Of a DNA stretch of 64,000 bases, positions 1-64,000 are shown piece by piece. The translations under genes and the position numbers were made by a program. The DNA comes from an uncultured Pelagibacteraceae bacterium (GTDB lineage: Bacteria > Pseudomonadota > Alphaproteobacteria > Pelagibacterales > Pelagibacteraceae): the NCBI GenBank assembly GCA_902539445.1, contig CACBIY010000003.1:62001-126000 (forward strand), in the 5' to 3' direction. The stretch's first letter is position 1; the number at the start of each line of letters is the position of its first letter. The notes beneath the pieces were generated by a model. It did not search any database and was not told the DNA's origin. It saw nothing but the letters and a program-made list of their open reading frames with translations.

Positions 1-770
1 GGAAAAGTAAATTTTGACAAATATTCTTCAATTTCTTTATCAGCACCTTCTTGGGCTATTTGAGCAGCTGCATGAAGTTTTTTTGTTTCTAAAGAGCTGT
101 AATCGCTTAATAGTAGTTCTTTTTTATTTTTTTTATAGAGCTTTGAGAAAGGTTTATTTTCTTCAGGAATAACATCTTTTACTGTTATGTCATATTCTGA
201 TTTTAAATAATCGCAAAGAGCTATATATCTAGTTCTATTATTTTTTTGAACTTTCTCAAAAACATCATTTGCGAAATCTTCTAATTTTGGAAAATAGTTT
301 TTATTGTCTTGTAAAAAATCTGAAATAACTTCACCAGGAAAAGAATTCTTTCTATTATCAACAATTTTACCAGATATTGTCTCAATTTTATTAATCATTT
401 CATGATCCTTTTTTTTTAAAATATCTCCTAGTCTAACGATGGCTCTACCAATTTTTGGATTAGTACCAACTAAATCTTTTACTTCTGGACCTAGAATATC
501 TAAATCTTCAAACAATTTATCATCTAGTATTTCTGATAAAGTATTTTCTAAATTGATATCTGATTTTGAGGTTAATTGAGAAAGTTCAATGTTCAATTTT
601 TCACAAATTTTTAATAGTAAATCTCCATCTATTTTTCTTTTTCCACCCTCAATAAGATTTAGATAACTAGGAGATATATTTAAATCCTCAGCCAATTTAT
701 TAGCTTGAAGCCCTAACTGTCTCCTAAAAGCCTTGATTTTTGGTCCTATTTTTAGGTTTAATTGACTCAT
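1..770 (-). CDS. XRE-family transcriptional regulator, ScfR/RamB/MccR-like (C-terminus truncated by window edge)
   Basis: Minus-strand ORF read manually: MSQLNLKIGPKIKAFRRQLGLQANKLAEDLNISPSYLNLIEGGKRKIDGDLLLKICEKLNIEL..., a typical HTH_3; divergent from aceA. Confidence 0.8.
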   Translation of the reverse strand, partial: MSQLNLKIGPKIKAFRRQLGLQANKLAEDLNISPSYLNLIEGGKRKIDGDLLLKICEKLNIELSQLTSKSDINLENTLSEILDDKLFEDLDILGPEVKDLVGTNPKIGRAIVRLGDILKKKDHEMINKIETISGKIVDNRKNSFPGEVISDFLQDNKNYFPKLEDFANDVFEKVQKNNRTRYIALCDYLKSEYDITVKDVIPEENKPFSKLYKKNKKELLLSDYSSLETKKLHAAAQIAQEGADKEIEEYLSKFTF

Positions 771-784
771 ATTTTCTAATAGTA

Positions 785-880
785 AATTTTGTAAATTTAT
801 TTTTACAAGATTTTTCCCTAATTTACAACAGTTTTATCATTTTTAATAGATTTTGTAAATTTTGTAAATTATAAAATTTA
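785..880. promoter_or_regulatory. Putative operator: repeated TTTGTAAA / TTTACAA motifs between regulator and aceA operon
   Basis: TTTGTAAA at 788-795, 852-859 and 861-868 plus inverted TTTACAA copies. Confidence 0.55.
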
Positions 881-881
881 C

Positions 882-1043
882 ATGGACGAAAAATTAAAAA
901 ATAACGAAAATGAGGCTCAAATCATAAGACATGAAGACCTTGCTAGACATAATAGCAGGGGTATCTACATGAGAGATGATCATTGTGATTGGGGTTCAAG
1001 TGGAATGAAAGATCTAGTTGAGACACTTAACGACTCAAACTAA
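882..1043 (+). CDS. Small conserved-looking protein, 53 aa, upstream of aceA
   Basis: MDEKLKNNENEAQIIRHEDLARHNSRGIYMRDDHCDWGSSGMKDLVETLNDSN*; below ORF-track length cutoff. Confidence 0.5.
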   Translation: MDEKLKNNENEAQIIRHEDLARHNSRGIYMRDDHCDWGSSGMKDLVETLNDSN

Positions 1044-1097
1044 TTTTCAAACTCTTAACATTCATTTTCAATTACTTGAACATTACAGGGGCCAATA

Positions 1098-2372
1098 ATG
1101 AGTGCAGAAAAGATTTCTTATGATTTAAAAAGATTTGCAGGAATTAAAAGAGACTATACTCCCGAAGAAGTTGAAAGACTAAGAGGCTCAATTAAAATCG
1201 AATATTCAATTTGTAAACAACAATCAACAAAGCTTTGGAAATTATTAAACACAGAAAATTATGTTAACACTTTAGGATCCTTGTCAGGTAATCATGCAGT
1301 TCAGCATGCAAAAGCTGGTTTGAAGGCAATTTATTTAAGTGGTTGGCAAGTAGCAGCTGATGCTAATAGTGCTGGAGAAATGTATCCTGACCAATCTTTG
1401 TATCCTTATGATAGTGCTCCTAAATTAGTAGAATCAATGAATAACGCATTAATTAGAGCTGATCAGATTCAACATATGGAATTAAAAGATGGTGATATGA
1501 AAAAAGAAAAGAGAATTGATTATATGCTACCGATCATTGCTGATGGAGAAGCCGGTTTTGGTGGACCTTTGAATGTATTTGAACTTGCAAAAAAATTTAT
1601 TAAAGCAGGTGCTGCTGGTGTTCATTTTGAAGATCAATTAGCAAGTGAAAAAAAATGTGGTCATATGGGAGGAAAAGTTTTGGTTCCAACTGGTACCATG
1701 ATAAAAAATTTAAAAGCTGCTAGATTGGCAGCCGATATCGCAGATGTGCCTTTAATTATTCTAGCTAGAACAGACGCAAACGCTGCAAAATTAATTACAA
1801 ATGATTATGATGAAAATGACAAACCTTTTTTAACAGGTGAAAGGTCTCCAGAAGGTTTTTATTATGTAAAAGCTGGCATTGAACAAGCAATATCAAGAGG
1901 TCTTGCTTATGCACCCTACTCAGATTTAATTTGGTGTGAAACTGCTACACCGAATCTTGAAGAAGCAAAAAAATTTGCTGATGCAATTCATGAAAAATTT
2001 CCAGGAAAACTTTTAGCATATAATTGTTCTCCATCATTTAACTGGAAAAAACATTTATCAGATGATGAGATAGCATCATTTCAACAAAAAATTAGTCAAA
2101 TGGGTTATAAATTTCAATTCATTACTTTAGCAGGATTTCATACACAAAATATTGCAATTTTTGAGTTAGCTGAAAAATATAAAAAAGAAGGTATGACAGC
2201 ATACTCAAGAATTCAACAACAAGAATTTGCTCGTGAAAAAGATGGATATACTAGTGTTAAACATCAACGTGAAGTTGGTACATCTTATTTTGATGCTGTT
2301 TCCAATACAATAAGTAGTGGAAAAAGTTCTACCACGGCAATGGCAGGTTCAACAGAGTCTGAACAATTCTAA
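1098..2372 (+). CDS. aceA: Isocitrate lyase
   Basis: ICL signature [14 protein letters not shown] and overall family similarity. Confidence 0.96.
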
Positions 2373-2400
2373 TAAAACTATCCTTCTTAATTAGAGTTAT

Positions 2401-2425
2401 TAACTGGCCCAGAAATGGGTCAGTT
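2401..2425. terminator. Hairpin between convergent genes, probably bidirectional terminator
   Basis: TAACTGGCCCA-gaaa-TGGGTCAGTTA stem of 11 pairs with one G-T. Confidence 0.55.
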
Positions 2426-3191
2426 AAGATTTGATTTTGTAACCTTTTTTAAGAAGAACTGTAACTACTGTTATACAAATGGATAGAAATAAAAACATTG
2501 TTCCAATACTTATCCATATATTGAAATCAGAAACTCCATAAAAAGAAAATCTTAAACCATTTATTAAGTAAACAACTGGATTAAAATAAGTCACAGTTTG
2601 CCAAAATGACGGTAGCATATCTAATGAATACAAACTCCCACCTAAAAATACCATCGGTGTCACAAACAAAGTTGGAATTATAGACATTTGCTCAAAATCT
2701 GAACTAATTAAACCTATTAAAAAACCAAATAAAGCAAAAGTAAATGCCACTAAAATTAATAAAAATATCATAAGCAATGGATATTTGACTTGAACATCAA
2801 CGAAAAATAATGACGTGATAAATATAATTATACTTACTATTAATGTTTTTGTTGCGCCCGCTCCTACAAAAGCTAGTACAACTTCTAATGTTGAAATTGG
2901 AGCAGCTAAAATTTCATAAATTGTTCCATTAAATTTTGGAAAGAAAATTCCGAAAGAAGTATTACTAATTGACTGGGTTAATAATGTTAACATCAAAAGA
3001 CCAGGCACGATGTAAGATCCGTAGCTTATTCCATCAATTTTTTCCACATACCCTCCAATTACTGAGCCAAAAACTATAAAATATAGCGAAGTCGTTAATA
3101 CTGGAGATAATACAGATTGAGTTAAAGTTCTTCTAAAACGATCCATTTCATGAAGATAAATTGCTCTCAACGCATAAAGATTAATTTTCAT
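2424..3191 (-). CDS. ABC-2 type transporter permease
   Basis: Multi-TM ABC-2 membrane protein, overlaps an ATPase gene. Confidence 0.88.
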
Positions 3192-4116
3192 TTTTTTCCC
3201 TTACTAAATTTACAAAAATTTTTTCTAAAGTACTTTGTTCAGTTTTTAAATCTTTTAATTTTAGGCCTGCATCTTTTAAATCTTGTAGTAAATTTGTAAT
3301 TCCTGTCTGTTTCGCCTGAACATTATAAGTATAATTTAAACTCATCAAGTCTGGTGTAAAAGATAAGTTATATTTTTGGAGTGTTGTTGGTATTTGATTT
3401 ATTTTTTCTTGTAAATCTATTGTTAGTTTTTTATGACCCATTTTTTTTAATAGTTCTTTAGTCTCATCAACAACCACAATCTCTCCCTGATTTATAACTC
3501 CAACTCGATCAGCTATAGCTTCTGCTTCTTCTATATAATGGGTAGTTAAAATAATTGTAACACCAGTTTTTCTCAAATTTTCAACAACCTGCCACATTTC
3601 TTTTCTTAGCTCTACATCAACACCAGCCGTAGGTTCGTCTAAAAATAAAATTGTTGGTTCATGAGATAAGGCTTTTGCTATTAAAACTCTTCTTTTCATT
3701 CCACCAGACAATTGCCGAAGTTTGAGATCTTTTTTATCCCATAAACTTAATTGTTTTAAAACTTTCTCGATATGATTTGGATCTGCTTTTTTTCCATAAA
3801 GACCTCTCGAGTAAGAAACATTATTAAAAACTGTCTCAAATTGCTCTAAAGTTAATTCCTGTGGGACTAAACCTATTCTTGAACGAGTTTCTCTGTAATC
3901 TTTTATGATATCATAGTCATCTACACTAACATTCCCTGAGGTCGGATTAACTATTCCACAAATAATACTTATCAAAGTAGTTTTACCTGCTCCATTAGGA
4001 CCAAGCATTGCGAAAATTTCACCTTTTCTAATTTTTAAATTTATATTCTTTAAAGCATTAAAGCCATTGTCATAAACTTTCGATAAATTGTTTATTAAAA
4101 TCTGATTATCTGACAT
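3181..4116 (-). CDS. ABC transporter ATP-binding protein (ABC-2 exporter)
   Basis: Walker [18 protein letters not shown] signature, [11 protein letters not shown]. Confidence 0.93.
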
Positions 4117-4152
4117 GAGGCATTTATATAGTTATTAATTAATTTAATACAA

Positions 4153-5604
4153 TCAACTTATATGAAGCTTTTTAGCTTTAATAATAAGCAAAGGCAGAAA
4201 GGTCGCTACAATAAAAGATAAAAAAAGCAAAGATTGTGTAACTAAAGATGGAAATAAATCTTTTGGTATGAAAATTCCTACTAATAAACTTTTAGAGAAA
4301 TCGGGTGAAGGGAACAGTAAAAATCCACCTATCAATCCAATCAAAATAGAAATATAAGCTAAATTTTCATTAATTGATTTATCATAAAAACTCAGAAAAA
4401 CAGTTAATACAAAAGCACAACAAAACAGGTCTGCTAATAAAAAAAGATACAAAATATCAAATCCTTTTGATGCAATAATAAAAGAGATAAAAGATAAAAA
4501 TAAAATTATATATTTAGAAAAGTTTAAATAATTAGTTTTTTTACTCAAATTAAATACTGCTTTTCCATCTAAAATTAACAAACTTGAGATTGCATTAATT
4601 AATGTGTCCACAGTTGAAATTGTTAATGCCATCCCCAGTATAACTACAAATAAAGATAAAAAAATTGTTTGCTCTTTAAGAAATAATGAAAAAAATCCTA
4701 GATCTGGTCTAATACTAGGGTCAATTGAGAAAGCTACCATTCCTGAAAAACCCATAAAGAAAACAATAGGAATTATTATTAAAAAAGAAATAATTAAGCT
4801 TTTTTTTAAAGTTTGGTAATTTTTAGCTGCATACACACGTTGCCAATTTCCTTGATGGAACAAATTAGTTGCAGCTACTGCTATAAAAAAAGTTAAGCCT
4901 GCAGTATAATTTGGAATGTAATGACTATTCAGAAGTTGAGGATTTTTTTTTAACACAAAATCAAAAGAAAATTTAGAACCTGTAAACGAGGTAATATAAA
5001 TAAACGAGATAAATAACAAAACTCCTATAACAATCATTTGAATATTATCAGTAAAAATTGAAGCCTTTAATCCACCATATAACGTATAAATTAGAGTAGA
5101 CGAAAGAACTACTAAAGCTGTAATCCAAAATTCAGTGCCAGATATATAATTGATCAAAACTGAAATAGCGGTTACCTCAGCGCACAAAAAAATGAACATA
5201 TAAAATATGGTCATCAACAAAATTAGCTTAAATAAACTTTTACCAAATTTTCTTCTCATAAATTCTATTAAAGAAGATCCTTTGGGGAATTCATTTCTAA
5301 TTTTTTTTCCTAAGTAAATTAAAAAAAATAGTGGAAAAGCTGTACCTAAAGAATAGCCAATAACTGCACCTATCCCTCCCCAAGTCGCAGCAGATGCAGG
5401 TCCAAATAAAATCCAAGCTCCTAATGCTGATGCTGTTAAACTGGTGGTTAATGAAAAGACACCAATATTCCTATTAGCAGTTAAATAATTATTTAATCCT
5501 TTGAATTTTTTAGTGTGATTAATTCCCAAAAAAGCAAATAACAAACTGATTGCAATTATTAAGATTAATGAAGTGGATTGTTCTAAAAAAAAAGAATTAT
5601 TCAT
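4153..5604 (-). CDS. thiV: Sodium:solute symporter, thiV-like (putative thiamin pyrimidine precursor HMP transporter)
   Basis: SSS-family multi-TM protein directly under a TPP riboswitch, the arrangement described for SAR11 thiV. Confidence 0.8.
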   Translation of the reverse strand: MNNSFFLEQSTSLILIIAISLLFAFLGINHTKKFKGLNNYLTANRNIGVFSLTTSLTASALGAWILFGPASAATWGGIGAVIGYSLGTAFPLFFLIYLGKKIRNEFPKGSSLIEFMRRKFGKSLFKLILLMTIFYMFIFLCAEVTAISVLINYISGTEFWITALVVLSSTLIYTLYGGLKASIFTDNIQMIVIGVLLFISFIYITSFTGSKFSFDFVLKKNPQLLNSHYIPNYTAGLTFFIAVAATNLFHQGNWQRVYAAKNYQTLKKSLIISFLIIIPIVFFMGFSGMVAFSIDPSIRPDLGFFSLFLKEQTIFLSLFVVILGMALTISTVDTLINAISSLLILDGKAVFNLSKKTNYLNFSKYIILFLSFISFIIASKGFDILYLFLLADLFCCAFVLTVFLSFYDKSINENLAYISILIGLIGGFLLFPSPDFSKSLLVGIFIPKDLFPSLVTQSLLFLSFIVATFLPLLIIKAKKLHIS

Positions 5605-5607
5605 TTA

Positions 5608-5679
5608 TTTCCCTTTCTGAATTACCGGACAGGTTCTTAGGGTTTAATCTCAGTCTAAAAAGACACCCCTTTAAATATA
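5608..5679 (-). promoter_or_regulatory. TPP (THI-box) riboswitch
   Basis: Reverse complement: UAUUUAAAGGGGUGUCUUUUUAGACUGAGAUUAAACCCUAAGAACCUGUCCGGUAAUUCAGAAAGGGAAAUAAAUGA; has GGGGUG, CUGAGA, ACCC, GAACCUG and terminal AGGGAA blocks. Confidence 0.93.
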
Positions 5680-5731
5680 ATACTTTAATATTATTAAAAA
5701 AAAAGAAGAATAATGTTTAGAAATTTAATTT

Positions 5732-5911
5732 CTATTTTCTAAAACAATTATTCACTAAAATTGCCATTAAAATCCACATCACAAATACCTCGCCATTTGT
5801 AAATGAATAATCAGCTCCAGCAAATCCCGCTATAAAATTTATTGCATAAATTATTATAGTTGAAATAACTAAACTGGTTACAAGATTTATAAGTCCGCTT
5901 AAGTAGTTCAT
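5732..5911 (-). CDS. Small membrane protein, 59 aa
   Basis: MNYLSGLINLVTSLVISTIIIYAINFIAGFAGADYSFTNGEVFVMWILMAILVNNCFRK*; hydrophobic, two likely TM segments. Confidence 0.5.
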   Translation of the reverse strand: MNYLSGLINLVTSLVISTIIIYAINFIAGFAGADYSFTNGEVFVMWILMAILVNNCFRK

Positions 5912-6003
5912 GATTAATCTTAACTACAATTTAATTGAATGCAAATCAAATTTCTATTTATAGGGGAAGATTTTTTTTGATGCTGGAAGACTACAAAAGA
6001 CCC

Positions 6004-6062
6004 AGGTTGTATTCAAGAAATATATTTTACTAAATTGAAAATTAATATCTTGAATACAACCT
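6004..6062. repeat. 15-bp perfect inverted repeat (AGGTTGTATTCAAGA ... TCTTGAATACAACCT)
   Basis: Arms 6004-6018 and 6048-6062, 29-nt loop. Confidence 0.85.
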
Positions 6063-6101
6063 ATCTAAAATTTATCTTTTTCATACAAGGAGGTAGTTTT
6101 A

Positions 6102-6128
6102 ATGAATCAAATGCCACCTGACACTTAG
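6102..6128 (+). CDS. Possible 8-codon leader peptide MNQMPPDT behind perfect Shine-Dalgarno
   Basis: AAGGAGGT at 6087-6094, 7-nt spacer, ATG at 6102, TAG at 6126. Confidence 0.3.
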   Translation: MNQMPPDT

Positions 6129-6162
6129 CTGGGTAGCTTTATATTTCATAAAAACATAAACG

Positions 6163-6188
6163 AAAAAAATAAAAGTCCATTAGGACTT
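6163..6188 (-). terminator. Rho-independent terminator of the cytochrome c' gene
   Basis: Minus strand AAGTCC-TAAT-GGACTT followed by TTATTTTTTT. Confidence 0.75.
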
Positions 6189-6207
6189 AAATGCCAAAAA
6201 GGCGACT

Positions 6208-6250
6208 AAGGGGAGCTCTTTTGGTTGGAGAACGAAAGAGCGAACCCCTT
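6208..6250. other. Long hairpin (AAGGGG..CTCTTT ... AAAGAG..CCCCTT)
   Basis: Inverted repeat visible in both strands, between the plus-strand leader and the cytochrome c' gene. Confidence 0.6.
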
Positions 6251-6266
6251 CGTTTAATCTTAAAAT

Positions 6267-6728
6267 TTAATGTGGTGCTCTAAATTTACTATGACAAGCT
6301 TTGCAATTACTCCACATCATTTGAGTTAAAGTAGCTCTTACATCATCAGCATCCTCAAATAATGATGATAATTTAATCATATCGTCTGATGCTTTTTTCA
6401 TTAAATCATTAAACTCTTTTTTATTTTCCCAAATTAAAGGTAGAGCTTCAGTTTTAAAACCCTCTTTTGAATTATCCGGAAAATATTCTAACAAAGTTTT
6501 ATAATTTTCACTCATTTCTATCATTAAAGATTTAGCCTTATCAAATTCTCCTTTACTAGCCAAAGCTTGTACTCTTTTTGCAGTACTATAATTTTTGCTA
6601 AACAAGGCTTTTCTTCCTTTTATTATTTCCTCAACGGACATTTCAGAATTAGCTGGAAGCGACAATAATACGAAAATTAAAATGCAGAAAAAATATTTAA
6701 ATACATTTATGATATGATTAATTAACAT
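6267..6728 (-). CDS. Cytochrome c' family protein (secreted)
   Basis: Signal peptide; C-terminal heme motif CKACH. Confidence 0.85.
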   Translation of the reverse strand: MLINHIINVFKYFFCILIFVLLSLPANSEMSVEEIIKGRKALFSKNYSTAKRVQALASKGEFDKAKSLMIEMSENYKTLLEYFPDNSKEGFKTEALPLIWENKKEFNDLMKKASDDMIKLSSLFEDADDVRATLTQMMWSNCKACHSKFRAPH

Positions 6729-7256
6729 ATGCGATTAAAAAACACTCTAACAGAATACGGAGCTATTTCAAAAATATTTCATTGGTTAAGTGCCGCAGTA
6801 TTAATAATTCAAATTCCTCTAGGTATGTATCTAGTAGACATGGATTTCAGTGAAAAAAGATTAACCATAGAAAATATTCATGTTGCAGTCGGTATAAGTA
6901 TATTTTATTTAACTATATTAAGACTTATATATAAAACTTTTAATCCTACCCCAAACTTAAATAATAACATTTTTCCTGGGCAAAAAATAATTGCAAGATT
7001 AAATCATGTGTTTTTATATATTTCAATTTTAATAATAACAATCTCGGGTGCTCTAAAAAAATTATATAACGGTGAAGAGCTTAATATGTTTTTTTTCAAT
7101 CTTGAAATTCAAGATAATTTTGAATTAGCAGAAATATTTTATGAAATTCATATCCTGGGCAATTATACACTTATCGCATTAATATCTTTACATATTTTTG
7201 CTGTTTTAATTCATAAAATATTGTTTAAGGAAAATTTGCTTAAAAGAATTTTATAA
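6729..7256 (+). CDS. Cytochrome b561 family protein
   Basis: YGAISKIFHWLSA N-terminus, TM helices with paired His. Confidence 0.88.
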   Translation: MRLKNTLTEYGAISKIFHWLSAAVLIIQIPLGMYLVDMDFSEKRLTIENIHVAVGISIFYLTILRLIYKTFNPTPNLNNNIFPGQKIIARLNHVFLYISILIITISGALKKLYNGEELNMFFFNLEIQDNFELAEIFYEIHILGNYTLIALISLHIFAVLIHKILFKENLLKRIL

Positions 7257-7961
7257 AATAATACAAGTTAACTTATCTTTAAATTTCAGTTGATTTTTAT
7301 AACTTAATTTAATTTCTTCAATCCCTTGGATAAGTTGTTTTTTTGATAATGGTATTAGCGTAGAAATATATCTATTTTTAATCATACCGAGATATTTCTT
7401 TTTGCTTATTCTCACATTAAAAATAAATTTTTTTTGAATTCTTTGAGGATATAAATTTGTAATAATCTTAAATATCTTTTTATCTCTTATAAGAGATTTA
7501 TTAAGTTTTAGTTTCATTAATTTAAAAGTTGGAATTTCATTATTTTCTGTATCTAAAGTAAAAATTATAATTTTACCTTTTGTATTTAATATTTTTCTTA
7601 ATGATTTTAATAATTTTTTTACCTCACTTAATTTTATTAAATGAATAGTTTGTTTAATCAAAATTAAATCGAACTTTTGATTTTTTGTCAAAGAAAGATC
7701 TAAAATATTTGCTTTTTTAAAATTAATTCTTTTATCTCTATCTTTATGATTAACAATATCTATACCTAAAGGTTTATATTTAAGTTTTAACCTTGATTTT
7801 AAAGAACCTAAAATCTTCCCTCTTCCACAACCAATATCTAAAATTTTAAAATTTGAATTAATTTTGGTATTTTTGATTAAAAAATTATTAAATGAATTAA
7901 TATAATTTTGTGAAGATAACCAAGTTTTATTGTCCCAATTTTTAATGACAACTGATGCCAT
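7251..7961 (-). CDS. SAM-dependent class I methyltransferase
   Basis: KILDIGCGRGKILG motif I. Confidence 0.8.
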   Translation of the reverse strand: MASVVIKNWDNKTWLSSQNYINSFNNFLIKNTKINSNFKILDIGCGRGKILGSLKSRLKLKYKPLGIDIVNHKDRDKRINFKKANILDLSLTKNQKFDLILIKQTIHLIKLSEVKKLLKSLRKILNTKGKIIIFTLDTENNEIPTFKLMKLKLNKSLIRDKKIFKIITNLYPQRIQKKFIFNVRISKKKYLGMIKNRYISTLIPLSKKQLIQGIEEIKLSYKNQLKFKDKLTCIIL

Positions 7962-8379
7962 ATTTTTTTAATCTCCAATAATTATATGGCCATGGTGTTA
8001 AAAAACCCACAACAAGCATTAAAGGTACAACCCACCAAGTTAATATTGCTCCACCAGTTAAAAAATAATCGGTTAAATTCATTGTGGTTTCCATGCTTAT
8101 CATTGAAATAAAACTCATCCCCAATGCTGTTTTAAAAGCTTTATTAAATTCCAAATTTTGACGGATTAGAATAATTGTTTCTAAAATTATACTTGTAATC
8201 AACCCATTAATAATTGCTAATATCATAATTGCTAAAACCGGGAATGGTATTTTGGTCAATTGAAAAAATAAAATTGTTCCAAAATCTCCGATCGAACACC
8301 CAAGTAAACACCACGCAGTATTTTTAGCACTCTGTTTCCATGTGTGTGAACAAGACCAATCAAATGTAGTGGATTCCAT
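7942..8379 (-). CDS. DUF4396 family membrane protein
   Basis: AKNTAWCLLGCSIGDFGTI and METTMNLTDYFLTGG resemble DUF4396. Confidence 0.7.
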   Translation of the reverse strand: MESTTFDWSCSHTWKQSAKNTAWCLLGCSIGDFGTILFFQLTKIPFPVLAIMILAIINGLITSIILETIILIRQNLEFNKAFKTALGMSFISMISMETTMNLTDYFLTGGAILTWWVVPLMLVVGFLTPWPYNYWRLKKYGISCH

Positions 8380-8401
8380 TCTTATATGATAATGTTTAGT
8401 T

Positions 8402-9082
8402 ATGATTTTTAAACAACTATTTGATCAAAAATCTAGCACATACACATACTTAATTGCCTCATCTAAAGGAAGAGAAGCTTTGATAATTGATCCAGTTTTA
8501 GAAAACGTAAGTGATTACATAATTTTATTAAAAGAATTAGATTTAAGATTAGTAAAAGTAATTGACACACATATACACGCTGATCATGTAACGGGTGCTT
8601 CAAAATTAAAAGACATTACGAAATGCTCCACAATAATGGGCGATCATACTCCGGCTGATGCTGTTGAAATTAAAGTAAAAGATGATGAATTTATAAATTT
8701 AGAAAATTTAAAAATTAAAGCAATGTATACCCCGGGTCATACTTCAGATAGTTATAGTTTTTTGATGGATAATTATCTTTTTTCTGGTGACACATTGCTG
8801 ATAAATGGAACAGGTCGAACTGATTTTCAAAATGGAGATTCGAAAGATGCATATAACTCAATTTTTAATAAACTATTAAAACTTCCTGATGAAACTTTTT
8901 TATACCCTGCTCACGATTATAAAGGAGAGAAAGTGAGTACTATTGGTAAAGAAAAAAAACAAAATCCAAGATTACAGGTTAGTAGTGTAGATGAATATGT
9001 TGAGTTAATGAACAATCTAAAACTAAAAAAACCCACTGAAATTGATTTTAATGTTGCAAAAAATATTAATCTAGGTGCTTAA
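8402..9082 (+). CDS. MBL-fold hydrolase, persulfide dioxygenase (ETHE1)-like
   Basis: THIHADHVTGA, TPGHTSDSYSF, FSGDTLLINGTGRTDF motifs. Confidence 0.87.
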   Translation: MIFKQLFDQKSSTYTYLIASSKGREALIIDPVLENVSDYIILLKELDLRLVKVIDTHIHADHVTGASKLKDITKCSTIMGDHTPADAVEIKVKDDEFINLENLKIKAMYTPGHTSDSYSFLMDNYLFSGDTLLINGTGRTDFQNGDSKDAYNSIFNKLLKLPDETFLYPAHDYKGEKVSTIGKEKKQNPRLQVSSVDEYVELMNNLKLKKPTEIDFNVAKNINLGA

Positions 9083-9083
9083 T

Positions 9084-9473
9084 TTAAATTGAGGCTTTTA
9101 ATGCTTCGTAAATTAAATCTTCGGTTGTTTCACCAATACTTCTATAAACTTCTTGATTACCTTTAAAAATTATTAATGTTGTTTGATATTGTACATCAAA
9201 AAAATTAGAGATTTCCTTTTTAGTCACATCAAATGAAAAATATTCAATATTATCAAATTTAATGTCTAATAATTCACCTTTATTTTTTGCATTCTGAAGG
9301 ATTTTCATTTGACCAGCACATGATGGGCAATATTTTATCCAAGAACTGATTACTACAATTTTTCCATCTGATTGGGCTTTATCAAACAACTCTTTCTTAA
9401 AAGTTGTTTCTTTTTCCATTGCATTTGCACTTAAGGAAAATAAAAAGAAAATTGATATTAATATTTTTTTCAT
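9084..9473 (-). CDS. Periplasmic thioredoxin-fold protein
   Basis: Signal peptide plus CPSC active-site-like motif. Confidence 0.7.
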   Translation of the reverse strand: MKKILISIFFLFSLSANAMEKETTFKKELFDKAQSDGKIVVISSWIKYCPSCAGQMKILQNAKNKGELLDIKFDNIEYFSFDVTKKEISNFFDVQYQTTLIIFKGNQEVYRSIGETTEDLIYEALKASI

Positions 9474-9479
9474 AATTTT

Positions 9480-9794
9480 TTATACCATAAAAATTAAAAA
9501 CCAATAAGAAGCTAGCCCTGAGATAATTGTCGCAATAATATTTTGACTTATTATTCCAATTAACATTGCAATTATTGCTGCCATTATCTTTGGATTGTTT
9601 TCTAATTGGAAATCTCCAGAGTTATCCAAAAAAATAGCAGGAAATATAATCGCAGGAAAAATTGCTGAAGGCACAAAAGAGAGAATTTCTCTTATTCTAT
9701 CATTGAACATTTCTTTCTTTAATAATGCTATCATTGAAAACCTTGTCAAAAAAGTTATCAAACCACAGTATATAATTAATAGCCAGTTACTCAT
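9480..9794 (-). CDS. azlD: AzlD family branched-chain amino acid export subunit
   Basis: Size, TM pattern, overlaps azlC. Confidence 0.85.
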   Translation of the reverse strand: MSNWLLIIYCGLITFLTRFSMIALLKKEMFNDRIREILSFVPSAIFPAIIFPAIFLDNSGDFQLENNPKIMAAIIAMLIGIISQNIIATIISGLASYWFLIFMV

Positions 9795-10482
9795 TTTTTT
9801 TATTCAACTTAGTTAAAATTGCTGCTGTCAGTAAAGCAGTTACTCCAGCGACAATTACATATGCTTTATAAGGAACATAATTAAATCCAAACGTTGCCAC
9901 TAACCCTGAAATAATTATCACAATCACATTTATCAATTTTCTAAAATCGTTAACCAATAATGCCAAAAAAGTTAAAGGCACTGCAAAACTTAAACCTAGT
10001 TTTTCAGGAATAAAAGCTCCCAAAACAATTCCTAAAAAAGTGGTTGTCTGCCAAATAACCCAACAAGTAATACCACCACCGAATAAATGAAAATATTTAT
10101 TTTTATCTTTATTTTTTTTAAAATACTCATTTGATCTTGCAAAAGCTTGGTCAACTAAAAAATATGAGATTATAATTTTCCAAATAAGTTTTAAATCTGA
10201 TAAATGTTCTGAAACAACAGCTCCATACAAAAGATGTCTTGAGTTCACTGCTCCAACTGAACTTATTATAACTAAAGATGAGGCGCCTCCTGAAAATAAT
10301 TGCAGTAAAACAATTTGTGAAGCACCGCCAAAGACTATTAATGACATTCCCATTGTTTCTATTGGGCTAAATCCAATATCGATTGAAAGAACCCCAAATA
10401 TTAAACCAAATGGAACAACTGGAATCATCAGTGGGCTAACATCAAAAATACCCTTTAAAAAAACTCTAAATTTATTATTCAT
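9787..10482 (-). CDS. azlC: AzlC family transporter
   Basis: AzlC-type sequence (VPFGLIFG, NSRHLLYGA). Confidence 0.9.
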   Translation of the reverse strand: MNNKFRVFLKGIFDVSPLMIPVVPFGLIFGVLSIDIGFSPIETMGMSLIVFGGASQIVLLQLFSGGASSLVIISSVGAVNSRHLLYGAVVSEHLSDLKLIWKIIISYFLVDQAFARSNEYFKKNKDKNKYFHLFGGGITCWVIWQTTTFLGIVLGAFIPEKLGLSFAVPLTFLALLVNDFRKLINVIVIIISGLVATFGFNYVPYKAYVIVAGVTALLTAAILTKLNKKNE

Positions 10483-10497
10483 TTTAGAGAGTTTTTA

Positions 10498-11559
10498 TTA
10501 GAAGCAAACAATATGATCAATATGAATTGGTCTTTTTATGCCAAATTTTTCATTCTCCTCGTGTTGATGAATATGGTGAGAGTGAACAAAAACTGGAATT
10601 AATAAATTACTTGGCGTTTTAAGAGTGTAGATAAAATTTGTGCCCCTAAACTTTCTATCTATAACTTCAAATTTTAAATTGCTTTGGTCATCATGATGTA
10701 AGTCCTCTGGTTGAACCAAAAGTTTTACTTTTGATCCTATTGGAAAAGGTTTATTAAAATTACCCGTAATTGTTCCAAGATCTTTATTTTCTAAACTCTT
10801 AGGACTTGTAACCTCTGCAGGAATTAGGATGCCTCTATTTAAAAAATTAACTACCTCTATTGAGTTTGGTAAATGATAAACGTTATATGGATCATCAAAT
10901 TGTTTGAGCTCCTGATTTAAAATAATTCCACATTTTGATCCTAAATAAAATGCTTCATAAGAGTCATGGGTTACAATTATTGTTGAAATTTTTAATTTAT
11001 TAAGAATTTTTTTTAATCTCACTTGAATTTCTTCTTTAAAACTTTGATCTACATTTGATAAAGGCTCATCTAACAATAATAAATCTGGTTGAGTCATTAA
11101 AGATCTTGCTAATGAAGCTCGTTGTGCCTCACCAGCACTTATCTCATGTGGGTATTTGTTGAGAATATGAGATATATCTAATAAATCTATAATTTCTTTT
11201 ACATCAATTTTTTTTTCAATTTTTTCTTTATTCTTCTCTGTACCTAATAAAATATTTTTTTGAACATCATAATGTGGAAATAAACTATTATCTTGAAAAG
11301 CGAGAGATACATTTCTATTTTCAGGTTCAATATTAATTTTTTCTGATGAAAGAACTTTTCCATTTAATTCTATTGAACCTTTTTTTATTCTCTCTAAGCC
11401 AGCGATTGTTCTAAGTATGGTAGTTTTTCCAATACCAGATGGGCCTAAAAGGCAAATTACATCACCCTCTTTTTCAATCGAAAAAGAAACATTTTTTACT
11501 TTAGTTTTTCCATCAATATTAAAATCAACATTCTTTATTTCAAAAAAATTTTTACTCAT
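10498..11559 (-). CDS. fbpC: Iron(III) ABC transporter ATP-binding protein
   Basis: GPSGIGKTT, SAGEAQRASLARSL, LLLDEPLSNVD; operon with permease and binding protein. Confidence 0.88.
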   Translation of the reverse strand: MSKNFFEIKNVDFNIDGKTKVKNVSFSIEKEGDVICLLGPSGIGKTTILRTIAGLERIKKGSIELNGKVLSSEKINIEPENRNVSLAFQDNSLFPHYDVQKNILLGTEKNKEKIEKKIDVKEIIDLLDISHILNKYPHEISAGEAQRASLARSLMTQPDLLLLDEPLSNVDQSFKEEIQVRLKKILNKLKISTIIVTHDSYEAFYLGSKCGIILNQELKQFDDPYNVYHLPNSIEVVNFLNRGILIPAEVTSPKSLENKDLGTITGNFNKPFPIGSKVKLLVQPEDLHHDDQSNLKFEVIDRKFRGTNFIYTLKTPSNLLIPVFVHSHHIHQHEENEKFGIKRPIHIDHIVCF

Positions 11560-13171
11560 TATTATCTCTTAATATATATTTAGATGTAATTATAATGAAA
11601 GAAGTTGCAATTAAAATTAAAAATAACGATGGGACTGCAGCAGCCTCTAATAAATCTTCGGATGCGGATATATAAGCTGTAGTTGCAAAAGTCTCAAAAT
11701 TAAAAGGCCTCAAGATTAAAGTAATAGGTAATTCCCTTATAATCTCTAAAGAAATCAATATACAAACAAATAATAAAGAGTTTCTCAAGAAGGGTATATG
11801 AATATTCATAAATGTTTTTCGTTTTGAATAACCTAGCAAATAAGAACTTTCATCTACTGAGATATTAATTTTTTCATATCCAGATTTAATTCCATTAAAG
11901 GCCAAAGAATAAAATCTTACAAAATACACAAGAACTAATCCTAAAATAGAGCCAATAAATATTTTCTTGATAGAAAATAATCCTAGATTTTTAACAACAC
12001 TCTCGTCGAACCAAGCTATGAAAGTTATAAATGCGACTGCTAAAATTACACCAGGTATTGCATATCCTGAAATTGATAAAGTTGATAAAATATTTAAAGT
12101 TTTATTTTTTGTAACTCTATTTCCATAGTTTGAGATTAAAGAAAACATTATTAATACAAAGCTTGATAAAATAACTAAATAAAGTGTATTACTCAAAAGA
12201 TTAATAATTTGTAGATCAAATAAATTTTCTGGAAATTTAATTGTCCAATACAACATTTGACTTAAAGGAAATAAAAAACTTAAAAAGAAAACAAGAAAAC
12301 AAAAAAGGAAAGCAGCTATTGATTTGGTTCCCTTAAGTTGTAACTTCTGTTTTTGTTTAAAACCTCCTTTTGAATTAAAGTGATATTTCGCCTTATTTCT
12401 TGATAAATTTTCTAATATAAACAAGGCAAATATGAACAATAATAAGAAGAATGATAACTGATTTGCAAAAGCAAGGTCATCAAATGTTATCCATGAATTA
12501 TATATTCCTGTAGTAAGTGTATTTATTGAAAAAAAATCTACTGCCCCAAATTCTGCTAGTGTTTCCATTGCAACTAAAGATAAGCCAGCAACTATTGCTG
12601 GTCGTGCTGCAGGGAGAATAATTGAATATAATGTTTTAAAATTTGTAAAACCCAAGTTTTTACCTAGGTCAATGAAGTTTTGTGATTGATATAAAAACGA
12701 AGCTCTAGCTAAAATATATACGTATGCAAATAATGAAAAAGAAAGAGATAGTATGACTCCAATCATTCCATCAAATTTTGGAATATATAAATTATAATTT
12801 TTATCTCCAAATAAGTTTTTTAAAATAGAATATGCTGTACCGTAATTTTCAAAAAAGGCTGTTAATGAATAAGCATAAATATATGGAGGAACTGCAAATG
12901 ATAGTATCAATGCCCATTTAAAAAAATTACTTAATGGAAATTCATAAAAAGATACCAAGTATGCAGTTCCAGTTCCAATCAAAAAAGTTAATAATAGAAC
13001 ACTTATCAATAAAATTATGGAGTTAGAAATATACTCAAATAAAAAAGTATCTCTTAAAATTCCATAGTAATTTGATGTGGATTCAAAAAAACTTAAAAAT
13101 ACAGTTAGAGTTGGAATAATAACAAAAATAGAAATGAAAAGAGAAGATATATACCAAAAATTTATTCTCAT
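11552..13171 (-). CDS. fbpB: Iron(III) ABC transporter permease
   Basis: Two BPD permease domains, about 540 aa. Confidence 0.9.
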   Translation of the reverse strand: MRINFWYISSLFISIFVIIPTLTVFLSFFESTSNYYGILRDTFLFEYISNSIILLISVLLLTFLIGTGTAYLVSFYEFPLSNFFKWALILSFAVPPYIYAYSLTAFFENYGTAYSILKNLFGDKNYNLYIPKFDGMIGVILSLSFSLFAYVYILARASFLYQSQNFIDLGKNLGFTNFKTLYSIILPAARPAIVAGLSLVAMETLAEFGAVDFFSINTLTTGIYNSWITFDDLAFANQLSFFLLLFIFALFILENLSRNKAKYHFNSKGGFKQKQKLQLKGTKSIAAFLFCFLVFFLSFLFPLSQMLYWTIKFPENLFDLQIINLLSNTLYLVILSSFVLIMFSLISNYGNRVTKNKTLNILSTLSISGYAIPGVILAVAFITFIAWFDESVVKNLGLFSIKKIFIGSILGLVLVYFVRFYSLAFNGIKSGYEKINISVDESSYLLGYSKRKTFMNIHIPFLRNSLLFVCILISLEIIRELPITLILRPFNFETFATTAYISASEDLLEAAAVPSLFLILIATSFIIITSKYILRDNNE

Positions 13172-13209
13172 AATTTATATTCCGCCTTATAAATATGGAA
13201 AGTATTTGT

Positions 13210-13240
13210 GTCCACACTTTAAAAAAAGCGTGGACACCCA
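13210..13240 (-). other. Intercistronic hairpin between small ORF and permease
   Basis: GTGTCCACacttt...aaagcGTGGACAC inverted repeat, no T-tail. Confidence 0.7.
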
Positions 13241-13248
13241 GAAAAAAA

Positions 13249-13422
13249 TCAAAAATCAAATACTTTTAGGATATGCGGAACCTCCCTAGTTTTAATTTCT
13301 GAAATTTTTCTATCATTTATTCTTTTATCGATTTTTTTACATTCCAAATAACATGGAGTGCATCCCTTAGAGGATTTATTAAAATCAATATCCGAAATAA
13401 ATTTCTTTTTATTTTTCACCAT
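13249..13422 (-). CDS. Small Cys-rich protein, 57 aa, inside iron-uptake operon
   Basis: MVKNKKKFISDIDFNKSSKGCTPCYLECKKIDKRINDRKISEIKTREVPHILKVFDF*; starts 1 nt after fbpA stop. Confidence 0.6.
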   Translation of the reverse strand: MVKNKKKFISDIDFNKSSKGCTPCYLECKKIDKRINDRKISEIKTREVPHILKVFDF

Positions 13423-13423
13423 T

Positions 13424-14452
13424 TTACTTCCAGCCAGCAGCTGTCATTACTTCTAACGCATCTGCTTGTTTAGCTCCATAACTAGAAACTTTTGTTTTAA
13501 GATCTTGTTTAAAATCTAAACCAATATTGTTTACCACTAACGGATTTGCTGAAACATTATCAATCATTGGAAACTCAAAGGTATTATTTACAAAATGTTC
13601 TTGAGACTCTGGTGTTAATAAAAACTCTACAAGTTTAATGGCATTAGTTTTATTAGGAGCATTTTTTACTAATGCTGCACAACTAATATTCATATGAGTT
13701 CCTCTATCACCTTGATTAGGAAAAAAAGCTTTAACTTTTTTTGCAGCTTCTTGTTGTTCGGGGCCCTTTTTACCAGACAACATTAATGCAAGATAGTAAG
13801 TGTTGGCTACGGCAATGTCAGCTTCGCCAGCTGCAACTGCCATTATTTGTGCTCTATCATTTCCTTTAGGCGTCCTAGCCATATTAGACACAACTCCTTT
13901 CGCCCATTCAGCTGTTGCTTTTTTTCCATTATTTTTAACTAATGAAGCTACAAGTGATTTATTATAGATATTGTTGGATGCTCTTATAACTAGTCTACCT
14001 TTCCATTTTGGATCAGCTAGACTTTCGTAAGTTAAACCAGATAGCTCAGCTCCGGAAACTCTCTCGGGTGAATAATAAACTATTCTTGCTCTTTTTGCGA
14101 TTCCAGTCCAATGGCTTGTTCTAAAATTTGCTGGCACTGCTGCTTTAATAGCTGCAGATGTTAAACCAGATTGAGTCATTCCCTTTGATTTAAATACTCC
14201 ACATCTTCCTGCGTCAGCAGTAATGTAAAGGTCTGCGGAAGAGTCGACACCCTCTTCTATCATTCTTTTTTCAAGTGCGCCTGCCTTACCATTTATCAAG
14301 TTAACCTTAATTCCTGTTTTATTTGTAAACTTGTTATAAAGTTCAGCGTCAGCCTTATAATGTCTTGCGTTAAAAACATTTACCTCATTTGCCATCACAA
14401 CTGATGAGGTAAATAAAGATGCTATCAATGCAAAAATTGATATATTTCTCAT
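13424..14452 (-). CDS. fbpA: Iron(III) substrate-binding protein
   Basis: Signal peptide from Met at 14452 (GGAGAAATAATG), EVNVFNARHYKADAELYNKFTNKTGIKV; ORF track starts at 14473. Confidence 0.92.
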   Translation of the reverse strand: MRNISIFALIASLFTSSVVMANEVNVFNARHYKADAELYNKFTNKTGIKVNLINGKAGALEKRMIEEGVDSSADLYITADAGRCGVFKSKGMTQSGLTSAAIKAAVPANFRTSHWTGIAKRARIVYYSPERVSGAELSGLTYESLADPKWKGRLVIRASNNIYNKSLVASLVKNNGKKATAEWAKGVVSNMARTPKGNDRAQIMAVAAGEADIAVANTYYLALMLSGKKGPEQQEAAKKVKAFFPNQGDRGTHMNISCAALVKNAPNKTNAIKLVEFLLTPESQEHFVNNTFEFPMIDNVSANPLVVNNIGLDFKQDLKTKVSSYGAKQADALEVMTAAGWK

Positions 14453-14483
14453 TATTTCTCCATTCTTCCGCATGATTTAATTG

Positions 14484-14520
14484 AGAATGAGAACTATTCT
14501 CATTGAGAATGATTATCAAT
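14484..14520. promoter_or_regulatory. Tandem Fur-box-like operator
   Basis: AATGAGAA-CTA-TTCTCATT at 14486-14504 overlapping TGAGAATGATTATCA at 14504-14518. Confidence 0.75.
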
Positions 14521-14541
14521 CGCAAAGATGTCGCAGGCTAA

Positions 14542-15432
14542 CTAAGACTTCCAGTCGCCTATTTTGCTGAACAAAAAGTTCCTAAAAGCCTGAACTCTGG
14601 CTGTGTTTTTTAAAGATTGTGGATAAACGAAGTGTGCCTCTGTGATTGGTCCCTCAGATTTAGGTAAAACTTTAATAATATTGGTCGAATTACTTACTAA
14701 ATATTCAGGCAGTGCTGCTAAACCTACTCCAGACTCCACTGCTAGTAAAAGTCCCATAACACTATTTACCTTCATTATAGGTTTTCTTTTTTTTCCGTCA
14801 TGCATCCCTAACTTTAATGCCCACTCTGGATTATAAACTGGAGAAGGTGCTCCTTTGCCAAATGATATGAATTTGTGTTTATTTAAGTCACTCACAGTTT
14901 TTGGCATACCATATTTTTCTAAATATTTGTTAGACCCATAAATATAATATTTTAGATCTATAAGCTTTTTTTGAATATAATTTAATTGTTTAGGTCTTCT
15001 CATAAAAATACCAATATCTGCTTGTCTTGTACTTAAGTCCAGCTCCTTATCCTCAAAAATCAACTCAATTTCAACCTCGGGATTTAACCGCATAAATTCC
15101 TCAATTCTAGGTGTTAACCAATGAGTTCCAAAACTTCTAACTGTTGTAATTGTCAATTTTCCTGTTGGTTTATTTTTTTGATCTCCTAGTGAAGTTTCCA
15201 CTTCTTTGAGTTTACTTATAACTTCGTGTGCAGTCTTAAATACATACTCTCCATTTTCGGTGAGCGTAAGACCTCTTGCGTGTCTCTCAAATAATTGAAC
15301 TTTTAAGTCTTGTTCCAAAGATTGAATTTGTCTACTTATTGCTGATTGACTAAGATTTAAATTTATAGTTGCATTAGTAAAACTTCCTGCTTCTGCAACT
15401 GCATGAAAAATCTTAAGTTTATCCCAATCCAT
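14542..15432 (-). CDS. LysR-family transcriptional regulator
   Basis: N-terminal wHTH MDWDKLKIFHAVAEAGSFTNATINLNLSQSAISRQIQSLE. Confidence 0.93.
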   Translation of the reverse strand: MDWDKLKIFHAVAEAGSFTNATINLNLSQSAISRQIQSLEQDLKVQLFERHARGLTLTENGEYVFKTAHEVISKLKEVETSLGDQKNKPTGKLTITTVRSFGTHWLTPRIEEFMRLNPEVEIELIFEDKELDLSTRQADIGIFMRRPKQLNYIQKKLIDLKYYIYGSNKYLEKYGMPKTVSDLNKHKFISFGKGAPSPVYNPEWALKLGMHDGKKRKPIMKVNSVMGLLLAVESGVGLAALPEYLVSNSTNIIKVLPKSEGPITEAHFVYPQSLKNTARVQAFRNFLFSKIGDWKS

Positions 15433-16433
15433 TATTTATTTAAATCAACTAAAACTCTTCCAGAAATTTCACCCTTTAATATTTTAGGATAAGTTTCAAT
15501 TAACCCCTCCAAACTCACTATTTGAATAGACTTTTCTATTAAGTCAAAATCAATTAATTTAGCAGCTTCTCCCCAAATAAATTCTCTTCTTTTAATACTA
15601 CAATTAGCTGAGTCCATGCCCCAAAGTTTTATTCCACGTAACATGAAAGGAATAACATTTGTGTTAAGTTCATTAGTGTTAGCATTACCACATACAGCAA
15701 TAATCCCATTTGAATTAGTTTGAACAATTGCATTAGCTAAAATTTTACCACCAACTGTATCGACTACCCCATCCCATAAACCTTTATCTATAAGTTTTGG
15801 ATCTTTATCAAATTCACTACGATTTATAACACTTTTGGCACCTAATGATTTTAAATAATCCGCTTTAGAATCTTTTCCTGTTACCGCAGTAACGTTGTAT
15901 CCCATTTTATTTAGTATCATAACTGCAATGCTTCCTACTCCACCAGTTGCACCTGTAACTAAGACATCATTTACTTTTGCACCAAGTAATATTTCTTCTC
16001 GGGCTTTTATTGCAAATGCAGCCATTAAAGATGTAAAACCCGCAGTCCCTAAAATCATTGCTTGTTTAGTTGTTAAATCACTTGGTTTTTTTACTAAGAA
16101 ATCTCCGTTAACTTTTGCTATTTGAGAATATCCACCATAAAAAATTTCGCCGACTCTAAAGCCAGTTAAAATTACATCATCACCTGATTTAAATTTTGAA
16201 TTTTCACTTTCTAAAACAGTTCCAGAAAAATCAATCCCAGGAATATGAGGAAACTCTTTTACTAATCTACCACCATTTTTTAAAATCATTCCATCTTTAA
16301 AATTAAGATCTGAATAATCAACTTTAATAGTTACATCACCGTGTTTTAAAAAACTTTTGTCTAATGATTTTACTTCTCTTGTAAAGTTGTCACCCTCTTG
16401 ATTTAAAACTAATGCTTTAAATTGGTCTGACAC
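15432..16433 (-). CDS. acuI: Acrylyl-CoA reductase-like MDR oxidoreductase (AcuI/YhdH family)
   Basis: SDLNFKDGMILKNGG, PHIPGIDFSGTV, VTGATGGVGSIAV. Confidence 0.85.
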   Translation of the reverse strand: MSDQFKALVLNQEGDNFTREVKSLDKSFLKHGDVTIKVDYSDLNFKDGMILKNGGRLVKEFPHIPGIDFSGTVLESENSKFKSGDDVILTGFRVGEIFYGGYSQIAKVNGDFLVKKPSDLTTKQAMILGTAGFTSLMAAFAIKAREEILLGAKVNDVLVTGATGGVGSIAVMILNKMGYNVTAVTGKDSKADYLKSLGAKSVINRSEFDKDPKLIDKGLWDGVVDTVGGKILANAIVQTNSNGIIAVCGNANTNELNTNVIPFMLRGIKLWGMDSANCSIKRREFIWGEAAKLIDFDLIEKSIQIVSLEGLIETYPKILKGEISGRVLVDLNK

Positions 16434-16435
16434 TT

Positions 16436-17050
16436 TTAATCTTTTGAATTACTTATTAACCTTAAATATCTATTTTGATAACTTAAATCTTCTTTGAATT
16501 GACCTAAATAATAATTTGTGACTGTTGTAGCTTGTTCCTTTTTAATCCCTCTCATAGTCATACATTGATGAGTTGAGTCTATTGTAACAGCTACTCCTTT
16601 GGCATCTAGAGATTGCATTAGTGTATTCGCAATCTGCATAGTTAATCTTTCTTGGGTTTGTAATCTTTTAGAAAAAACCTCTACTACTCTTGCTAATTTA
16701 CTTAATCCAACAACTCTTTCATTAGGTATGTAAGCTACATGAGCTTTACCAATTATTGGTGCCATATGATGTTCACAATGACTTTGAACAGAAATATTTT
16801 TTTGAATAACCATGTCATCATACCCATCTACATCGCCAAAAGTTTTATCCAAAACTTGAATAGGATCTTCCTTATAACCTTTAAAATACTCCTTAAATGC
16901 TTTAACAACTCTTTTTGGAGTTTCTAATAATCCTTCACGATTAGGGTCTTCACCCATCCATGATAAAATAGTTTTAAAAGCTTCTTCTGCTTCTTTATCA
17001 GAAATTTTTTTAGAATTTTGATTATTATCTATGTCTTTAACTAACTTCAT
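16436..17050 (-). CDS. folE: GTP cyclohydrolase I
   Basis: SQCEHHMAPIIG-type motif (SHCEHHMAPIIGKAHVAYIP), QERLTMQIA. Confidence 0.96.
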   Translation of the reverse strand: MKLVKDIDNNQNSKKISDKEAEEAFKTILSWMGEDPNREGLLETPKRVVKAFKEYFKGYKEDPIQVLDKTFGDVDGYDDMVIQKNISVQSHCEHHMAPIIGKAHVAYIPNERVVGLSKLARVVEVFSKRLQTQERLTMQIANTLMQSLDAKGVAVTIDSTHQCMTMRGIKKEQATTVTNYYLGQFKEDLSYQNRYLRLISNSKD

Positions 17051-17126
17051 GATTGGCTTTATACATATAAATGCGTATTTTTAAAATATTTAATATATCT
17101 ATATATGTGCTACATAATTACCGAAT

Positions 17127-17594
17127 ATGTTCAAAAAAAGAGAAAATGTGGTTGAAATTGAAGAAGGAAATCTTCTTTCACCTAAATTTGATAATGATGG
17201 TTTAATACCTGTCATTACGATGTGCTCTCAAACAAAAGAAATTTTGATGCATGGTTATATGAATGTTGAGGCATTAAAAAAAACTATTGAAACAAAAGAA
17301 GCTCACTACTACAGCAGATCAAGGCAATCCATTTGGCACAAAGGTAAAACAAGTGGTTTTGTTCAAAAAGTAACTGAGATCAAAATCGACGACGATCAAG
17401 ATTCTATTTGGCTTACTGTTGATATTGGAAATGGAGCTAGTTGTCATGTTGGTTATAGATCTTGTTTCTATAGATCTATACCTCTTGGACCAATTGAAAA
17501 TGGTAGAGAAGTTGAGATGAGATTCACTGAAAAAGAAAAAAAATTTGACCCAGAAAAAGTTTATAAAGGTCAACCAAATCCAACTAAAATTTAA
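17127..17594 (+). CDS. hisI: Phosphoribosyl-AMP cyclohydrolase
   Basis: MLMHGYMN-like motif, YYSRSRQSIWHKGKTSG. Confidence 0.93.
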   Translation: MFKKRENVVEIEEGNLLSPKFDNDGLIPVITMCSQTKEILMHGYMNVEALKKTIETKEAHYYSRSRQSIWHKGKTSGFVQKVTEIKIDDDQDSIWLTVDIGNGASCHVGYRSCFYRSIPLGPIENGREVEMRFTEKEKKFDPEKVYKGQPNPTKI

Positions 17595-17601
17595 TATAAT
17601 T

Positions 17602-18210
17602 ATGAGAGTCTTAAACCCTTTTGGTCCCAAAATTGCTGTAACTAAAATTCCTAGTAAAATTATAAATCGAATTAATAAAGAAGTTGATCTAATTGTAAAT
17701 AACAGATCAAGATTGAAGAAAAGTGATTACTCTAAAAAGCTTGTTGGTCAAGTTAAACAAGAAATAAGATTACCAAATTCATTTGTTAATAAATATCTTA
17801 TTAAATTTATAAAATTAAATGTAAAAAAATATATAAAAAAAAGCACTAATAAAAATTTAAAAAAAATAAATTTAAAAAGCTTTTGGGTAGTGAGACAATA
17901 TAAAAATGAATATAATCCTGTTCATTTTCATAGTGGGAACATCTCAGGTGTTGGCTATTTAAAAATTCCTAAAAATATTACTAAAGGTACAAAAAGACTT
18001 AAAACAAATGGGACCATAGATTTTATACATGGATCTAAATCGTTTTTAAGTAATAGCTTGTATAACCATAATCCAAAAGTTGGAGATATGATTATATTTC
18101 CAAATTACTTAATGCACACTGCTTACCCTTTTAAAAGAGATGGTGAAAGAAGATCTTTTTCATTTAATTTAGATATTGATAAAAAAACATTTGATGTTTT
18201 CAATGGATAA
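17602..18210 (+). CDS. Putative 2OG-Fe(II) oxygenase
   Basis: NPVHFHSGNISGVGYLKIP and DMIIFPNYLMHTAYPF; start trimmed to 17602. Confidence 0.65.
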   Translation: MRVLNPFGPKIAVTKIPSKIINRINKEVDLIVNNRSRLKKSDYSKKLVGQVKQEIRLPNSFVNKYLIKFIKLNVKKYIKKSTNKNLKKINLKSFWVVRQYKNEYNPVHFHSGNISGVGYLKIPKNITKGTKRLKTNGTIDFIHGSKSFLSNSLYNHNPKVGDMIIFPNYLMHTAYPFKRDGERRSFSFNLDIDKKTFDVFNG

Positions 18211-18577
18211 GATTCAAAAAAACGTTCTTGGTGAAAAATTAGAGGAATGTTCTCTAGATCCTTTAACTGGTTGGTATAGAGATGGTTGTTGTAATACTGA
18301 TGAAAATGATCATGGGTTACACACTGTTTGTGCAAAAGTTACAACAGAATTTCTAGAGTGGTGCAAAGAGGCAGGAAATGATTTGATTACACCTCACCCA
18401 GAATATGGTTTTCCCGGCTTAAAAGATGGGGATGGTTGGTGTGTTTGTGCAACTTGGTATGCAAGAGCGGTAGAAGCTGGGAAAGGTTGTCCAATTTTTT
18501 TAAAACGAACTCATGAAAATACATTAAAGATTTTACCAATTGAAACTCTCAAAAAATTTGCGATAGATCTTTCATAA
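18203..18577 (+). CDS. DUF2237 family protein
   Basis: CSLDPLTGWYRDGCCNT, GFPGLKDGDGWCVCATWYARA. Confidence 0.82.
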   Translation: MDKIQKNVLGEKLEECSLDPLTGWYRDGCCNTDENDHGLHTVCAKVTTEFLEWCKEAGNDLITPHPEYGFPGLKDGDGWCVCATWYARAVEAGKGCPIFLKRTHENTLKILPIETLKKFAIDLS

Positions 18578-18590
18578 ACAAATTTAGCTT

Positions 18591-18758
18591 ATGGGTGAAA
18601 ATATTTTATCAATAATATATCTTTTGCTAGTAATTGTCCTAGTCTTCCCAGGCTTTTATTATGCAAATAAAAATAAAAAAGTTTTTTTAAAAAATCTTAT
18701 GATTTGGCTTGGCATTATTGGAATAGTAATAATTTTTGTTAATTTTTTTAATAATTAA
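18591..18758 (+). CDS. Small two-TM membrane protein, 55 aa
   Basis: MGENILSIIYLLLVIVLVFPGFYYANKNKKVFLKNLMIWLGIIGIVIIFVNFFNN*. Confidence 0.6.
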   Translation: MGENILSIIYLLLVIVLVFPGFYYANKNKKVFLKNLMIWLGIIGIVIIFVNFFNN

Positions 18759-20378
18759 TTACATATTTCCATACTTAGGTCCACCACCACCCTCAGGTGT
18801 AACCCAAGTAATATTTTGGGATGGTTCTTTGATATCGCAAGTTTTACAATGAATACAGTTCTGCGCATTAATAACAAATTTGTTTATATCGTTTTCTTTT
18901 TGAACCTCATAAACTCCTGCTGGGCAGTACCTTTGTGCAGGTTCATCGTACATTTCGAGTGTATAATTTATAGGTAAATCCTTATCCTTTAACTGTAAGT
19001 GTACTGGCTGATTATCCTCATGGTTAGTTCCAGTTAAATAAACTGAGCTTGTTTTATCAAAAGTAATCACATTATCAGGTTTTGGGTAATCAATTTTTGG
19101 CATCTTATTTGCAGGTTTTAACGTCTCATGATCTGCATGCTTATGTTTTAAAGTAAAAGGAAGTTTTCCTCTAAATAAAATTTGATCAATTCCTGTAAAA
19201 ATTATTCCTAAAATTAAACCCCATGTGAAACTTGGTTTAACATTTCTTGCTTTATATAATTCTTTATAAAGCCAACTTTCTTTAAAGATTTTTTCATAAA
19301 CAGATAGATCATCACCTTTCTCAAAATGAAAATTTATTGTTTCAGCAGCTATAATTCCACTTTTCATAGCAGTATGAGAACCTTTTATTTTTGGCATGTT
19401 TAAAGTTCCTGCATCACACCCGATAAGTAATGCTCCTGGCATAAACATTTTTGGTAAACTTTGAATGCCACCTTCAATTAAAGCTCTAGCGCCATAGGAG
19501 ATTCTTTTTCCACCTTCGATAATTTTTTTTATTGATGGATGTGTTTTAAATCTTTGAAATTCATCAAAAGGAGAAAGATGAGGATTTTGATAATCTAAAC
19601 CTATCACGTATCCTAAAAAAACCTGTTTGTTTTCAGCATGATAAATAAAACTTCCACCATAAGTGTTATTATCTAATGGCCATCCAGCTGTATGCATCAC
19701 TAATCCTTCTACATGATTTTTTTCATCAATTTCCCAAATTTCTTTAAATCCAATTCCATATTGTTGAGGATCTTTGTCTTTATCTAGATTAAATTTTTTG
19801 ATCAATTGTTTTCCTAAATGACCACGACAACCTTCTGCAAAAACTGTAACTTTGCCTAGAAGTTCAATACCTGGTTCAAAGCTATCTTTTTTATCTCCTT
19901 GTTTATCTATTCCCATGTCCTGAGTGGCTACGCCCTTAACAGATCCATCGTCATTAAATAAAATCTCACTTGCAGGAAATCCTGGAAATATTTCTACACC
20001 AAGTGCTTCTGCTTGCTCAGCAAGCCATCTGCATAAATTTGCAAGACTAATGATATAATTATTATGATTTTTTTGGACAGAGGGTAACAACCATGTGGGC
20101 CAACTTAATGAATTTTTTTTTCCTAAAAATAAAAATTTTTCTTTTGAAACTTTAGTTTTTATTGGTGCATTTAAATCTTTCCAGTTTGGAATTAATTCGT
20201 CCAGTGCTCTAGTTTCAAAAACATTTCCACTTAATATATGTGCACCGATCTCAGATGCTTTCTCTAAAACACAAATATTTAAATTTGAATTTAATTGTTT
20301 TAATTTAATAGCAGTTGTTAATCCTGATGGTCCTCCACCAACAATTACAACATCGTATTCCATTGACTCTCTGGACAT
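18759..20378 (-). CDS. Electron transfer flavoprotein-ubiquinone oxidoreductase
   Basis: FAD GGGPSGLTTA, 4Fe-4S CIHCKTCDIKEPSQNITWVTPEGGGGPKY. Confidence 0.96.
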   Translation of the reverse strand: MSRESMEYDVVIVGGGPSGLTTAIKLKQLNSNLNICVLEKASEIGAHILSGNVFETRALDELIPNWKDLNAPIKTKVSKEKFLFLGKKNSLSWPTWLLPSVQKNHNNYIISLANLCRWLAEQAEALGVEIFPGFPASEILFNDDGSVKGVATQDMGIDKQGDKKDSFEPGIELLGKVTVFAEGCRGHLGKQLIKKFNLDKDKDPQQYGIGFKEIWEIDEKNHVEGLVMHTAGWPLDNNTYGGSFIYHAENKQVFLGYVIGLDYQNPHLSPFDEFQRFKTHPSIKKIIEGGKRISYGARALIEGGIQSLPKMFMPGALLIGCDAGTLNMPKIKGSHTAMKSGIIAAETINFHFEKGDDLSVYEKIFKESWLYKELYKARNVKPSFTWGLILGIIFTGIDQILFRGKLPFTLKHKHADHETLKPANKMPKIDYPKPDNVITFDKTSSVYLTGTNHEDNQPVHLQLKDKDLPINYTLEMYDEPAQRYCPAGVYEVQKENDINKFVINAQNCIHCKTCDIKEPSQNITWVTPEGGGGPKYGNM

Positions 20379-20399
20379 AACAATTTTTTACAGATTATA

Positions 20400-21353
20400 T
20401 TATTTTTGTATAGTGTTTAATTTGTTCAGTTCCTCAATAAATTGGGGTACTGCTTCAAAAAGATCAGCTTCTAGACCATAGTCTGCAACACTAAAAATTG
20501 GAGCTTCGCCATCCTTATTGATTGCGACAATCACCTTGCTTTCTTTCATTCCAGCTAAATGCTGAATAGCACCAGAAATACCAATCGCAATATATAAATC
20601 TGGAACTACAACTTTTCCAGTTTGACCCACTTGATGATCGTTGCTTATATATCCAGCATCCACAGCTGCTCTTGACGCTCCAATAGCAGCATTTAATTTA
20701 TCAGCAACAGATGTGATTAATTTAAAATTGTCTCCACTCTGCATTCCTCTTCCACCAGAAACAACCACTCTTGCAGTTCCAAGTTCTGGTCTATCTGACT
20801 TAATTTCCTCTCTTTTTACAAATTTTGTATTATTAAACTCTTCACTTGGTTCAGCTTTTTCAATTGGCGCAGATCCGCCTGAACTCTCACATGGATCAAA
20901 AGAAGTTGGTCTAATAGTAATACATTTTTTTGGATCCTTGCTTTTTACTGTTGCAAATGCATTTCCAGCATAAATTGGTCGTAAAAATGTATCTGCAGAA
21001 ATTACCTTGATAATATCACTGACTTGAGAAGTATCTAAAGAAGCTGCAATCCTTGGCATCAAATTTTTACCAAATGTATTAGCTGAACAAACAACATGTG
21101 AATAGTTTTCTGCCAATTTCACTATTACTGGTGCAAAATTTTCTGCCACAAAGTTTTCGTAATGAGCTGCTTCTACTTGAATTACTTTTTTGACCAAAGG
21201 TAACTCTGATAATTTTTTTGCTACATCTCCACAGTTATTACCAATAATTACAGCATGAAGATCGGTATTCATTTGAGAGGCCGCAGTTACAGCATTAAGT
21301 GTGAAAGGTTTGAGTTCTTTATTGTTATGTTCTGCAACTAATAAAACTGACAT
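20400..21353 (-). CDS. etfA: Electron transfer flavoprotein alpha subunit
   Basis: GAIQHLAGMKESKVIVAINKDGEAPIF signature. Confidence 0.96.
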   Translation of the reverse strand: MSVLLVAEHNNKELKPFTLNAVTAASQMNTDLHAVIIGNNCGDVAKKLSELPLVKKVIQVEAAHYENFVAENFAPVIVKLAENYSHVVCSANTFGKNLMPRIAASLDTSQVSDIIKVISADTFLRPIYAGNAFATVKSKDPKKCITIRPTSFDPCESSGGSAPIEKAEPSEEFNNTKFVKREEIKSDRPELGTARVVVSGGRGMQSGDNFKLITSVADKLNAAIGASRAAVDAGYISNDHQVGQTGKVVVPDLYIAIGISGAIQHLAGMKESKVIVAINKDGEAPIFSVADYGLEADLFEAVPQFIEELNKLNTIQK

Positions 21354-22102
21354 TATATTACTTTAGCCTCATTTTTTAATTTTTGCACTAGCTCAGCCAC
21401 ACTTTTTACTTTTATACCAGCTTTTCTTTTTGGTGGCTCTTCAACCTTAATTTGCTCGATTCTTGGTGATGTATCTACTCCTAAATCTGACGCATTTATT
21501 TGCTCAATAGGTTTCTTTTTAGCCTTCATTATGTTTGGCAAAGACGCATATCTTGGTTCATTAAGTCTTAAATCACAAGTTACAATAGCAGGAATATTGA
21601 TCTCTATTGTCTCTAATCCTTCGTCGATCTCTCTCGTAACTTCAAGTTTTTTATCTTTAATCTCTATCTTTGAAGCAAATGTTGCTTGAGGCCAATTTAG
21701 TAAAGCACTTAACATTTGACCTGTTTGATTACAATCATCATCAATTGCTTGTTTTCCCATAAAAACTAAATCTGGTTTTTCTTTTTCAACAATTTTTTGT
21801 AATAATTTGGAAACGGCTAAAGGTTCTAAAATTCCATCAGCTTTAATAAGAATGCCTCTATCAGCTCCAACCGCTAATGCTTTACGAACAGTTTCTTGAG
21901 CTTTCTCTTCTCCAACACTTACTGCAACTACTTCGGTCGCTTTTCCTGACTCTTTGATTTTTACTGCCTCCTCAATCGCATTATCATCTGGTGGATTGGT
22001 AGACATCTTAACATTTTCAGTTACTACACCAGTGTTATCCTCTTTAACTCTGACTTGAACATTGTAATCAATTACTCTTTTTACTGCGACTAAAATTTTC
22101 AT
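21353..22102 (-). CDS. etfB: Electron transfer flavoprotein beta subunit
   Basis: [30 protein letters not shown]; overlaps etfA. Confidence 0.96.
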
Positions 22103-24534
22103 TAGGCTCTCAAAAGTTTATTTTCAGCATCGTATGGACTTTCCTCTACTATTGTAGCCTCATACATTTTTCCTAGAATATCAACTTTAAGTTTTTCTCC
22201 AACATTTGCTAAATCAGGTTTCACCATGGCTAAGGCAATAGATTTATCTAATCTAAATCCGTATTCCCCGCCTGTTGCTCGCCCAACGACTTTGTCATCT
22301 TTATAAATTGGATTGTTACCTAAAACATCTGAGTCTGTTGTGTCATGAACCTCTAGTGTTACTAATTTATTATCAAAACCCTTTTCTCTCCATTTGTTTA
22401 GTGCATCAAGTCCTATGAAATTACCCTTGTTTGGATGAATAAATCTGTCTAGGCCAGACTCATAAGGTGAATACTCAATTGATAGTTCAGTTCCCACAAG
22501 TTTATAAGATTTTTCTACTCTTAAACTGTTCATCGCTCTGATGCCAAAAGGTTTAAGACCGAGATCCTTACCTGCTTCCATTAATTTATCAAAAATATGG
22601 TTTTGATATTCAATTGGGTGATGTAATTCCCAACCTAGTTCACCAACAAAATTTACTCTCATAGCATTTACTGGAGCATATCCAACATTAACATTTTTTG
22701 CAGTTAACCATTTAAAATTTTCATTTGAAAAATCATCAGTTGAAACTTTTTGCATAAGTTCTCTAGCTTTTGGGCCTGCTACAACAAGCACACCTGTACT
22801 ATTTGTTAAGTCTTCAAAAATAACCGAACCATCAGTTGGCATCCATTTTTGAATCCAATCATGGTCTAATCTCAAATTCGCTCCAGCTGAAACCAAATAA
22901 TAACTATTTTCAGCTTCTTTCATAATTGTAAACTCAGAGTGAACACCACCTTTAGTATTTAGCGCATGACACAAATTAATTCTTCCGATTTTTTTTGGAA
23001 GTTTGTTAGCGACTAAGTAGTCTAAAAATTCTTCAGCCTTTGGACCTTTTATTCTACATTTTGCAAAGGCTGTCATATCCAAAAGTCCAACATTCTTTTT
23101 AACGTTTTCACATTCTTTCTTAATTGCATCAAACCATTTTGATCTTCTAAATGACCAATGATCTTTTTGTTCCATGCCATCTGTTGCAAAAAAGTTTGGT
23201 CTTTCCCATCCAAATTTTTGTCCAAAGACAGCACCAAGATTTTTCATTCTTTCATAACAAGGAGATGTTCTTAAAGGTCTTGCAGCTGGTCTCTCTTCAT
23301 CAGGATAATGAACAATAAATACATGACTGTATGCTTCCTCATTTTTTGCTTTAAGATAAGACTTTGTTGCATAATTTCCGTAACGTCTTGGTTCAACACC
23401 AAGCATATCAATCGTTGGTTCACCATCAACGATCCATTCTGCTAATTGCCAACCTGCTCCACCAGCTGCAGTTATTCCAAAACTATGTCCCTCATTAATC
23501 CAAAAATTTTTAAGTCCCCAGGCTGGACCAACAATTGGATTACCATCTGGTGTGTAACATATTGCACCATTATAAACTTTTTTCACTCCAACTTCTCCAA
23601 ATGCCGGAACTCTATGTATTGCTCCCTCAATGTGTGGAGCAAGTCTATCTAAATCTTCTTGAAACAATTCATATTCAGAATCTTTTGAGGGACCTTCTAC
23701 ATAACACGCTGGTGCACCATCTTCATATGGACCTAATATTAATCCACCAGCCTCCTCTCTCATATACCATCTACTATCGCTATCTCTTAATACACCCATC
23801 TCTGGTAGACCTTCTTTTTTTCTTTTTTGTATTTCTGGATGCGGTTCAGTTACAATATATTGATGTTCCACAGGAATAACTGGAATATCTAATCCAACCA
23901 TTTCACCAGTTTGTCTTGCAAAATTTCCTGAGCATGAAATGACATGTTCACATTCAATTGATCCTTTGTCTGTTTCAACAATCCATCCTTCTTTAGTTTG
24001 TCTCATTGATAACACTGTTGTATTTCTATAAATCTCAGCTCCCCTGTTCCTAGCACCTGTGGCAAGTGCCTGTGTTAAGTCTGCAGGTTGGATGTATCCA
24101 TCTTCTGGGTGTTGAATTGCTCCAACTAAATCATCAGTATGACAAAGCGGCCAAATTTCTTTAACTTGTTGAGGTGTCAAAAATTTTACGTCAACACCAA
24201 TTGTTTTAGCTACACCAGCATATTGATGATACTCATCCATTCTATCTTTGGTACTAGCTAAACGGATATTTGAAACAACACTGAAACCAACATTCTTACC
24301 AGTCTCTTCCTCTAACTTTTTATAAAGATTTACTGCATACTTGTGAAGTTGACCAACAGAATAGCTCATATTAAAAAGAGGTAGCAAACCTGCTGCATGC
24401 CAAGTTGAGCCTGAGGTTAATTCTTTTCTTTCAACTAAAACAACATCTGACCAGCCTTTTTTTGCTAAATGATAAAGAGCGCTTACTCCAACAACTCCTC
24501 CACCGACTACGACGACTTTTGCTTTAGATTTCAT
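22102..24534 (-). CDS. Dimethylglycine/sarcosine dehydrogenase-like: FAD (DAO) domain fused to GcvT domain
   Basis: [39 protein letters not shown] and C-terminal GcvT; operon with etfBA. Confidence 0.88.
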
Positions 24535-24590
24535 TAAATGATTCCTACTAAATTTTTACTTATAACGAAACAAAATTGTATTATGGATAA

Positions 24591-25064
24591 TCAAATTGAA
24601 CTTCCTAGTGCTATTGGGCTAGAAACCATTGTGGTCAACCAACAATCCTTAAGGGGTCCTTCAGCAGTATATTTTTCCACTTGCCAGTTGAACTTATGAT
24701 AAATCTTATCTTTATCTAAAATTATCACCTCAAATTGTGCCCATTTGTCACCACCTCCAACCTGTGTAATTGTATGGCTTAAGTGATTTAAGAGCATTTG
24801 ATATGAGTTGCCTTTAATCATCATTTTGAAATTTGGTAGAGGGCCAGTATTTTTTTTGTTACTGGGATGTGCAAAATTCCAGGTTTGCTCAATCCCACTA
24901 TCTTTATAATTTAAGTCGTTTTTTTGAAGACCACTTAATTGAATCTCAACAACTTTGGAAGGTTTTATATCACTATTAGGTTTCAGTAATTCAGCTTTAG
25001 TTATTGAAATTGAAAAGAAAAGAATAATAAAGACTTTAAATATTATCTCGAATTTTTTTAACAT
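24591..25064 (-). CDS. Secreted hypothetical protein (DUF4864-like)
   Basis: Signal peptide, short conserved C-terminal region. Confidence 0.55.
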   Translation of the reverse strand: MLKKFEIIFKVFIILFFSISITKAELLKPNSDIKPSKVVEIQLSGLQKNDLNYKDSGIEQTWNFAHPSNKKNTGPLPNFKMMIKGNSYQMLLNHLSHTITQVGGGDKWAQFEVIILDKDKIYHKFNWQVEKYTAEGPLKDCWLTTMVSSPIALGSSI

Positions 25065-25087
25065 CTTTTTAAAAATTTAATTATTAA

Positions 25088-25489
25088 TTAATTAAAGTAT
25101 TTTTCGTACTCTATCTTCGTACATTTATTATCAATGTAAATGATGTCATTTGTCTCAACAATTTTTTTTGCTTCTTCGTTGCTAATGTCTAATTGCAACC
25201 ATAATACCTTTGCATTTATTTTGACAGTTTCTTCTGCAATTGTGACAACTTCATTCGATGGCCTAAACACATCTACTATTTCTACTGGATTATCAATCTC
25301 TGAAATATTTCCAAAAACTTTTTCACCTAATATTTTTTCACCTTTCATTGATGGATTGACTGGATAAACTTTAAAACCATTGTCTTGTAGATATTTCATA
25401 ACAATAGATGATGTTTTTGTTAAATCTTTACTTGCACCTACTAGAGCAATATTTTTATATTTTTTTAAAATTTCTTTTATATTTTCCAC
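25088..25489 (-). CDS. CoA-binding domain protein (YccU family)
   Basis: NIALVGASKDLTKTSS, YPVNPS. Confidence 0.85.
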   Translation of the reverse strand: MENIKEILKKYKNIALVGASKDLTKTSSIVMKYLQDNGFKVYPVNPSMKGEKILGEKVFGNISEIDNPVEIVDVFRPSNEVVTIAEETVKINAKVLWLQLDISNEEAKKIVETNDIIYIDNKCTKIEYEKYFN

Positions 25490-25494
25490 TCTAT

Positions 25495-25683
25495 TTACTT
25501 TTTACTCTTTATCTTTCCTTCACAAAACTTCTTAGCTTCTTCAATAGTCATTGGTTGATCTAACTTTTGACTACCTGCAATACAAGCATCGATAGATCTT
25601 TTAAAATTATGGTCTCTAAAGGTAAAAATAAAATATATACCAATGATTATTAAGATAATTGTTAGAATATTTTTTACTTTCAC
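25495..25683 (-). CDS. Small membrane-anchored protein
   Basis: 62 aa ORF, one TM, packed in operon. Confidence 0.55.
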   Translation of the reverse strand: MKVKNILTIILIIIGIYFIFTFRDHNFKRSIDACIAGSQKLDQPMTIEEAKKFCEGKIKSKK

Positions 25684-26453
25684 TTATTTCTCCACTTTGG
25701 TTTTCTTTTTTCTAAAAAAGCTGAAATACCTTCTTTTGCATCCATAGCCATCATATTGTATGTCATCATTTGACTGGTATACGAGTACGCTTTTCTTAGA
25801 GGCATTTCTAACTGCTTATAAAAAGCTTGTTTTCCAATTTTGATTGTTAAATTTGATTTTGATGCAATTTTTTTTGCAATTTTCATCGTCTCGCTATTTA
25901 ATTTTGATTTTGAAAAATAATCATTAATTAAACCAATTTCCTTTGCGTAATTTGCTTTAATTGGTTCACCAGTAAGAAGCATCTTCATCATAGGTTTTCT
26001 ATTAATCTTTCTGCTAACTGCAACCATAGGAGTACTACAAAACAATCCAATATTTACTCCTGGCGTTGCAAAAAGTGCATCTTTTGTGCTGTAAGCTAAA
26101 TCACAACTAGCAACTAATTGACATCCTGCTGCATAAGCTGCACCATGAACTTTTGCAATAACTGGTTTTTTACCCTCAACTATTTGAAGCATTAGCTTTG
26201 AACAAAGATTAAATAATTTTTTATATCTTTCTTTTTTCTTTAAGTCTTTTACTTCTTTTAAATTATGACCTGCACTAAAACCTTTTCCAGCACCCTCAAG
26301 AATAATAACTTTAACCTTTTTATCTTTGTCTAATTTTTTTAAAACATTAATTAAATCTTTCAAATTTTTGTAAGATAAAGAGTTGTATGTTTTTGGCTCA
26401 TTAATAATAACTCTTGCTATATCTTTATTCTGATTGATGATTTTGATATTCAT
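25680..26453 (-). CDS. Enoyl-CoA hydratase/isomerase family
   Basis: GKGFSAGHNLKEV, HGAAYAAGCQLVASCDLAYST. Confidence 0.9.
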   Translation of the reverse strand: MNIKIINQNKDIARVIINEPKTYNSLSYKNLKDLINVLKKLDKDKKVKVIILEGAGKGFSAGHNLKEVKDLKKKERYKKLFNLCSKLMLQIVEGKKPVIAKVHGAAYAAGCQLVASCDLAYSTKDALFATPGVNIGLFCSTPMVAVSRKINRKPMMKMLLTGEPIKANYAKEIGLINDYFSKSKLNSETMKIAKKIASKSNLTIKIGKQAFYKQLEMPLRKAYSYTSQMMTYNMMAMDAKEGISAFLEKRKPKWRNK

Positions 26454-26459
26454 TAAAAA

Positions 26460-26834
26460 CTATTTAAGCTTACCCTCTTCTCTCATCTTTGCTCTTATTT
26501 TAGTAGCTGAAATTTTTTGTATTTCCTCAGGTAAAACAATTTCTTCTATTTTGTAACCAACACCTCTTCCATAACAAATGTTTGTAATATTGGGAACTAA
26601 CATAATTTTAAAACGTCCCTCGAATTCTGGATTAAGTTTATCTTCAATATTTTTTTTTACTGTTTCAAAATCAAATGGATTATCATCAACACCTTGTACG
26701 TCTCTGATTTGAATACAAACTTGTCCAGTTTTCTTAATTATTTCTTTAAATAAAGTATAGTGACCATCATGAAATGGTTGCCATCTTCCAAGCATTTGAG
26801 CAGTTGGTTTTTTATTATCCCACTTGTAAGTCAT
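26460..26834 (-). CDS. Nucleotidyltransferase (cytidylyl/adenylyltransferase-like)
   Basis: GRWQPFHDGHYTLF, ISATKIRAKMREEG. Confidence 0.75.
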   Translation of the reverse strand: MTYKWDNKKPTAQMLGRWQPFHDGHYTLFKEIIKKTGQVCIQIRDVQGVDDNPFDFETVKKNIEDKLNPEFEGRFKIMLVPNITNICYGRGVGYKIEEIVLPEEIQKISATKIRAKMREEGKLK

Positions 26835-27241
26835 TATTTTAATTTCTCATATATCTTTGGAGCCCAATTTTTAGCATCTTGAGTTGTTACATGAAAGTCA
26901 TACTTATCAGGTTTTACAAACATTTTATTTGTATCATCAAACCTACCCTCCTTAATTGTATCTACCCAAATAATAAAATCTGCTGGAAATAAACTTCTTG
27001 CCTCAGGAGTAGGACAAATAAAATCTGCTACAACATAATTTCCATCATTTTTCAATTTTACTGCAAAGTCAGCCATTCTTTTTGCTTGTCTTTTTCTTCC
27101 TTCCTCAGAAAAATCCCAATCATTCGCCTCTTTTCTAACTTCATCTGCGTTCAATCTTTTAGCGTTTAACATTGGACCAAGTTCGTTTGCTAACGTAGTT
27201 TTTCCAGATCCAGGTAGTCCCATTATTAAAATTATTTTCAT
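26834..27241 (-). CDS. Small P-loop kinase (adenylylsulfate kinase-like)
   Basis: GLPGSGKTTLANEL, LNADEVRKEANDWDFSEEGR. Confidence 0.8.
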   Translation of the reverse strand: MKIILIMGLPGSGKTTLANELGPMLNAKRLNADEVRKEANDWDFSEEGRKRQAKRMADFAVKLKNDGNYVVADFICPTPEARSLFPADFIIWVDTIKEGRFDDTNKMFVKPDKYDFHVTTQDAKNWAPKIYEKLK

Positions 27242-27287
27242 TTGATATTAAATTGACACCTTTTTCAAAAAAGATAAAGATCTTATA

Positions 27288-28016
27288 ATGAAATTTTCTC
27301 TTGAAATAGGCCCTCAGACAGATCTTGATACAGTACCTCAAGTAAAAGATGTTTATATCACAATGCTTCCAGGGGGTGACTATAGAGAAACAGCTCAACA
27401 GGCAGTTGAGTTAGTTAAAAGGGGTTTTAATCCTGTTCCTCATTTTCCTGCAAGGTCAATGCTGGATGAAAAACAACTAAAAGATTATGTCTCTAGGTGT
27501 AAAGATGGTGGGGTTAAACAAGTTTTAGTAATTGGTGGAGGGAGAGAACCAATGGGAAAATTTGATAGCTCGTTTCAACTTTTAGAGACTGGTTATTTTG
27601 AGAAGATGACAATAGGAATTGCTGGACACCCAGAGGGGAGTCCTGATATATCCGACTCAGATTTAGAAAAAGCTATGATAGATAAAAAGCCTTATGCTGA
27701 TTACATCGTAACCCAATGGTTATTAGATCCACAGCCTATTATAGATTTTGTTTCTAAACAAAGTGTACCAGTGCATGTGGGAATTACTGGGCCTCTAAAA
27801 ATATCTAGCTTAATAAAGTTTGCTAATATTGTTGGTGCAAAAAATTCTCTAAATTTTCTTAAATCTAATTTTAGTAAGGCGTTAGATTTATTAAAACCTA
27901 AAGACCCTAATGATTTAATTGGGAAAGTTAAATCGCATACTGATTTCTTCCACATTTATACATTCGGCGGCTTGAAGGAAACAAACAAGTGGTTGAAGGA
28001 GAATGGTTATGTCTAA
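27288..28016 (+). CDS. Methylenetetrahydrofolate reductase-like protein
   Basis: TIM-barrel MetF-like: PHFPARSMLDEKQLKDYV, VLVIGGGREPMG, GIAGHPEGSPD. Confidence 0.75.
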   Translation: MKFSLEIGPQTDLDTVPQVKDVYITMLPGGDYRETAQQAVELVKRGFNPVPHFPARSMLDEKQLKDYVSRCKDGGVKQVLVIGGGREPMGKFDSSFQLLETGYFEKMTIGIAGHPEGSPDISDSDLEKAMIDKKPYADYIVTQWLLDPQPIIDFVSKQSVPVHVGITGPLKISSLIKFANIVGAKNSLNFLKSNFSKALDLLKPKDPNDLIGKVKSHTDFFHIYTFGGLKETNKWLKENGYV

Positions 28017-29367
28017 AGAATTTGACTATACTAAACTAAAACATGTTACTTCTGTTGATCAGTCAGATCGAAAAGTACCATACAATTTAAGACAAAGTGG
28101 GCCAACAAAAGTTGAAATGTTAATTTCGACAAGAGTAAGAAAATCTCCATATTGGCATTTATCAATGCAAGCGGGTTGTTGGAGAGCAACTGTTTATAAT
28201 AGAATTTATCATCCTAGGGGATATGTGAAACCTGAGGATGGTGGTGCAATGGTTGAGTATGATGCAATTGTAAATCATGTAACTATGTGGAATGTTGCTG
28301 TTGAAAGACAGATCCAAGTAAAGGGTCCTGATGCAGAAAAATTTGTTGATTACGTGATAACTCGAGATGCAACAAAAATCTCTCCGATGCGAGCAAGATA
28401 TGTAATTTTATGTAACGCTTACGGAGGAGTTTTAAATGATCCAATACTTTTAAGAATTGCAAAAGATGAATTTTGGTTTTCTTTATCAGACTCGGACATT
28501 GGAATGTATTTACAAGGTGTTAATGCAGACGGTAAATTTAATTGCACTATCGAAGAAATAGATGCATGTCCTGTTCAAATTCAAGGGCCTAAATCAAAAG
28601 CTCTTATGAAAGATTTGTTAGGTGATCAGGTTGATTTAGAAAATATGCCTTTCTATGGTTTAGCTGAAGTTAAGGTTGCCGGAAGAAGTTGTGTTATCTC
28701 TCAATCAGGTTTTTCAGGTGAAGCTGGATATGAAATATATTTAAGGAATGCAACTTTATATGCCGATGAGATGTGGAATGCTGTTCTTGAAGCTGGAAAA
28801 AAACACCAGCTAATGGTTATTGCCCCTGCTCACCACAGAAGAATTCAAGCTGGGATTCTTTCTTGGGGTCAAGATATGGATCAACAACATAACCCTTTCC
28901 AGTGTAATTTAGGTTATCAAGTTTCTTTATCAGGAAAAGGAGAATGGAAAAAAACTTCTGATTACGTAGGAAAAAAAGCTCTTGAAAAAATGGGCGCTGA
29001 AATCAAAGCTGGAAAAAAACCATATAAGTTACAGTTGGTTGGTCTTGAGTTAGGAGGAAAACCAATTGATGATTATGCACCAGATTTTTGGTTGATATCT
29101 AATGCAGATGGTGGTGATCCAGTTGGTTTTGTAACATCACCGTGGTGGCATCCTGAAAAGAAAACTAATATTGCTATGGGATATGTTCCATTTGATGGAA
29201 CTTTAAATGCCAATGGCTTTCCTAAAGGTAAAGTTGGAACTAAATTTAAAGTTCATTTACCAGAGAAATATTCAGATAAACCAGGAACACCTGTTGATGC
29301 CGTTATAGTTGATATTCCATTTAAGGAATCTTATAACGCTAACACAAGAGAAGTGGTATCAGGTTAA
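28009..29367 (+). CDS. DmdA-like GcvT-family THF methyltransferase
   Basis: WNVAVERQIQVKGPDAEKFVDYVITRD, SGFSGEAGYEIY; substrate unassigned. Confidence 0.78.
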   Translation: MSKEFDYTKLKHVTSVDQSDRKVPYNLRQSGPTKVEMLISTRVRKSPYWHLSMQAGCWRATVYNRIYHPRGYVKPEDGGAMVEYDAIVNHVTMWNVAVERQIQVKGPDAEKFVDYVITRDATKISPMRARYVILCNAYGGVLNDPILLRIAKDEFWFSLSDSDIGMYLQGVNADGKFNCTIEEIDACPVQIQGPKSKALMKDLLGDQVDLENMPFYGLAEVKVAGRSCVISQSGFSGEAGYEIYLRNATLYADEMWNAVLEAGKKHQLMVIAPAHHRRIQAGILSWGQDMDQQHNPFQCNLGYQVSLSGKGEWKKTSDYVGKKALEKMGAEIKAGKKPYKLQLVGLELGGKPIDDYAPDFWLISNADGGDPVGFVTSPWWHPEKKTNIAMGYVPFDGTLNANGFPKGKVGTKFKVHLPEKYSDKPGTPVDAVIVDIPFKESYNANTREVVSG

Positions 29368-29377
29368 TTATTTTTTT

Positions 29378-29397
29378 AGGGGAGTTTGCGCTCCCCT
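29378..29397 (+). terminator. Hairpin terminator after DmdA-like gene
   Basis: AGGGGAG-tttgcg-CTCCCCT immediately after stop. Confidence 0.6.
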
Positions 29398-29408
29398 TAA
29401 AATCATAA

Positions 29409-29513
29409 ATGACAAAGAGTTTCATTATTGTAGTTTGCATTATCATTGCTATTGCATTATTACTATTTCCGTTAATTGTATCTTACAAAGAACAAAAAAA
29501 TAAAAAAAAATAA
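29409..29513 (+). CDS. Single-TM microprotein, 34 aa
   Basis: MTKSFIIVVCIIIAIALLLFPLIVSYKEQKNKKK*; stop abuts next ATG. Confidence 0.45.
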   Translation: MTKSFIIVVCIIIAIALLLFPLIVSYKEQKNKKK

Positions 29514-30056
29514 ATGTTTGCTGAATTTTTAAATATAATTTTTAAATCTATAAAATTAGATAAAACACTTTATAGTGATAATAAAAATTTTGGTGAAGCT
29601 GCGATATATTTTGCAGGTTTAATAATGATATTAGATGGTGTAGCTGGAGCTGTGGCTGCAAATACTGTAGTAAAAACAGCTGTAGGAATGTCTGGTCTTA
29701 CGGCAATTTTAACATGGTTCATTTGGGCAATTTTTATTTATGTAATCGGTGTAAAATTATTTCCAGATAAACAAACAAAAGTACCTTTTAAAAAAGTTCT
29801 AGTAGCAGTTGGTTTTGCTCATTCACCAGGTTTACTAAGATTTTTTGCATTAACCCCCGAATTAATGATACCAATCATTTTTCTTACTCAATTCTGGATT
29901 TTTGCAAGTTTAATTATTTCAACAAAACAAATCTTAAATTTAAAATCTAATTTTAAAGCGTTTGGCATAATATTTTTATCATTTTTAATTATTGCTTTTT
30001 TATCAATATCTTTTGTTATGAGTAGAATGAATGCTTTACCAATAAATAGTATCTAA
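29514..30056 (+). CDS. Yip1-domain-like membrane protein
   Basis: Multi-TM, ALTWFIWAIFIYVIG-type Yip1 pattern. Confidence 0.6.
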   Translation: MFAEFLNIIFKSIKLDKTLYSDNKNFGEAAIYFAGLIMILDGVAGAVAANTVVKTAVGMSGLTAILTWFIWAIFIYVIGVKLFPDKQTKVPFKKVLVAVGFAHSPGLLRFFALTPELMIPIIFLTQFWIFASLIISTKQILNLKSNFKAFGIIFLSFLIIAFLSISFVMSRMNALPINSI

Positions 30057-30223
30057 ATTGGAAAGATTGTTTTCGAAACCCTGCATGATTTACAAATTTT
30101 AAATCCAGTCAAAATTAAATTTTGGGTAACACTTTCATCAGTTTTTTTACATTCATCACAGATATCATCTAATTCATCAGAGTTTGTGTTATGCTGATCT
30201 TTTATTTTGTCATCCTCAATCAT
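30053..30223 (-). CDS. Small zinc-ribbon-like protein, 56 aa
   Basis: MIEDDKIKDQHNTNSDELDDICDECKKTDESVTQNLILTGFKICKSCRVSKTIFPI*, two CxxC pairs. Confidence 0.6.
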   Translation of the reverse strand: MIEDDKIKDQHNTNSDELDDICDECKKTDESVTQNLILTGFKICKSCRVSKTIFPI

Positions 30224-30827
30224 TATCAGTTAAACCCGCTCCTGCTGCCCCTTTTTTTAAACTTTCTGTTTCTTCAACAAAAGTTTTTTCTGATAATTGA
30301 TATAAACTTTTCCAATCTTGCTCAGTAAAATTGTCATTATTTTCTAAAATTTTTACTTCTACGTTGTTTGCAATATTTGGACAATTTTTATTTAATAAGT
30401 TTGTGGAAATATTAACATTAATATTTAATAGAAATTCATTTTTTTCAAACTTAAAAAAAATTTTTTTACCGATAACCTCTGAGCTTCTACTAAGAAATGG
30501 TAAAAATAGTAATGGGTATGCAATTTTAGAAAAATTAATAGTTTTTATTTTTTCAATTTTTTCAATTTGATCTAAAAAACTTACACCTAAAATAATTGGG
30601 CAGTAAGAAAATTCAGCACATTCATTATTTTGATTAATTAAATTAAGATCCTCAAACTTTTTGTCTTTTTTTTCATTTAAATATTGATTTAAATTTTTAA
30701 TTCCCTCAAAGTTAAACATTTCTAGTAATCTTACACTTTTTCCAACTTCTTCGCTTATTCCCCAAGAATAGCCTAATGCTCTACTCGCGCGTTTAGAGGT
30801 TGTTTCAATTTCACTCAAAGATTTCAT
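30216..30827 (-). CDS. DUF3726 family protein
   Basis: LSEIETTSKRASRALGYSWGISEEVGKSVRLLE and C-terminal GAAGAGLTDND. Confidence 0.78.
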   Translation of the reverse strand: MKSLSEIETTSKRASRALGYSWGISEEVGKSVRLLEMFNFEGIKNLNQYLNEKKDKKFEDLNLINQNNECAEFSYCPIILGVSFLDQIEKIEKIKTINFSKIAYPLLFLPFLSRSSEVIGKKIFFKFEKNEFLLNINVNISTNLLNKNCPNIANNVEVKILENNDNFTEQDWKSLYQLSEKTFVEETESLKKGAAGAGLTDND

Positions 30828-30836
30828 AAAATTTAA

Positions 30837-32489
30837 TCAGCAATAAACCCAATGCTGATTATAATCTTTTAATTCATTTGGAAGTGGTGCTCCTTGAAAC
30901 ATGCAAATTCTTAACCATTTGTCTGATCTAGGATCAAATTTTAATGCACCAAAAAAAGATAATTTTAATCTTAACATGTCAATTGGGACAACATTTGCAC
31001 TAATTGTATTATCTTGTATCTCAGCATAAGGAAATTTTTCAATAATAAATGCTCGTCTCACAACGTGTCTTAAATCTGCATTATTCATTAAAAATCTATC
31101 AATAGTTAAATCATCTTTACATGAAATTAATTGATCATTTAGTTTTTTAATATCTCTAGCAATTGCAAGAGGTTGTTCTAATTCTGCACCTCCTTCCTCA
31201 AAACGATCTGCATACCTAGGCTCTTCCTTATTTTTAGAAATAAACCAAAAATTTCTTAAATTTGATTTATCTTTGAAATCAATCTTAAGAATATCTGGAT
31301 ATCTTTGTTTTAAAATATTTTTAAGATCCAAAACTGTTCGTTCTGTGGGAATTCTAAAATACTTTTCCTCATCTGAGCTCATTTTTTTTATTAATGGCTC
31401 AACAATTTTATCAAAAGGTTCCATCATTATAGACACGATATACTCAATAGTTTCCTCACAAGTTTCTTTCTCTAACCATAAATATATTTGATTGAAAGGA
31501 TATGGAGTTGTAAAATCTAGTTGATTTTCGATAAATTCTAAAAATTTTTTTACATTAAAAAGTAGTGAATTTATTTTTTTTATTTGAAATTCACTTTCAG
31601 AATTCCAACTGGTTATATTTTTTAAGGAACCTTTGACACATTTTTTGAATAAATCTGAGTCTTTTGAATTTACATTTTTAATTTCTCTAATTTCTTTTAA
31701 TGCGATTTCTCTTGATAAGATCCAATTATTCAACAAGGTAGGATGATTTACAATAAAAGGTGCCATTCCTAGTCCAGTTGAATTTCCAATGCCAAGGTTT
31801 CTACAAATTTTTGGATCTAAATGAACAGCTTTCTTTGGATTTTTATGCTTTGCTACATGATTAACTTGATCAAAAGTGAATTGCCTTACTAAATATACCA
31901 ACATCATTTCTAATCTAAATGGTCCGTTAATTTCTGCCCTATTTTTTATTCTAAATCTATCTGCTAAACCAAACTTTCCAGAACCATAAACAGCGGTAGT
32001 TCTATATAAGTATCCAACTTTTTCTAATAAATTTAAATCTGGCTGATTACCTTCACTTAACTTCTCAACTACGTGATTAAAAACTCTAACTGATTTATTT
32101 GCTCTAGATAAAGTTAGCTCTTTATATGAAAGTCTACCAACCTCTTGTCTTGGAACTTCATTCTTCAATCTTTCAATATCTTTATTTGAGGGAACTCCGT
32201 CATGCAAAGTAAAGGCAGCATCCCATTTTGTTGCAATAACTCTATCTGATCTATCATTGTCATCTATCTTGTTAGCAAAACAAACTAATGAGTAAACTCT
32301 TTTATTTTTTTTAAAAGAATATATTGCTACTCCAAATCCACCAGAATCTAAATCGAATAAATCTCTTTTGTATTCCCAATCTTTGAATTCATACAAAAAA
32401 CTTCTTAAAAATGATAATTTAGATTGATGAAAAGACCCTAGTCTAGACAATTTCATTATTATGTTTGGATCTCTTAATTCAACTTTCAT
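30837..32489 (-). CDS. Conserved hypothetical protein, 550 aa, adjacent to DUF3726 and dipeptidase
   Basis: Long intact ORF, codon pattern normal; no family recognised. Confidence 0.8.
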   Translation of the reverse strand: MKVELRDPNIIMKLSRLGSFHQSKLSFLRSFLYEFKDWEYKRDLFDLDSGGFGVAIYSFKKNKRVYSLVCFANKIDDNDRSDRVIATKWDAAFTLHDGVPSNKDIERLKNEVPRQEVGRLSYKELTLSRANKSVRVFNHVVEKLSEGNQPDLNLLEKVGYLYRTTAVYGSGKFGLADRFRIKNRAEINGPFRLEMMLVYLVRQFTFDQVNHVAKHKNPKKAVHLDPKICRNLGIGNSTGLGMAPFIVNHPTLLNNWILSREIALKEIREIKNVNSKDSDLFKKCVKGSLKNITSWNSESEFQIKKINSLLFNVKKFLEFIENQLDFTTPYPFNQIYLWLEKETCEETIEYIVSIMMEPFDKIVEPLIKKMSSDEEKYFRIPTERTVLDLKNILKQRYPDILKIDFKDKSNLRNFWFISKNKEEPRYADRFEEGGAELEQPLAIARDIKKLNDQLISCKDDLTIDRFLMNNADLRHVVRRAFIIEKFPYAEIQDNTISANVVPIDMLRLKLSFFGALKFDPRSDKWLRICMFQGAPLPNELKDYNQHWVYC

Positions 32490-32492
32490 ATT

Positions 32493-33458
32493 CTAAATAT
32501 TTCTATAAAAATTATACCAATTGTTACCTAATATCCCATTAGTTTCTTCTTCTGAAAATCCAACTTTTCTTAATCCCTTTTCTATATTAAAAAAACCTCT
32601 AGCATCTTCAAACCAATCTGGTTGTTTAGGAAAGCCCGGTTTGTTTTTAGATCCCTCTCCATAATTTTTACTTTTAGACCAAGTGCCGTTTCTCATCCAT
32701 TCCACAATCTTATCGGGCTGATTCAAACATAAATCAGATCCAATGCCAATATTTTTGATATTCATTATATCCGAAGTTCTGGCAATCATCTCACAGAAGC
32801 TATCTAAGGAACAATTATTATTATTTTTTAAATGATGAGGATATAATGAAAAACCCAACATCCCTCCACTATCACTTAAAACTTTTAATAAATCATTAGA
32901 TTTATTTCTTTTAGCAGCATGCCAAAAGCTAGGGTTAGCATGTGTGATCGCAATAGGTTTTTCACTAATTTCAATTGCATCTAATGTACTTTTTTCAGCA
33001 GAGTGAGACATGTCTATAACTATTCCAACTCTGTTCATTTCTTTTATAACTTCACGCCCAAAATTAGTTACTCCGCTATCAATTTTTTCATAACAGCCAG
33101 TTGCGAGAAGAGATTGGTTATTATAAGTTAATTGCATAAAACGACATCCAAGTTGATGTACTTTTTCAACTAAATATATGTCATCCTCAATTGGTGAACA
33201 GTTTTGAAAACCAAAGAAAATTGAGGTTTTTTTTTCTAATTTAGCTTTCTCAATATCCTTGAAGCTAGTACCATGAAAAATCAAATCAGAGTTTTCTTCA
33301 AAAAGTTTTTGCCATTTCTTAATTTCATTGAGAAGTTCATTATAGTCTTCATGATAAACAATCGTTACGTGGACAGCATCCAGCTCTGCTTGTCTGTTAA
33401 TTTCAAACACTTCTCTTGTCCAATTACAATACTGTAAATTATCAATTTTATATTTCAT
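32493..33458 (-). CDS. Membrane dipeptidase-like (peptidase M19) metallohydrolase
   Basis: HVTIVYHED, GFQNCSPIEDD, GIVIDMSHSAEKSTLDAIEIS, THANP, GIGSDLC; likely start at second Met (MKYKIDN). Confidence 0.85.
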   Translation of the reverse strand: MKYKIDNLQYCNWTREVFEINRQAELDAVHVTIVYHEDYNELLNEIKKWQKLFEENSDLIFHGTSFKDIEKAKLEKKTSIFFGFQNCSPIEDDIYLVEKVHQLGCRFMQLTYNNQSLLATGCYEKIDSGVTNFGREVIKEMNRVGIVIDMSHSAEKSTLDAIEISEKPIAITHANPSFWHAAKRNKSNDLLKVLSDSGGMLGFSLYPHHLKNNNNCSLDSFCEMIARTSDIMNIKNIGIGSDLCLNQPDKIVEWMRNGTWSKSKNYGEGSKNKPGFPKQPDWFEDARGFFNIEKGLRKVGFSEEETNGILGNNWYNFYRNI

Positions 33459-33558
33459 GAGTTTAATTTTATTAAACCATATCAATATGTATTTGAAATT
33501 CTATTAATTTATTGAAATTTCAACAATTTTTTGAAATAAAGTTTCAATAAATATATTC

Positions 33559-34047
33559 ATGAATAAAAAAAATCTGAAAGTCTCAATAGTGATGGGCAGT
33601 CAATCTGACTTTAAAACAATGAAATTAGCAAAACAAATTTTAAAAAAACTTAAAGTCCCCGTGGAAACAAAGATTATTTCTGCACACAGAACTCCATTGA
33701 GAATGTATAAGTACGCATCTGATGCAGAAAAAAATAATATTGGGGTAATTATTGCAGGTGCAGGAGGCTCAGCACACTTACCTGGAATGATCGCAGCACT
33801 TACTCAAATACCTGTATTAGGTGTTCCAATTGAGAGTAAAAAACTCAAAGGCTTAGACAGCTTGTTATCTATCGCTCAAATGCCAAAAGGTATCCCTGTG
33901 GGGACTTTAGCAATAGGAGATGATGGAGCAATAAATGCAGCGATACTTGCTGCATCAATTATTTCCAACAATAATCCTCTGGTAAGATCTAAACTTAAAA
34001 GTTGGAGAACATCTCAAACAAAATCAGTCAAAAAAAATCCAAAATAA
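33559..34047 (+). CDS. purE: 5-(carboxyamino)imidazole ribonucleotide mutase
   Basis: VSIVMGSQSDFKTMK, SAHRTPLRMYKYA, GAGGSAHLPGM. Confidence 0.97.
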   Translation: MNKKNLKVSIVMGSQSDFKTMKLAKQILKKLKVPVETKIISAHRTPLRMYKYASDAEKNNIGVIIAGAGGSAHLPGMIAALTQIPVLGVPIESKKLKGLDSLLSIAQMPKGIPVGTLAIGDDGAINAAILAASIISNNNPLVRSKLKSWRTSQTKSVKKNPK

Positions 34048-34051
34048 TTCA

Positions 34052-35098
34052 ATGTCTGAAATTAGATTAGGAATTCTTGGTGGTGGTCAATTAGGTAGTA
34101 TGTTGTCAGTTGCAGCAAAAAAATTAAATATTAAAACTTTGATTTACTCAGATGATCAAGATGCACCTGCACAAAATTTCTGTGATGAATTTATGTTTGG
34201 TGATTACAAAGATAAAAATAAAATTAACGATTTTGTAAAAAAGGTAAGTATAGTTACTTATGAATTTGAAAATATTCCTTATGAAACTTTAAATGAAATA
34301 AATAAATTCAAAACAGTAAATCCAAAGCCATCGATAAATAGATTAATACAGCATCGTTTAGCTGAAAAAGATTTTGTTAATAAATTAAATATCAGAACTA
34401 CAAGATATGTTAGTATAGAAAAAAAATCAGATTTAGAGACCCTTAGTGATTTTTTGCCAGGAATTTTAAAAACAACAACCATGGGTTATGATGGAAAGGG
34501 TCAATATCCTATTAAATCACTAAATGATTTAAAAGGATTAAATATAGATTTTTCAAAAGAATATATTCTTGAAAAACTGGTTAAATTAAAAAAAGAAATC
34601 TCTGTTATAATTACAAGATTTAGCAATAACAGATACGAAATTTATGAGGCAATCGAAAATATTCATGAAAACCAAATTTTAAAAAAATCTAAAATTCCTG
34701 CTGATATAAGTGATAAACTTGTTGATCAATCTAGGGAGTGGAGTAAACAAATTTCCGAGGAATTAAAATATATTGGTACACTTTGTGTAGAATTTTTTAT
34801 TGATAGAAATGATAATCTATATGTGAATGAAATTGCTCCCAGAGTTCATAATTCTGGCCATTTAACTATTAATGCTTTTAATATTAGTCAGTTTGAAAAT
34901 CATATAAGAGCGGTTTGTTCTTTAGAGCAAATTCCATTGAAAAAATTACATAATGCAGAAATGATAAACCTTATAGGTAATCAAATTTCCCCATATAGAC
35001 AAAATATAAGTTTAAAAGATAATGAATTTTTTTTCGATTATCAAAAAAAAGAAATAAAAGATAAAAGAAAAATGGGCCATTTAACAAAAATTTTATAA
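34052..35098 (+). CDS. purK: 5-(carboxyamino)imidazole ribonucleotide synthase
   Basis: ATP-grasp; GILGGGQLGSML, NEIAPRVHNSGHLTI. Confidence 0.96.
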   Translation: MSEIRLGILGGGQLGSMLSVAAKKLNIKTLIYSDDQDAPAQNFCDEFMFGDYKDKNKINDFVKKVSIVTYEFENIPYETLNEINKFKTVNPKPSINRLIQHRLAEKDFVNKLNIRTTRYVSIEKKSDLETLSDFLPGILKTTTMGYDGKGQYPIKSLNDLKGLNIDFSKEYILEKLVKLKKEISVIITRFSNNRYEIYEAIENIHENQILKKSKIPADISDKLVDQSREWSKQISEELKYIGTLCVEFFIDRNDNLYVNEIAPRVHNSGHLTINAFNISQFENHIRAVCSLEQIPLKKLHNAEMINLIGNQISPYRQNISLKDNEFFFDYQKKEIKDKRKMGHLTKIL

Positions 35099-35565
35099 TG
35101 TTTAAAACTATTGAGGGAAACTTTGAAAATTCAGATGTTAATGAACTTTTAAAAAAACATTTTATAGAACTAAGGGCAGCTTCTCCCGAGGGAAGTGCGC
35201 ATGTTTTGGATATCGAAGGCTTAAAAGCACCATCTATTAAGTTTTGGAGCTTGTGGGATAATGATAAATTGATAGGTTGTGGCGCTCTTAAAATTTTAGA
35301 AAAAGATCATGGTGAACTTAAATCAATAAGATTACATGATGATTTTAGAAATAAAGGGAATGGAATAAAGCTTATTGATCATTTGTTTGACGAAGCAAAA
35401 AAATTAAATATTAAACGAATTAGTATAGAGACTGGAGCAGGAATATTCTTTAAACCAGCAAGAAAATTATTTGATTTATGTGGATTTAAGCCTTGTAAAC
35501 CGTTTGCTCACTATAAAGAGGATAAAAATTCTATTTATTTATCAAAGATAATAAACAACACTTAA
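35098..35565 (+). CDS. GNAT family N-acetyltransferase
   Basis: LIGCGALKIL, ELKSIRLHDDFRNKGNGIKLIDHL. Confidence 0.85.
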   Translation: MFKTIEGNFENSDVNELLKKHFIELRAASPEGSAHVLDIEGLKAPSIKFWSLWDNDKLIGCGALKILEKDHGELKSIRLHDDFRNKGNGIKLIDHLFDEAKKLNIKRISIETGAGIFFKPARKLFDLCGFKPCKPFAHYKEDKNSIYLSKIINNT

Positions 35566-35682
35566 AAATTAAATTTTTAGTATTGATCTATTTTGTTGAC
35601 AAAACTAATTAAATTATAAAGAAAGTCATTGTTACTTAAATATAAGTAATAAATTAACAAACAAAAAAGTAAGAAGAAAAAT

Positions 35683-35889
35683 ATGAGTCTACAAGGAAAA
35701 GTAAAGTGGTTCAATCCAACCAAAGGTTTTGGTTTTATTGAAAGAGATGATAAAGAAAAAGATGTATTTGTACATGTTTCAGCTGTAAGAGATGCTGGTA
35801 TGAACGGTTTAGATGAGGGTCAAGCTTTGACTTTCGATGTTGAAGATGGTCCTAAAGGTCCTTCAGCAGTTAACTTAAAAACTGCATAA
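35683..35889 (+). CDS. cspA: Cold-shock protein
   Basis: [19 protein letters not shown]. Confidence 0.96.
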
Positions 35890-35904
35890 TTTTCATTACA
35901 TAGA

Positions 35905-35958
35905 TTATTGGCTATAAGATTTACAATTTGATAATATTTGTATATTTGTAGCCAATAA
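35905..35958 (+). terminator. Hairpin downstream of cspA (terminator or processing element)
   Basis: TTATTGGCTA (35905-35914) / TAGCCAATAA (35949-35958). Confidence 0.45.
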
Positions 35959-35989
35959 GAAAAATTTTAAATCAATAAATAAAAATATA

Positions 35990-36736
35990 ATGATTGGAAT
36001 TTTAGGTGGCATGGGCACACAAGCTGGCCTAGACTTTTGTAACAAACTTGCAATCCTTTATCGAGGAAAAATTGATCAAGAATATCCTTTATTTCTTCTT
36101 TTCAACAAATCAAATATTCCTGGAAGACCAGAGTCCATAGGTGTACAAACTAGGAATTTATCAAATCGAAAAAAAAATAAAAAAATTGAAAAAAAATACT
36201 CATTGGTATTAAAAAGTTTATTACATGGATGTAATACACTAAAAAAAAGTAAATGTAAGTTTATTGTTATTCCGTGTAATACAGCACATTATTGGTATGA
36301 TGATTTAAGAAAAAAAATAAAATTACCAATTATAAACATGCCCAAAGAGGTATTTATTCACACAAAAAAAACATGTAAGAAAAATTCATCAATTGGACTA
36401 TTAGCAACTGAGGGTACTTTAAACACTGGTGTTTACAATAAATTTTTTGACAAAAATTATAATCTTATTTTTCCAAATATTTCTTTACAAAAAAATTCTG
36501 TAAATAAAGCAATAAAATTTGTCAAAATGGGAAATGTAAAAGCTGCCAGCAAAATTATTAAACCAGCCATAAATTATTTGATTAAAAAAAGATGTAAAAA
36601 GATAATTTTAGGTTGTACTGAATTACCGATAGCCATATTCGCATTCAAATCTTTTAAAAAAGTAAAGACTTCAAAAATTTTTTTAGATCCAAATTTGATA
36701 TTAGCCAATGCGGCAATGAAAAAATATCGTAAATAA
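35990..36736 (+). CDS. Aspartate/glutamate racemase family protein
   Basis: GILGGMGTQAGLDF, IPCNTAHYWYDDL, LGCTELPIA. Confidence 0.92.
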   Translation: MIGILGGMGTQAGLDFCNKLAILYRGKIDQEYPLFLLFNKSNIPGRPESIGVQTRNLSNRKKNKKIEKKYSLVLKSLLHGCNTLKKSKCKFIVIPCNTAHYWYDDLRKKIKLPIINMPKEVFIHTKKTCKKNSSIGLLATEGTLNTGVYNKFFDKNYNLIFPNISLQKNSVNKAIKFVKMGNVKAASKIIKPAINYLIKKRCKKIILGCTELPIAIFAFKSFKKVKTSKIFLDPNLILANAAMKKYRK

Positions 36737-37152
36737 TGAAATCTAAAGACAAACCATATATTTTATATGTAGCAGAAAAAATATATTTAGAGGTTTCAGA
36801 AATTAAAAAAAAAAATAATGGTTTTTCTAATATAGATGCCATAGATGGTTTTATTGGATCGGATACTTATAAAGAAGTAAGTAGTGGGAAATTTCATGAC
36901 GATTGGTTTGAAGAATTAAAGAAAAAAAAAGAAAAAATTCCTGAAGAGACAATGAAGTTACTAAAAATACAAAGAGAAATGATGATTAAACAATTAATCC
37001 AGTACCCAGAACTCTATTATACTAAAAGTCATTTTCCTTTAGAAATTTCTCAACGTGCATTTGATCACTTATGGAGAATGTGTGAAAGTTATGAGTTATG
37101 GTGCAAAGAAACAAACCAAAAAAAATTGATCCTTTTAAATCTTACTGATTAA
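36736..37152 (+). CDS. Hypothetical protein, 138 aa
   Basis: Intact ORF overlapping racemase stop. Confidence 0.65.
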   Translation: MKSKDKPYILYVAEKIYLEVSEIKKKNNGFSNIDAIDGFIGSDTYKEVSSGKFHDDWFEELKKKKEKIPEETMKLLKIQREMMIKQLIQYPELYYTKSHFPLEISQRAFDHLWRMCESYELWCKETNQKKLILLNLTD

Positions 37153-37540
37153 TTTTTTGTTGTTTCAGTTTTTTATGCGTAATTTTAACTCTTTTTTCAA
37201 CTAAAAGTTTAAAATCTTTTATTATCTTTGACTCGTTGTTTTGGTCGACCAATTTTTGATGAACTATTTTTACTCTCTTTTCTACTAAATTTTTAAAATC
37301 TTTATTAATTCGCATTTGTTGATTATTTTTTGACACTTCTTCTGTAATATAATTTAAAGAGCTTTTGCCTGTTTTTTTTTTGAATTCATTATCGAAGACT
37401 AGTTGCGCAGTAGCTTTAACCAAATTTCCTGATGTAGCTGCTGTGATTGCAGGACCAACCATAGCTGGTAAAGGAACAAAACCCGTCAAAAATAAAAATG
37501 ATGTAAAAAATAAACTAAGTTTTAAAAATCTCAAAATCAT
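37142..37540 (-). CDS. Secreted hypothetical with internal repeat
   Basis: Signal peptide; INKDFKNLVEKRVKIVHQKL and IIKDFKLLVEKRVKITHKKL repeats. Confidence 0.65.
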   Translation of the reverse strand: MILRFLKLSLFFTSFLFLTGFVPLPAMVGPAITAATSGNLVKATAQLVFDNEFKKKTGKSSLNYITEEVSKNNQQMRINKDFKNLVEKRVKIVHQKLVDQNNESKIIKDFKLLVEKRVKITHKKLKQQKINQ

Positions 37541-37571
37541 AAGTTTAAATTATTTGATTTGGTAAGAGGCT

Positions 37572-37650
37572 ACAATTAATAAATTGTCCAAAATAAGTTT
37601 TTTTTCTTATAGAATGTTGTAGTAATTCATCACATTTTACTACATTTTTT
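37572..37650 (+). promoter_or_regulatory. Structured leader with terminator-like hairpin before DMT transporter
   Basis: ACAATT-aata-AATTGT, ATAAG-T8-CTTAT, TGTAGTA...TACTACA-TTTTTT ending 3 nt before ATG 37654. Confidence 0.45.
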
Positions 37651-37653
37651 AAC

Positions 37654-38502
37654 ATGATCAAAATTTTTCCTTTTATTTTTATCATTCTTTGGTCATCTGC
37701 ATTTATAACAACCAAACCAATCATTGATAATAGCGATCCATTTGCTGCTTTAGCTTTTCGATTTTTTTTTGTAGCAGTTGGATTCTTGTTATTTTCAATT
37801 TATTCTAAATATTCAATTATAATAAAAAGAAAAAACTTAATTGAATCAGTCCTAAGTGGTGTTCTTTTCCATGGTTTATATCTAGGAGGAGTTTTTTACT
37901 CAATTTCTATTGGTATGCCTACAAGTATTGCTGCATTAATTGTAACTCTTCAACCAATCTTAACAAATATTCTTAGTGGACCAATCTTAAATGAAAAGGT
38001 TACTTTTAAACAATGGATTGGAGTTTTGCTTGGATTTTTTGGTGCAACACTAGTTTTAGGATTAGATCTAGGATCGAAGATTCCATTGCTTGGGCTAGTT
38101 GCAACAATAATAGCGTTAATTTCAATAACAGCATCAACAATTTGGCAAAAAAAATTAAGTTATAATTTACCTTTGTCCGTAAGTAATTTTTATCAAGCTG
38201 TAGGAGGCTGTTTTTTTCATATCCTCGTAGTCATATTTTTTACAAAACCCTATATAGCCTTCACAAAAACATTTTTTCTAGCAATGGGTCACCAAATACT
38301 TCTTGTGTCTTTTGGTGCTTTTACAATTTTAATGTTTTTAATCAAAAAAAATTCCGCAAATAAGACAGTCTCAATTTTTTTTCTTATCCCTGCAACATCT
38401 GCTTTGATGGCTTGGTTTTTTTTAGGGGAAACCTTAACAGTAATTGATCTCTTAGGTTTTTTGATAACGTCAATAGGAGTTTATATAGCTACTAGAGATT
38501 AA
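37654..38502 (+). CDS. EamA/DMT family transporter
   Basis: 10-TM DMT pattern, WSSAFITTKPIID, LALRF-like AALAFRFFF. Confidence 0.9.
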   Translation: MIKIFPFIFIILWSSAFITTKPIIDNSDPFAALAFRFFFVAVGFLLFSIYSKYSIIIKRKNLIESVLSGVLFHGLYLGGVFYSISIGMPTSIAALIVTLQPILTNILSGPILNEKVTFKQWIGVLLGFFGATLVLGLDLGSKIPLLGLVATIIALISITASTIWQKKLSYNLPLSVSNFYQAVGGCFFHILVVIFFTKPYIAFTKTFFLAMGHQILLVSFGAFTILMFLIKKNSANKTVSIFFLIPATSALMAWFFLGETLTVIDLLGFLITSIGVYIATRD

Positions 38503-38508
38503 TCTAAG

Positions 38509-39096
38509 CTATTTATTTTCGTATCCAAACTCTAATGATGCATCAGTAATAGAATGGTATAAAGACTCCCCAAAACTCCTTAATGTGAATAACCTTACTT
38601 TGGATGGCTTATCATTAAGTAAGTCTACTGTAAAAGCAATATTATTATAAAGAGAATTTATTGAATTATTTTTTTTTAAAATATCAAAATTAAATGGTGA
38701 TCCTTTTTTTAAAACTTCTAATACATAATTTCCCTCTATTTCAATTACAGCTCTTGAATGAGATAAATCAGTAACTGCAAAATCAGTTTCTTTACATGTT
38801 AAAGAAATATTTTTAATTAGATCTTTTTTTGAGGATACTAACAGCCAATTTTTTGGGCCATTCCATAAGATTCTTGTATTTTCATTGAAAGCCACATTCA
38901 ATGAAAAGTCTTTTAGTTTTAAACCGTCAATATCAATACTTTCAATTTGAATATTAGAATTTTTGAACTGTACTATTTGAACAATTAATAAATTTTTTTT
39001 TTCTGAAATTTTTAATAAGTCATCGCCTTTTTTGTCCTCAAAGTCTCCAAATTGTCCTTGATGATGAACATTGGCTAGCGCAGAAATTAAACTCAT
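38509..39096 (-). CDS. soxG: Sarcosine oxidase gamma subunit
   Basis: ILWNGPKNWLLVS, DLSHSRAVIEIEG; operon position. Confidence 0.85.
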   Translation of the reverse strand: MSLISALANVHHQGQFGDFEDKKGDDLLKISEKKNLLIVQIVQFKNSNIQIESIDIDGLKLKDFSLNVAFNENTRILWNGPKNWLLVSSKKDLIKNISLTCKETDFAVTDLSHSRAVIEIEGNYVLEVLKKGSPFNFDILKKNNSINSLYNNIAFTVDLLNDKPSKVRLFTLRSFGESLYHSITDASLEFGYENK

Positions 39097-42089
39097 GATC
39101 TCACTCGCTCACCTTTTGGGTCAACATAATGTGAAGACACTATCTCAACTGGAATTACTTTATTTTTAAGAGGTGACATTACGAATAGCTTTTCTCCTAT
39201 CATATTCTTACCATCTTTTAAAATTGCTAAAGAAAATGGATTATCGTGTTCAACACTCCAACATGAAGCTGAAATATAACCTAATTTTGGATTTGGAAGT
39301 GGTGCATTTGAATCTTTAACTAAATGAGATCCTTCCGGAATACTTGTTTTTTTATCTAATGGGACAACACCAACAATTTTTTGTCTATCTTCAGCTGCAA
39401 AAGCTTTTCTTGATAAAGATCTTTTTCCAATAAAATCTTTCTTTTTGCTAAGAAGTCCCTCAAGAGAATTGTCATAAGGAATAGTTCTTCCATCAAGCTC
39501 TGAACCTGCGACATGTCCCATCTCAATTCTTAATGTTGAAAGTGCTTCTGTTCCATATGGTTGAATTCCAAACTCTTCACCAACTTCTATTATTTTTTCC
39601 CACATAAAATATCCATAATCTGACTCAACATTTACTTCGTATGCAAGTTCACCAGAGAATGAAATTCTAAAAATTTTAGCTTTTACTCCAAACAAATCAC
39701 CTTCCATATAACCCATAAAAGGAAGTCCTTCATTCGTAACATCAGACTTTGGAAAAAGTTTTTTTAATACTTCTCTTGATTTTGGTCCAGCAATTGCTGC
39801 TCCCGCCCACTGTTCTGTCGTTGAAACTACATTTACATTTAATTCTGGCCAAACAAGTTGTAAGTAATATTCTAGATGTGATAGAACATTAGCAGCTTGA
39901 GCAGTTGTTGTAGTCATATGGTAATGATTTTCTGATATTCTTGTTGTTGTTCCATCATCCATAACAATTCCATCTTCTCTCAACATCACACCATATCGTG
40001 CTTTGCCGACCGGTAATTTTAACCATGCATTTGTATAAACTCTATTTAGAAGCTCTGCTGCATCTGGTCCTTTAATATCAATTTTACCTAAAGTGGTAAC
40101 GTCACAAACACCAACATTAGTTCTTACATTTTTAGCCTCTCTTTTTGATGCCTCAAATAAATTTTCATCACCACGTTTGTAATACCTTGGTCTTAACCAT
40201 ACACCCGCATCAACAAAGACTGCGTTATTTTTTTCATGCCATGAATGCATTGGAGATTTTCTTGTTGGTTTTGAATGTTTTCCTACTTCCCTTCCAACAA
40301 TTGCTCCAATAGAAACTGGTGAGTAGGGTGGTCTAAAGGTTGTATGCCCAACTGCTGGTACAACTTTATTTTCAATTTTCGACACTAGTTGTAAGCCATT
40401 AAGATTACTTGTCTTACCTTGGTCAGTAGCCATACCAAGTGTAGTATATCTTTTTACATGTTCAATAGATCTATACCCTTCTTTAAGAGCTATCTCTATA
40501 TCAGAAACTGCAACATCATTTTGGAAATCTAAAAATCTTTTGTAGTTTTTTCCCTTTGGTAAGGGTACACACCAAAATTTATCATGTACTGTAGATTTCT
40601 TTTCAACAACATTGGGGAAAGAAACCTTATTCTCTTTATTTGTTATTTTTTTTGATAATTGGTTTCCTTTTTCAAATGAGTCTTTTAATGTCTCTTCTAA
40701 AGTGTAAATTCCATTTGCAGCCCCTAAGGTTTTTTCTTTTTGTTTAGATATACCAGGAACAAATGCATCAATTTCCTCATTAAATTTTGTTTTATTTCCA
40801 GATTGTGATGCCAAATGAATTGTAGGTGTCCAAAAACCAGAAACACAAATACAATCACACTCAATATTTTCAATTGATCCAAGTTCCTCTTTATTATCTG
40901 AAATTTTAGCTATGTCAGCTGATTTTACTTTTTTATATCCTTGAGCAGCTACAACTACATATGAATTTTTAATATTGATATTCATATTTTTTGCCTCTTC
41001 AATTATTTCTGATTGAGGTTCTTTTCTTGTATCTAAAATTATTGGATCAATACCATTTTTTTTAAATTCAATTGCTGTTTCATAACCACTGTCATTATTT
41101 GTAAAAACAAGCGGTTTTTTTCCAACTAATACTCCGTACACTTTCATGTATTCCTTAGCGGCTGAAGACAACATTACGCCAGGAGTGTCATTATTACCAA
41201 ATACAATAGGTCTCTCTATAGATCCAGATGAGATTAATACTTCTTTTGCTCTAATATACCAAAGTCTTTGTTTTGGATGATATTTTTTTGTTTTTGGTAA
41301 ATGGTCACTAATTCTTTCAGACATAACCAACATGTTATGATCATAATAACCAAAAACTTGAGATCTGTTTTTTACAGTAACATTAGGCATTTCTTTAAGC
41401 TCTGAAATGATACTATCTGCCCACTCTTTACCTGATTGATTCCCTATATTTACTTCACTAGTTAATAAAGTTCCTCCAAATCGTGATTTGTCTTCAGCAA
41501 GAATAACTTTTGCACCATTTTTTGCGGCTGAGTAGGCACTTGCTAATCCCGAAGGACCTGAACCTGTTATTAACAAATCACAATATTCATATTTATGTTC
41601 ATATCTTTCTTTATCATGTTTTATAGATGCTGTACCCAAACCAGCAGCTCTTCTGATAAATGGCTCATAAATTTTATACCAAAAACTTTTTGGCCACATA
41701 AAAGTCTTGTAATAAAAACCAGCTGGGAGAAATATCTTTAAAAAATTATTTATAGCTCCCACATCAAAATTCACACTTGGCCAACAATTTACACTTTTTG
41801 CTTCTAAACCCTCAAAAAGTTCCTGTTCAGTAGCTTTTATATTTGGTTCTGTTTCACCATTTCTATATAATTGAACTATCGCATACGGCTCATCAACTCC
41901 GGCACCAAAGAAACCTCTGGGTCTATGATATTTGAAGCTTCTTCCAATAAGATGAACTCCATTAGCAATTAATGCAGAAGCAAGGGTATCGCCCTCATAA
42001 CCAAAATAATTTTTACCATTAAATTTAAAAGAAATTTTTTTATCTCTATTTATTAATCCACCACTTTCTAATCTAAAACTTTGTGTCAT
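39093..42089 (-). CDS. soxA: Sarcosine oxidase alpha subunit (with GcvT domain)
   Basis: 998 aa; FKFNGKNYFGYEGDTLASALIANGVHLIGRSFKYHRPRG, GcvT C-terminus. Confidence 0.94.
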   Translation of the reverse strand: MTQSFRLESGGLINRDKKISFKFNGKNYFGYEGDTLASALIANGVHLIGRSFKYHRPRGFFGAGVDEPYAIVQLYRNGETEPNIKATEQELFEGLEAKSVNCWPSVNFDVGAINNFLKIFLPAGFYYKTFMWPKSFWYKIYEPFIRRAAGLGTASIKHDKERYEHKYEYCDLLITGSGPSGLASAYSAAKNGAKVILAEDKSRFGGTLLTSEVNIGNQSGKEWADSIISELKEMPNVTVKNRSQVFGYYDHNMLVMSERISDHLPKTKKYHPKQRLWYIRAKEVLISSGSIERPIVFGNNDTPGVMLSSAAKEYMKVYGVLVGKKPLVFTNNDSGYETAIEFKKNGIDPIILDTRKEPQSEIIEEAKNMNINIKNSYVVVAAQGYKKVKSADIAKISDNKEELGSIENIECDCICVSGFWTPTIHLASQSGNKTKFNEEIDAFVPGISKQKEKTLGAANGIYTLEETLKDSFEKGNQLSKKITNKENKVSFPNVVEKKSTVHDKFWCVPLPKGKNYKRFLDFQNDVAVSDIEIALKEGYRSIEHVKRYTTLGMATDQGKTSNLNGLQLVSKIENKVVPAVGHTTFRPPYSPVSIGAIVGREVGKHSKPTRKSPMHSWHEKNNAVFVDAGVWLRPRYYKRGDENLFEASKREAKNVRTNVGVCDVTTLGKIDIKGPDAAELLNRVYTNAWLKLPVGKARYGVMLREDGIVMDDGTTTRISENHYHMTTTTAQAANVLSHLEYYLQLVWPELNVNVVSTTEQWAGAAIAGPKSREVLKKLFPKSDVTNEGLPFMGYMEGDLFGVKAKIFRISFSGELAYEVNVESDYGYFMWEKIIEVGEEFGIQPYGTEALSTLRIEMGHVAGSELDGRTIPYDNSLEGLLSKKKDFIGKRSLSRKAFAAEDRQKIVGVVPLDKKTSIPEGSHLVKDSNAPLPNPKLGYISASCWSVEHDNPFSLAILKDGKNMIGEKLFVMSPLKNKVIPVEIVSSHYVDPKGERVRS

Positions 42090-42358
42090 TATGAAATTTC
42101 TTCGTTTGCTTTTAGAGTTTTAAAAATTTCATGAGTAGCTGTATCTCTCTGAACTTTTATCCATTGTCTGCAACCTGATAAATGTTGCCATAACTCCCAA
42201 TGCTTCCCTCTTAAACTTTTCCTATTATAAACAAAATTATCCCAATCTTGATCGGATATTTCTTTTCCTAATTCTGGCCGTTTAATAGTTGCATCACCAC
42301 CATATGAAAATTCATTCTGTGATCTCATTCCACAATGTGGACATTTTATATGAAGCAT
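42089..42358 (-). CDS. soxD: Sarcosine oxidase delta subunit
   Basis: IKCPHCGMRSQNEFSYGGDA, W.H..GCRQWI. Confidence 0.94.
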   Translation of the reverse strand: MLHIKCPHCGMRSQNEFSYGGDATIKRPELGKEISDQDWDNFVYNRKSLRGKHWELWQHLSGCRQWIKVQRDTATHEIFKTLKANEEIS

Positions 42359-43615
42359 TTATGAAATCCAGGTTTTGGTACCAAGTCCCTTTTCGTCAAG
42401 TAAGTGACCAGTATTAAATCTATTTAAACTATAGCCAGCATTTAATTCATGAACTCTATCTTGCGCGATTGTATGTGCAAATGTCCAACCAGATGCAGGT
42501 GTTGCTTTAAATCCACCATAGCACCAACCACAATTTAAATACAAACCTTCAATATGGGTTTTGTCTATTATTGGTGAGCCGTCCATAGACATATCCATTA
42601 TCCCACCCCAAGTTCTAAGCATTTTTAATTTACTTAGGAAAGGCATCATTGCGATCCCTTCAGTCAGAACATGTTGAAGAGTTGGAAGATTGCCTCTTTG
42701 TGCATAACTATTGTAGCCATCAAGATCACCACCCATAACCATTTCACCTTTATCAGACTGGCTTATATAAAAATGTCCAGCACCAAAAGTAACTACTTTA
42801 TCTAAAACTGGTTTTACTGGCTCAGATACACATGCTTGTAGTAGATGCGTCTCAATTGGCAATGTCATATTTAATTTTTCAGCTAAAATATTTGTACTAC
42901 CTGCAACACATAATCCAATTTTTTTTGCTTTAATTTCTCCACGAGAAGTTCTCACTCCATTAATTTTTCCTGCAGACACATCAAATCCAATTACTTCACA
43001 ATTTTGAATTATGTCCACACCCATATCGTCTGCCTGACGTGCATAACCCCAAGCTACAGCATCGTGTCTAGCTGTTCCAGCGCTAGGTTGCATTAATCCC
43101 CCAAAGATTGGAAATCGTACATTCTCAGAAAAATCAGCCATAGGAATAATTTCTCTTACTTCTTCCCTATTTAAGAGAACTGCATCGATACCGTTTAATC
43201 TCATTGAATTTCCTCTTCGAGCATAAGTATTCATTTGTGCATCTGAGTGAGCAAGATTTATTATTCCTCTTGGAGAAAACATCACATTGTAATTCAAATC
43301 TTGACTCATTCTTCTCCAAAGATCCATTCCGAATTCGCTGAATAATGCATTGTCATCATGCATATAATTTGACCTAATTATTGTAGTGTTTCGACCAACA
43401 TTACCTCCACCAATCCAACCTTTTTCGATTATAGCAACATTGGTAATATTATGTTCTTTAGCTAGATAATATGCTGTTGCTAAACCATGTCCACCGCCAC
43501 CAATAATAACAACATCATACTCTTTCTTAGGAGTTGGATCTTTCCAAGCTAAGTCCCAATTTTCGTGATTTGAAAGGGCATTTTTAACAAGACTAAAAAC
43601 TGAATATTTTTGCAT
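42359..43615 (-). CDS. soxB: Sarcosine oxidase beta subunit
   Basis: FAD GGGGHGLATAYYLA, GGNVGRNTTIIRSNY. Confidence 0.95.
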   Translation of the reverse strand: MQKYSVFSLVKNALSNHENWDLAWKDPTPKKEYDVVIIGGGGHGLATAYYLAKEHNITNVAIIEKGWIGGGNVGRNTTIIRSNYMHDDNALFSEFGMDLWRRMSQDLNYNVMFSPRGIINLAHSDAQMNTYARRGNSMRLNGIDAVLLNREEVREIIPMADFSENVRFPIFGGLMQPSAGTARHDAVAWGYARQADDMGVDIIQNCEVIGFDVSAGKINGVRTSRGEIKAKKIGLCVAGSTNILAEKLNMTLPIETHLLQACVSEPVKPVLDKVVTFGAGHFYISQSDKGEMVMGGDLDGYNSYAQRGNLPTLQHVLTEGIAMMPFLSKLKMLRTWGGIMDMSMDGSPIIDKTHIEGLYLNCGWCYGGFKATPASGWTFAHTIAQDRVHELNAGYSLNRFNTGHLLDEKGLGTKTWIS

Positions 43616-43741
43616 AACTAAATTTTATAATAATGAGTATAAATAGTTCATATTTTTTTTATATATAATTTTTAGATATTTCCAAAGGCTTTAAAAAGAG
43701 ATACTAATCGACCAGTTTTTTATTATTTTTTATAAAATTCA

Positions 43742-45427
43742 ATGAGCGACATAAAATCAGATATTCAAATTGCTCGTGAAGCAAAAATGCTTCCAATAAA
43801 GGAAATCCTAGCGAAAGTAAATGTTCCAGACGAAAGTTCAGCTTTTAGCCCGATGGGAAGACATATTGCAAAAATAAACTTGGAATACTTAAATACATTA
43901 AAAGACAAGCCAGACGGTAAATTAATTTTAGTTACGGCAATAACTCCAACTCCTGCTGGAGAAGGTAAAACAACCACCTCCGTTGGATTAAACGATGGAC
44001 TAAATAAAATTGGAAAAAAATCTATTGTATGCTTAAGAGAACCAAGTCTAGGTCCATCCTTTGGTATGAAAGGTGGTGCTGCAGGAGGAGGATATGCTCA
44101 AGTAGTCCCAATGGAGCAAATTAATCTTCACTTTACTGGAGATTTTCACGCAATAACATCAGCACATAATCTTTTATCTGCTTTAATTGATAATCATATC
44201 TACTGGGGAAATAAATTAAACATAGATGTCAGAAGAATTGTTTGGAAAAGAGTTATGGATATGAACGACAGAGCTTTAAGATCAATTAATATTAATCTTG
44301 GCGGTGTTGCTAATGGTTTTCCAAGAGAAGATGGTTTTGATATCACGGTTGCTTCTGAGATAATGGCTATCTTTTGTCTTGCTAATAATCTTGAAGATTT
44401 AGAAAAAAGGATCGGAAATATTACTGTAGCATACACTCGAGAAAAAAAACCAATCTACGCTAAAGATTTAAATGCACATGGACCAATGACTGTTTTGCTT
44501 AAAGAGGCAATCAGACCTAATATTACACAAACACTAGAAAATAATCCTGCGATAATTCATGGTGGACCATTTGCAAATATTGCTCATGGATGTAATTCTG
44601 TAATTGCAACTAAAGCTGGATTAAAACTTGCTGATTATGTTGTAACTGAAGCAGGTTTTGGTGCAGATTTAGGAGCTGAAAAATTTTTAGATATCAAATG
44701 TAGGAAATCAAATTTAAAACCAAGTTGCGTTGTTATAGTAGCAACCGTTAGAGCCTTGAAGATGCATGGTGGTGTTACAAAAGATGATTTAAAGAATGAA
44801 AATGTAGATGCACTAAAAAAAGGATTAATAAATCTTGAAAGACATATTGAAAATGTGAAAAAATTTGGTTTACCTGTAGCAGTAGCTATAAATCATTTTA
44901 TAAAAGACACTGATAAAGAAGTAAATGCTTTAGTAGAATTTTGTAAAAAGCTAGGGGTTAAAGCTAGTATTTGTAAGCATTGGGCTGATGGTGGTGAAGG
45001 TACAAAGGATTTAGCTAAACATGTAACAGATTTATGTGAGAAGAATGAAGCTAAGTTTAAATTTTTATATGAAAGTAAAACTCCACTTTTCAAAAAAATA
45101 GAGACCATAGCAAAAGAGATTTATAGAGCTAATGAAGTTATTGCAGATACTAAAATCAGAGATCAATTAAAAAACTTTGAAGAAGCTGGTTATAGTGAGT
45201 TACCTATATGTGTTGCAAAAACTCAATATAGTTTCTCAACAGATCCAAATCTGAAAGGGGCTCCGACTGGTCATTCACTACCAATTAGAGAGATTAGGTT
45301 ATCATCTGGCGCGGAGTTCATTGTTGTTGTTTGTGGAGCAATCATGACAATGCCCGGACTTCCTAGAGTGCCAGCAGCTGACTCTATTAAGCTAAATAAA
45401 GACGGTGATATAGAAGGTCTATTTTAA
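43742..45427 (+). CDS. fhs: Formate-tetrahydrofolate ligase
   Basis: [39 protein letters not shown]. Confidence 0.97.
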
Positions 45428-46386
45428 ACTTTTATCTTAAGTTTTTTATTTTCTTTAATTGTCTTAAGTAAATTAATCATTAGTGGGATTTTTTTCTTAT
45501 CAATTTTTTTTAAAATAAATGGTGTGATCTCTCTTGCAAGTTCTTCACCTTCAACAGTTTCTTTGGACATAAATCTTTTTTTTGCAGTTTTAAATGTAAA
45601 TCCTTTACCTAAATAACTACCCATTTTGCTATTTCTTCCACCAGCAGCACTAACATAAAGGTCACCCACTCCAGCGAGCCCAAGGATTGTTTCATCTTTA
45701 CCTTTAAAATATCTATTTAAATATTTCATTTCAAGAACTGCTTTTTGAAATAAATTAGATGAAGAGTTAAGACTTTGACCAGCTCCAATGATCATTGAAT
45801 ATATATTTTTTATTGCTGAACAGACCTCTACTCCTACTACATCACGGGAGTATTCTGTTAAATAATATTTTGTAGAAATTTTTCTTCCTATAGATTTTGC
45901 AATATTAATATTTTTATTTGCTATAATTACACTAGTTTGATTTTTTCTGGCTAATTCCTTTGCCAAGCAAGGTCCTTTTAGTACTGAAATATTTTTTAGA
46001 TTGTAGTTTTTCTGAAGTTGTTCTGAAATTGTTAAGATCTTATTCTTTTTTTTTTCAAATTTTAATCCTTTAGTCAAAACCAAAATTGGTGATTTAACTC
46101 TTAAATCTTTTAATTCTTTACCAATAAAGTCTATACCTGGAAGACTTAAGGCTATTACTATTAGATCAAAATTTTCTTTTAATAAATTTTTAGAAAATTT
46201 TCTAAACTTCAATTGTTTTGGTAATTTTATCTTAAGAGCAGAATGAAACTTTTTTTTAGAAGATAAATCTTTAATAAATCTTTTGTTATAGGGCTCAGTA
46301 ATTGTAACATTATTTTTATTTTCTAAACTTGGGATTGTAAATGCAGAGCCCATTGCACCTCCACCAATAACTAAGATATTTTTCAT
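45424..46386 (-). CDS. gpsA: Glycerol-3-phosphate dehydrogenase [NAD(P)+]
   Basis: [53 protein letters not shown]. Confidence 0.9.
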
Positions 46387-46463
46387 AACAAATAATTATT
46401 TTATTGTAATTGTCATCATTTTGTTAGTAAAATACAGAATTAATTATTTAATTTGGTAGATTA

Positions 46464-47795
46464 ATGACAAAAGTAGCAATTATTGGTGCAGGACCTTGTG
46501 GACTATCAATGTTAAGGTCTTTTGAGCTAGCAGAAAAAAATGGTGAAAAAATCCCTGAAGTTGTTTGTTTTGAAAAGCAAGACGATTGGGGTGGCCTATG
46601 GAATTATAGTTGGCGAACAGGATCTGATCAATACGGGGACCCCGTACCTAACAGTATGTATAGATATCTTTGGTCAAATGGACCAAAAGAATGTTTAGAA
46701 TTTGCTGATTATTCTTTTGATGAACATTTTGGAAAGCCGATACCATCCTTTCCACCTAGAGAAGTTTTATATAACTATATTGTTGGAAGAGTAAGTAAAG
46801 GAAATTTAAAAAAAAAGATTAAATTTAACACAAGAGTTATAAATACTATTTTTAAAAACAACAAATTTGAACTTAGTTATCAAGATAAAGTTAAAAATAA
46901 AGTGTTAAAAGATAATTTTGATTTTGTTGTTGTTTCTACAGGTCATTTTTCTGTTCCATTTATTCCAGAATACAAAGGAATGGATACATTTCCTGGAAGA
47001 ATAATGCATTCTCATGATTTTAGAGATGCAGAAGAGTTTAGAAATAAAAATGTAATAGTACTAGGTAGCAGTTATTCAGCAGAGGACATCGCACTTCAGT
47101 GTAATAAATACGGAGCTAAAAGTGTTACCATTGGTTATAGACATAACCCAATGGGATTTAAATGGCCTGATGGAATGAAAGAGGTTCATTATCTTGACAA
47201 ATTAGTAGGAAAAAAAGCAATCTTTAAAGATGGTACTGAACAAGAGGCTGATGTTGTAATTCTATGCACTGGTTATCTTCATCATTTTCCATTTTTAGAG
47301 GAAAATTTACAATTAAAAACTAGAAACAGACTTTATCCACCAAAATTATATAAAGGAGTGGTTTGGCAAGATAATCACAAACTTTTATATCTTGGCATGC
47401 AAGATCAATTCCATACATTTAATATGTTTGATTGCCAAGCTTGGTATGCAAGAGATGTAATTATGAATAAAATCAAAATACCTAGTAATGATGAAATTGA
47501 GAAAGATATTAATAAATGGGTTGCAATGGAAGAAAAACTAGAAAACCCTGATCAAATGATTGATTTTCAAACTGAGTATACAAAAGAGCTTCATGAAATG
47601 TCTGATTATCCAAAAATTGATTTTGAGTTAATAAGAAAACACTTTAAAGAATGGGAACATCATAAAGTAGAGGATATTTCAACATATAGAAATAAATCTT
47701 TTTCATCTCCCGTAACTGGTTCAGTTGCTCCTATTCATCATACGCCATGGGCAACTGCTATGGACGACTCTTCAAAAACTTTTTTAGACAAATAA
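46464..47795 (+). CDS. tmm: Trimethylamine monooxygenase (flavin-containing monooxygenase)
   Basis: SMYRYLWSNGPKECLEFADYSFDEHFGKPI, GSSYSAEDIALQCNKYGAK, HHTPWATAMDDS; matches recalled Tmm family. Confidence 0.93.
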   Translation: MTKVAIIGAGPCGLSMLRSFELAEKNGEKIPEVVCFEKQDDWGGLWNYSWRTGSDQYGDPVPNSMYRYLWSNGPKECLEFADYSFDEHFGKPIPSFPPREVLYNYIVGRVSKGNLKKKIKFNTRVINTIFKNNKFELSYQDKVKNKVLKDNFDFVVVSTGHFSVPFIPEYKGMDTFPGRIMHSHDFRDAEEFRNKNVIVLGSSYSAEDIALQCNKYGAKSVTIGYRHNPMGFKWPDGMKEVHYLDKLVGKKAIFKDGTEQEADVVILCTGYLHHFPFLEENLQLKTRNRLYPPKLYKGVVWQDNHKLLYLGMQDQFHTFNMFDCQAWYARDVIMNKIKIPSNDEIEKDINKWVAMEEKLENPDQMIDFQTEYTKELHEMSDYPKIDFELIRKHFKEWEHHKVEDISTYRNKSFSSPVTGSVAPIHHTPWATAMDDSSKTFLDK

Positions 47796-47802
47796 TCTAA
47801 GA

Positions 47803-49956
47803 TTAATCAATACCTAAATGTTTTTTTCTTTTTTGGACATAGGCTCTAATTAAATTATCAAAAATTAAAGCTATGAAAGCTACACAGATACCAAGTGTTA
47901 ATCCAATTCCAGCACCTTTTTTATCTGATAATGCTTTTAATATATATTGACCTAAATCCTCTGTCCCAATAAATGCCCCTATGATCACCATAAATAAAGC
48001 AAACACAATCGTTTGATTAATACCAAGCATCATATGAGGAAATGCCAAAGGAAATTCTATTTTAGTTAATCTTTGGAATTTATTCACACCTGACATAGTT
48101 GCAGCATCATGCAGTCCAGCCGGAACGCTTCTGAGTCCCTCAATTGTATACCTTGTGGCAGGTATTGTTGCATAAACTATAACTGCAATAAGTACAGATG
48201 TATCTGTTATACCAAATAACATCATTACTGGAATTAAATAAACGAAAGACGGAAATGTTTGAAAAATATCGCAAACGCCTAACATAAAGTTAGCTGAATG
48301 TTTATTTTGGAAACATAAAGTTCCTACTGTAAATCCAATGATACAAGAAACTATAACTCCAAAAGTTGCCATATATGCTGTGACTAAAGCTCTATCCCAC
48401 CAAGGGCTGAATGCAATAAAAAGTGTTAAAGCACAAACTACCAATGCTGAACGTAAGCCACCAATTAAATATCCTGCACCAACAACTAAAACTATCGTAG
48501 CGATTGCAGGCATTCTTAAATACAATGCTCTCATTGGCTGAAGTACATCTTGTATCAACCATGTATTGAACGCTTTAATATAAACAAAGAAAGTCTCAAA
48601 AATCCAATCTACTCCTTTGTTCCAAAAATCAGCAGTTGATATTCCTTTGTTATGTGGAATTTCAAATAAATAATTAAAAGTATCTTTGAATAAAAAAGTT
48701 CCAATGTAAGCTAATATTATTCCAACAACAAATATAACCCCAAAAAATATAAGATTTTTGTTTCTTTGATAGAAGGTAAGATTACCAAAATAATCTGTTT
48801 GTTTATTTGCCCAAGCTAAAGACATTTTATCTAAAAGAATTGCAATTAAACTGATACATAAGCCCGCCTCTAAAGCTAGTCCAATGTTTAATTGGTTTAG
48901 AGCTAACAATAAATTAAACCCTAAACCTTTTGCTCCAATAAATGCAGAGATAACTGCCATTGAAAAACACACCATGATGACTTGATTAACTCCAATTAAA
49001 ATATCTCTCCTAGCAGTTGGAATTAATACTTTAAACATTAATTGAAAATTATTACATCCGCTCATCCTTCCAGCTTCAATAACTTCTGGAGGCACTGCTC
49101 TTAGACCTAAAAGAGTTAATAATATCATCGGTGGTATTGCTACAACCATAGTAATAATTACAGCAGCATGGTCACCTACTCCAAAAAGAACTAATGCTGG
49201 AACCAATACAGCATATTGTGGCATCGTTTGCATCACTAGCAATATTGGATATAAAGCTTTTTCTACACGTTTACTTTTAAAAGCTGCTATTCCTAATCCA
49301 AGTCCAAAAATAAAAGATAAAGGAGCAGCGACTAATATAAATGAAAGAGTTTGCATGGAAGGTTTCCATTGACCAAACACAGAAATGTAAACCATGGTTA
49401 AACCTGCAAACAAAGCTAGACCTTTACCGCTTAACTTATAAGAAAGTAATGCTGCACCTGCTGCAACAATAGTCCAAGGTAATCCTGGTAATTCAGCCCA
49501 TGGGTTTTTATCTATCCAATCCCAACTGGTGAAGGCAACAATTGTTTCGAGACCTCCCAGTAAAATCTCTCTTATTAATTCTATTAAAAAAGTCATAAAG
49601 GCAGTCAAATTTCTACTAATTTGTAAAACTATAGGTCGACTTTTAAATTCTTGAGTATCTTCATTCCAAACTTCAATTGGCATCCATTCGTTCATTAAGA
49701 AAAACAATGAGTCATTAATCCAGATGGGCAACCATCCAAGCAATGGAGGTAATCTCCAAAAGACATCAAAAGCGTAATATCTTACCTCTTTACCTAAAAA
49801 TACATAACTACTTTGATTTGGATCTTTGACAAATTCTGCTTGCCCCCTAATAAACTTATATGTTTCAGGAACATCAATCGCAAAGCATAAAGCAAAAAAT
49901 ACAATTAATAAAAATAACCACTGAAAAGTTTTCGGATATTTCTTTAAAAATTCCAT
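47803..49956 (-). CDS. tmoW: TMAO/glycine betaine ABC transporter permease with two permease domains
   Basis: 717 aa, duplicated ProW-type BPD domains; adjacent ATPase and Tmm. Confidence 0.87.
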   Translation of the reverse strand: MEFLKKYPKTFQWLFLLIVFFALCFAIDVPETYKFIRGQAEFVKDPNQSSYVFLGKEVRYYAFDVFWRLPPLLGWLPIWINDSLFFLMNEWMPIEVWNEDTQEFKSRPIVLQISRNLTAFMTFLIELIREILLGGLETIVAFTSWDWIDKNPWAELPGLPWTIVAAGAALLSYKLSGKGLALFAGLTMVYISVFGQWKPSMQTLSFILVAAPLSFIFGLGLGIAAFKSKRVEKALYPILLVMQTMPQYAVLVPALVLFGVGDHAAVIITMVVAIPPMILLTLLGLRAVPPEVIEAGRMSGCNNFQLMFKVLIPTARRDILIGVNQVIMVCFSMAVISAFIGAKGLGFNLLLALNQLNIGLALEAGLCISLIAILLDKMSLAWANKQTDYFGNLTFYQRNKNLIFFGVIFVVGIILAYIGTFLFKDTFNYLFEIPHNKGISTADFWNKGVDWIFETFFVYIKAFNTWLIQDVLQPMRALYLRMPAIATIVLVVGAGYLIGGLRSALVVCALTLFIAFSPWWDRALVTAYMATFGVIVSCIIGFTVGTLCFQNKHSANFMLGVCDIFQTFPSFVYLIPVMMLFGITDTSVLIAVIVYATIPATRYTIEGLRSVPAGLHDAATMSGVNKFQRLTKIEFPLAFPHMMLGINQTIVFALFMVIIGAFIGTEDLGQYILKALSDKKGAGIGLTLGICVAFIALIFDNLIRAYVQKRKKHLGID

Positions 49957-49959
49957 AAT

Positions 49960-50988
49960 TTAATTATTATTTTTTCTTCCCCCAAAGACTGTATTGATTA
50001 TTTTTGTTGGATTGATAGAGCCTATAATCTCATTATTGTTATCAACTACAGCGACTATTTTTTCCTGTGTAAGAATTTTTTCTGCAACATTTTCTATGAT
50101 TTCATTTTTAGAGACTTTTAAATCACCTAAATTATCTTTCGATGTATCCATAACATCCTTAATCAATAAAACTTTTTCTCTCGGCACTTCTTCAGTAAAT
50201 TTTCTTACATACTCAGTGGCTGGATTTAAAACAATATTAGCTGGTGTATCTAACTGCTCAATTATTCCATCTTTCATAATTGCAATTCTGTCAGCAAGTT
50301 TTAAAGCCTCATCAAAATCATGTGTAATAAACATAATTGTTTTTTGTAACTTATCTTGAAGTCTTAAAAACTCATCTTGCATCTCTTTTCTAATTAACGG
50401 ATCCAAAGCTGAAAAAGGCTCATCTAGGAACCAAATATCTGGCTCAACTGCTAAAGATCTTGCTATACCTACTCTTTGTTGTTGTCCTCCTGAAAGTTCT
50501 CTAGGAAAATAATTTTCTCTACCTTCAAGTCCAACTAATTTAACCATATCCATTGCTTTATTTATGCTGTCTTCAGTTTTGACTCCTTTAATTTGAAGTG
50601 GGAAAGCAATGTTTTCCACAACTGTTTTGTGCGGAAGTAAAGCAAAGCTTTGGAAAACCATTCCCATTTTATTTCTTCTAAGATCTATAAGATCTTTATT
50701 ATTTAATTGTAATAAATCTTGGCCTTCTATAAAAATTTTACCACCCGTTGCATCAGTCAATCTAGAGATACATCTTAACAAAGTCGATTTACCTGAACCA
50801 GATAAACCCATAACAACTAACATTTCTCCTTTTGAAACTTCAAAAGAGGCGTTGTTTACACCAACAATACAACCATTTTCTTGAAAAGTTTTAGCATCAA
50901 CATTCCCATTCGAGTCTTGAAGCATCTTTTGAGCATTTGCTCCAAATATTTTGTATACATTTTCACATTTGATAACTGGCTCGGACAT
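49960..50988 (-). CDS. tmoV: TMAO/glycine betaine ABC transporter ATP-binding protein
   Basis: ProV-type GLSGSGKSTLLRCISRL, LSGGQQQRVGIARSL, C-terminal CBS-like region. Confidence 0.9.
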   Translation of the reverse strand: MSEPVIKCENVYKIFGANAQKMLQDSNGNVDAKTFQENGCIVGVNNASFEVSKGEMLVVMGLSGSGKSTLLRCISRLTDATGGKIFIEGQDLLQLNNKDLIDLRRNKMGMVFQSFALLPHKTVVENIAFPLQIKGVKTEDSINKAMDMVKLVGLEGRENYFPRELSGGQQQRVGIARSLAVEPDIWFLDEPFSALDPLIRKEMQDEFLRLQDKLQKTIMFITHDFDEALKLADRIAIMKDGIIEQLDTPANIVLNPATEYVRKFTEEVPREKVLLIKDVMDTSKDNLGDLKVSKNEIIENVAEKILTQEKIVAVVDNNNEIIGSINPTKIINTVFGGRKNNN

Positions 50989-51051
50989 AAATTTTAATTA
51001 AGTTATATGAAATTAGGATAAAATTAAATCGATAATATTGTTACTTTCCCC

Positions 51052-51603
51052 CTAAAAATTTTTAATATAATAAACTCTAGTATCAATTCCGGTACTTAGA
51101 AAACTTAATGCTTCGCCACTTACAGTTATTGACTCGTCTATCCCAACATTATTTCCACTCACTGTGAACCCGGCAAAACACTTATTTTTCTCCTCATCCC
51201 ACTTAACAAATGTTTCATCAATTTTATTACCATTTATAGTGTAAATTTCATGTGCTCTAAAATTAAGAAAATTTGCTCCCATAATTGCACGTTGAGGAAT
51301 TAATTTTGTAGCTTTACAAACTTGCTCATAAACTTCATCCGTTAACTTAAAATGATCTGTGCCATCAAAGGTTACTAATATTCCTGAAGGCAATTTAGAA
51401 ATTAATTCACTTAATTTTTTCTCTTTGGCAATCCTCTCCTCTTCAAGTTTCATTTTTCTGACTAGTTCATCACCACCACCAAACATTATGTTAAGTACAA
51501 AAAACGATAATGATATTATTAGAATTATTAGTACCAAGCCACCAAACTGTTTTGTAGTCTCAGGTAAATATTTTACTTTATTTAAAAAATTCTCTTTTGA
51601 CAT
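51052..51603 (-). CDS. Membrane-anchored hypothetical protein
   Basis: Single TM, 183 aa intact ORF. Confidence 0.6.
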   Translation of the reverse strand: MSKENFLNKVKYLPETTKQFGGLVLIILIISLSFFVLNIMFGGGDELVRKMKLEEERIAKEKKLSELISKLPSGILVTFDGTDHFKLTDEVYEQVCKATKLIPQRAIMGANFLNFRAHEIYTINGNKIDETFVKWDEEKNKCFAGFTVSGNNVGIDESITVSGEALSFLSTGIDTRVYYIKNF

Positions 51604-51981
51604 TTAATCTTGTAACTTTCCATTTTTCCATATTCCTGATTTTTGAGTGCCATCAGACCAAGTGAAAGTTCCCTTGCCGTTCATAAAACCTTTTGCCCAT
51701 TCACCTTCATAAGTTGAACCATCTGGAAAAGTTAAAACACCTATGCCACTCCATTCACTATTTTTAAACTCACCTTTGTATATGTATCCGTTAGGCCAAG
51801 TTTCAACTCCTTGTCCATTTTTCTTAGTACCTACCCACTCACCTTCATAGGTAGTTTTATCTGTGTAAACCCATTTACCAAAACCGTTTTCACAATTTCC
51901 TTCTTTGCATCCTGTACTTCGAGCTGTCGCAACCGAGCTAATAAATAAACTTAAAATTATTGTTAGAAGATATTTTTTCAT
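51604..51981 (-). CDS. MORN-repeat protein (secreted)
   Basis: Repeats YEGEWVGTKKNGQG, YKGEFKNSEWSGIG, YEGEWAKGFMNGKG. Confidence 0.9.
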   Translation of the reverse strand: MKKYLLTIILSLFISSVATARSTGCKEGNCENGFGKWVYTDKTTYEGEWVGTKKNGQGVETWPNGYIYKGEFKNSEWSGIGVLTFPDGSTYEGEWAKGFMNGKGTFTWSDGTQKSGIWKNGKLQD

Positions 51982-52015
51982 AATAATATTTTACACAAAA
52001 TTATTTAAAAAAAAA

Positions 52016-52477
52016 TTATACTTTTTTGTCATCTTTGTTACATGAATAAATATAAATATATTTTTCAGAGTTTTCACTTTTCATATTTTTCGTTATTTCA
52101 TGAATTAATTCACCTGTTTTCCTTGTAATTATACCTGACTCAGAATAATTTTTTTCTTGATCAATTGATTTAAATAAAACCACATCTTTATTGACTACTT
52201 TGACATTAAGTTTTGATGAAACTGAGAGAAATGATGATAAACCTTTGATTAAAAGTGTTTCTGGTTTTTTTGATAAAATTTTAAAACTATCTAAACCCTT
52301 TTCATTTAAATCTTTAGCTAAAAAAGTTTGATAATTATATTCTGGATTTTTAATTATTTTTTTCTCTAAATCACAAACAAACTCGAGTTCAATATCTTCA
52401 TTTATACTTACATCTTTTGCTAAAGTTTGATTAAAAAATAACAAACTAATTAGTATAGTAAAAAAATATTTGATCAT
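52016..52477 (-). CDS. Secreted hypothetical protein
   Basis: Signal peptide, 153 aa. Confidence 0.55.
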   Translation of the reverse strand: MIKYFFTILISLLFFNQTLAKDVSINEDIELEFVCDLEKKIIKNPEYNYQTFLAKDLNEKGLDSFKILSKKPETLLIKGLSSFLSVSSKLNVKVVNKDVVLFKSIDQEKNYSESGIITRKTGELIHEITKNMKSENSEKYIYIYSCNKDDKKV

Positions 52478-52489
52478 TTAAATTTGTTT

Positions 52490-52526
52490 AAAAAAAAATC
52501 TCCCCCAACGTAGTTGGGAGAGATTT
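52490..52526 (-). terminator. Rho-independent terminator of tmoX
   Basis: Minus strand AAATCTCTCCCAAC-tac-GTTGGGGGAGATTTTTTTTT. Confidence 0.9.
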
Positions 52527-52548
52527 AAAGATTTAATTGCTGTTTACC

Positions 52549-53493
52549 TTATTTGGTAAAAGCTTTCCAAACTTTCTCGTTATCTTTCAGCCATTTTTTA
52601 GCTGCATCTTCGTGAGTCATTTTATCAATGTCCACTAAAGCTGCCATTGCTCCAATTTGACTTGTTGAGAAAGAAAGTTTTTTAAACATCTTAGCTGCAT
52701 CTGGATGAGTTTTTGGAAAGTCAGCGTTAACTGCTTTTTTCAAATAACCATCAGGCGAACCACATTTTCCATCTCCACCATCCTCAGGTCTGCAACCTGC
52801 AGTGTACGGAGGAAAGTCGATAAATGTAAAACCAGCACCATCTGTAAAGTTTGGTGTCCAGTTAAAGATAATTGTTCCTCTTCCTTCTTTTTCAGCTGCT
52901 GCTAACTCTGCCCAAAGTGCGTCTGCACTTCCAGCAAATTTAACCCACCAAAGATCTCCTAGACCTAAAGCGTCAACCCTCTGAGGGATTAAGTCACCGT
53001 GCCAAGTTTGTGGACCTTCCAACATTCTTCCTTTTCCGTCTGGAGAGTCAGGTGTTGTAAAGTTTTTAGCACAGTCTGGGTTTTTCAAAGCAGTCCAGTC
53101 TGGTAATCCTGGGCATAGACCTTTTTCAGCAACCCAGTTAGGATATCCCATATCCTCTAGAGTTCTAGCTTCATGATCACCCCAGTCAAGTAAACCACCT
53201 TTATCTAAAGCTGTTGTAAATGATTTACCAAAAGCAGATTCCCATACCTCGTGAGAGATAGTTACGTCACCAATTCTAATTGACTCGTATACTGCTTGTG
53301 AGTCAGCATTTACGTATTTAACGTTATTACCCATACTTTCCATTATTCCACCAATAACGTAAGCCATTACAATTTGACTTGACCAGTTATGAGTTGGGAT
53401 AACGATGGGTTTTTTGCTATCTGCATTTGATAAACCAGCAAAACTTACTGCTGAGATTATAACTGCAGAAATTAAAGATATTATTTTTCGCAT
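52549..53493 (-). CDS. tmoX: TMAO/glycine betaine-type periplasmic binding protein
   Basis: OpuAC fold; signal peptide, KPIVIPTHNWSSQIVMAYVIGGIMESMG. Confidence 0.88.
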   Translation of the reverse strand: MRKIISLISAVIISAVSFAGLSNADSKKPIVIPTHNWSSQIVMAYVIGGIMESMGNNVKYVNADSQAVYESIRIGDVTISHEVWESAFGKSFTTALDKGGLLDWGDHEARTLEDMGYPNWVAEKGLCPGLPDWTALKNPDCAKNFTTPDSPDGKGRMLEGPQTWHGDLIPQRVDALGLGDLWWVKFAGSADALWAELAAAEKEGRGTIIFNWTPNFTDGAGFTFIDFPPYTAGCRPEDGGDGKCGSPDGYLKKAVNADFPKTHPDAAKMFKKLSFSTSQIGAMAALVDIDKMTHEDAAKKWLKDNEKVWKAFTK

Positions 53494-53593
53494 TTATTCC
53501 CCTTTCTTAATATTAAGTGCATTGAGTATGTGCCTAAGTAAAATGATAGTCAACTACAAGATTTATATATATTATGTAGAGAGAATTATAAAA

Positions 53594-55933
53594 ATGTCGC
53601 AAACTACTTTAGATATTAAAGAGCCTGGTCTGAATGTTTTACCACCTGGAGTTGAAAGACATGTCGTTAACGCTGGTGGTCTTACAGGTTTGCAAATATT
53701 TCCGGATGATGAAATAGAAATCATTAATGAGGAAGGAAATCAAATTTGTGAAATCATTTGTTTTGATAAAGATGGAAAATCTGAGCTTGGAATTTTAAAT
53801 CAAAAAGAAAATTGTAAAAAAAGTTTTATTAAAGAGTTACTTAAAAGTAAAGATGAAAGCTCTTTAATAACAAACCTACAATTAAAAAAAAGAAATTTAG
53901 ATATTAATAAATCAAAATCATCAATTTTGTTTGATGAACAAACTCCAAGTGGTGAAAAAATTAAGATAAAATCTAAAGATAAATGCTACGTTATTTTTGC
54001 AGCTCCACAAAACAATATGCTGGTATCTGAGCAAAATCCCTCAAGCGATTTAACATTATATATTAAAAGATATAAAATAATTAATGATAAAGAATTATCA
54101 ATAATTCCTGATCCTATTTATGAGCCAAATTATGAGGAAAATATTGAGAGACAAACTGCAATTTCATTCGAAGTTAAAGAGGGAGATTTTATTCAAGTAA
54201 TAAGTCCAGCCGGTAGACAATGTTCTGACTTTGTGGCGTTCGATACAAAAAAACTTGATAAAAAAGTTGAAAAAGGTCTTGATTGGCAAACAACGAGGAC
54301 TTTTATGGGAAATACTTTTCCAGGTCCTGGTTTATTTTCAAAATTTTACGACACCGATCATGAACCATTAGTTGAAGTCATAAGAGATACTGTTGGAAAA
54401 CATGACACATTTAATCTTGCTTGTACTTCAAAATATTATGAAGACGCTGGCTATTTTGGTCATCCTAATTGCTCTGAAAACTTAAATAATGCAATGGCAA
54501 AATATGGTGTTCAAAAACAAAAAGGATGGCAGGCTATCAATTTATTTTTTAATACTTCAGCAACAGGTTTAAATTCGGTAATTTCAGACGAGTCTTACGC
54601 AAGACCTGGGGATTATGTAATGTTCAGAGCTTTAAAAGATTTAACAATTGGTACAACAGCTTGTCCTAGTGATATCGATGCATGTAATTCATGGAATCCA
54701 ACAGATATTTTTGTTAGAACCTATGATAAAAAAAAAGAATTTTCAAAATCTTTTGCATTTAGAATGAAAACAGACTCTGAAAAAAAACTTACTAGAAACT
54801 CCGGCTTTCACGAAAAAACCTCTAAGCTTACTAGAAATTTTATTGATGCTAGAGGTTTTTGGTTACCTAATGATTATACCAAGCATGGAGTTGTTGAGGA
54901 GTATAATGCTTGTAGAGAAAAAGCAGTATTAATTGATTTATCTGCTTTAAGAAAATTTGAAATTATAGGTCCTGATGCTGAAGAATTGATGAATTATACA
55001 TTAACTAGAAATATTAAAAAGCTTGCAGTTGGCCAAGTTGTTTACTCTGCGATGTGTTATGAAAACGGAATGATGTTTGATGATGGTACATTGTTGAGAT
55101 TAAGTGAGACAGGTTTTAGATGGATTTGTGGAGACGAATATGGTGGTGAATGGCTTAAAGAAATAGCTAAAAAGAAAAACTTTAAGGTCAATGTAAAAAA
55201 TTCAACAGATCAAATTAGTAATGTATCAATACAAGGTCCAAAAAGTAGAGAGATATTAAAAAAAATGATTTTTACTCCACCAACGCAACCTTCTATAGAT
55301 GAACTGGAATGGTTCAGATTTACTATTTGTAGAATTGAAAACCTTCAAGGTATTCCATTGATTGTTTCAAGAACAGGATATACTGGCGAACTTGGTTATG
55401 AAGTATGGTGTCATCCGAGTAATGCTTCTGAGGTTTGGGATAAACTTATGGAAGCTGGAAAAAATGAAGGCTTAATTCCAGCTGGATTTGCAGCTTTAGA
55501 CAAGCTTAGAATTGAAGCTGGTTTAATTTTATTTGGTAATGAATTTGATGGTCAACAAGATCCTTTTGAGGCCGGAATAGGTTTTGCTGTTCCATTAAAA
55601 ACTAAAGAAGAAGATTTCATTGGTAAAGAGGTTTTAAAAGAAAGAAAAGCAAATCCTCAAAAAAAACTTGTGGGTTTAGAACTTATTGGAAAAGAGGCAG
55701 CTGGACACGGTGATTGTGTACACGTTGGAAGATCTCAAGTAGGTGTGATAACTAGTGGTTGTTTATCCACGACTTTAAATAAAAATATAGCTTTATGTAG
55801 AATCGATACTCAATATTCAAGTGAAGGGACTGAAGTTGAGGTTGGTAAAATTGATGGTCATCAAAAAAGAATTGCTGCAAAAGTAGTTGGATTTCCGCAT
55901 TTCGATCCGAAGAAAACAAGAGTCAGATCCTAA
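53594..55933 (+). CDS. tdm: Trimethylamine N-oxide demethylase (DUF1989 region(s) plus GcvT domain)
   Basis: SPAGRQCSDFVAFD and TACPSDIDACN in DUF1989-like part, C-terminal GcvT; next to tmm/tmoXVW; start trimmed from 53405. Confidence 0.88.
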   Translation: MSQTTLDIKEPGLNVLPPGVERHVVNAGGLTGLQIFPDDEIEIINEEGNQICEIICFDKDGKSELGILNQKENCKKSFIKELLKSKDESSLITNLQLKKRNLDINKSKSSILFDEQTPSGEKIKIKSKDKCYVIFAAPQNNMLVSEQNPSSDLTLYIKRYKIINDKELSIIPDPIYEPNYEENIERQTAISFEVKEGDFIQVISPAGRQCSDFVAFDTKKLDKKVEKGLDWQTTRTFMGNTFPGPGLFSKFYDTDHEPLVEVIRDTVGKHDTFNLACTSKYYEDAGYFGHPNCSENLNNAMAKYGVQKQKGWQAINLFFNTSATGLNSVISDESYARPGDYVMFRALKDLTIGTTACPSDIDACNSWNPTDIFVRTYDKKKEFSKSFAFRMKTDSEKKLTRNSGFHEKTSKLTRNFIDARGFWLPNDYTKHGVVEEYNACREKAVLIDLSALRKFEIIGPDAEELMNYTLTRNIKKLAVGQVVYSAMCYENGMMFDDGTLLRLSETGFRWICGDEYGGEWLKEIAKKKNFKVNVKNSTDQISNVSIQGPKSREILKKMIFTPPTQPSIDELEWFRFTICRIENLQGIPLIVSRTGYTGELGYEVWCHPSNASEVWDKLMEAGKNEGLIPAGFAALDKLRIEAGLILFGNEFDGQQDPFEAGIGFAVPLKTKEEDFIGKEVLKERKANPQKKLVGLELIGKEAAGHGDCVHVGRSQVGVITSGCLSTTLNKNIALCRIDTQYSSEGTEVEVGKIDGHQKRIAAKVVGFPHFDPKKTRVRS

Positions 55934-56283
55934 TGCCAAAATCAGCAAAGGATTTATTGGAATTTTGGGAAGATCAGATGAAACTTTCTCATACCTCTAG
56001 TAATTACTTTTTTAGAAAATCGCCTTCACATTATCATATGATGCTTTTAGTAATGCATGCATATAAATATAAAGAAAATCTCACTGTTGAAGAGCTTAAG
56101 ACTAAACTATTTAAAACTTCACGTCCAAAGTCAGCTTTGATGATAAATGAGGCTTGTGAAAAAGGTTTTTTCTTCTTAGAAAAAACCTCAAATGACCAAA
56201 GAAAAAAGCACATTAAACCAAGTGAGAATTTTATTAACGAGTTCAATAATTATTTAGAAACGCTAAAACATCTGAGTTTTTAA
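55933..56283 (+). CDS. MarR-like winged-helix regulator
   Basis: FRKSPSHYHMMLLVMHAY..., wing-like EKTSNDQRKKHIKPSENF; start overlaps tdm stop. Confidence 0.6.
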   Translation: MPKSAKDLLEFWEDQMKLSHTSSNYFFRKSPSHYHMMLLVMHAYKYKENLTVEELKTKLFKTSRPKSALMINEACEKGFFFLEKTSNDQRKKHIKPSENFINEFNNYLETLKHLSF

Positions 56284-56363
56284 TATTTATACAAGTTTTA
56301 CTTATATTTTTTATATATATAAAAAACTATATATTTAAGTCGCACGAAAAATAAAGTTTGCAT

Positions 56364-57689
56364 ATGTCATTACCGACAAAAGCAAAAGTAGTAATAATCG
56401 GTGGGGGTATCCACGGTTTAAGCACTGCTTGGAAGTTATCTGAAACTTATAAAAATCCTGGTGACATCGTAGTCCTTGAAAAAAAAGACACTGCTGCTGG
56501 AGCAAGTGGAATTGCATGTGGAGTAGTTAGAAATAATTATTTTCAACCAGCAATGAGAGAATTGATGGCCCACTCAGTCTCTGTTTGGGAAAGTGATCCA
56601 AAAGCATTTAAATATAATCCAGTTGGTTATTTACAAATATCACCTGAGGTTATGCATGAAGACGTAGCAAGTATTTATGAGCAACAAAAAGCAATTGGGT
56701 ATGAGTCTGATTTTATAGAAGGTGAAAAGGATTGCATGAAATACATGAAGGGAATGTTTGATGACTGGCAAGCTAAAGGCATAACTTCAATTCTTCATGA
56801 AAAAAAGGGTGGATACGCCTTTAATAAAGACTCTATTAAAGCTCTAGAAAATAAATCTACTTCTAATGGTGTTCAAGTGATGAAAGGTGTAAAAGTTACA
56901 GGATTTAAAAGAGGAAGCAATAGTAAGGCGGTTACAGGAGTTGAAACAGATAAAGGCACAATCGATTGTGAGCAAGTAGTGATCGGGGCAGGACCGTGGG
57001 CTAGAGATTTTTGGAATATGCTTGAACTTCCTAAAACAGCAAACATCAAAGGTAAAGATGGTAAAATGCATGTAACTGACATGTGGACTTACTGGATGCT
57101 CCAAGAAGGGGTAATTGGTGTCGAACCAGATTACTTAAAAACAAATGATGGAAAACAGCCACCAGTGGTTCACGTAGACTCAACTGCACCACTATATTCT
57201 GATAAAACAAAAAAATTAATTACAGATAAAATTTGGGGAATTTATTATAAACCTGATATTGAAGGTTTAGGGGTTCAAGGTGGAACATCTCCTTACATTG
57301 TTAAAAAACATTTTGATCAGGTAAATGTTGATCCCTATGGAATTGAGTCTCCAGAGTATCAAACTACTGATGCATTTAGTGATATGTGGTGCTCTGCTTT
57401 AGCTCATTGTCAAAAAAGATTTGAGGGAAAATCTGATTTATATAGAAAAGGTCCATCAGGTGGTCTTGGATGCATGACACCGGACTCATTTCCAATCTTT
57501 GATAGATTTTTTGAAAACGTATACATGATTGCTGATGCTAACCACGGATATAAAATGATTGGTGTTGGTGAACTTGTGGCCAAAGAAATTCTTGGTACCG
57601 AAAGTGATTTATTAAAACCGTTTAGATTCAACCGTTACGAGAAGGGCGAACTTCACCCTACTTCGAACAGTCCGTTTCCTTGGAGTTAA
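56364..57689 (+). CDS. FAD-dependent oxidoreductase (DAO/SoxB-like), unassigned substrate
   Basis: VVIIGGGIHGLSTAWKLSE, ADANHGYKMIGVGELVAKEI. Confidence 0.85.
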   Translation: MSLPTKAKVVIIGGGIHGLSTAWKLSETYKNPGDIVVLEKKDTAAGASGIACGVVRNNYFQPAMRELMAHSVSVWESDPKAFKYNPVGYLQISPEVMHEDVASIYEQQKAIGYESDFIEGEKDCMKYMKGMFDDWQAKGITSILHEKKGGYAFNKDSIKALENKSTSNGVQVMKGVKVTGFKRGSNSKAVTGVETDKGTIDCEQVVIGAGPWARDFWNMLELPKTANIKGKDGKMHVTDMWTYWMLQEGVIGVEPDYLKTNDGKQPPVVHVDSTAPLYSDKTKKLITDKIWGIYYKPDIEGLGVQGGTSPYIVKKHFDQVNVDPYGIESPEYQTTDAFSDMWCSALAHCQKRFEGKSDLYRKGPSGGLGCMTPDSFPIFDRFFENVYMIADANHGYKMIGVGELVAKEILGTESDLLKPFRFNRYEKGELHPTSNSPFPWS

Positions 57690-57759
57690 ACTCTTAGCCT
57701 AGACACTAATAAATTTTTCAGTTACGCTTGAATAAAATTATAATTCATTGAGGGGAAAA

Positions 57760-59229
57760 ATGACGGATCTAGAAAAGCACGTAAACCGACCTGGTAGAGA
57801 CAAACAAGTTAAAAAAGTTAGAGAAAAAATTAACGAATTAGGAATTACTTATATTTATTATCAATTTATTTCTGTAACAGGAAGAGTTGTAGGTAAAGGA
57901 ATACCTGCAGATCATTGGGAAAGAACTGCAGAAAAAGGTTTTCAATTAGTATACGGAGCTACTGCAAACTTATTTTTAGATCGTCATAATAATTATATAG
58001 GTTATGGACCTGAAGCAATGGAATTAGTTGGTATCCCTGATCCAGAAACTTTCTGTCAATTACCATGGGACAAAAGAGTAGGAAGAGTTTTTGTAACATG
58101 TTTTAGAAATAGAGAAGAAAGACAAAATCCAGGTGGACATTTAACTTCTGACTGTAGAGGAAATTTGAGAATTTTTATGGATGAATTCCAGAAAAAGCAT
58201 GGTTTAGAATTAAGAGTTGGAACTGAGCCTGAAATGATGTGGTTGACAAAAAATGATGACGGTACTCCTACAGGAAAAGGGTTTTCTAAACCATTCTGTT
58301 ACCATATAGATCAATTTGAATCATTGAGACCAGTATTCATGAAAGTTATTGAATACGCAAAAGCTATGGGTTTAGACATGATTCAAGGAGACCATGAAGA
58401 TGCTCCAGGTCAATTAGAATTAAATTGGACTTACGACAACGTACTTCGAAATGCAGACAGACTTTCAACTTATAGACAAATATGTGCTCAAGTTGCTAGA
58501 GAACATAATCTAATTGCATGTTTTATGACCAAACCATTCATGGGAGTTTCTGCAAGTGGTTGTCATACAAATATGTCTTTGTGGAAAGGTGGAAAAATTA
58601 AAACAAACAAACTTGGACACAAATCTTTACCAGGAGTTGAAGAAGTTTTTGGTTATGTTGAAGGTGGAACTAATACATTTATGCCTGATACGAAAGATAT
58701 GCAATTGCCAGGTAAAATTGGATTACAATCAATAGCGGGTATTATGGAACACCTTCCTGCTTTAACAGCCTTAGGATCTTCAACAGTAAATTCTTATAGA
58801 AGATTATGGGATCAAGGTTTTTGGGCGCCTGTTTATGCTGATTGGGGTTATCAAAATAGAACTTGTGGATTAAGAGTATCGGCTCCAGGAAGATTTGAAT
58901 ATAGATCTGTTGACTCAATGCATAATCCTTATTTATTAGGTGCTGCATTATTAAAAGCTTGTGATCATGGAATAAGTAATAAAATGAAACCTGCTGATCC
59001 TGAATCTAGAAATATTTACGAAGCTCAAAAAGCTGGTAAGGATGTAAAAAAACTTCCTTTAAGTTTAGGAGAGGCTTTGGAAAGGTTATCAGAAGATGAG
59101 GTAATTAAATCAGCTATGCCTGATGAAATGTATAAAGTTTTTCATTGGTATAAAAATGATGAATGGGAAAGATTTTTAGGAGCAACAACTCAATGGGATC
59201 TAGATACTTATCTAGATTGCTTACCATAA
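57760..59229 (+). CDS. gmaS: Gamma-glutamylmethylamide synthetase (glutamine synthetase family)
   Basis: GS-fold (GDHEDAPGQLELNW, GVSASGCHTNMSLW), adjacent to NMG synthase subunits. Confidence 0.9.
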   Translation: MTDLEKHVNRPGRDKQVKKVREKINELGITYIYYQFISVTGRVVGKGIPADHWERTAEKGFQLVYGATANLFLDRHNNYIGYGPEAMELVGIPDPETFCQLPWDKRVGRVFVTCFRNREERQNPGGHLTSDCRGNLRIFMDEFQKKHGLELRVGTEPEMMWLTKNDDGTPTGKGFSKPFCYHIDQFESLRPVFMKVIEYAKAMGLDMIQGDHEDAPGQLELNWTYDNVLRNADRLSTYRQICAQVAREHNLIACFMTKPFMGVSASGCHTNMSLWKGGKIKTNKLGHKSLPGVEEVFGYVEGGTNTFMPDTKDMQLPGKIGLQSIAGIMEHLPALTALGSSTVNSYRRLWDQGFWAPVYADWGYQNRTCGLRVSAPGRFEYRSVDSMHNPYLLGAALLKACDHGISNKMKPADPESRNIYEAQKAGKDVKKLPLSLGEALERLSEDEVIKSAMPDEMYKVFHWYKNDEWERFLGATTQWDLDTYLDCLP

Positions 59230-59253
59230 GAAATACAGAAAGAGGAAAAGTAT

Positions 59254-60198
59254 ATGTGTGGAATTGCGGGATTAATTCATAGAGGGAAATCTTCGAAAGT
59301 TGGTCATGAGCTTCAAGGTATGTTGCAAGCTCTGAAACATAGAGGAGAAGACTCTACAGGTTATGCTTTATATGGAGATACCGATGGAAAAAATTTTATC
59401 ATGCGTTTTAAAGTTGGAGAAAACGTTGGTGAAGGTAGTACATCAGTTGCTGAAGATGTGTCTGTTTATGATGAAAGAAAAAAAATTGTTGATAGTTATC
59501 TTAACGAAATGGGTGCAAAAATTATTAAAGAGGAAAGAATACTCCCCTACTCATTAAGATATGAAATAGAATATAATAAAAAAGATTTATTAGAATTTTC
59601 ACAAAAGATTGAGAGCATTCCAGGAGTAGAAATACTTTCAATGGGTAAATCATTAGAAGTAATTAAGGATCTCGGAAACGCTAAGATGGTTTGTGATAGA
59701 TATAATTTAGATAAGCTTGTTGGTACTCACGCAATTGGGCATGCAAGAATGGCAACTGAGTCTGGTGTAGATATCAAATCTGCTCACCCGTTCTGGGGTT
59801 ATCCGTTTAGCGATGTATCAGTTGTTCATAATGGTCAGCTTACAAATTATTGGAACAATAGAAGAGCTCTAGAAAATAAAGGAATGAGATTTATGTCTGA
59901 GTGTGACTCAGAACTTATTGCTGTTTATTTAGCAGAAAAAATGAGAGATGGCGCATCTTTAGAAGAAGGTATGAAAGAGTCTCTAACTGGTTTAGATGGT
60001 GTCTTTACTTATTTTGTAGCTACAAAAGACTCTTTAGGTATGGCAAAAGACACTATGGCTGCTAAACCTTTAGTCTTGTATGAGTCTGATGATTTAGTAG
60101 CGATGGGTTCAGAGGAAATAGCAATAAGATCAATTTTACCACAAGAAATTGATACTTATGATCCATTCGATGGAGAGGTAAAAGTATGGCAAATATAA
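59254..60198 (+). CDS. mgsA: N-methylglutamate synthase subunit A (class II glutamine amidotransferase-like)
   Basis: MCGIAGLIHRG, GHARMATESGVDIKSAHPFWG. Confidence 0.9.
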   Translation: MCGIAGLIHRGKSSKVGHELQGMLQALKHRGEDSTGYALYGDTDGKNFIMRFKVGENVGEGSTSVAEDVSVYDERKKIVDSYLNEMGAKIIKEERILPYSLRYEIEYNKKDLLEFSQKIESIPGVEILSMGKSLEVIKDLGNAKMVCDRYNLDKLVGTHAIGHARMATESGVDIKSAHPFWGYPFSDVSVVHNGQLTNYWNNRRALENKGMRFMSECDSELIAVYLAEKMRDGASLEEGMKESLTGLDGVFTYFVATKDSLGMAKDTMAAKPLVLYESDDLVAMGSEEIAIRSILPQEIDTYDPFDGEVKVWQI

Positions 60199-61040
60199 AA
60201 AGTGTTTCAAAGAAAACTAAAGCCCAAGCAATGGGTATGCACACTGAGGTTTTAACAGGAAGAACTCAACAAAAATTTTTCAATCCTGATGAGGCAGAAA
60301 ACTTTTATTACTTTGGAACTCATGATGTTGATTTTAATAAAAGAACTGACCTAGATGTAAAAGATATGACTGCTGCAGAAGCAAATAAAGAAATAGATAA
60401 TTTGATGGGACAAGGTTATGGAACAATCGTAATTAAAAACCCACAAGGTAAACATAGTTTAGGTGTTGGTATTTTAAATAAATTAAATTTAATTTTTGAA
60501 GGAAGTTTAGGATATTTTGGAATGGGTTCATGTGATGGTCCAATAGTTCGAATCAATGGAAGAGTTGGATGGTCTTGTGCAGAAAATTTGATGGCAGGTA
60601 AAGTTGTAATTGAGAAAAATGCTGGATCCTGTTTTGGAGCTGCTATCAGAGGTGGTGATTTAATCTGTAAAGGTAGTGTTGGTGCAAGAACAGGTATTGA
60701 TATGAAAGGTGGAACAATAATTATTGGTGGTGATGCGGGTGCGTTTACTGGATTTATGATGCAAAGAGGAAGAATCATCATTCTGGGTGATGTCGGTATA
60801 AATTTAGGTGACTCGATGTATGATGGGACAATTTTCGTAGGTGGAGAAATTGGCTCTTATGGTAGTGATGCTGTAGATGCCGAGTTGACTAAAAGTGACC
60901 AAGATTGGTTAAAAAGAAAATTAAAGGTTGCTGAGATCGGTGAAAATTTTGATGTAAGTAAAATGAAAAAAATTGTAGCGGGTAAAAAACTTTGGAATTA
61001 CGATAACTTAGAACCTACTGAGAAAAAAGGAGCAATTTAA
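60186..61040 (+). CDS. mgsB: N-methylglutamate synthase subunit B (GltS alpha C-terminal GXGXG-like)
   Basis: beta-helix repeats GGDLICKGSVGARTGIDMKGGTIIIGGDAGAF. Confidence 0.9.
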   Translation: MANIKSVSKKTKAQAMGMHTEVLTGRTQQKFFNPDEAENFYYFGTHDVDFNKRTDLDVKDMTAAEANKEIDNLMGQGYGTIVIKNPQGKHSLGVGILNKLNLIFEGSLGYFGMGSCDGPIVRINGRVGWSCAENLMAGKVVIEKNAGSCFGAAIRGGDLICKGSVGARTGIDMKGGTIIIGGDAGAFTGFMMQRGRIIILGDVGINLGDSMYDGTIFVGGEIGSYGSDAVDAELTKSDQDWLKRKLKVAEIGENFDVSKMKKIVAGKKLWNYDNLEPTEKKGAI

Positions 61041-62458
61041 TGGCTAAGAAAAAAAAGAAAAAAAATGGTAAATTAAAAACTAACGGTAACGTAGGTGGAA
61101 AAGCTGACGTTCATTTAAGTTCTAACGGTGGCAGAAATAAAAGTTTATTAGGTCACAATGCTATTTTCACACCAGAAGTAATTGATGATATTCATATTAA
61201 ATCTCAGTTAGGAAGATACAGAATGCGTGGAATGGCACTGATGAAAAAGATTCCAACATTTGATGATTTAGTTTTCTTACCAGGAACACTTACAAGGTTT
61301 GTAATCGAAGGTTACAGAGAAAAATGTGAAACTAAAACTGTTATTGGACCAAGATGTGAAAATCCAATTGAATTAGATATACCAGTTTATATTACTGGTA
61401 TGAGTTTTGGTGCTTTATCTTATGAAGCAAAAACTGCGTTAGCAAGAGGAGCTACAATGGCAGGTAGCGCAACATGTTCAGGTGAGGGTGGAATGATACC
61501 TGATGAAAGAAGATATTCTGAAAAATGGTTTTATCAATGTATTCAATCAAGATATGGGTTTAACCCACATCATGCACAATTGGCTGATGGAATAGAAGTT
61601 TTTATCGGACAAGGACAAAAAGTTGGTATGGGTGGTCACTTAATGGGTCAAAAAGTAACCGACCAAGTTGCTGAAATGAGATCACTACCATCAGGTATTG
61701 ATCAAAGATCTCCTGCAAGACATCCTGACTGGTTAGGTCCAGATGACTTAGCATTAAAAGTAGAGGAGCTTAGACAATTAACAAAAAATAAAGTTCCAAT
61801 TCAATTAAAATTAGGTGCATCAAAGGTTTATGACGATGTTCGTATGGCTGCAAAATGTGATCCTGACTCTATTTATCTAGATGGAATGGAAGGATCTACA
61901 GGAGCAGGTCCACACATCGCTGCTGCTAACACTGGTATTCCTGGAATTGCAGCTATTAGAGAAGCAAGAAGAGCGTTGGACGATGTTGGAAAAACTGGAA
62001 AAGTTACATTAATTTATGCTGGTGGAGTTAGAGATGGTGCTGATATGGCAAAAGCATTAGCCTTAGGTGCAGATGCAATAGCTATTGGTACTGGTTCTAT
62101 GATTGCACTAAACTGTAACAAAGATATACCAGAGGCAAATTTTGAGAAAGAAATGGGAGTAAAAGCAGGTGAATGTTATCACTGTCATACTGGAAGATGT
62201 CCAGTAGGAGTTGCTACACAAGATCCAAAATTAAGAGCTAGATTAAATCCTGATGATGCAGCATTGAGAGTTTATAATTATTTACATTCAATGACTCTTG
62301 AAGCTCAGTTGTTAGCTAGAGCTTGTGGAAAAACAAATATACATTCTTTAGAACCTGAAGATTTAGCGGCACTTACTTCTGAAGCATCGGCTTTAGCAAA
62401 AGTTCCTTTAGCAGGTACTAATTATACTGTTGGGGTTGATAACTTTCATAAAATTTAG
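61040..62458 (+). CDS. mgsC: N-methylglutamate synthase subunit C (FMN glutamate synthase-like)
   Basis: GMSFGALSYEAKTALARGA, GGVRDGADMAKALALGADAIAIG, CYHCHTGRCPVGVATQDP. Confidence 0.92.
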   Translation: MAKKKKKKNGKLKTNGNVGGKADVHLSSNGGRNKSLLGHNAIFTPEVIDDIHIKSQLGRYRMRGMALMKKIPTFDDLVFLPGTLTRFVIEGYREKCETKTVIGPRCENPIELDIPVYITGMSFGALSYEAKTALARGATMAGSATCSGEGGMIPDERRYSEKWFYQCIQSRYGFNPHHAQLADGIEVFIGQGQKVGMGGHLMGQKVTDQVAEMRSLPSGIDQRSPARHPDWLGPDDLALKVEELRQLTKNKVPIQLKLGASKVYDDVRMAAKCDPDSIYLDGMEGSTGAGPHIAAANTGIPGIAAIREARRALDDVGKTGKVTLIYAGGVRDGADMAKALALGADAIAIGTGSMIALNCNKDIPEANFEKEMGVKAGECYHCHTGRCPVGVATQDPKLRARLNPDDAALRVYNYLHSMTLEAQLLARACGKTNIHSLEPEDLAALTSEASALAKVPLAGTNYTVGVDNFHKI

Positions 62459-62466
62459 ATGTAAAA

Positions 62467-62883
62467 ATGGCTAAGAAAAAAAATAAAAAAAAAGTTTCTA
62501 AATCAGTAGTCGTTAAAGACCAACAGCTAGGAAAGAAAAAAGAAACTGCTAGAGAAAAGATGATTGGCCAATCTATTGGCTATAGATATGACGTTAATCT
62601 TCTGCCAGATTACAAAAAAATGACACCATTCCTTAAGAAGTATGTAGAAGCAATGGGCTGGGATGATTTGAATTGGTTAGAAGATGTTCATATGGGTTAT
62701 GAAGAAGGAAGACCAGCTGTATTTTGTAGAAATGCTAATGGTTGGGTTACAATTCCATCATCAATCAAGTTGCCAGATAACCAACAAGACAGAGATATGA
62801 TAGCAAGAGAACTTTTAGTGAAATTTCAAATGTCACCAAAACATCCTCTTGTTGATTTGAAAAAAGCATACCTTAAATTTTAA
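62467..62883 (+). CDS. Orphan protein, 138 aa, downstream of mgsC
   Basis: Intact ORF with Lys-rich start MAKKKNKKKVSK; no family recognised. Confidence 0.7.
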   Translation: MAKKKNKKKVSKSVVVKDQQLGKKKETAREKMIGQSIGYRYDVNLLPDYKKMTPFLKKYVEAMGWDDLNWLEDVHMGYEEGRPAVFCRNANGWVTIPSSIKLPDNQQDRDMIARELLVKFQMSPKHPLVDLKKAYLKF

Positions 62884-63007
62884 TTACACAATCTAAAGTT
62901 GATTATTTTTTAAAATCTATTGTCAATATTAGGTTTTATTAGATTGTTTCGTTTGTAACAACTTTCATAATTTTATAGGATTTTGAAAACTAATATGGAG
63001 AGAGAAT

Positions 63008-64000
63008 ATGACTGATCAGTTAGGCGCTCTTACTACTATATTTACGGAATTTTACTACTGGATTACAGTGGTGCTGATGTTTTTAATTCACGTCGGTTTC
63101 TGTATGTATGAAGTTGGAGCTTCTCGATACAAACACCATCAACATACTCTTATGAAAAACACGATGCTGATACCTTTGGTAACAGTAACTTGGTTTTTAT
63201 TTGGTTGGTGGATTTACTGGGCTTTCCCAACAGGACCGGGAATAGCACCTTCAATAATGAATGAAAGTACAGCATTAATCACTGATGAAACATTGTTTAG
63301 TGCTATGTGGCAAGTACCAACAAGTGATATAATGGCGGTTAATCTTGGAGATCACATTAATGGTGTTTTCTGGGCTGCCTTTTTATTATTTTCTTGGACT
63401 GCTGCCTCAATCGTCTCTGGAGCAATAATTGAGAGAATAACTACTTTTGCTTTTGGGATTTTAGCAATAGCGATTGGTTCGGTATTCTGGACAATTGATG
63501 CTGCTTGGGGATGGCACTTTGATGGTTGGATGCTGAAAATTTTAGGATACCATGATGCTTATGCATCAGGAGTAATTCACGCTATAGCTGGTGGATTTGC
63601 TTTAGGTGTTCTAATGGTTTTAGGACCAAGAATTGGAAAATTCTCATCAAGTGGTGAACCAAGAAATATTGGACCAAGAAATCCATGGCTAGTAACAATT
63701 GGATTATTTCTAATTTATACTGGTTTCTGGGGATTCTATGCGGCATGTAATATACCAATATTTGATCTTGGACCAGAGTACGGCATGGAAGGTATATCTT
63801 ATTGGACGGCTACAAACATTTATGTAACGCCTACTACACTTAGCGGTATTACTTTTAACTTCTTGATGTCACTATCAGGAGGATTATTAGCTGGATACTG
63901 GATTGCAAAAGGTGATCCATTCTGGACTTACTCAAGTGGACTAGCAGGTATTATATGTGCTTCAGCTGGAAATGATTTATATCATCCAATTCAATCAATG
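63008..64000 (+). CDS. amt: Ammonium/methylammonium transporter (truncated by window end)
   Basis: Manual translation MTDQLGALTTIFTEFYYWITVVLMFLIHVGFCMYEVGASRYKHHQHTLMKN...DHINGVFWAAFLLFSW...VIHAIAGGFALGVLMVLGPRIGKF. Confidence 0.88.
   Translation, partial: MTDQLGALTTIFTEFYYWITVVLMFLIHVGFCMYEVGASRYKHHQHTLMKNTMLIPLVTVTWFLFGWWIYWAFPTGPGIAPSIMNESTALITDETLFSAMWQVPTSDIMAVNLGDHINGVFWAAFLLFSWTAASIVSGAIIERITTFAFGILAIAIGSVFWTIDAAWGWHFDGWMLKILGYHDAYASGVIHAIAGGFALGVLMVLGPRIGKFSSSGEPRNIGPRNPWLVTIGLFLIYTGFWGFYAACNIPIFDLGPEYGMEGISYWTATNIYVTPTTLSGITFNFLMSLSGGLLAGYWIAKGDPFWTYSSGLAGIICASAGNDLYHPIQSM

Follow-up and report, generated by a model that had tools for sequence, protein, structure and literature searches.

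A conserved three-gene unit in SAR11 bacteria, probably the core of a catabolic route for a betaine osmolyte such as homarine

Among the osmolytes of phytoplankton homarine (N-methylpicolinate) is an abundant one, and SAR11 ranks with the most numerous groups of bacteria in the surface ocean. A homarine catabolic pathway that is conserved in environmental bacteria has reportedly been described by Ferrer-Gonzalez et al. in 2026 (Nat Microbiol 11:1531, doi 10.1038/s41564-026-02313-7, cited in PMC13390433), to go by the title of that article. An operon by the name of homABCDER, which includes a regulator, may be relevant here and would fit five genes plus a LysR gene. Two enzyme families also enter the comparison, the Ldh_2 family of type-2 malate, lactate and ureidoglycolate dehydrogenases, which includes delta1-piperideine-2-carboxylate reductase, and the M19 dipeptidases, whose canonical motif is DGHND and whose residues are numbered here as in human DPEP1. 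Mgd takes part in homarine catabolism and the AraC-type tmaR is linked to mgd (PMC13390433), and the rapid drawdown of homarine by Ruegeria pomeroyi (PMC12817926) counts in favor of homarine as the substrate of the genes described below. In the literature searched on homarine and DUF3726 the names of the pathway genes were not found.

The window, as we call the whole stretch of 64,000 nucleotides analyzed, comes from a SAR11 genome of 1.10 Mb and 92% completeness. It carries on the minus strand three co-oriented genes separated by gaps of only 3 and 9 bp, just as a sequence-only reading of this DNA had described them: an M19-family protein (32493..33458; PF01244, E=2.8e-70, 237.5 bits, cut-off 26), a 550-aa protein here called P550 (30837..32489) and a DUF3726 protein (30216..30827; PF12525, E=1.4e-22, 79.8 bits, cut-off 22.1). 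The start of the M19 gene is the ATG at 33458, and a longer open reading frame with a TTG start runs from 33485. P550, whose fold is without a known match, is the presumed catalytic subunit and the DUF3726 protein the presumed second subunit of one enzyme. From sequence comparison and gene neighborhood we consider it fairly probable that these genes make up the conserved core of betaine-osmolyte catabolism, with homarine as the most probable substrate. Rfam gave zero matches in the window. Beside the trio, at 29514-30056, lies a gene whose 180-aa product is hydrophobic, probably a membrane protein, and matches no Pfam family. It is kept in most SAR11 loci and separates the trio from a DmdA-like gene. 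The latter forms with its neighbor a pair at 27288-29367, encoding an MTHFR-like (242 aa) and a GcvT/DmdA-like protein (454 aa), that adjoins the trio in most SAR11 loci. As the DmdA-like protein scores 233 bits against the DMSP demethylase model, with its cut-off of 410, it may demethylate another substrate.

Across 299 Pseudomonadota genomes P550 is present in 22 and the DUF3726 protein in 21, all 21 within the P550 set, and the M19 subfamily (membership at E<=1e-60) in 23, a set that includes all 22 genomes with P550. The hypergeometric probability of this co-occurrence is ~1e-31 for genomes and ~1e-20 for genera, where counting by genus corrects relatedness only in part. The three genes form an almost obligate triad: the co-occurrence check that had been proposed for them across Pseudomonadota found the families together, and the view that they are a real, retained catabolic unit is borne out. 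Within the order Pelagibacterales P550 was found in 70 of 97 sampled genomes, and nearly all of 80 loci fetched by similarity retain the arrangement purK-purE/M19-P550-DUF3726, mostly with the DmdA-like gene adjoining. Homologues of P550 occur across Pseudomonadota and in one haloarchaeon, and in the tree the SAR11 sequences fall within a supported clade with Roseobacter P550s (98/92, 20 rows). Locus L017 of genome G044 (97% complete) shows an apparent deletion, with P550 about 24 residues short, DUF3726 gone and a racemase-like gene directly next to it.

In SAR11 the trio might be what is left of a larger unit, or a module of co-metabolism that opens its substrate without full assimilation, or it might be in the course of being lost, an account that we regard as improbable. 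This account draws on the fact that in the window's genus the trio has no ALDH, Ldh, transporter or regulator of its own next to it, on the shortened P550 and missing DUF3726 of the near-complete G044, and on the absence of P550 from ten genomes of the same family that belong to other genera. However, the trio is intact and syntenic in nearly all examined loci and many residues are invariant over 47 sequences, which is consistent with purifying selection.

Regarding P550, Pfam and NCBIfam yielded no credible match for the window protein or for 14 diverse homologues, and a PDB sequence match was likewise not found, in agreement with the sequence-only reading, which had recognized no family for it. 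Its AF2 model (pLDDT 72) gave no Foldseek match, so that the HMM and structure prediction suggested for this protein led to no known family or fold. The model is weak precisely in several conserved segments, and we therefore leave the fold unclaimed. Across 14 diverse members 38 columns are invariant.

The hydrolase had been thought the only one of the three with a recognizable fold; on modeling, the DUF3726 protein also shows one. Its AF2 model has a pLDDT of 89, with values <50 over the last 11 residues, and the top PDB matches in Foldseek are Ldh_2 dehydrogenases (1v9n, 4fjs, 1wtj), found with probability 1.00, E-values from 4e-3 and a TMq of only 0.46-0.50. Profile comparison with hhalign related DUF3726 at probability 98 to the longer partner of other classes, presumably Gammaproteobacteria, and gave probabilities of 83 (DUF3726) and 69 (longer partner) against the Ldh proteins of the clusters, with pairwise E-values of 1e-5 to 5e-5. 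DUF3726 is thus modeled as a degenerate Ldh_2 fold, a remote relation that covers a partial domain. Among 47 SAR11 sequences, with overall identity to the window protein down to 49%, no His occupies an invariant or near-invariant column, and the catalytic His of Ldh_2 is not conserved. The protein ends exactly in GAAGAGLTDND (30216..30251 on the minus strand, stop codon included), and the suspicion that this glycine-rich tail is special proved justified, as little or no variation is seen in its last nine residues, AGAGLTDND, over the same 47 sequences. GAGAGxxDND or a close variant also forms the C terminus of most partners of P550 outside SAR11; in the f45 genomes the protein ends near GAGEL, and the rhizobial type has no tail.

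The M19 protein belongs to PF01244 by its profile and lacks the HxD and bridging Glu metal ligands. Its nearest PDB entry is 2i5g, labeled 'amidohydrolase' (E=4e-56). Aligned with 1itq, the window protein shows IDNLQY at the HxD segment, a Gln for the bridging Glu and a Tyr for the substrate His. This is not peculiar to the window: in nearly all of 36 cluster M19 sequences ID-x-LQY replaces DGHND (HxD: H20, D22), FGxQN replaces GxEGG (bridging Glu125 to Gln) across the set, and a signature of ID-x-LQ, FGxQN and QLTYNNQ is common to nearly all members. The equivalents of DPEP1 H198, H219 and D288 are kept in the cluster proteins as H152, H173 and D242. These proteins make up a distinct subfamily, presumed to carry out an amidohydrolase step, for which an amide or lactam intermediate is a plausible substrate. 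The sequence-only reading had suggested an amide or dipeptide-like substrate, and a classical M19 dipeptidase that breaks down a dipeptide or a simple amide would be in keeping with the M19 Pfam match and with Sinorhizobium loci that hold ABC transporters with extracellular solute-binding proteins, whose substrate is not stated. We reject it as very improbable indeed because the metal ligands are lost: all or nearly all of the 36 proteins have other residues at HxD, the bridging Glu and the substrate-binding His, and the transporters and ALDH of the clusters are unfit for dipeptides, the neighboring genes pointing instead to a betaine osmolyte.

Outside SAR11 the typical gene order is a divergent LysR gene, ALDH, M19, optionally a BCCT transporter, P550, DUF3726 or the longer partner, and optionally an Ldh-family reductase. 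In Aminobacter and Pararhizobium annotated glycine-betaine ABC genes replace the BCCT gene. A betaine-type transporter and an ALDH are linked to the trio in many relatives and not at the window locus, where ALDH, Ldh, LysR or other regulator and transporter are all absent beside the trio. Sister genera within SAR11 have Ldh and ALDH genes next to the trio in convergent orientation, with an ABC transporter further out. In Ruegeria sp. TM1040 and Phaeobacter the trio cluster adjoins an operon of sox/mgd type that comes with a GlxA/AraC-like regulator; in Phaeobacter inhibens DSM 17395 the cluster is carried by the 262-kb plasmid. It is the betaine-type transporters in the clusters of relatives that suggest a betaine as substrate. 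Homarine in particular is suggested by an ALDH of C5-semialdehyde type, by an Ldh family that includes piperideine-2-carboxylate reductase, by the adjoining mgd/sox operons and by what is reported for Mgd (PMC13390433). The scores behind these assignments are to be read with their cut-offs: the BCCT transporter, which counts for homarine, reaches 330 bits, below the cut-off of 407.55, and the closest models of the Phaeobacter ALDH, 2,5-dioxovalerate and alpha-ketoglutarate-semialdehyde dehydrogenase, score under theirs. Against homarine counts the ALDH of sister SAR11 genera, for which the top model is betaine-aldehyde dehydrogenase, not the dioxovalerate type. So do the relatives of the missing enzymes in the window genome, which are distant paralogs only, with at best 31-34% identity for ALDH and 31% and 27% for Ldh.

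Rhizobial relatives carry different accessory genes (aminotransferase, succinate-semialdehyde-type ALDH), so that the presence of the trio may stand for more than a single substrate. The pathway may be of this kind and yet serve another betaine or another N-methylated heterocycle, such as trigonelline or the betaines of proline, hydroxyproline or pipecolate, in which case homarine would not be the natural substrate; we think this rather unlikely, though it deserves more weight than the relic account. What the transporter and ALDH families indicate is only broad, and different accessory enzymes accompany the P550 subfamilies of 24-30% identity, from which it follows that the substrate probably varies across the P550 family. 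However, the SAR11 P550s group with those of Roseobacters, whose clusters hold the dioxovalerate-type ALDH, and in the annotated clusters no gene was noticed that belongs to the routes known for proline betaine or trigonelline. The rhizobial P550 subfamily (24-28% identity; loci L037, L038 and L169) is accompanied by IclR, a tail-less small partner, M19 and ABC genes, in L037 additionally by an aminotransferase, a succinate-semialdehyde-type dehydrogenase and RidA, and its substrate probably differs. The accessory genes also differ in the haloarchaeon Natrinema versiforme (L035), where a plasmid encodes a P550 relative (32%) together with an ALDH, a BCCT transporter and a small partner; no M19 annotation was seen nearby. 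In the alphaproteobacterial genome G279 (L161) the far side of the P550 cluster holds DmdA-like (34%) and enoyl-CoA hydratase-like (47%) genes, which recall the neighbors of the window trio.

The window further contains, 5-10 kb from the trio, a four-subunit operon of MgdABCD/SoxBDAG type (38509..43615, minus strand; TIGR01372 1314.7 bits, TIGR01373 671.4 bits) and fhs, formate-tetrahydrofolate ligase (43742..45427, plus strand; NF010030, 922.3 bits, cut-off 652). The quartet is a candidate N-methylglutamate dehydrogenase for the last pathway step, an assignment by similarity in which neither the models nor linkage and identity comparisons separate Mgd from Sox. Fhs activates formate and could be a sink for released formate. 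Together with the methylamine genes the whole set lies 5-29 kb away from the trio. These belong to a methylamine and one-carbon island at 38509-62458 that comprises the Mgd/Sox-type quartet, fhs, trimethylamine monooxygenase (tmm, 733 bits), an ABC transporter, a TMAO demethylase-like gene (tdm, 1087 bits, just below the cut-off of 1100), a GmaS-like ligase and MgsABC-looking genes. Two absences count against homarine: a full-length Mgd/Sox alpha subunit was not found in seven trio-bearing genomes of other classes, nor an alpha subunit of the window type in two trio-bearing SAR11 genomes. Genome-level co-occurrence of the trio with the Sox/Mgd alpha subunit is confounded by phylogeny and was excluded as evidence.

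A possible route can be drawn up for homarine. P550 and DUF3726 would form one two-subunit enzyme in which the Ldh-like subunit places the GAGAGxxDND tail at the active site, and this enzyme would open the N-methylpyridinium ring to give an N-formyl-N-methylamino C5 semialdehyde. The ALDH would oxidize the aldehyde of the ring-opened intermediate, the M19 amidohydrolase would split off the formyl group to give formate, N-methylglutamate would arise through an Ldh-type imine reductase, and Mgd would demethylate it to glutamate and C1-tetrahydrofolate. The carbon balance fits this route, since homarine (C7) gives N-methylglutamate (C6) and one C1 unit. SAR11 would have retained the core and carry out the other steps with enzymes encoded elsewhere. 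Only tentatively do we go further and propose that P550 and DUF3726 are a previously unknown kind of two-subunit enzyme. Its large subunit would have a new fold and the other a degenerate Ldh fold, with the tail completing the active site; the enzyme would open the N-methylpyridinium ring, and the next step would fall to an M19 protein turned from a dipeptidase into a deformylase or lactamase.

Should the trio prove to be the core that opens homarine, it could serve as a marker for homarine consumers, at the frequency given above for the order. Three poorly annotated families would gain a shared role, a misleading 'dipeptidase' label is removed, and the part played by the Ldh-like DUF3726 protein and its conserved tail is raised as a structural question.

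In comparison with known systems, the trio probably represents the core of an osmolyte pathway that has been reported before, and its earlier description as possibly undescribed is probably outdated if it is the homarine pathway published in 2026. As far as the title of the Ferrer-Gonzalez report conveys that pathway, the likeness lies in a widespread trio cluster, in its position beside mgd/sox-type genes in some Roseobacters and in betaine-type transport; the difference, within the same bounds, is that the SAR11 locus is a three-gene core with ALDH, Ldh, transporter and regulator not adjoining. Seemingly new in the literature examined are the Ldh-like DUF3726 with its tail, the metal-ligand-poor M19 and a P550 without known fold. 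The M19 protein shares with the renal dipeptidase DPEP1 (1itq) the sequence family and the equivalents of two Zn-site His and Asp288, whereas those of H20, D22, E125 and H152 are replaced; 2i5g, the closest structure, is likewise without HxD and Glu. DUF3726 resembles Ldh_2 in modeled fold and profile similarity but is shorter (203 vs ~330 aa) and without an invariant His, and at its C terminus it has a tail that its own family conserves.
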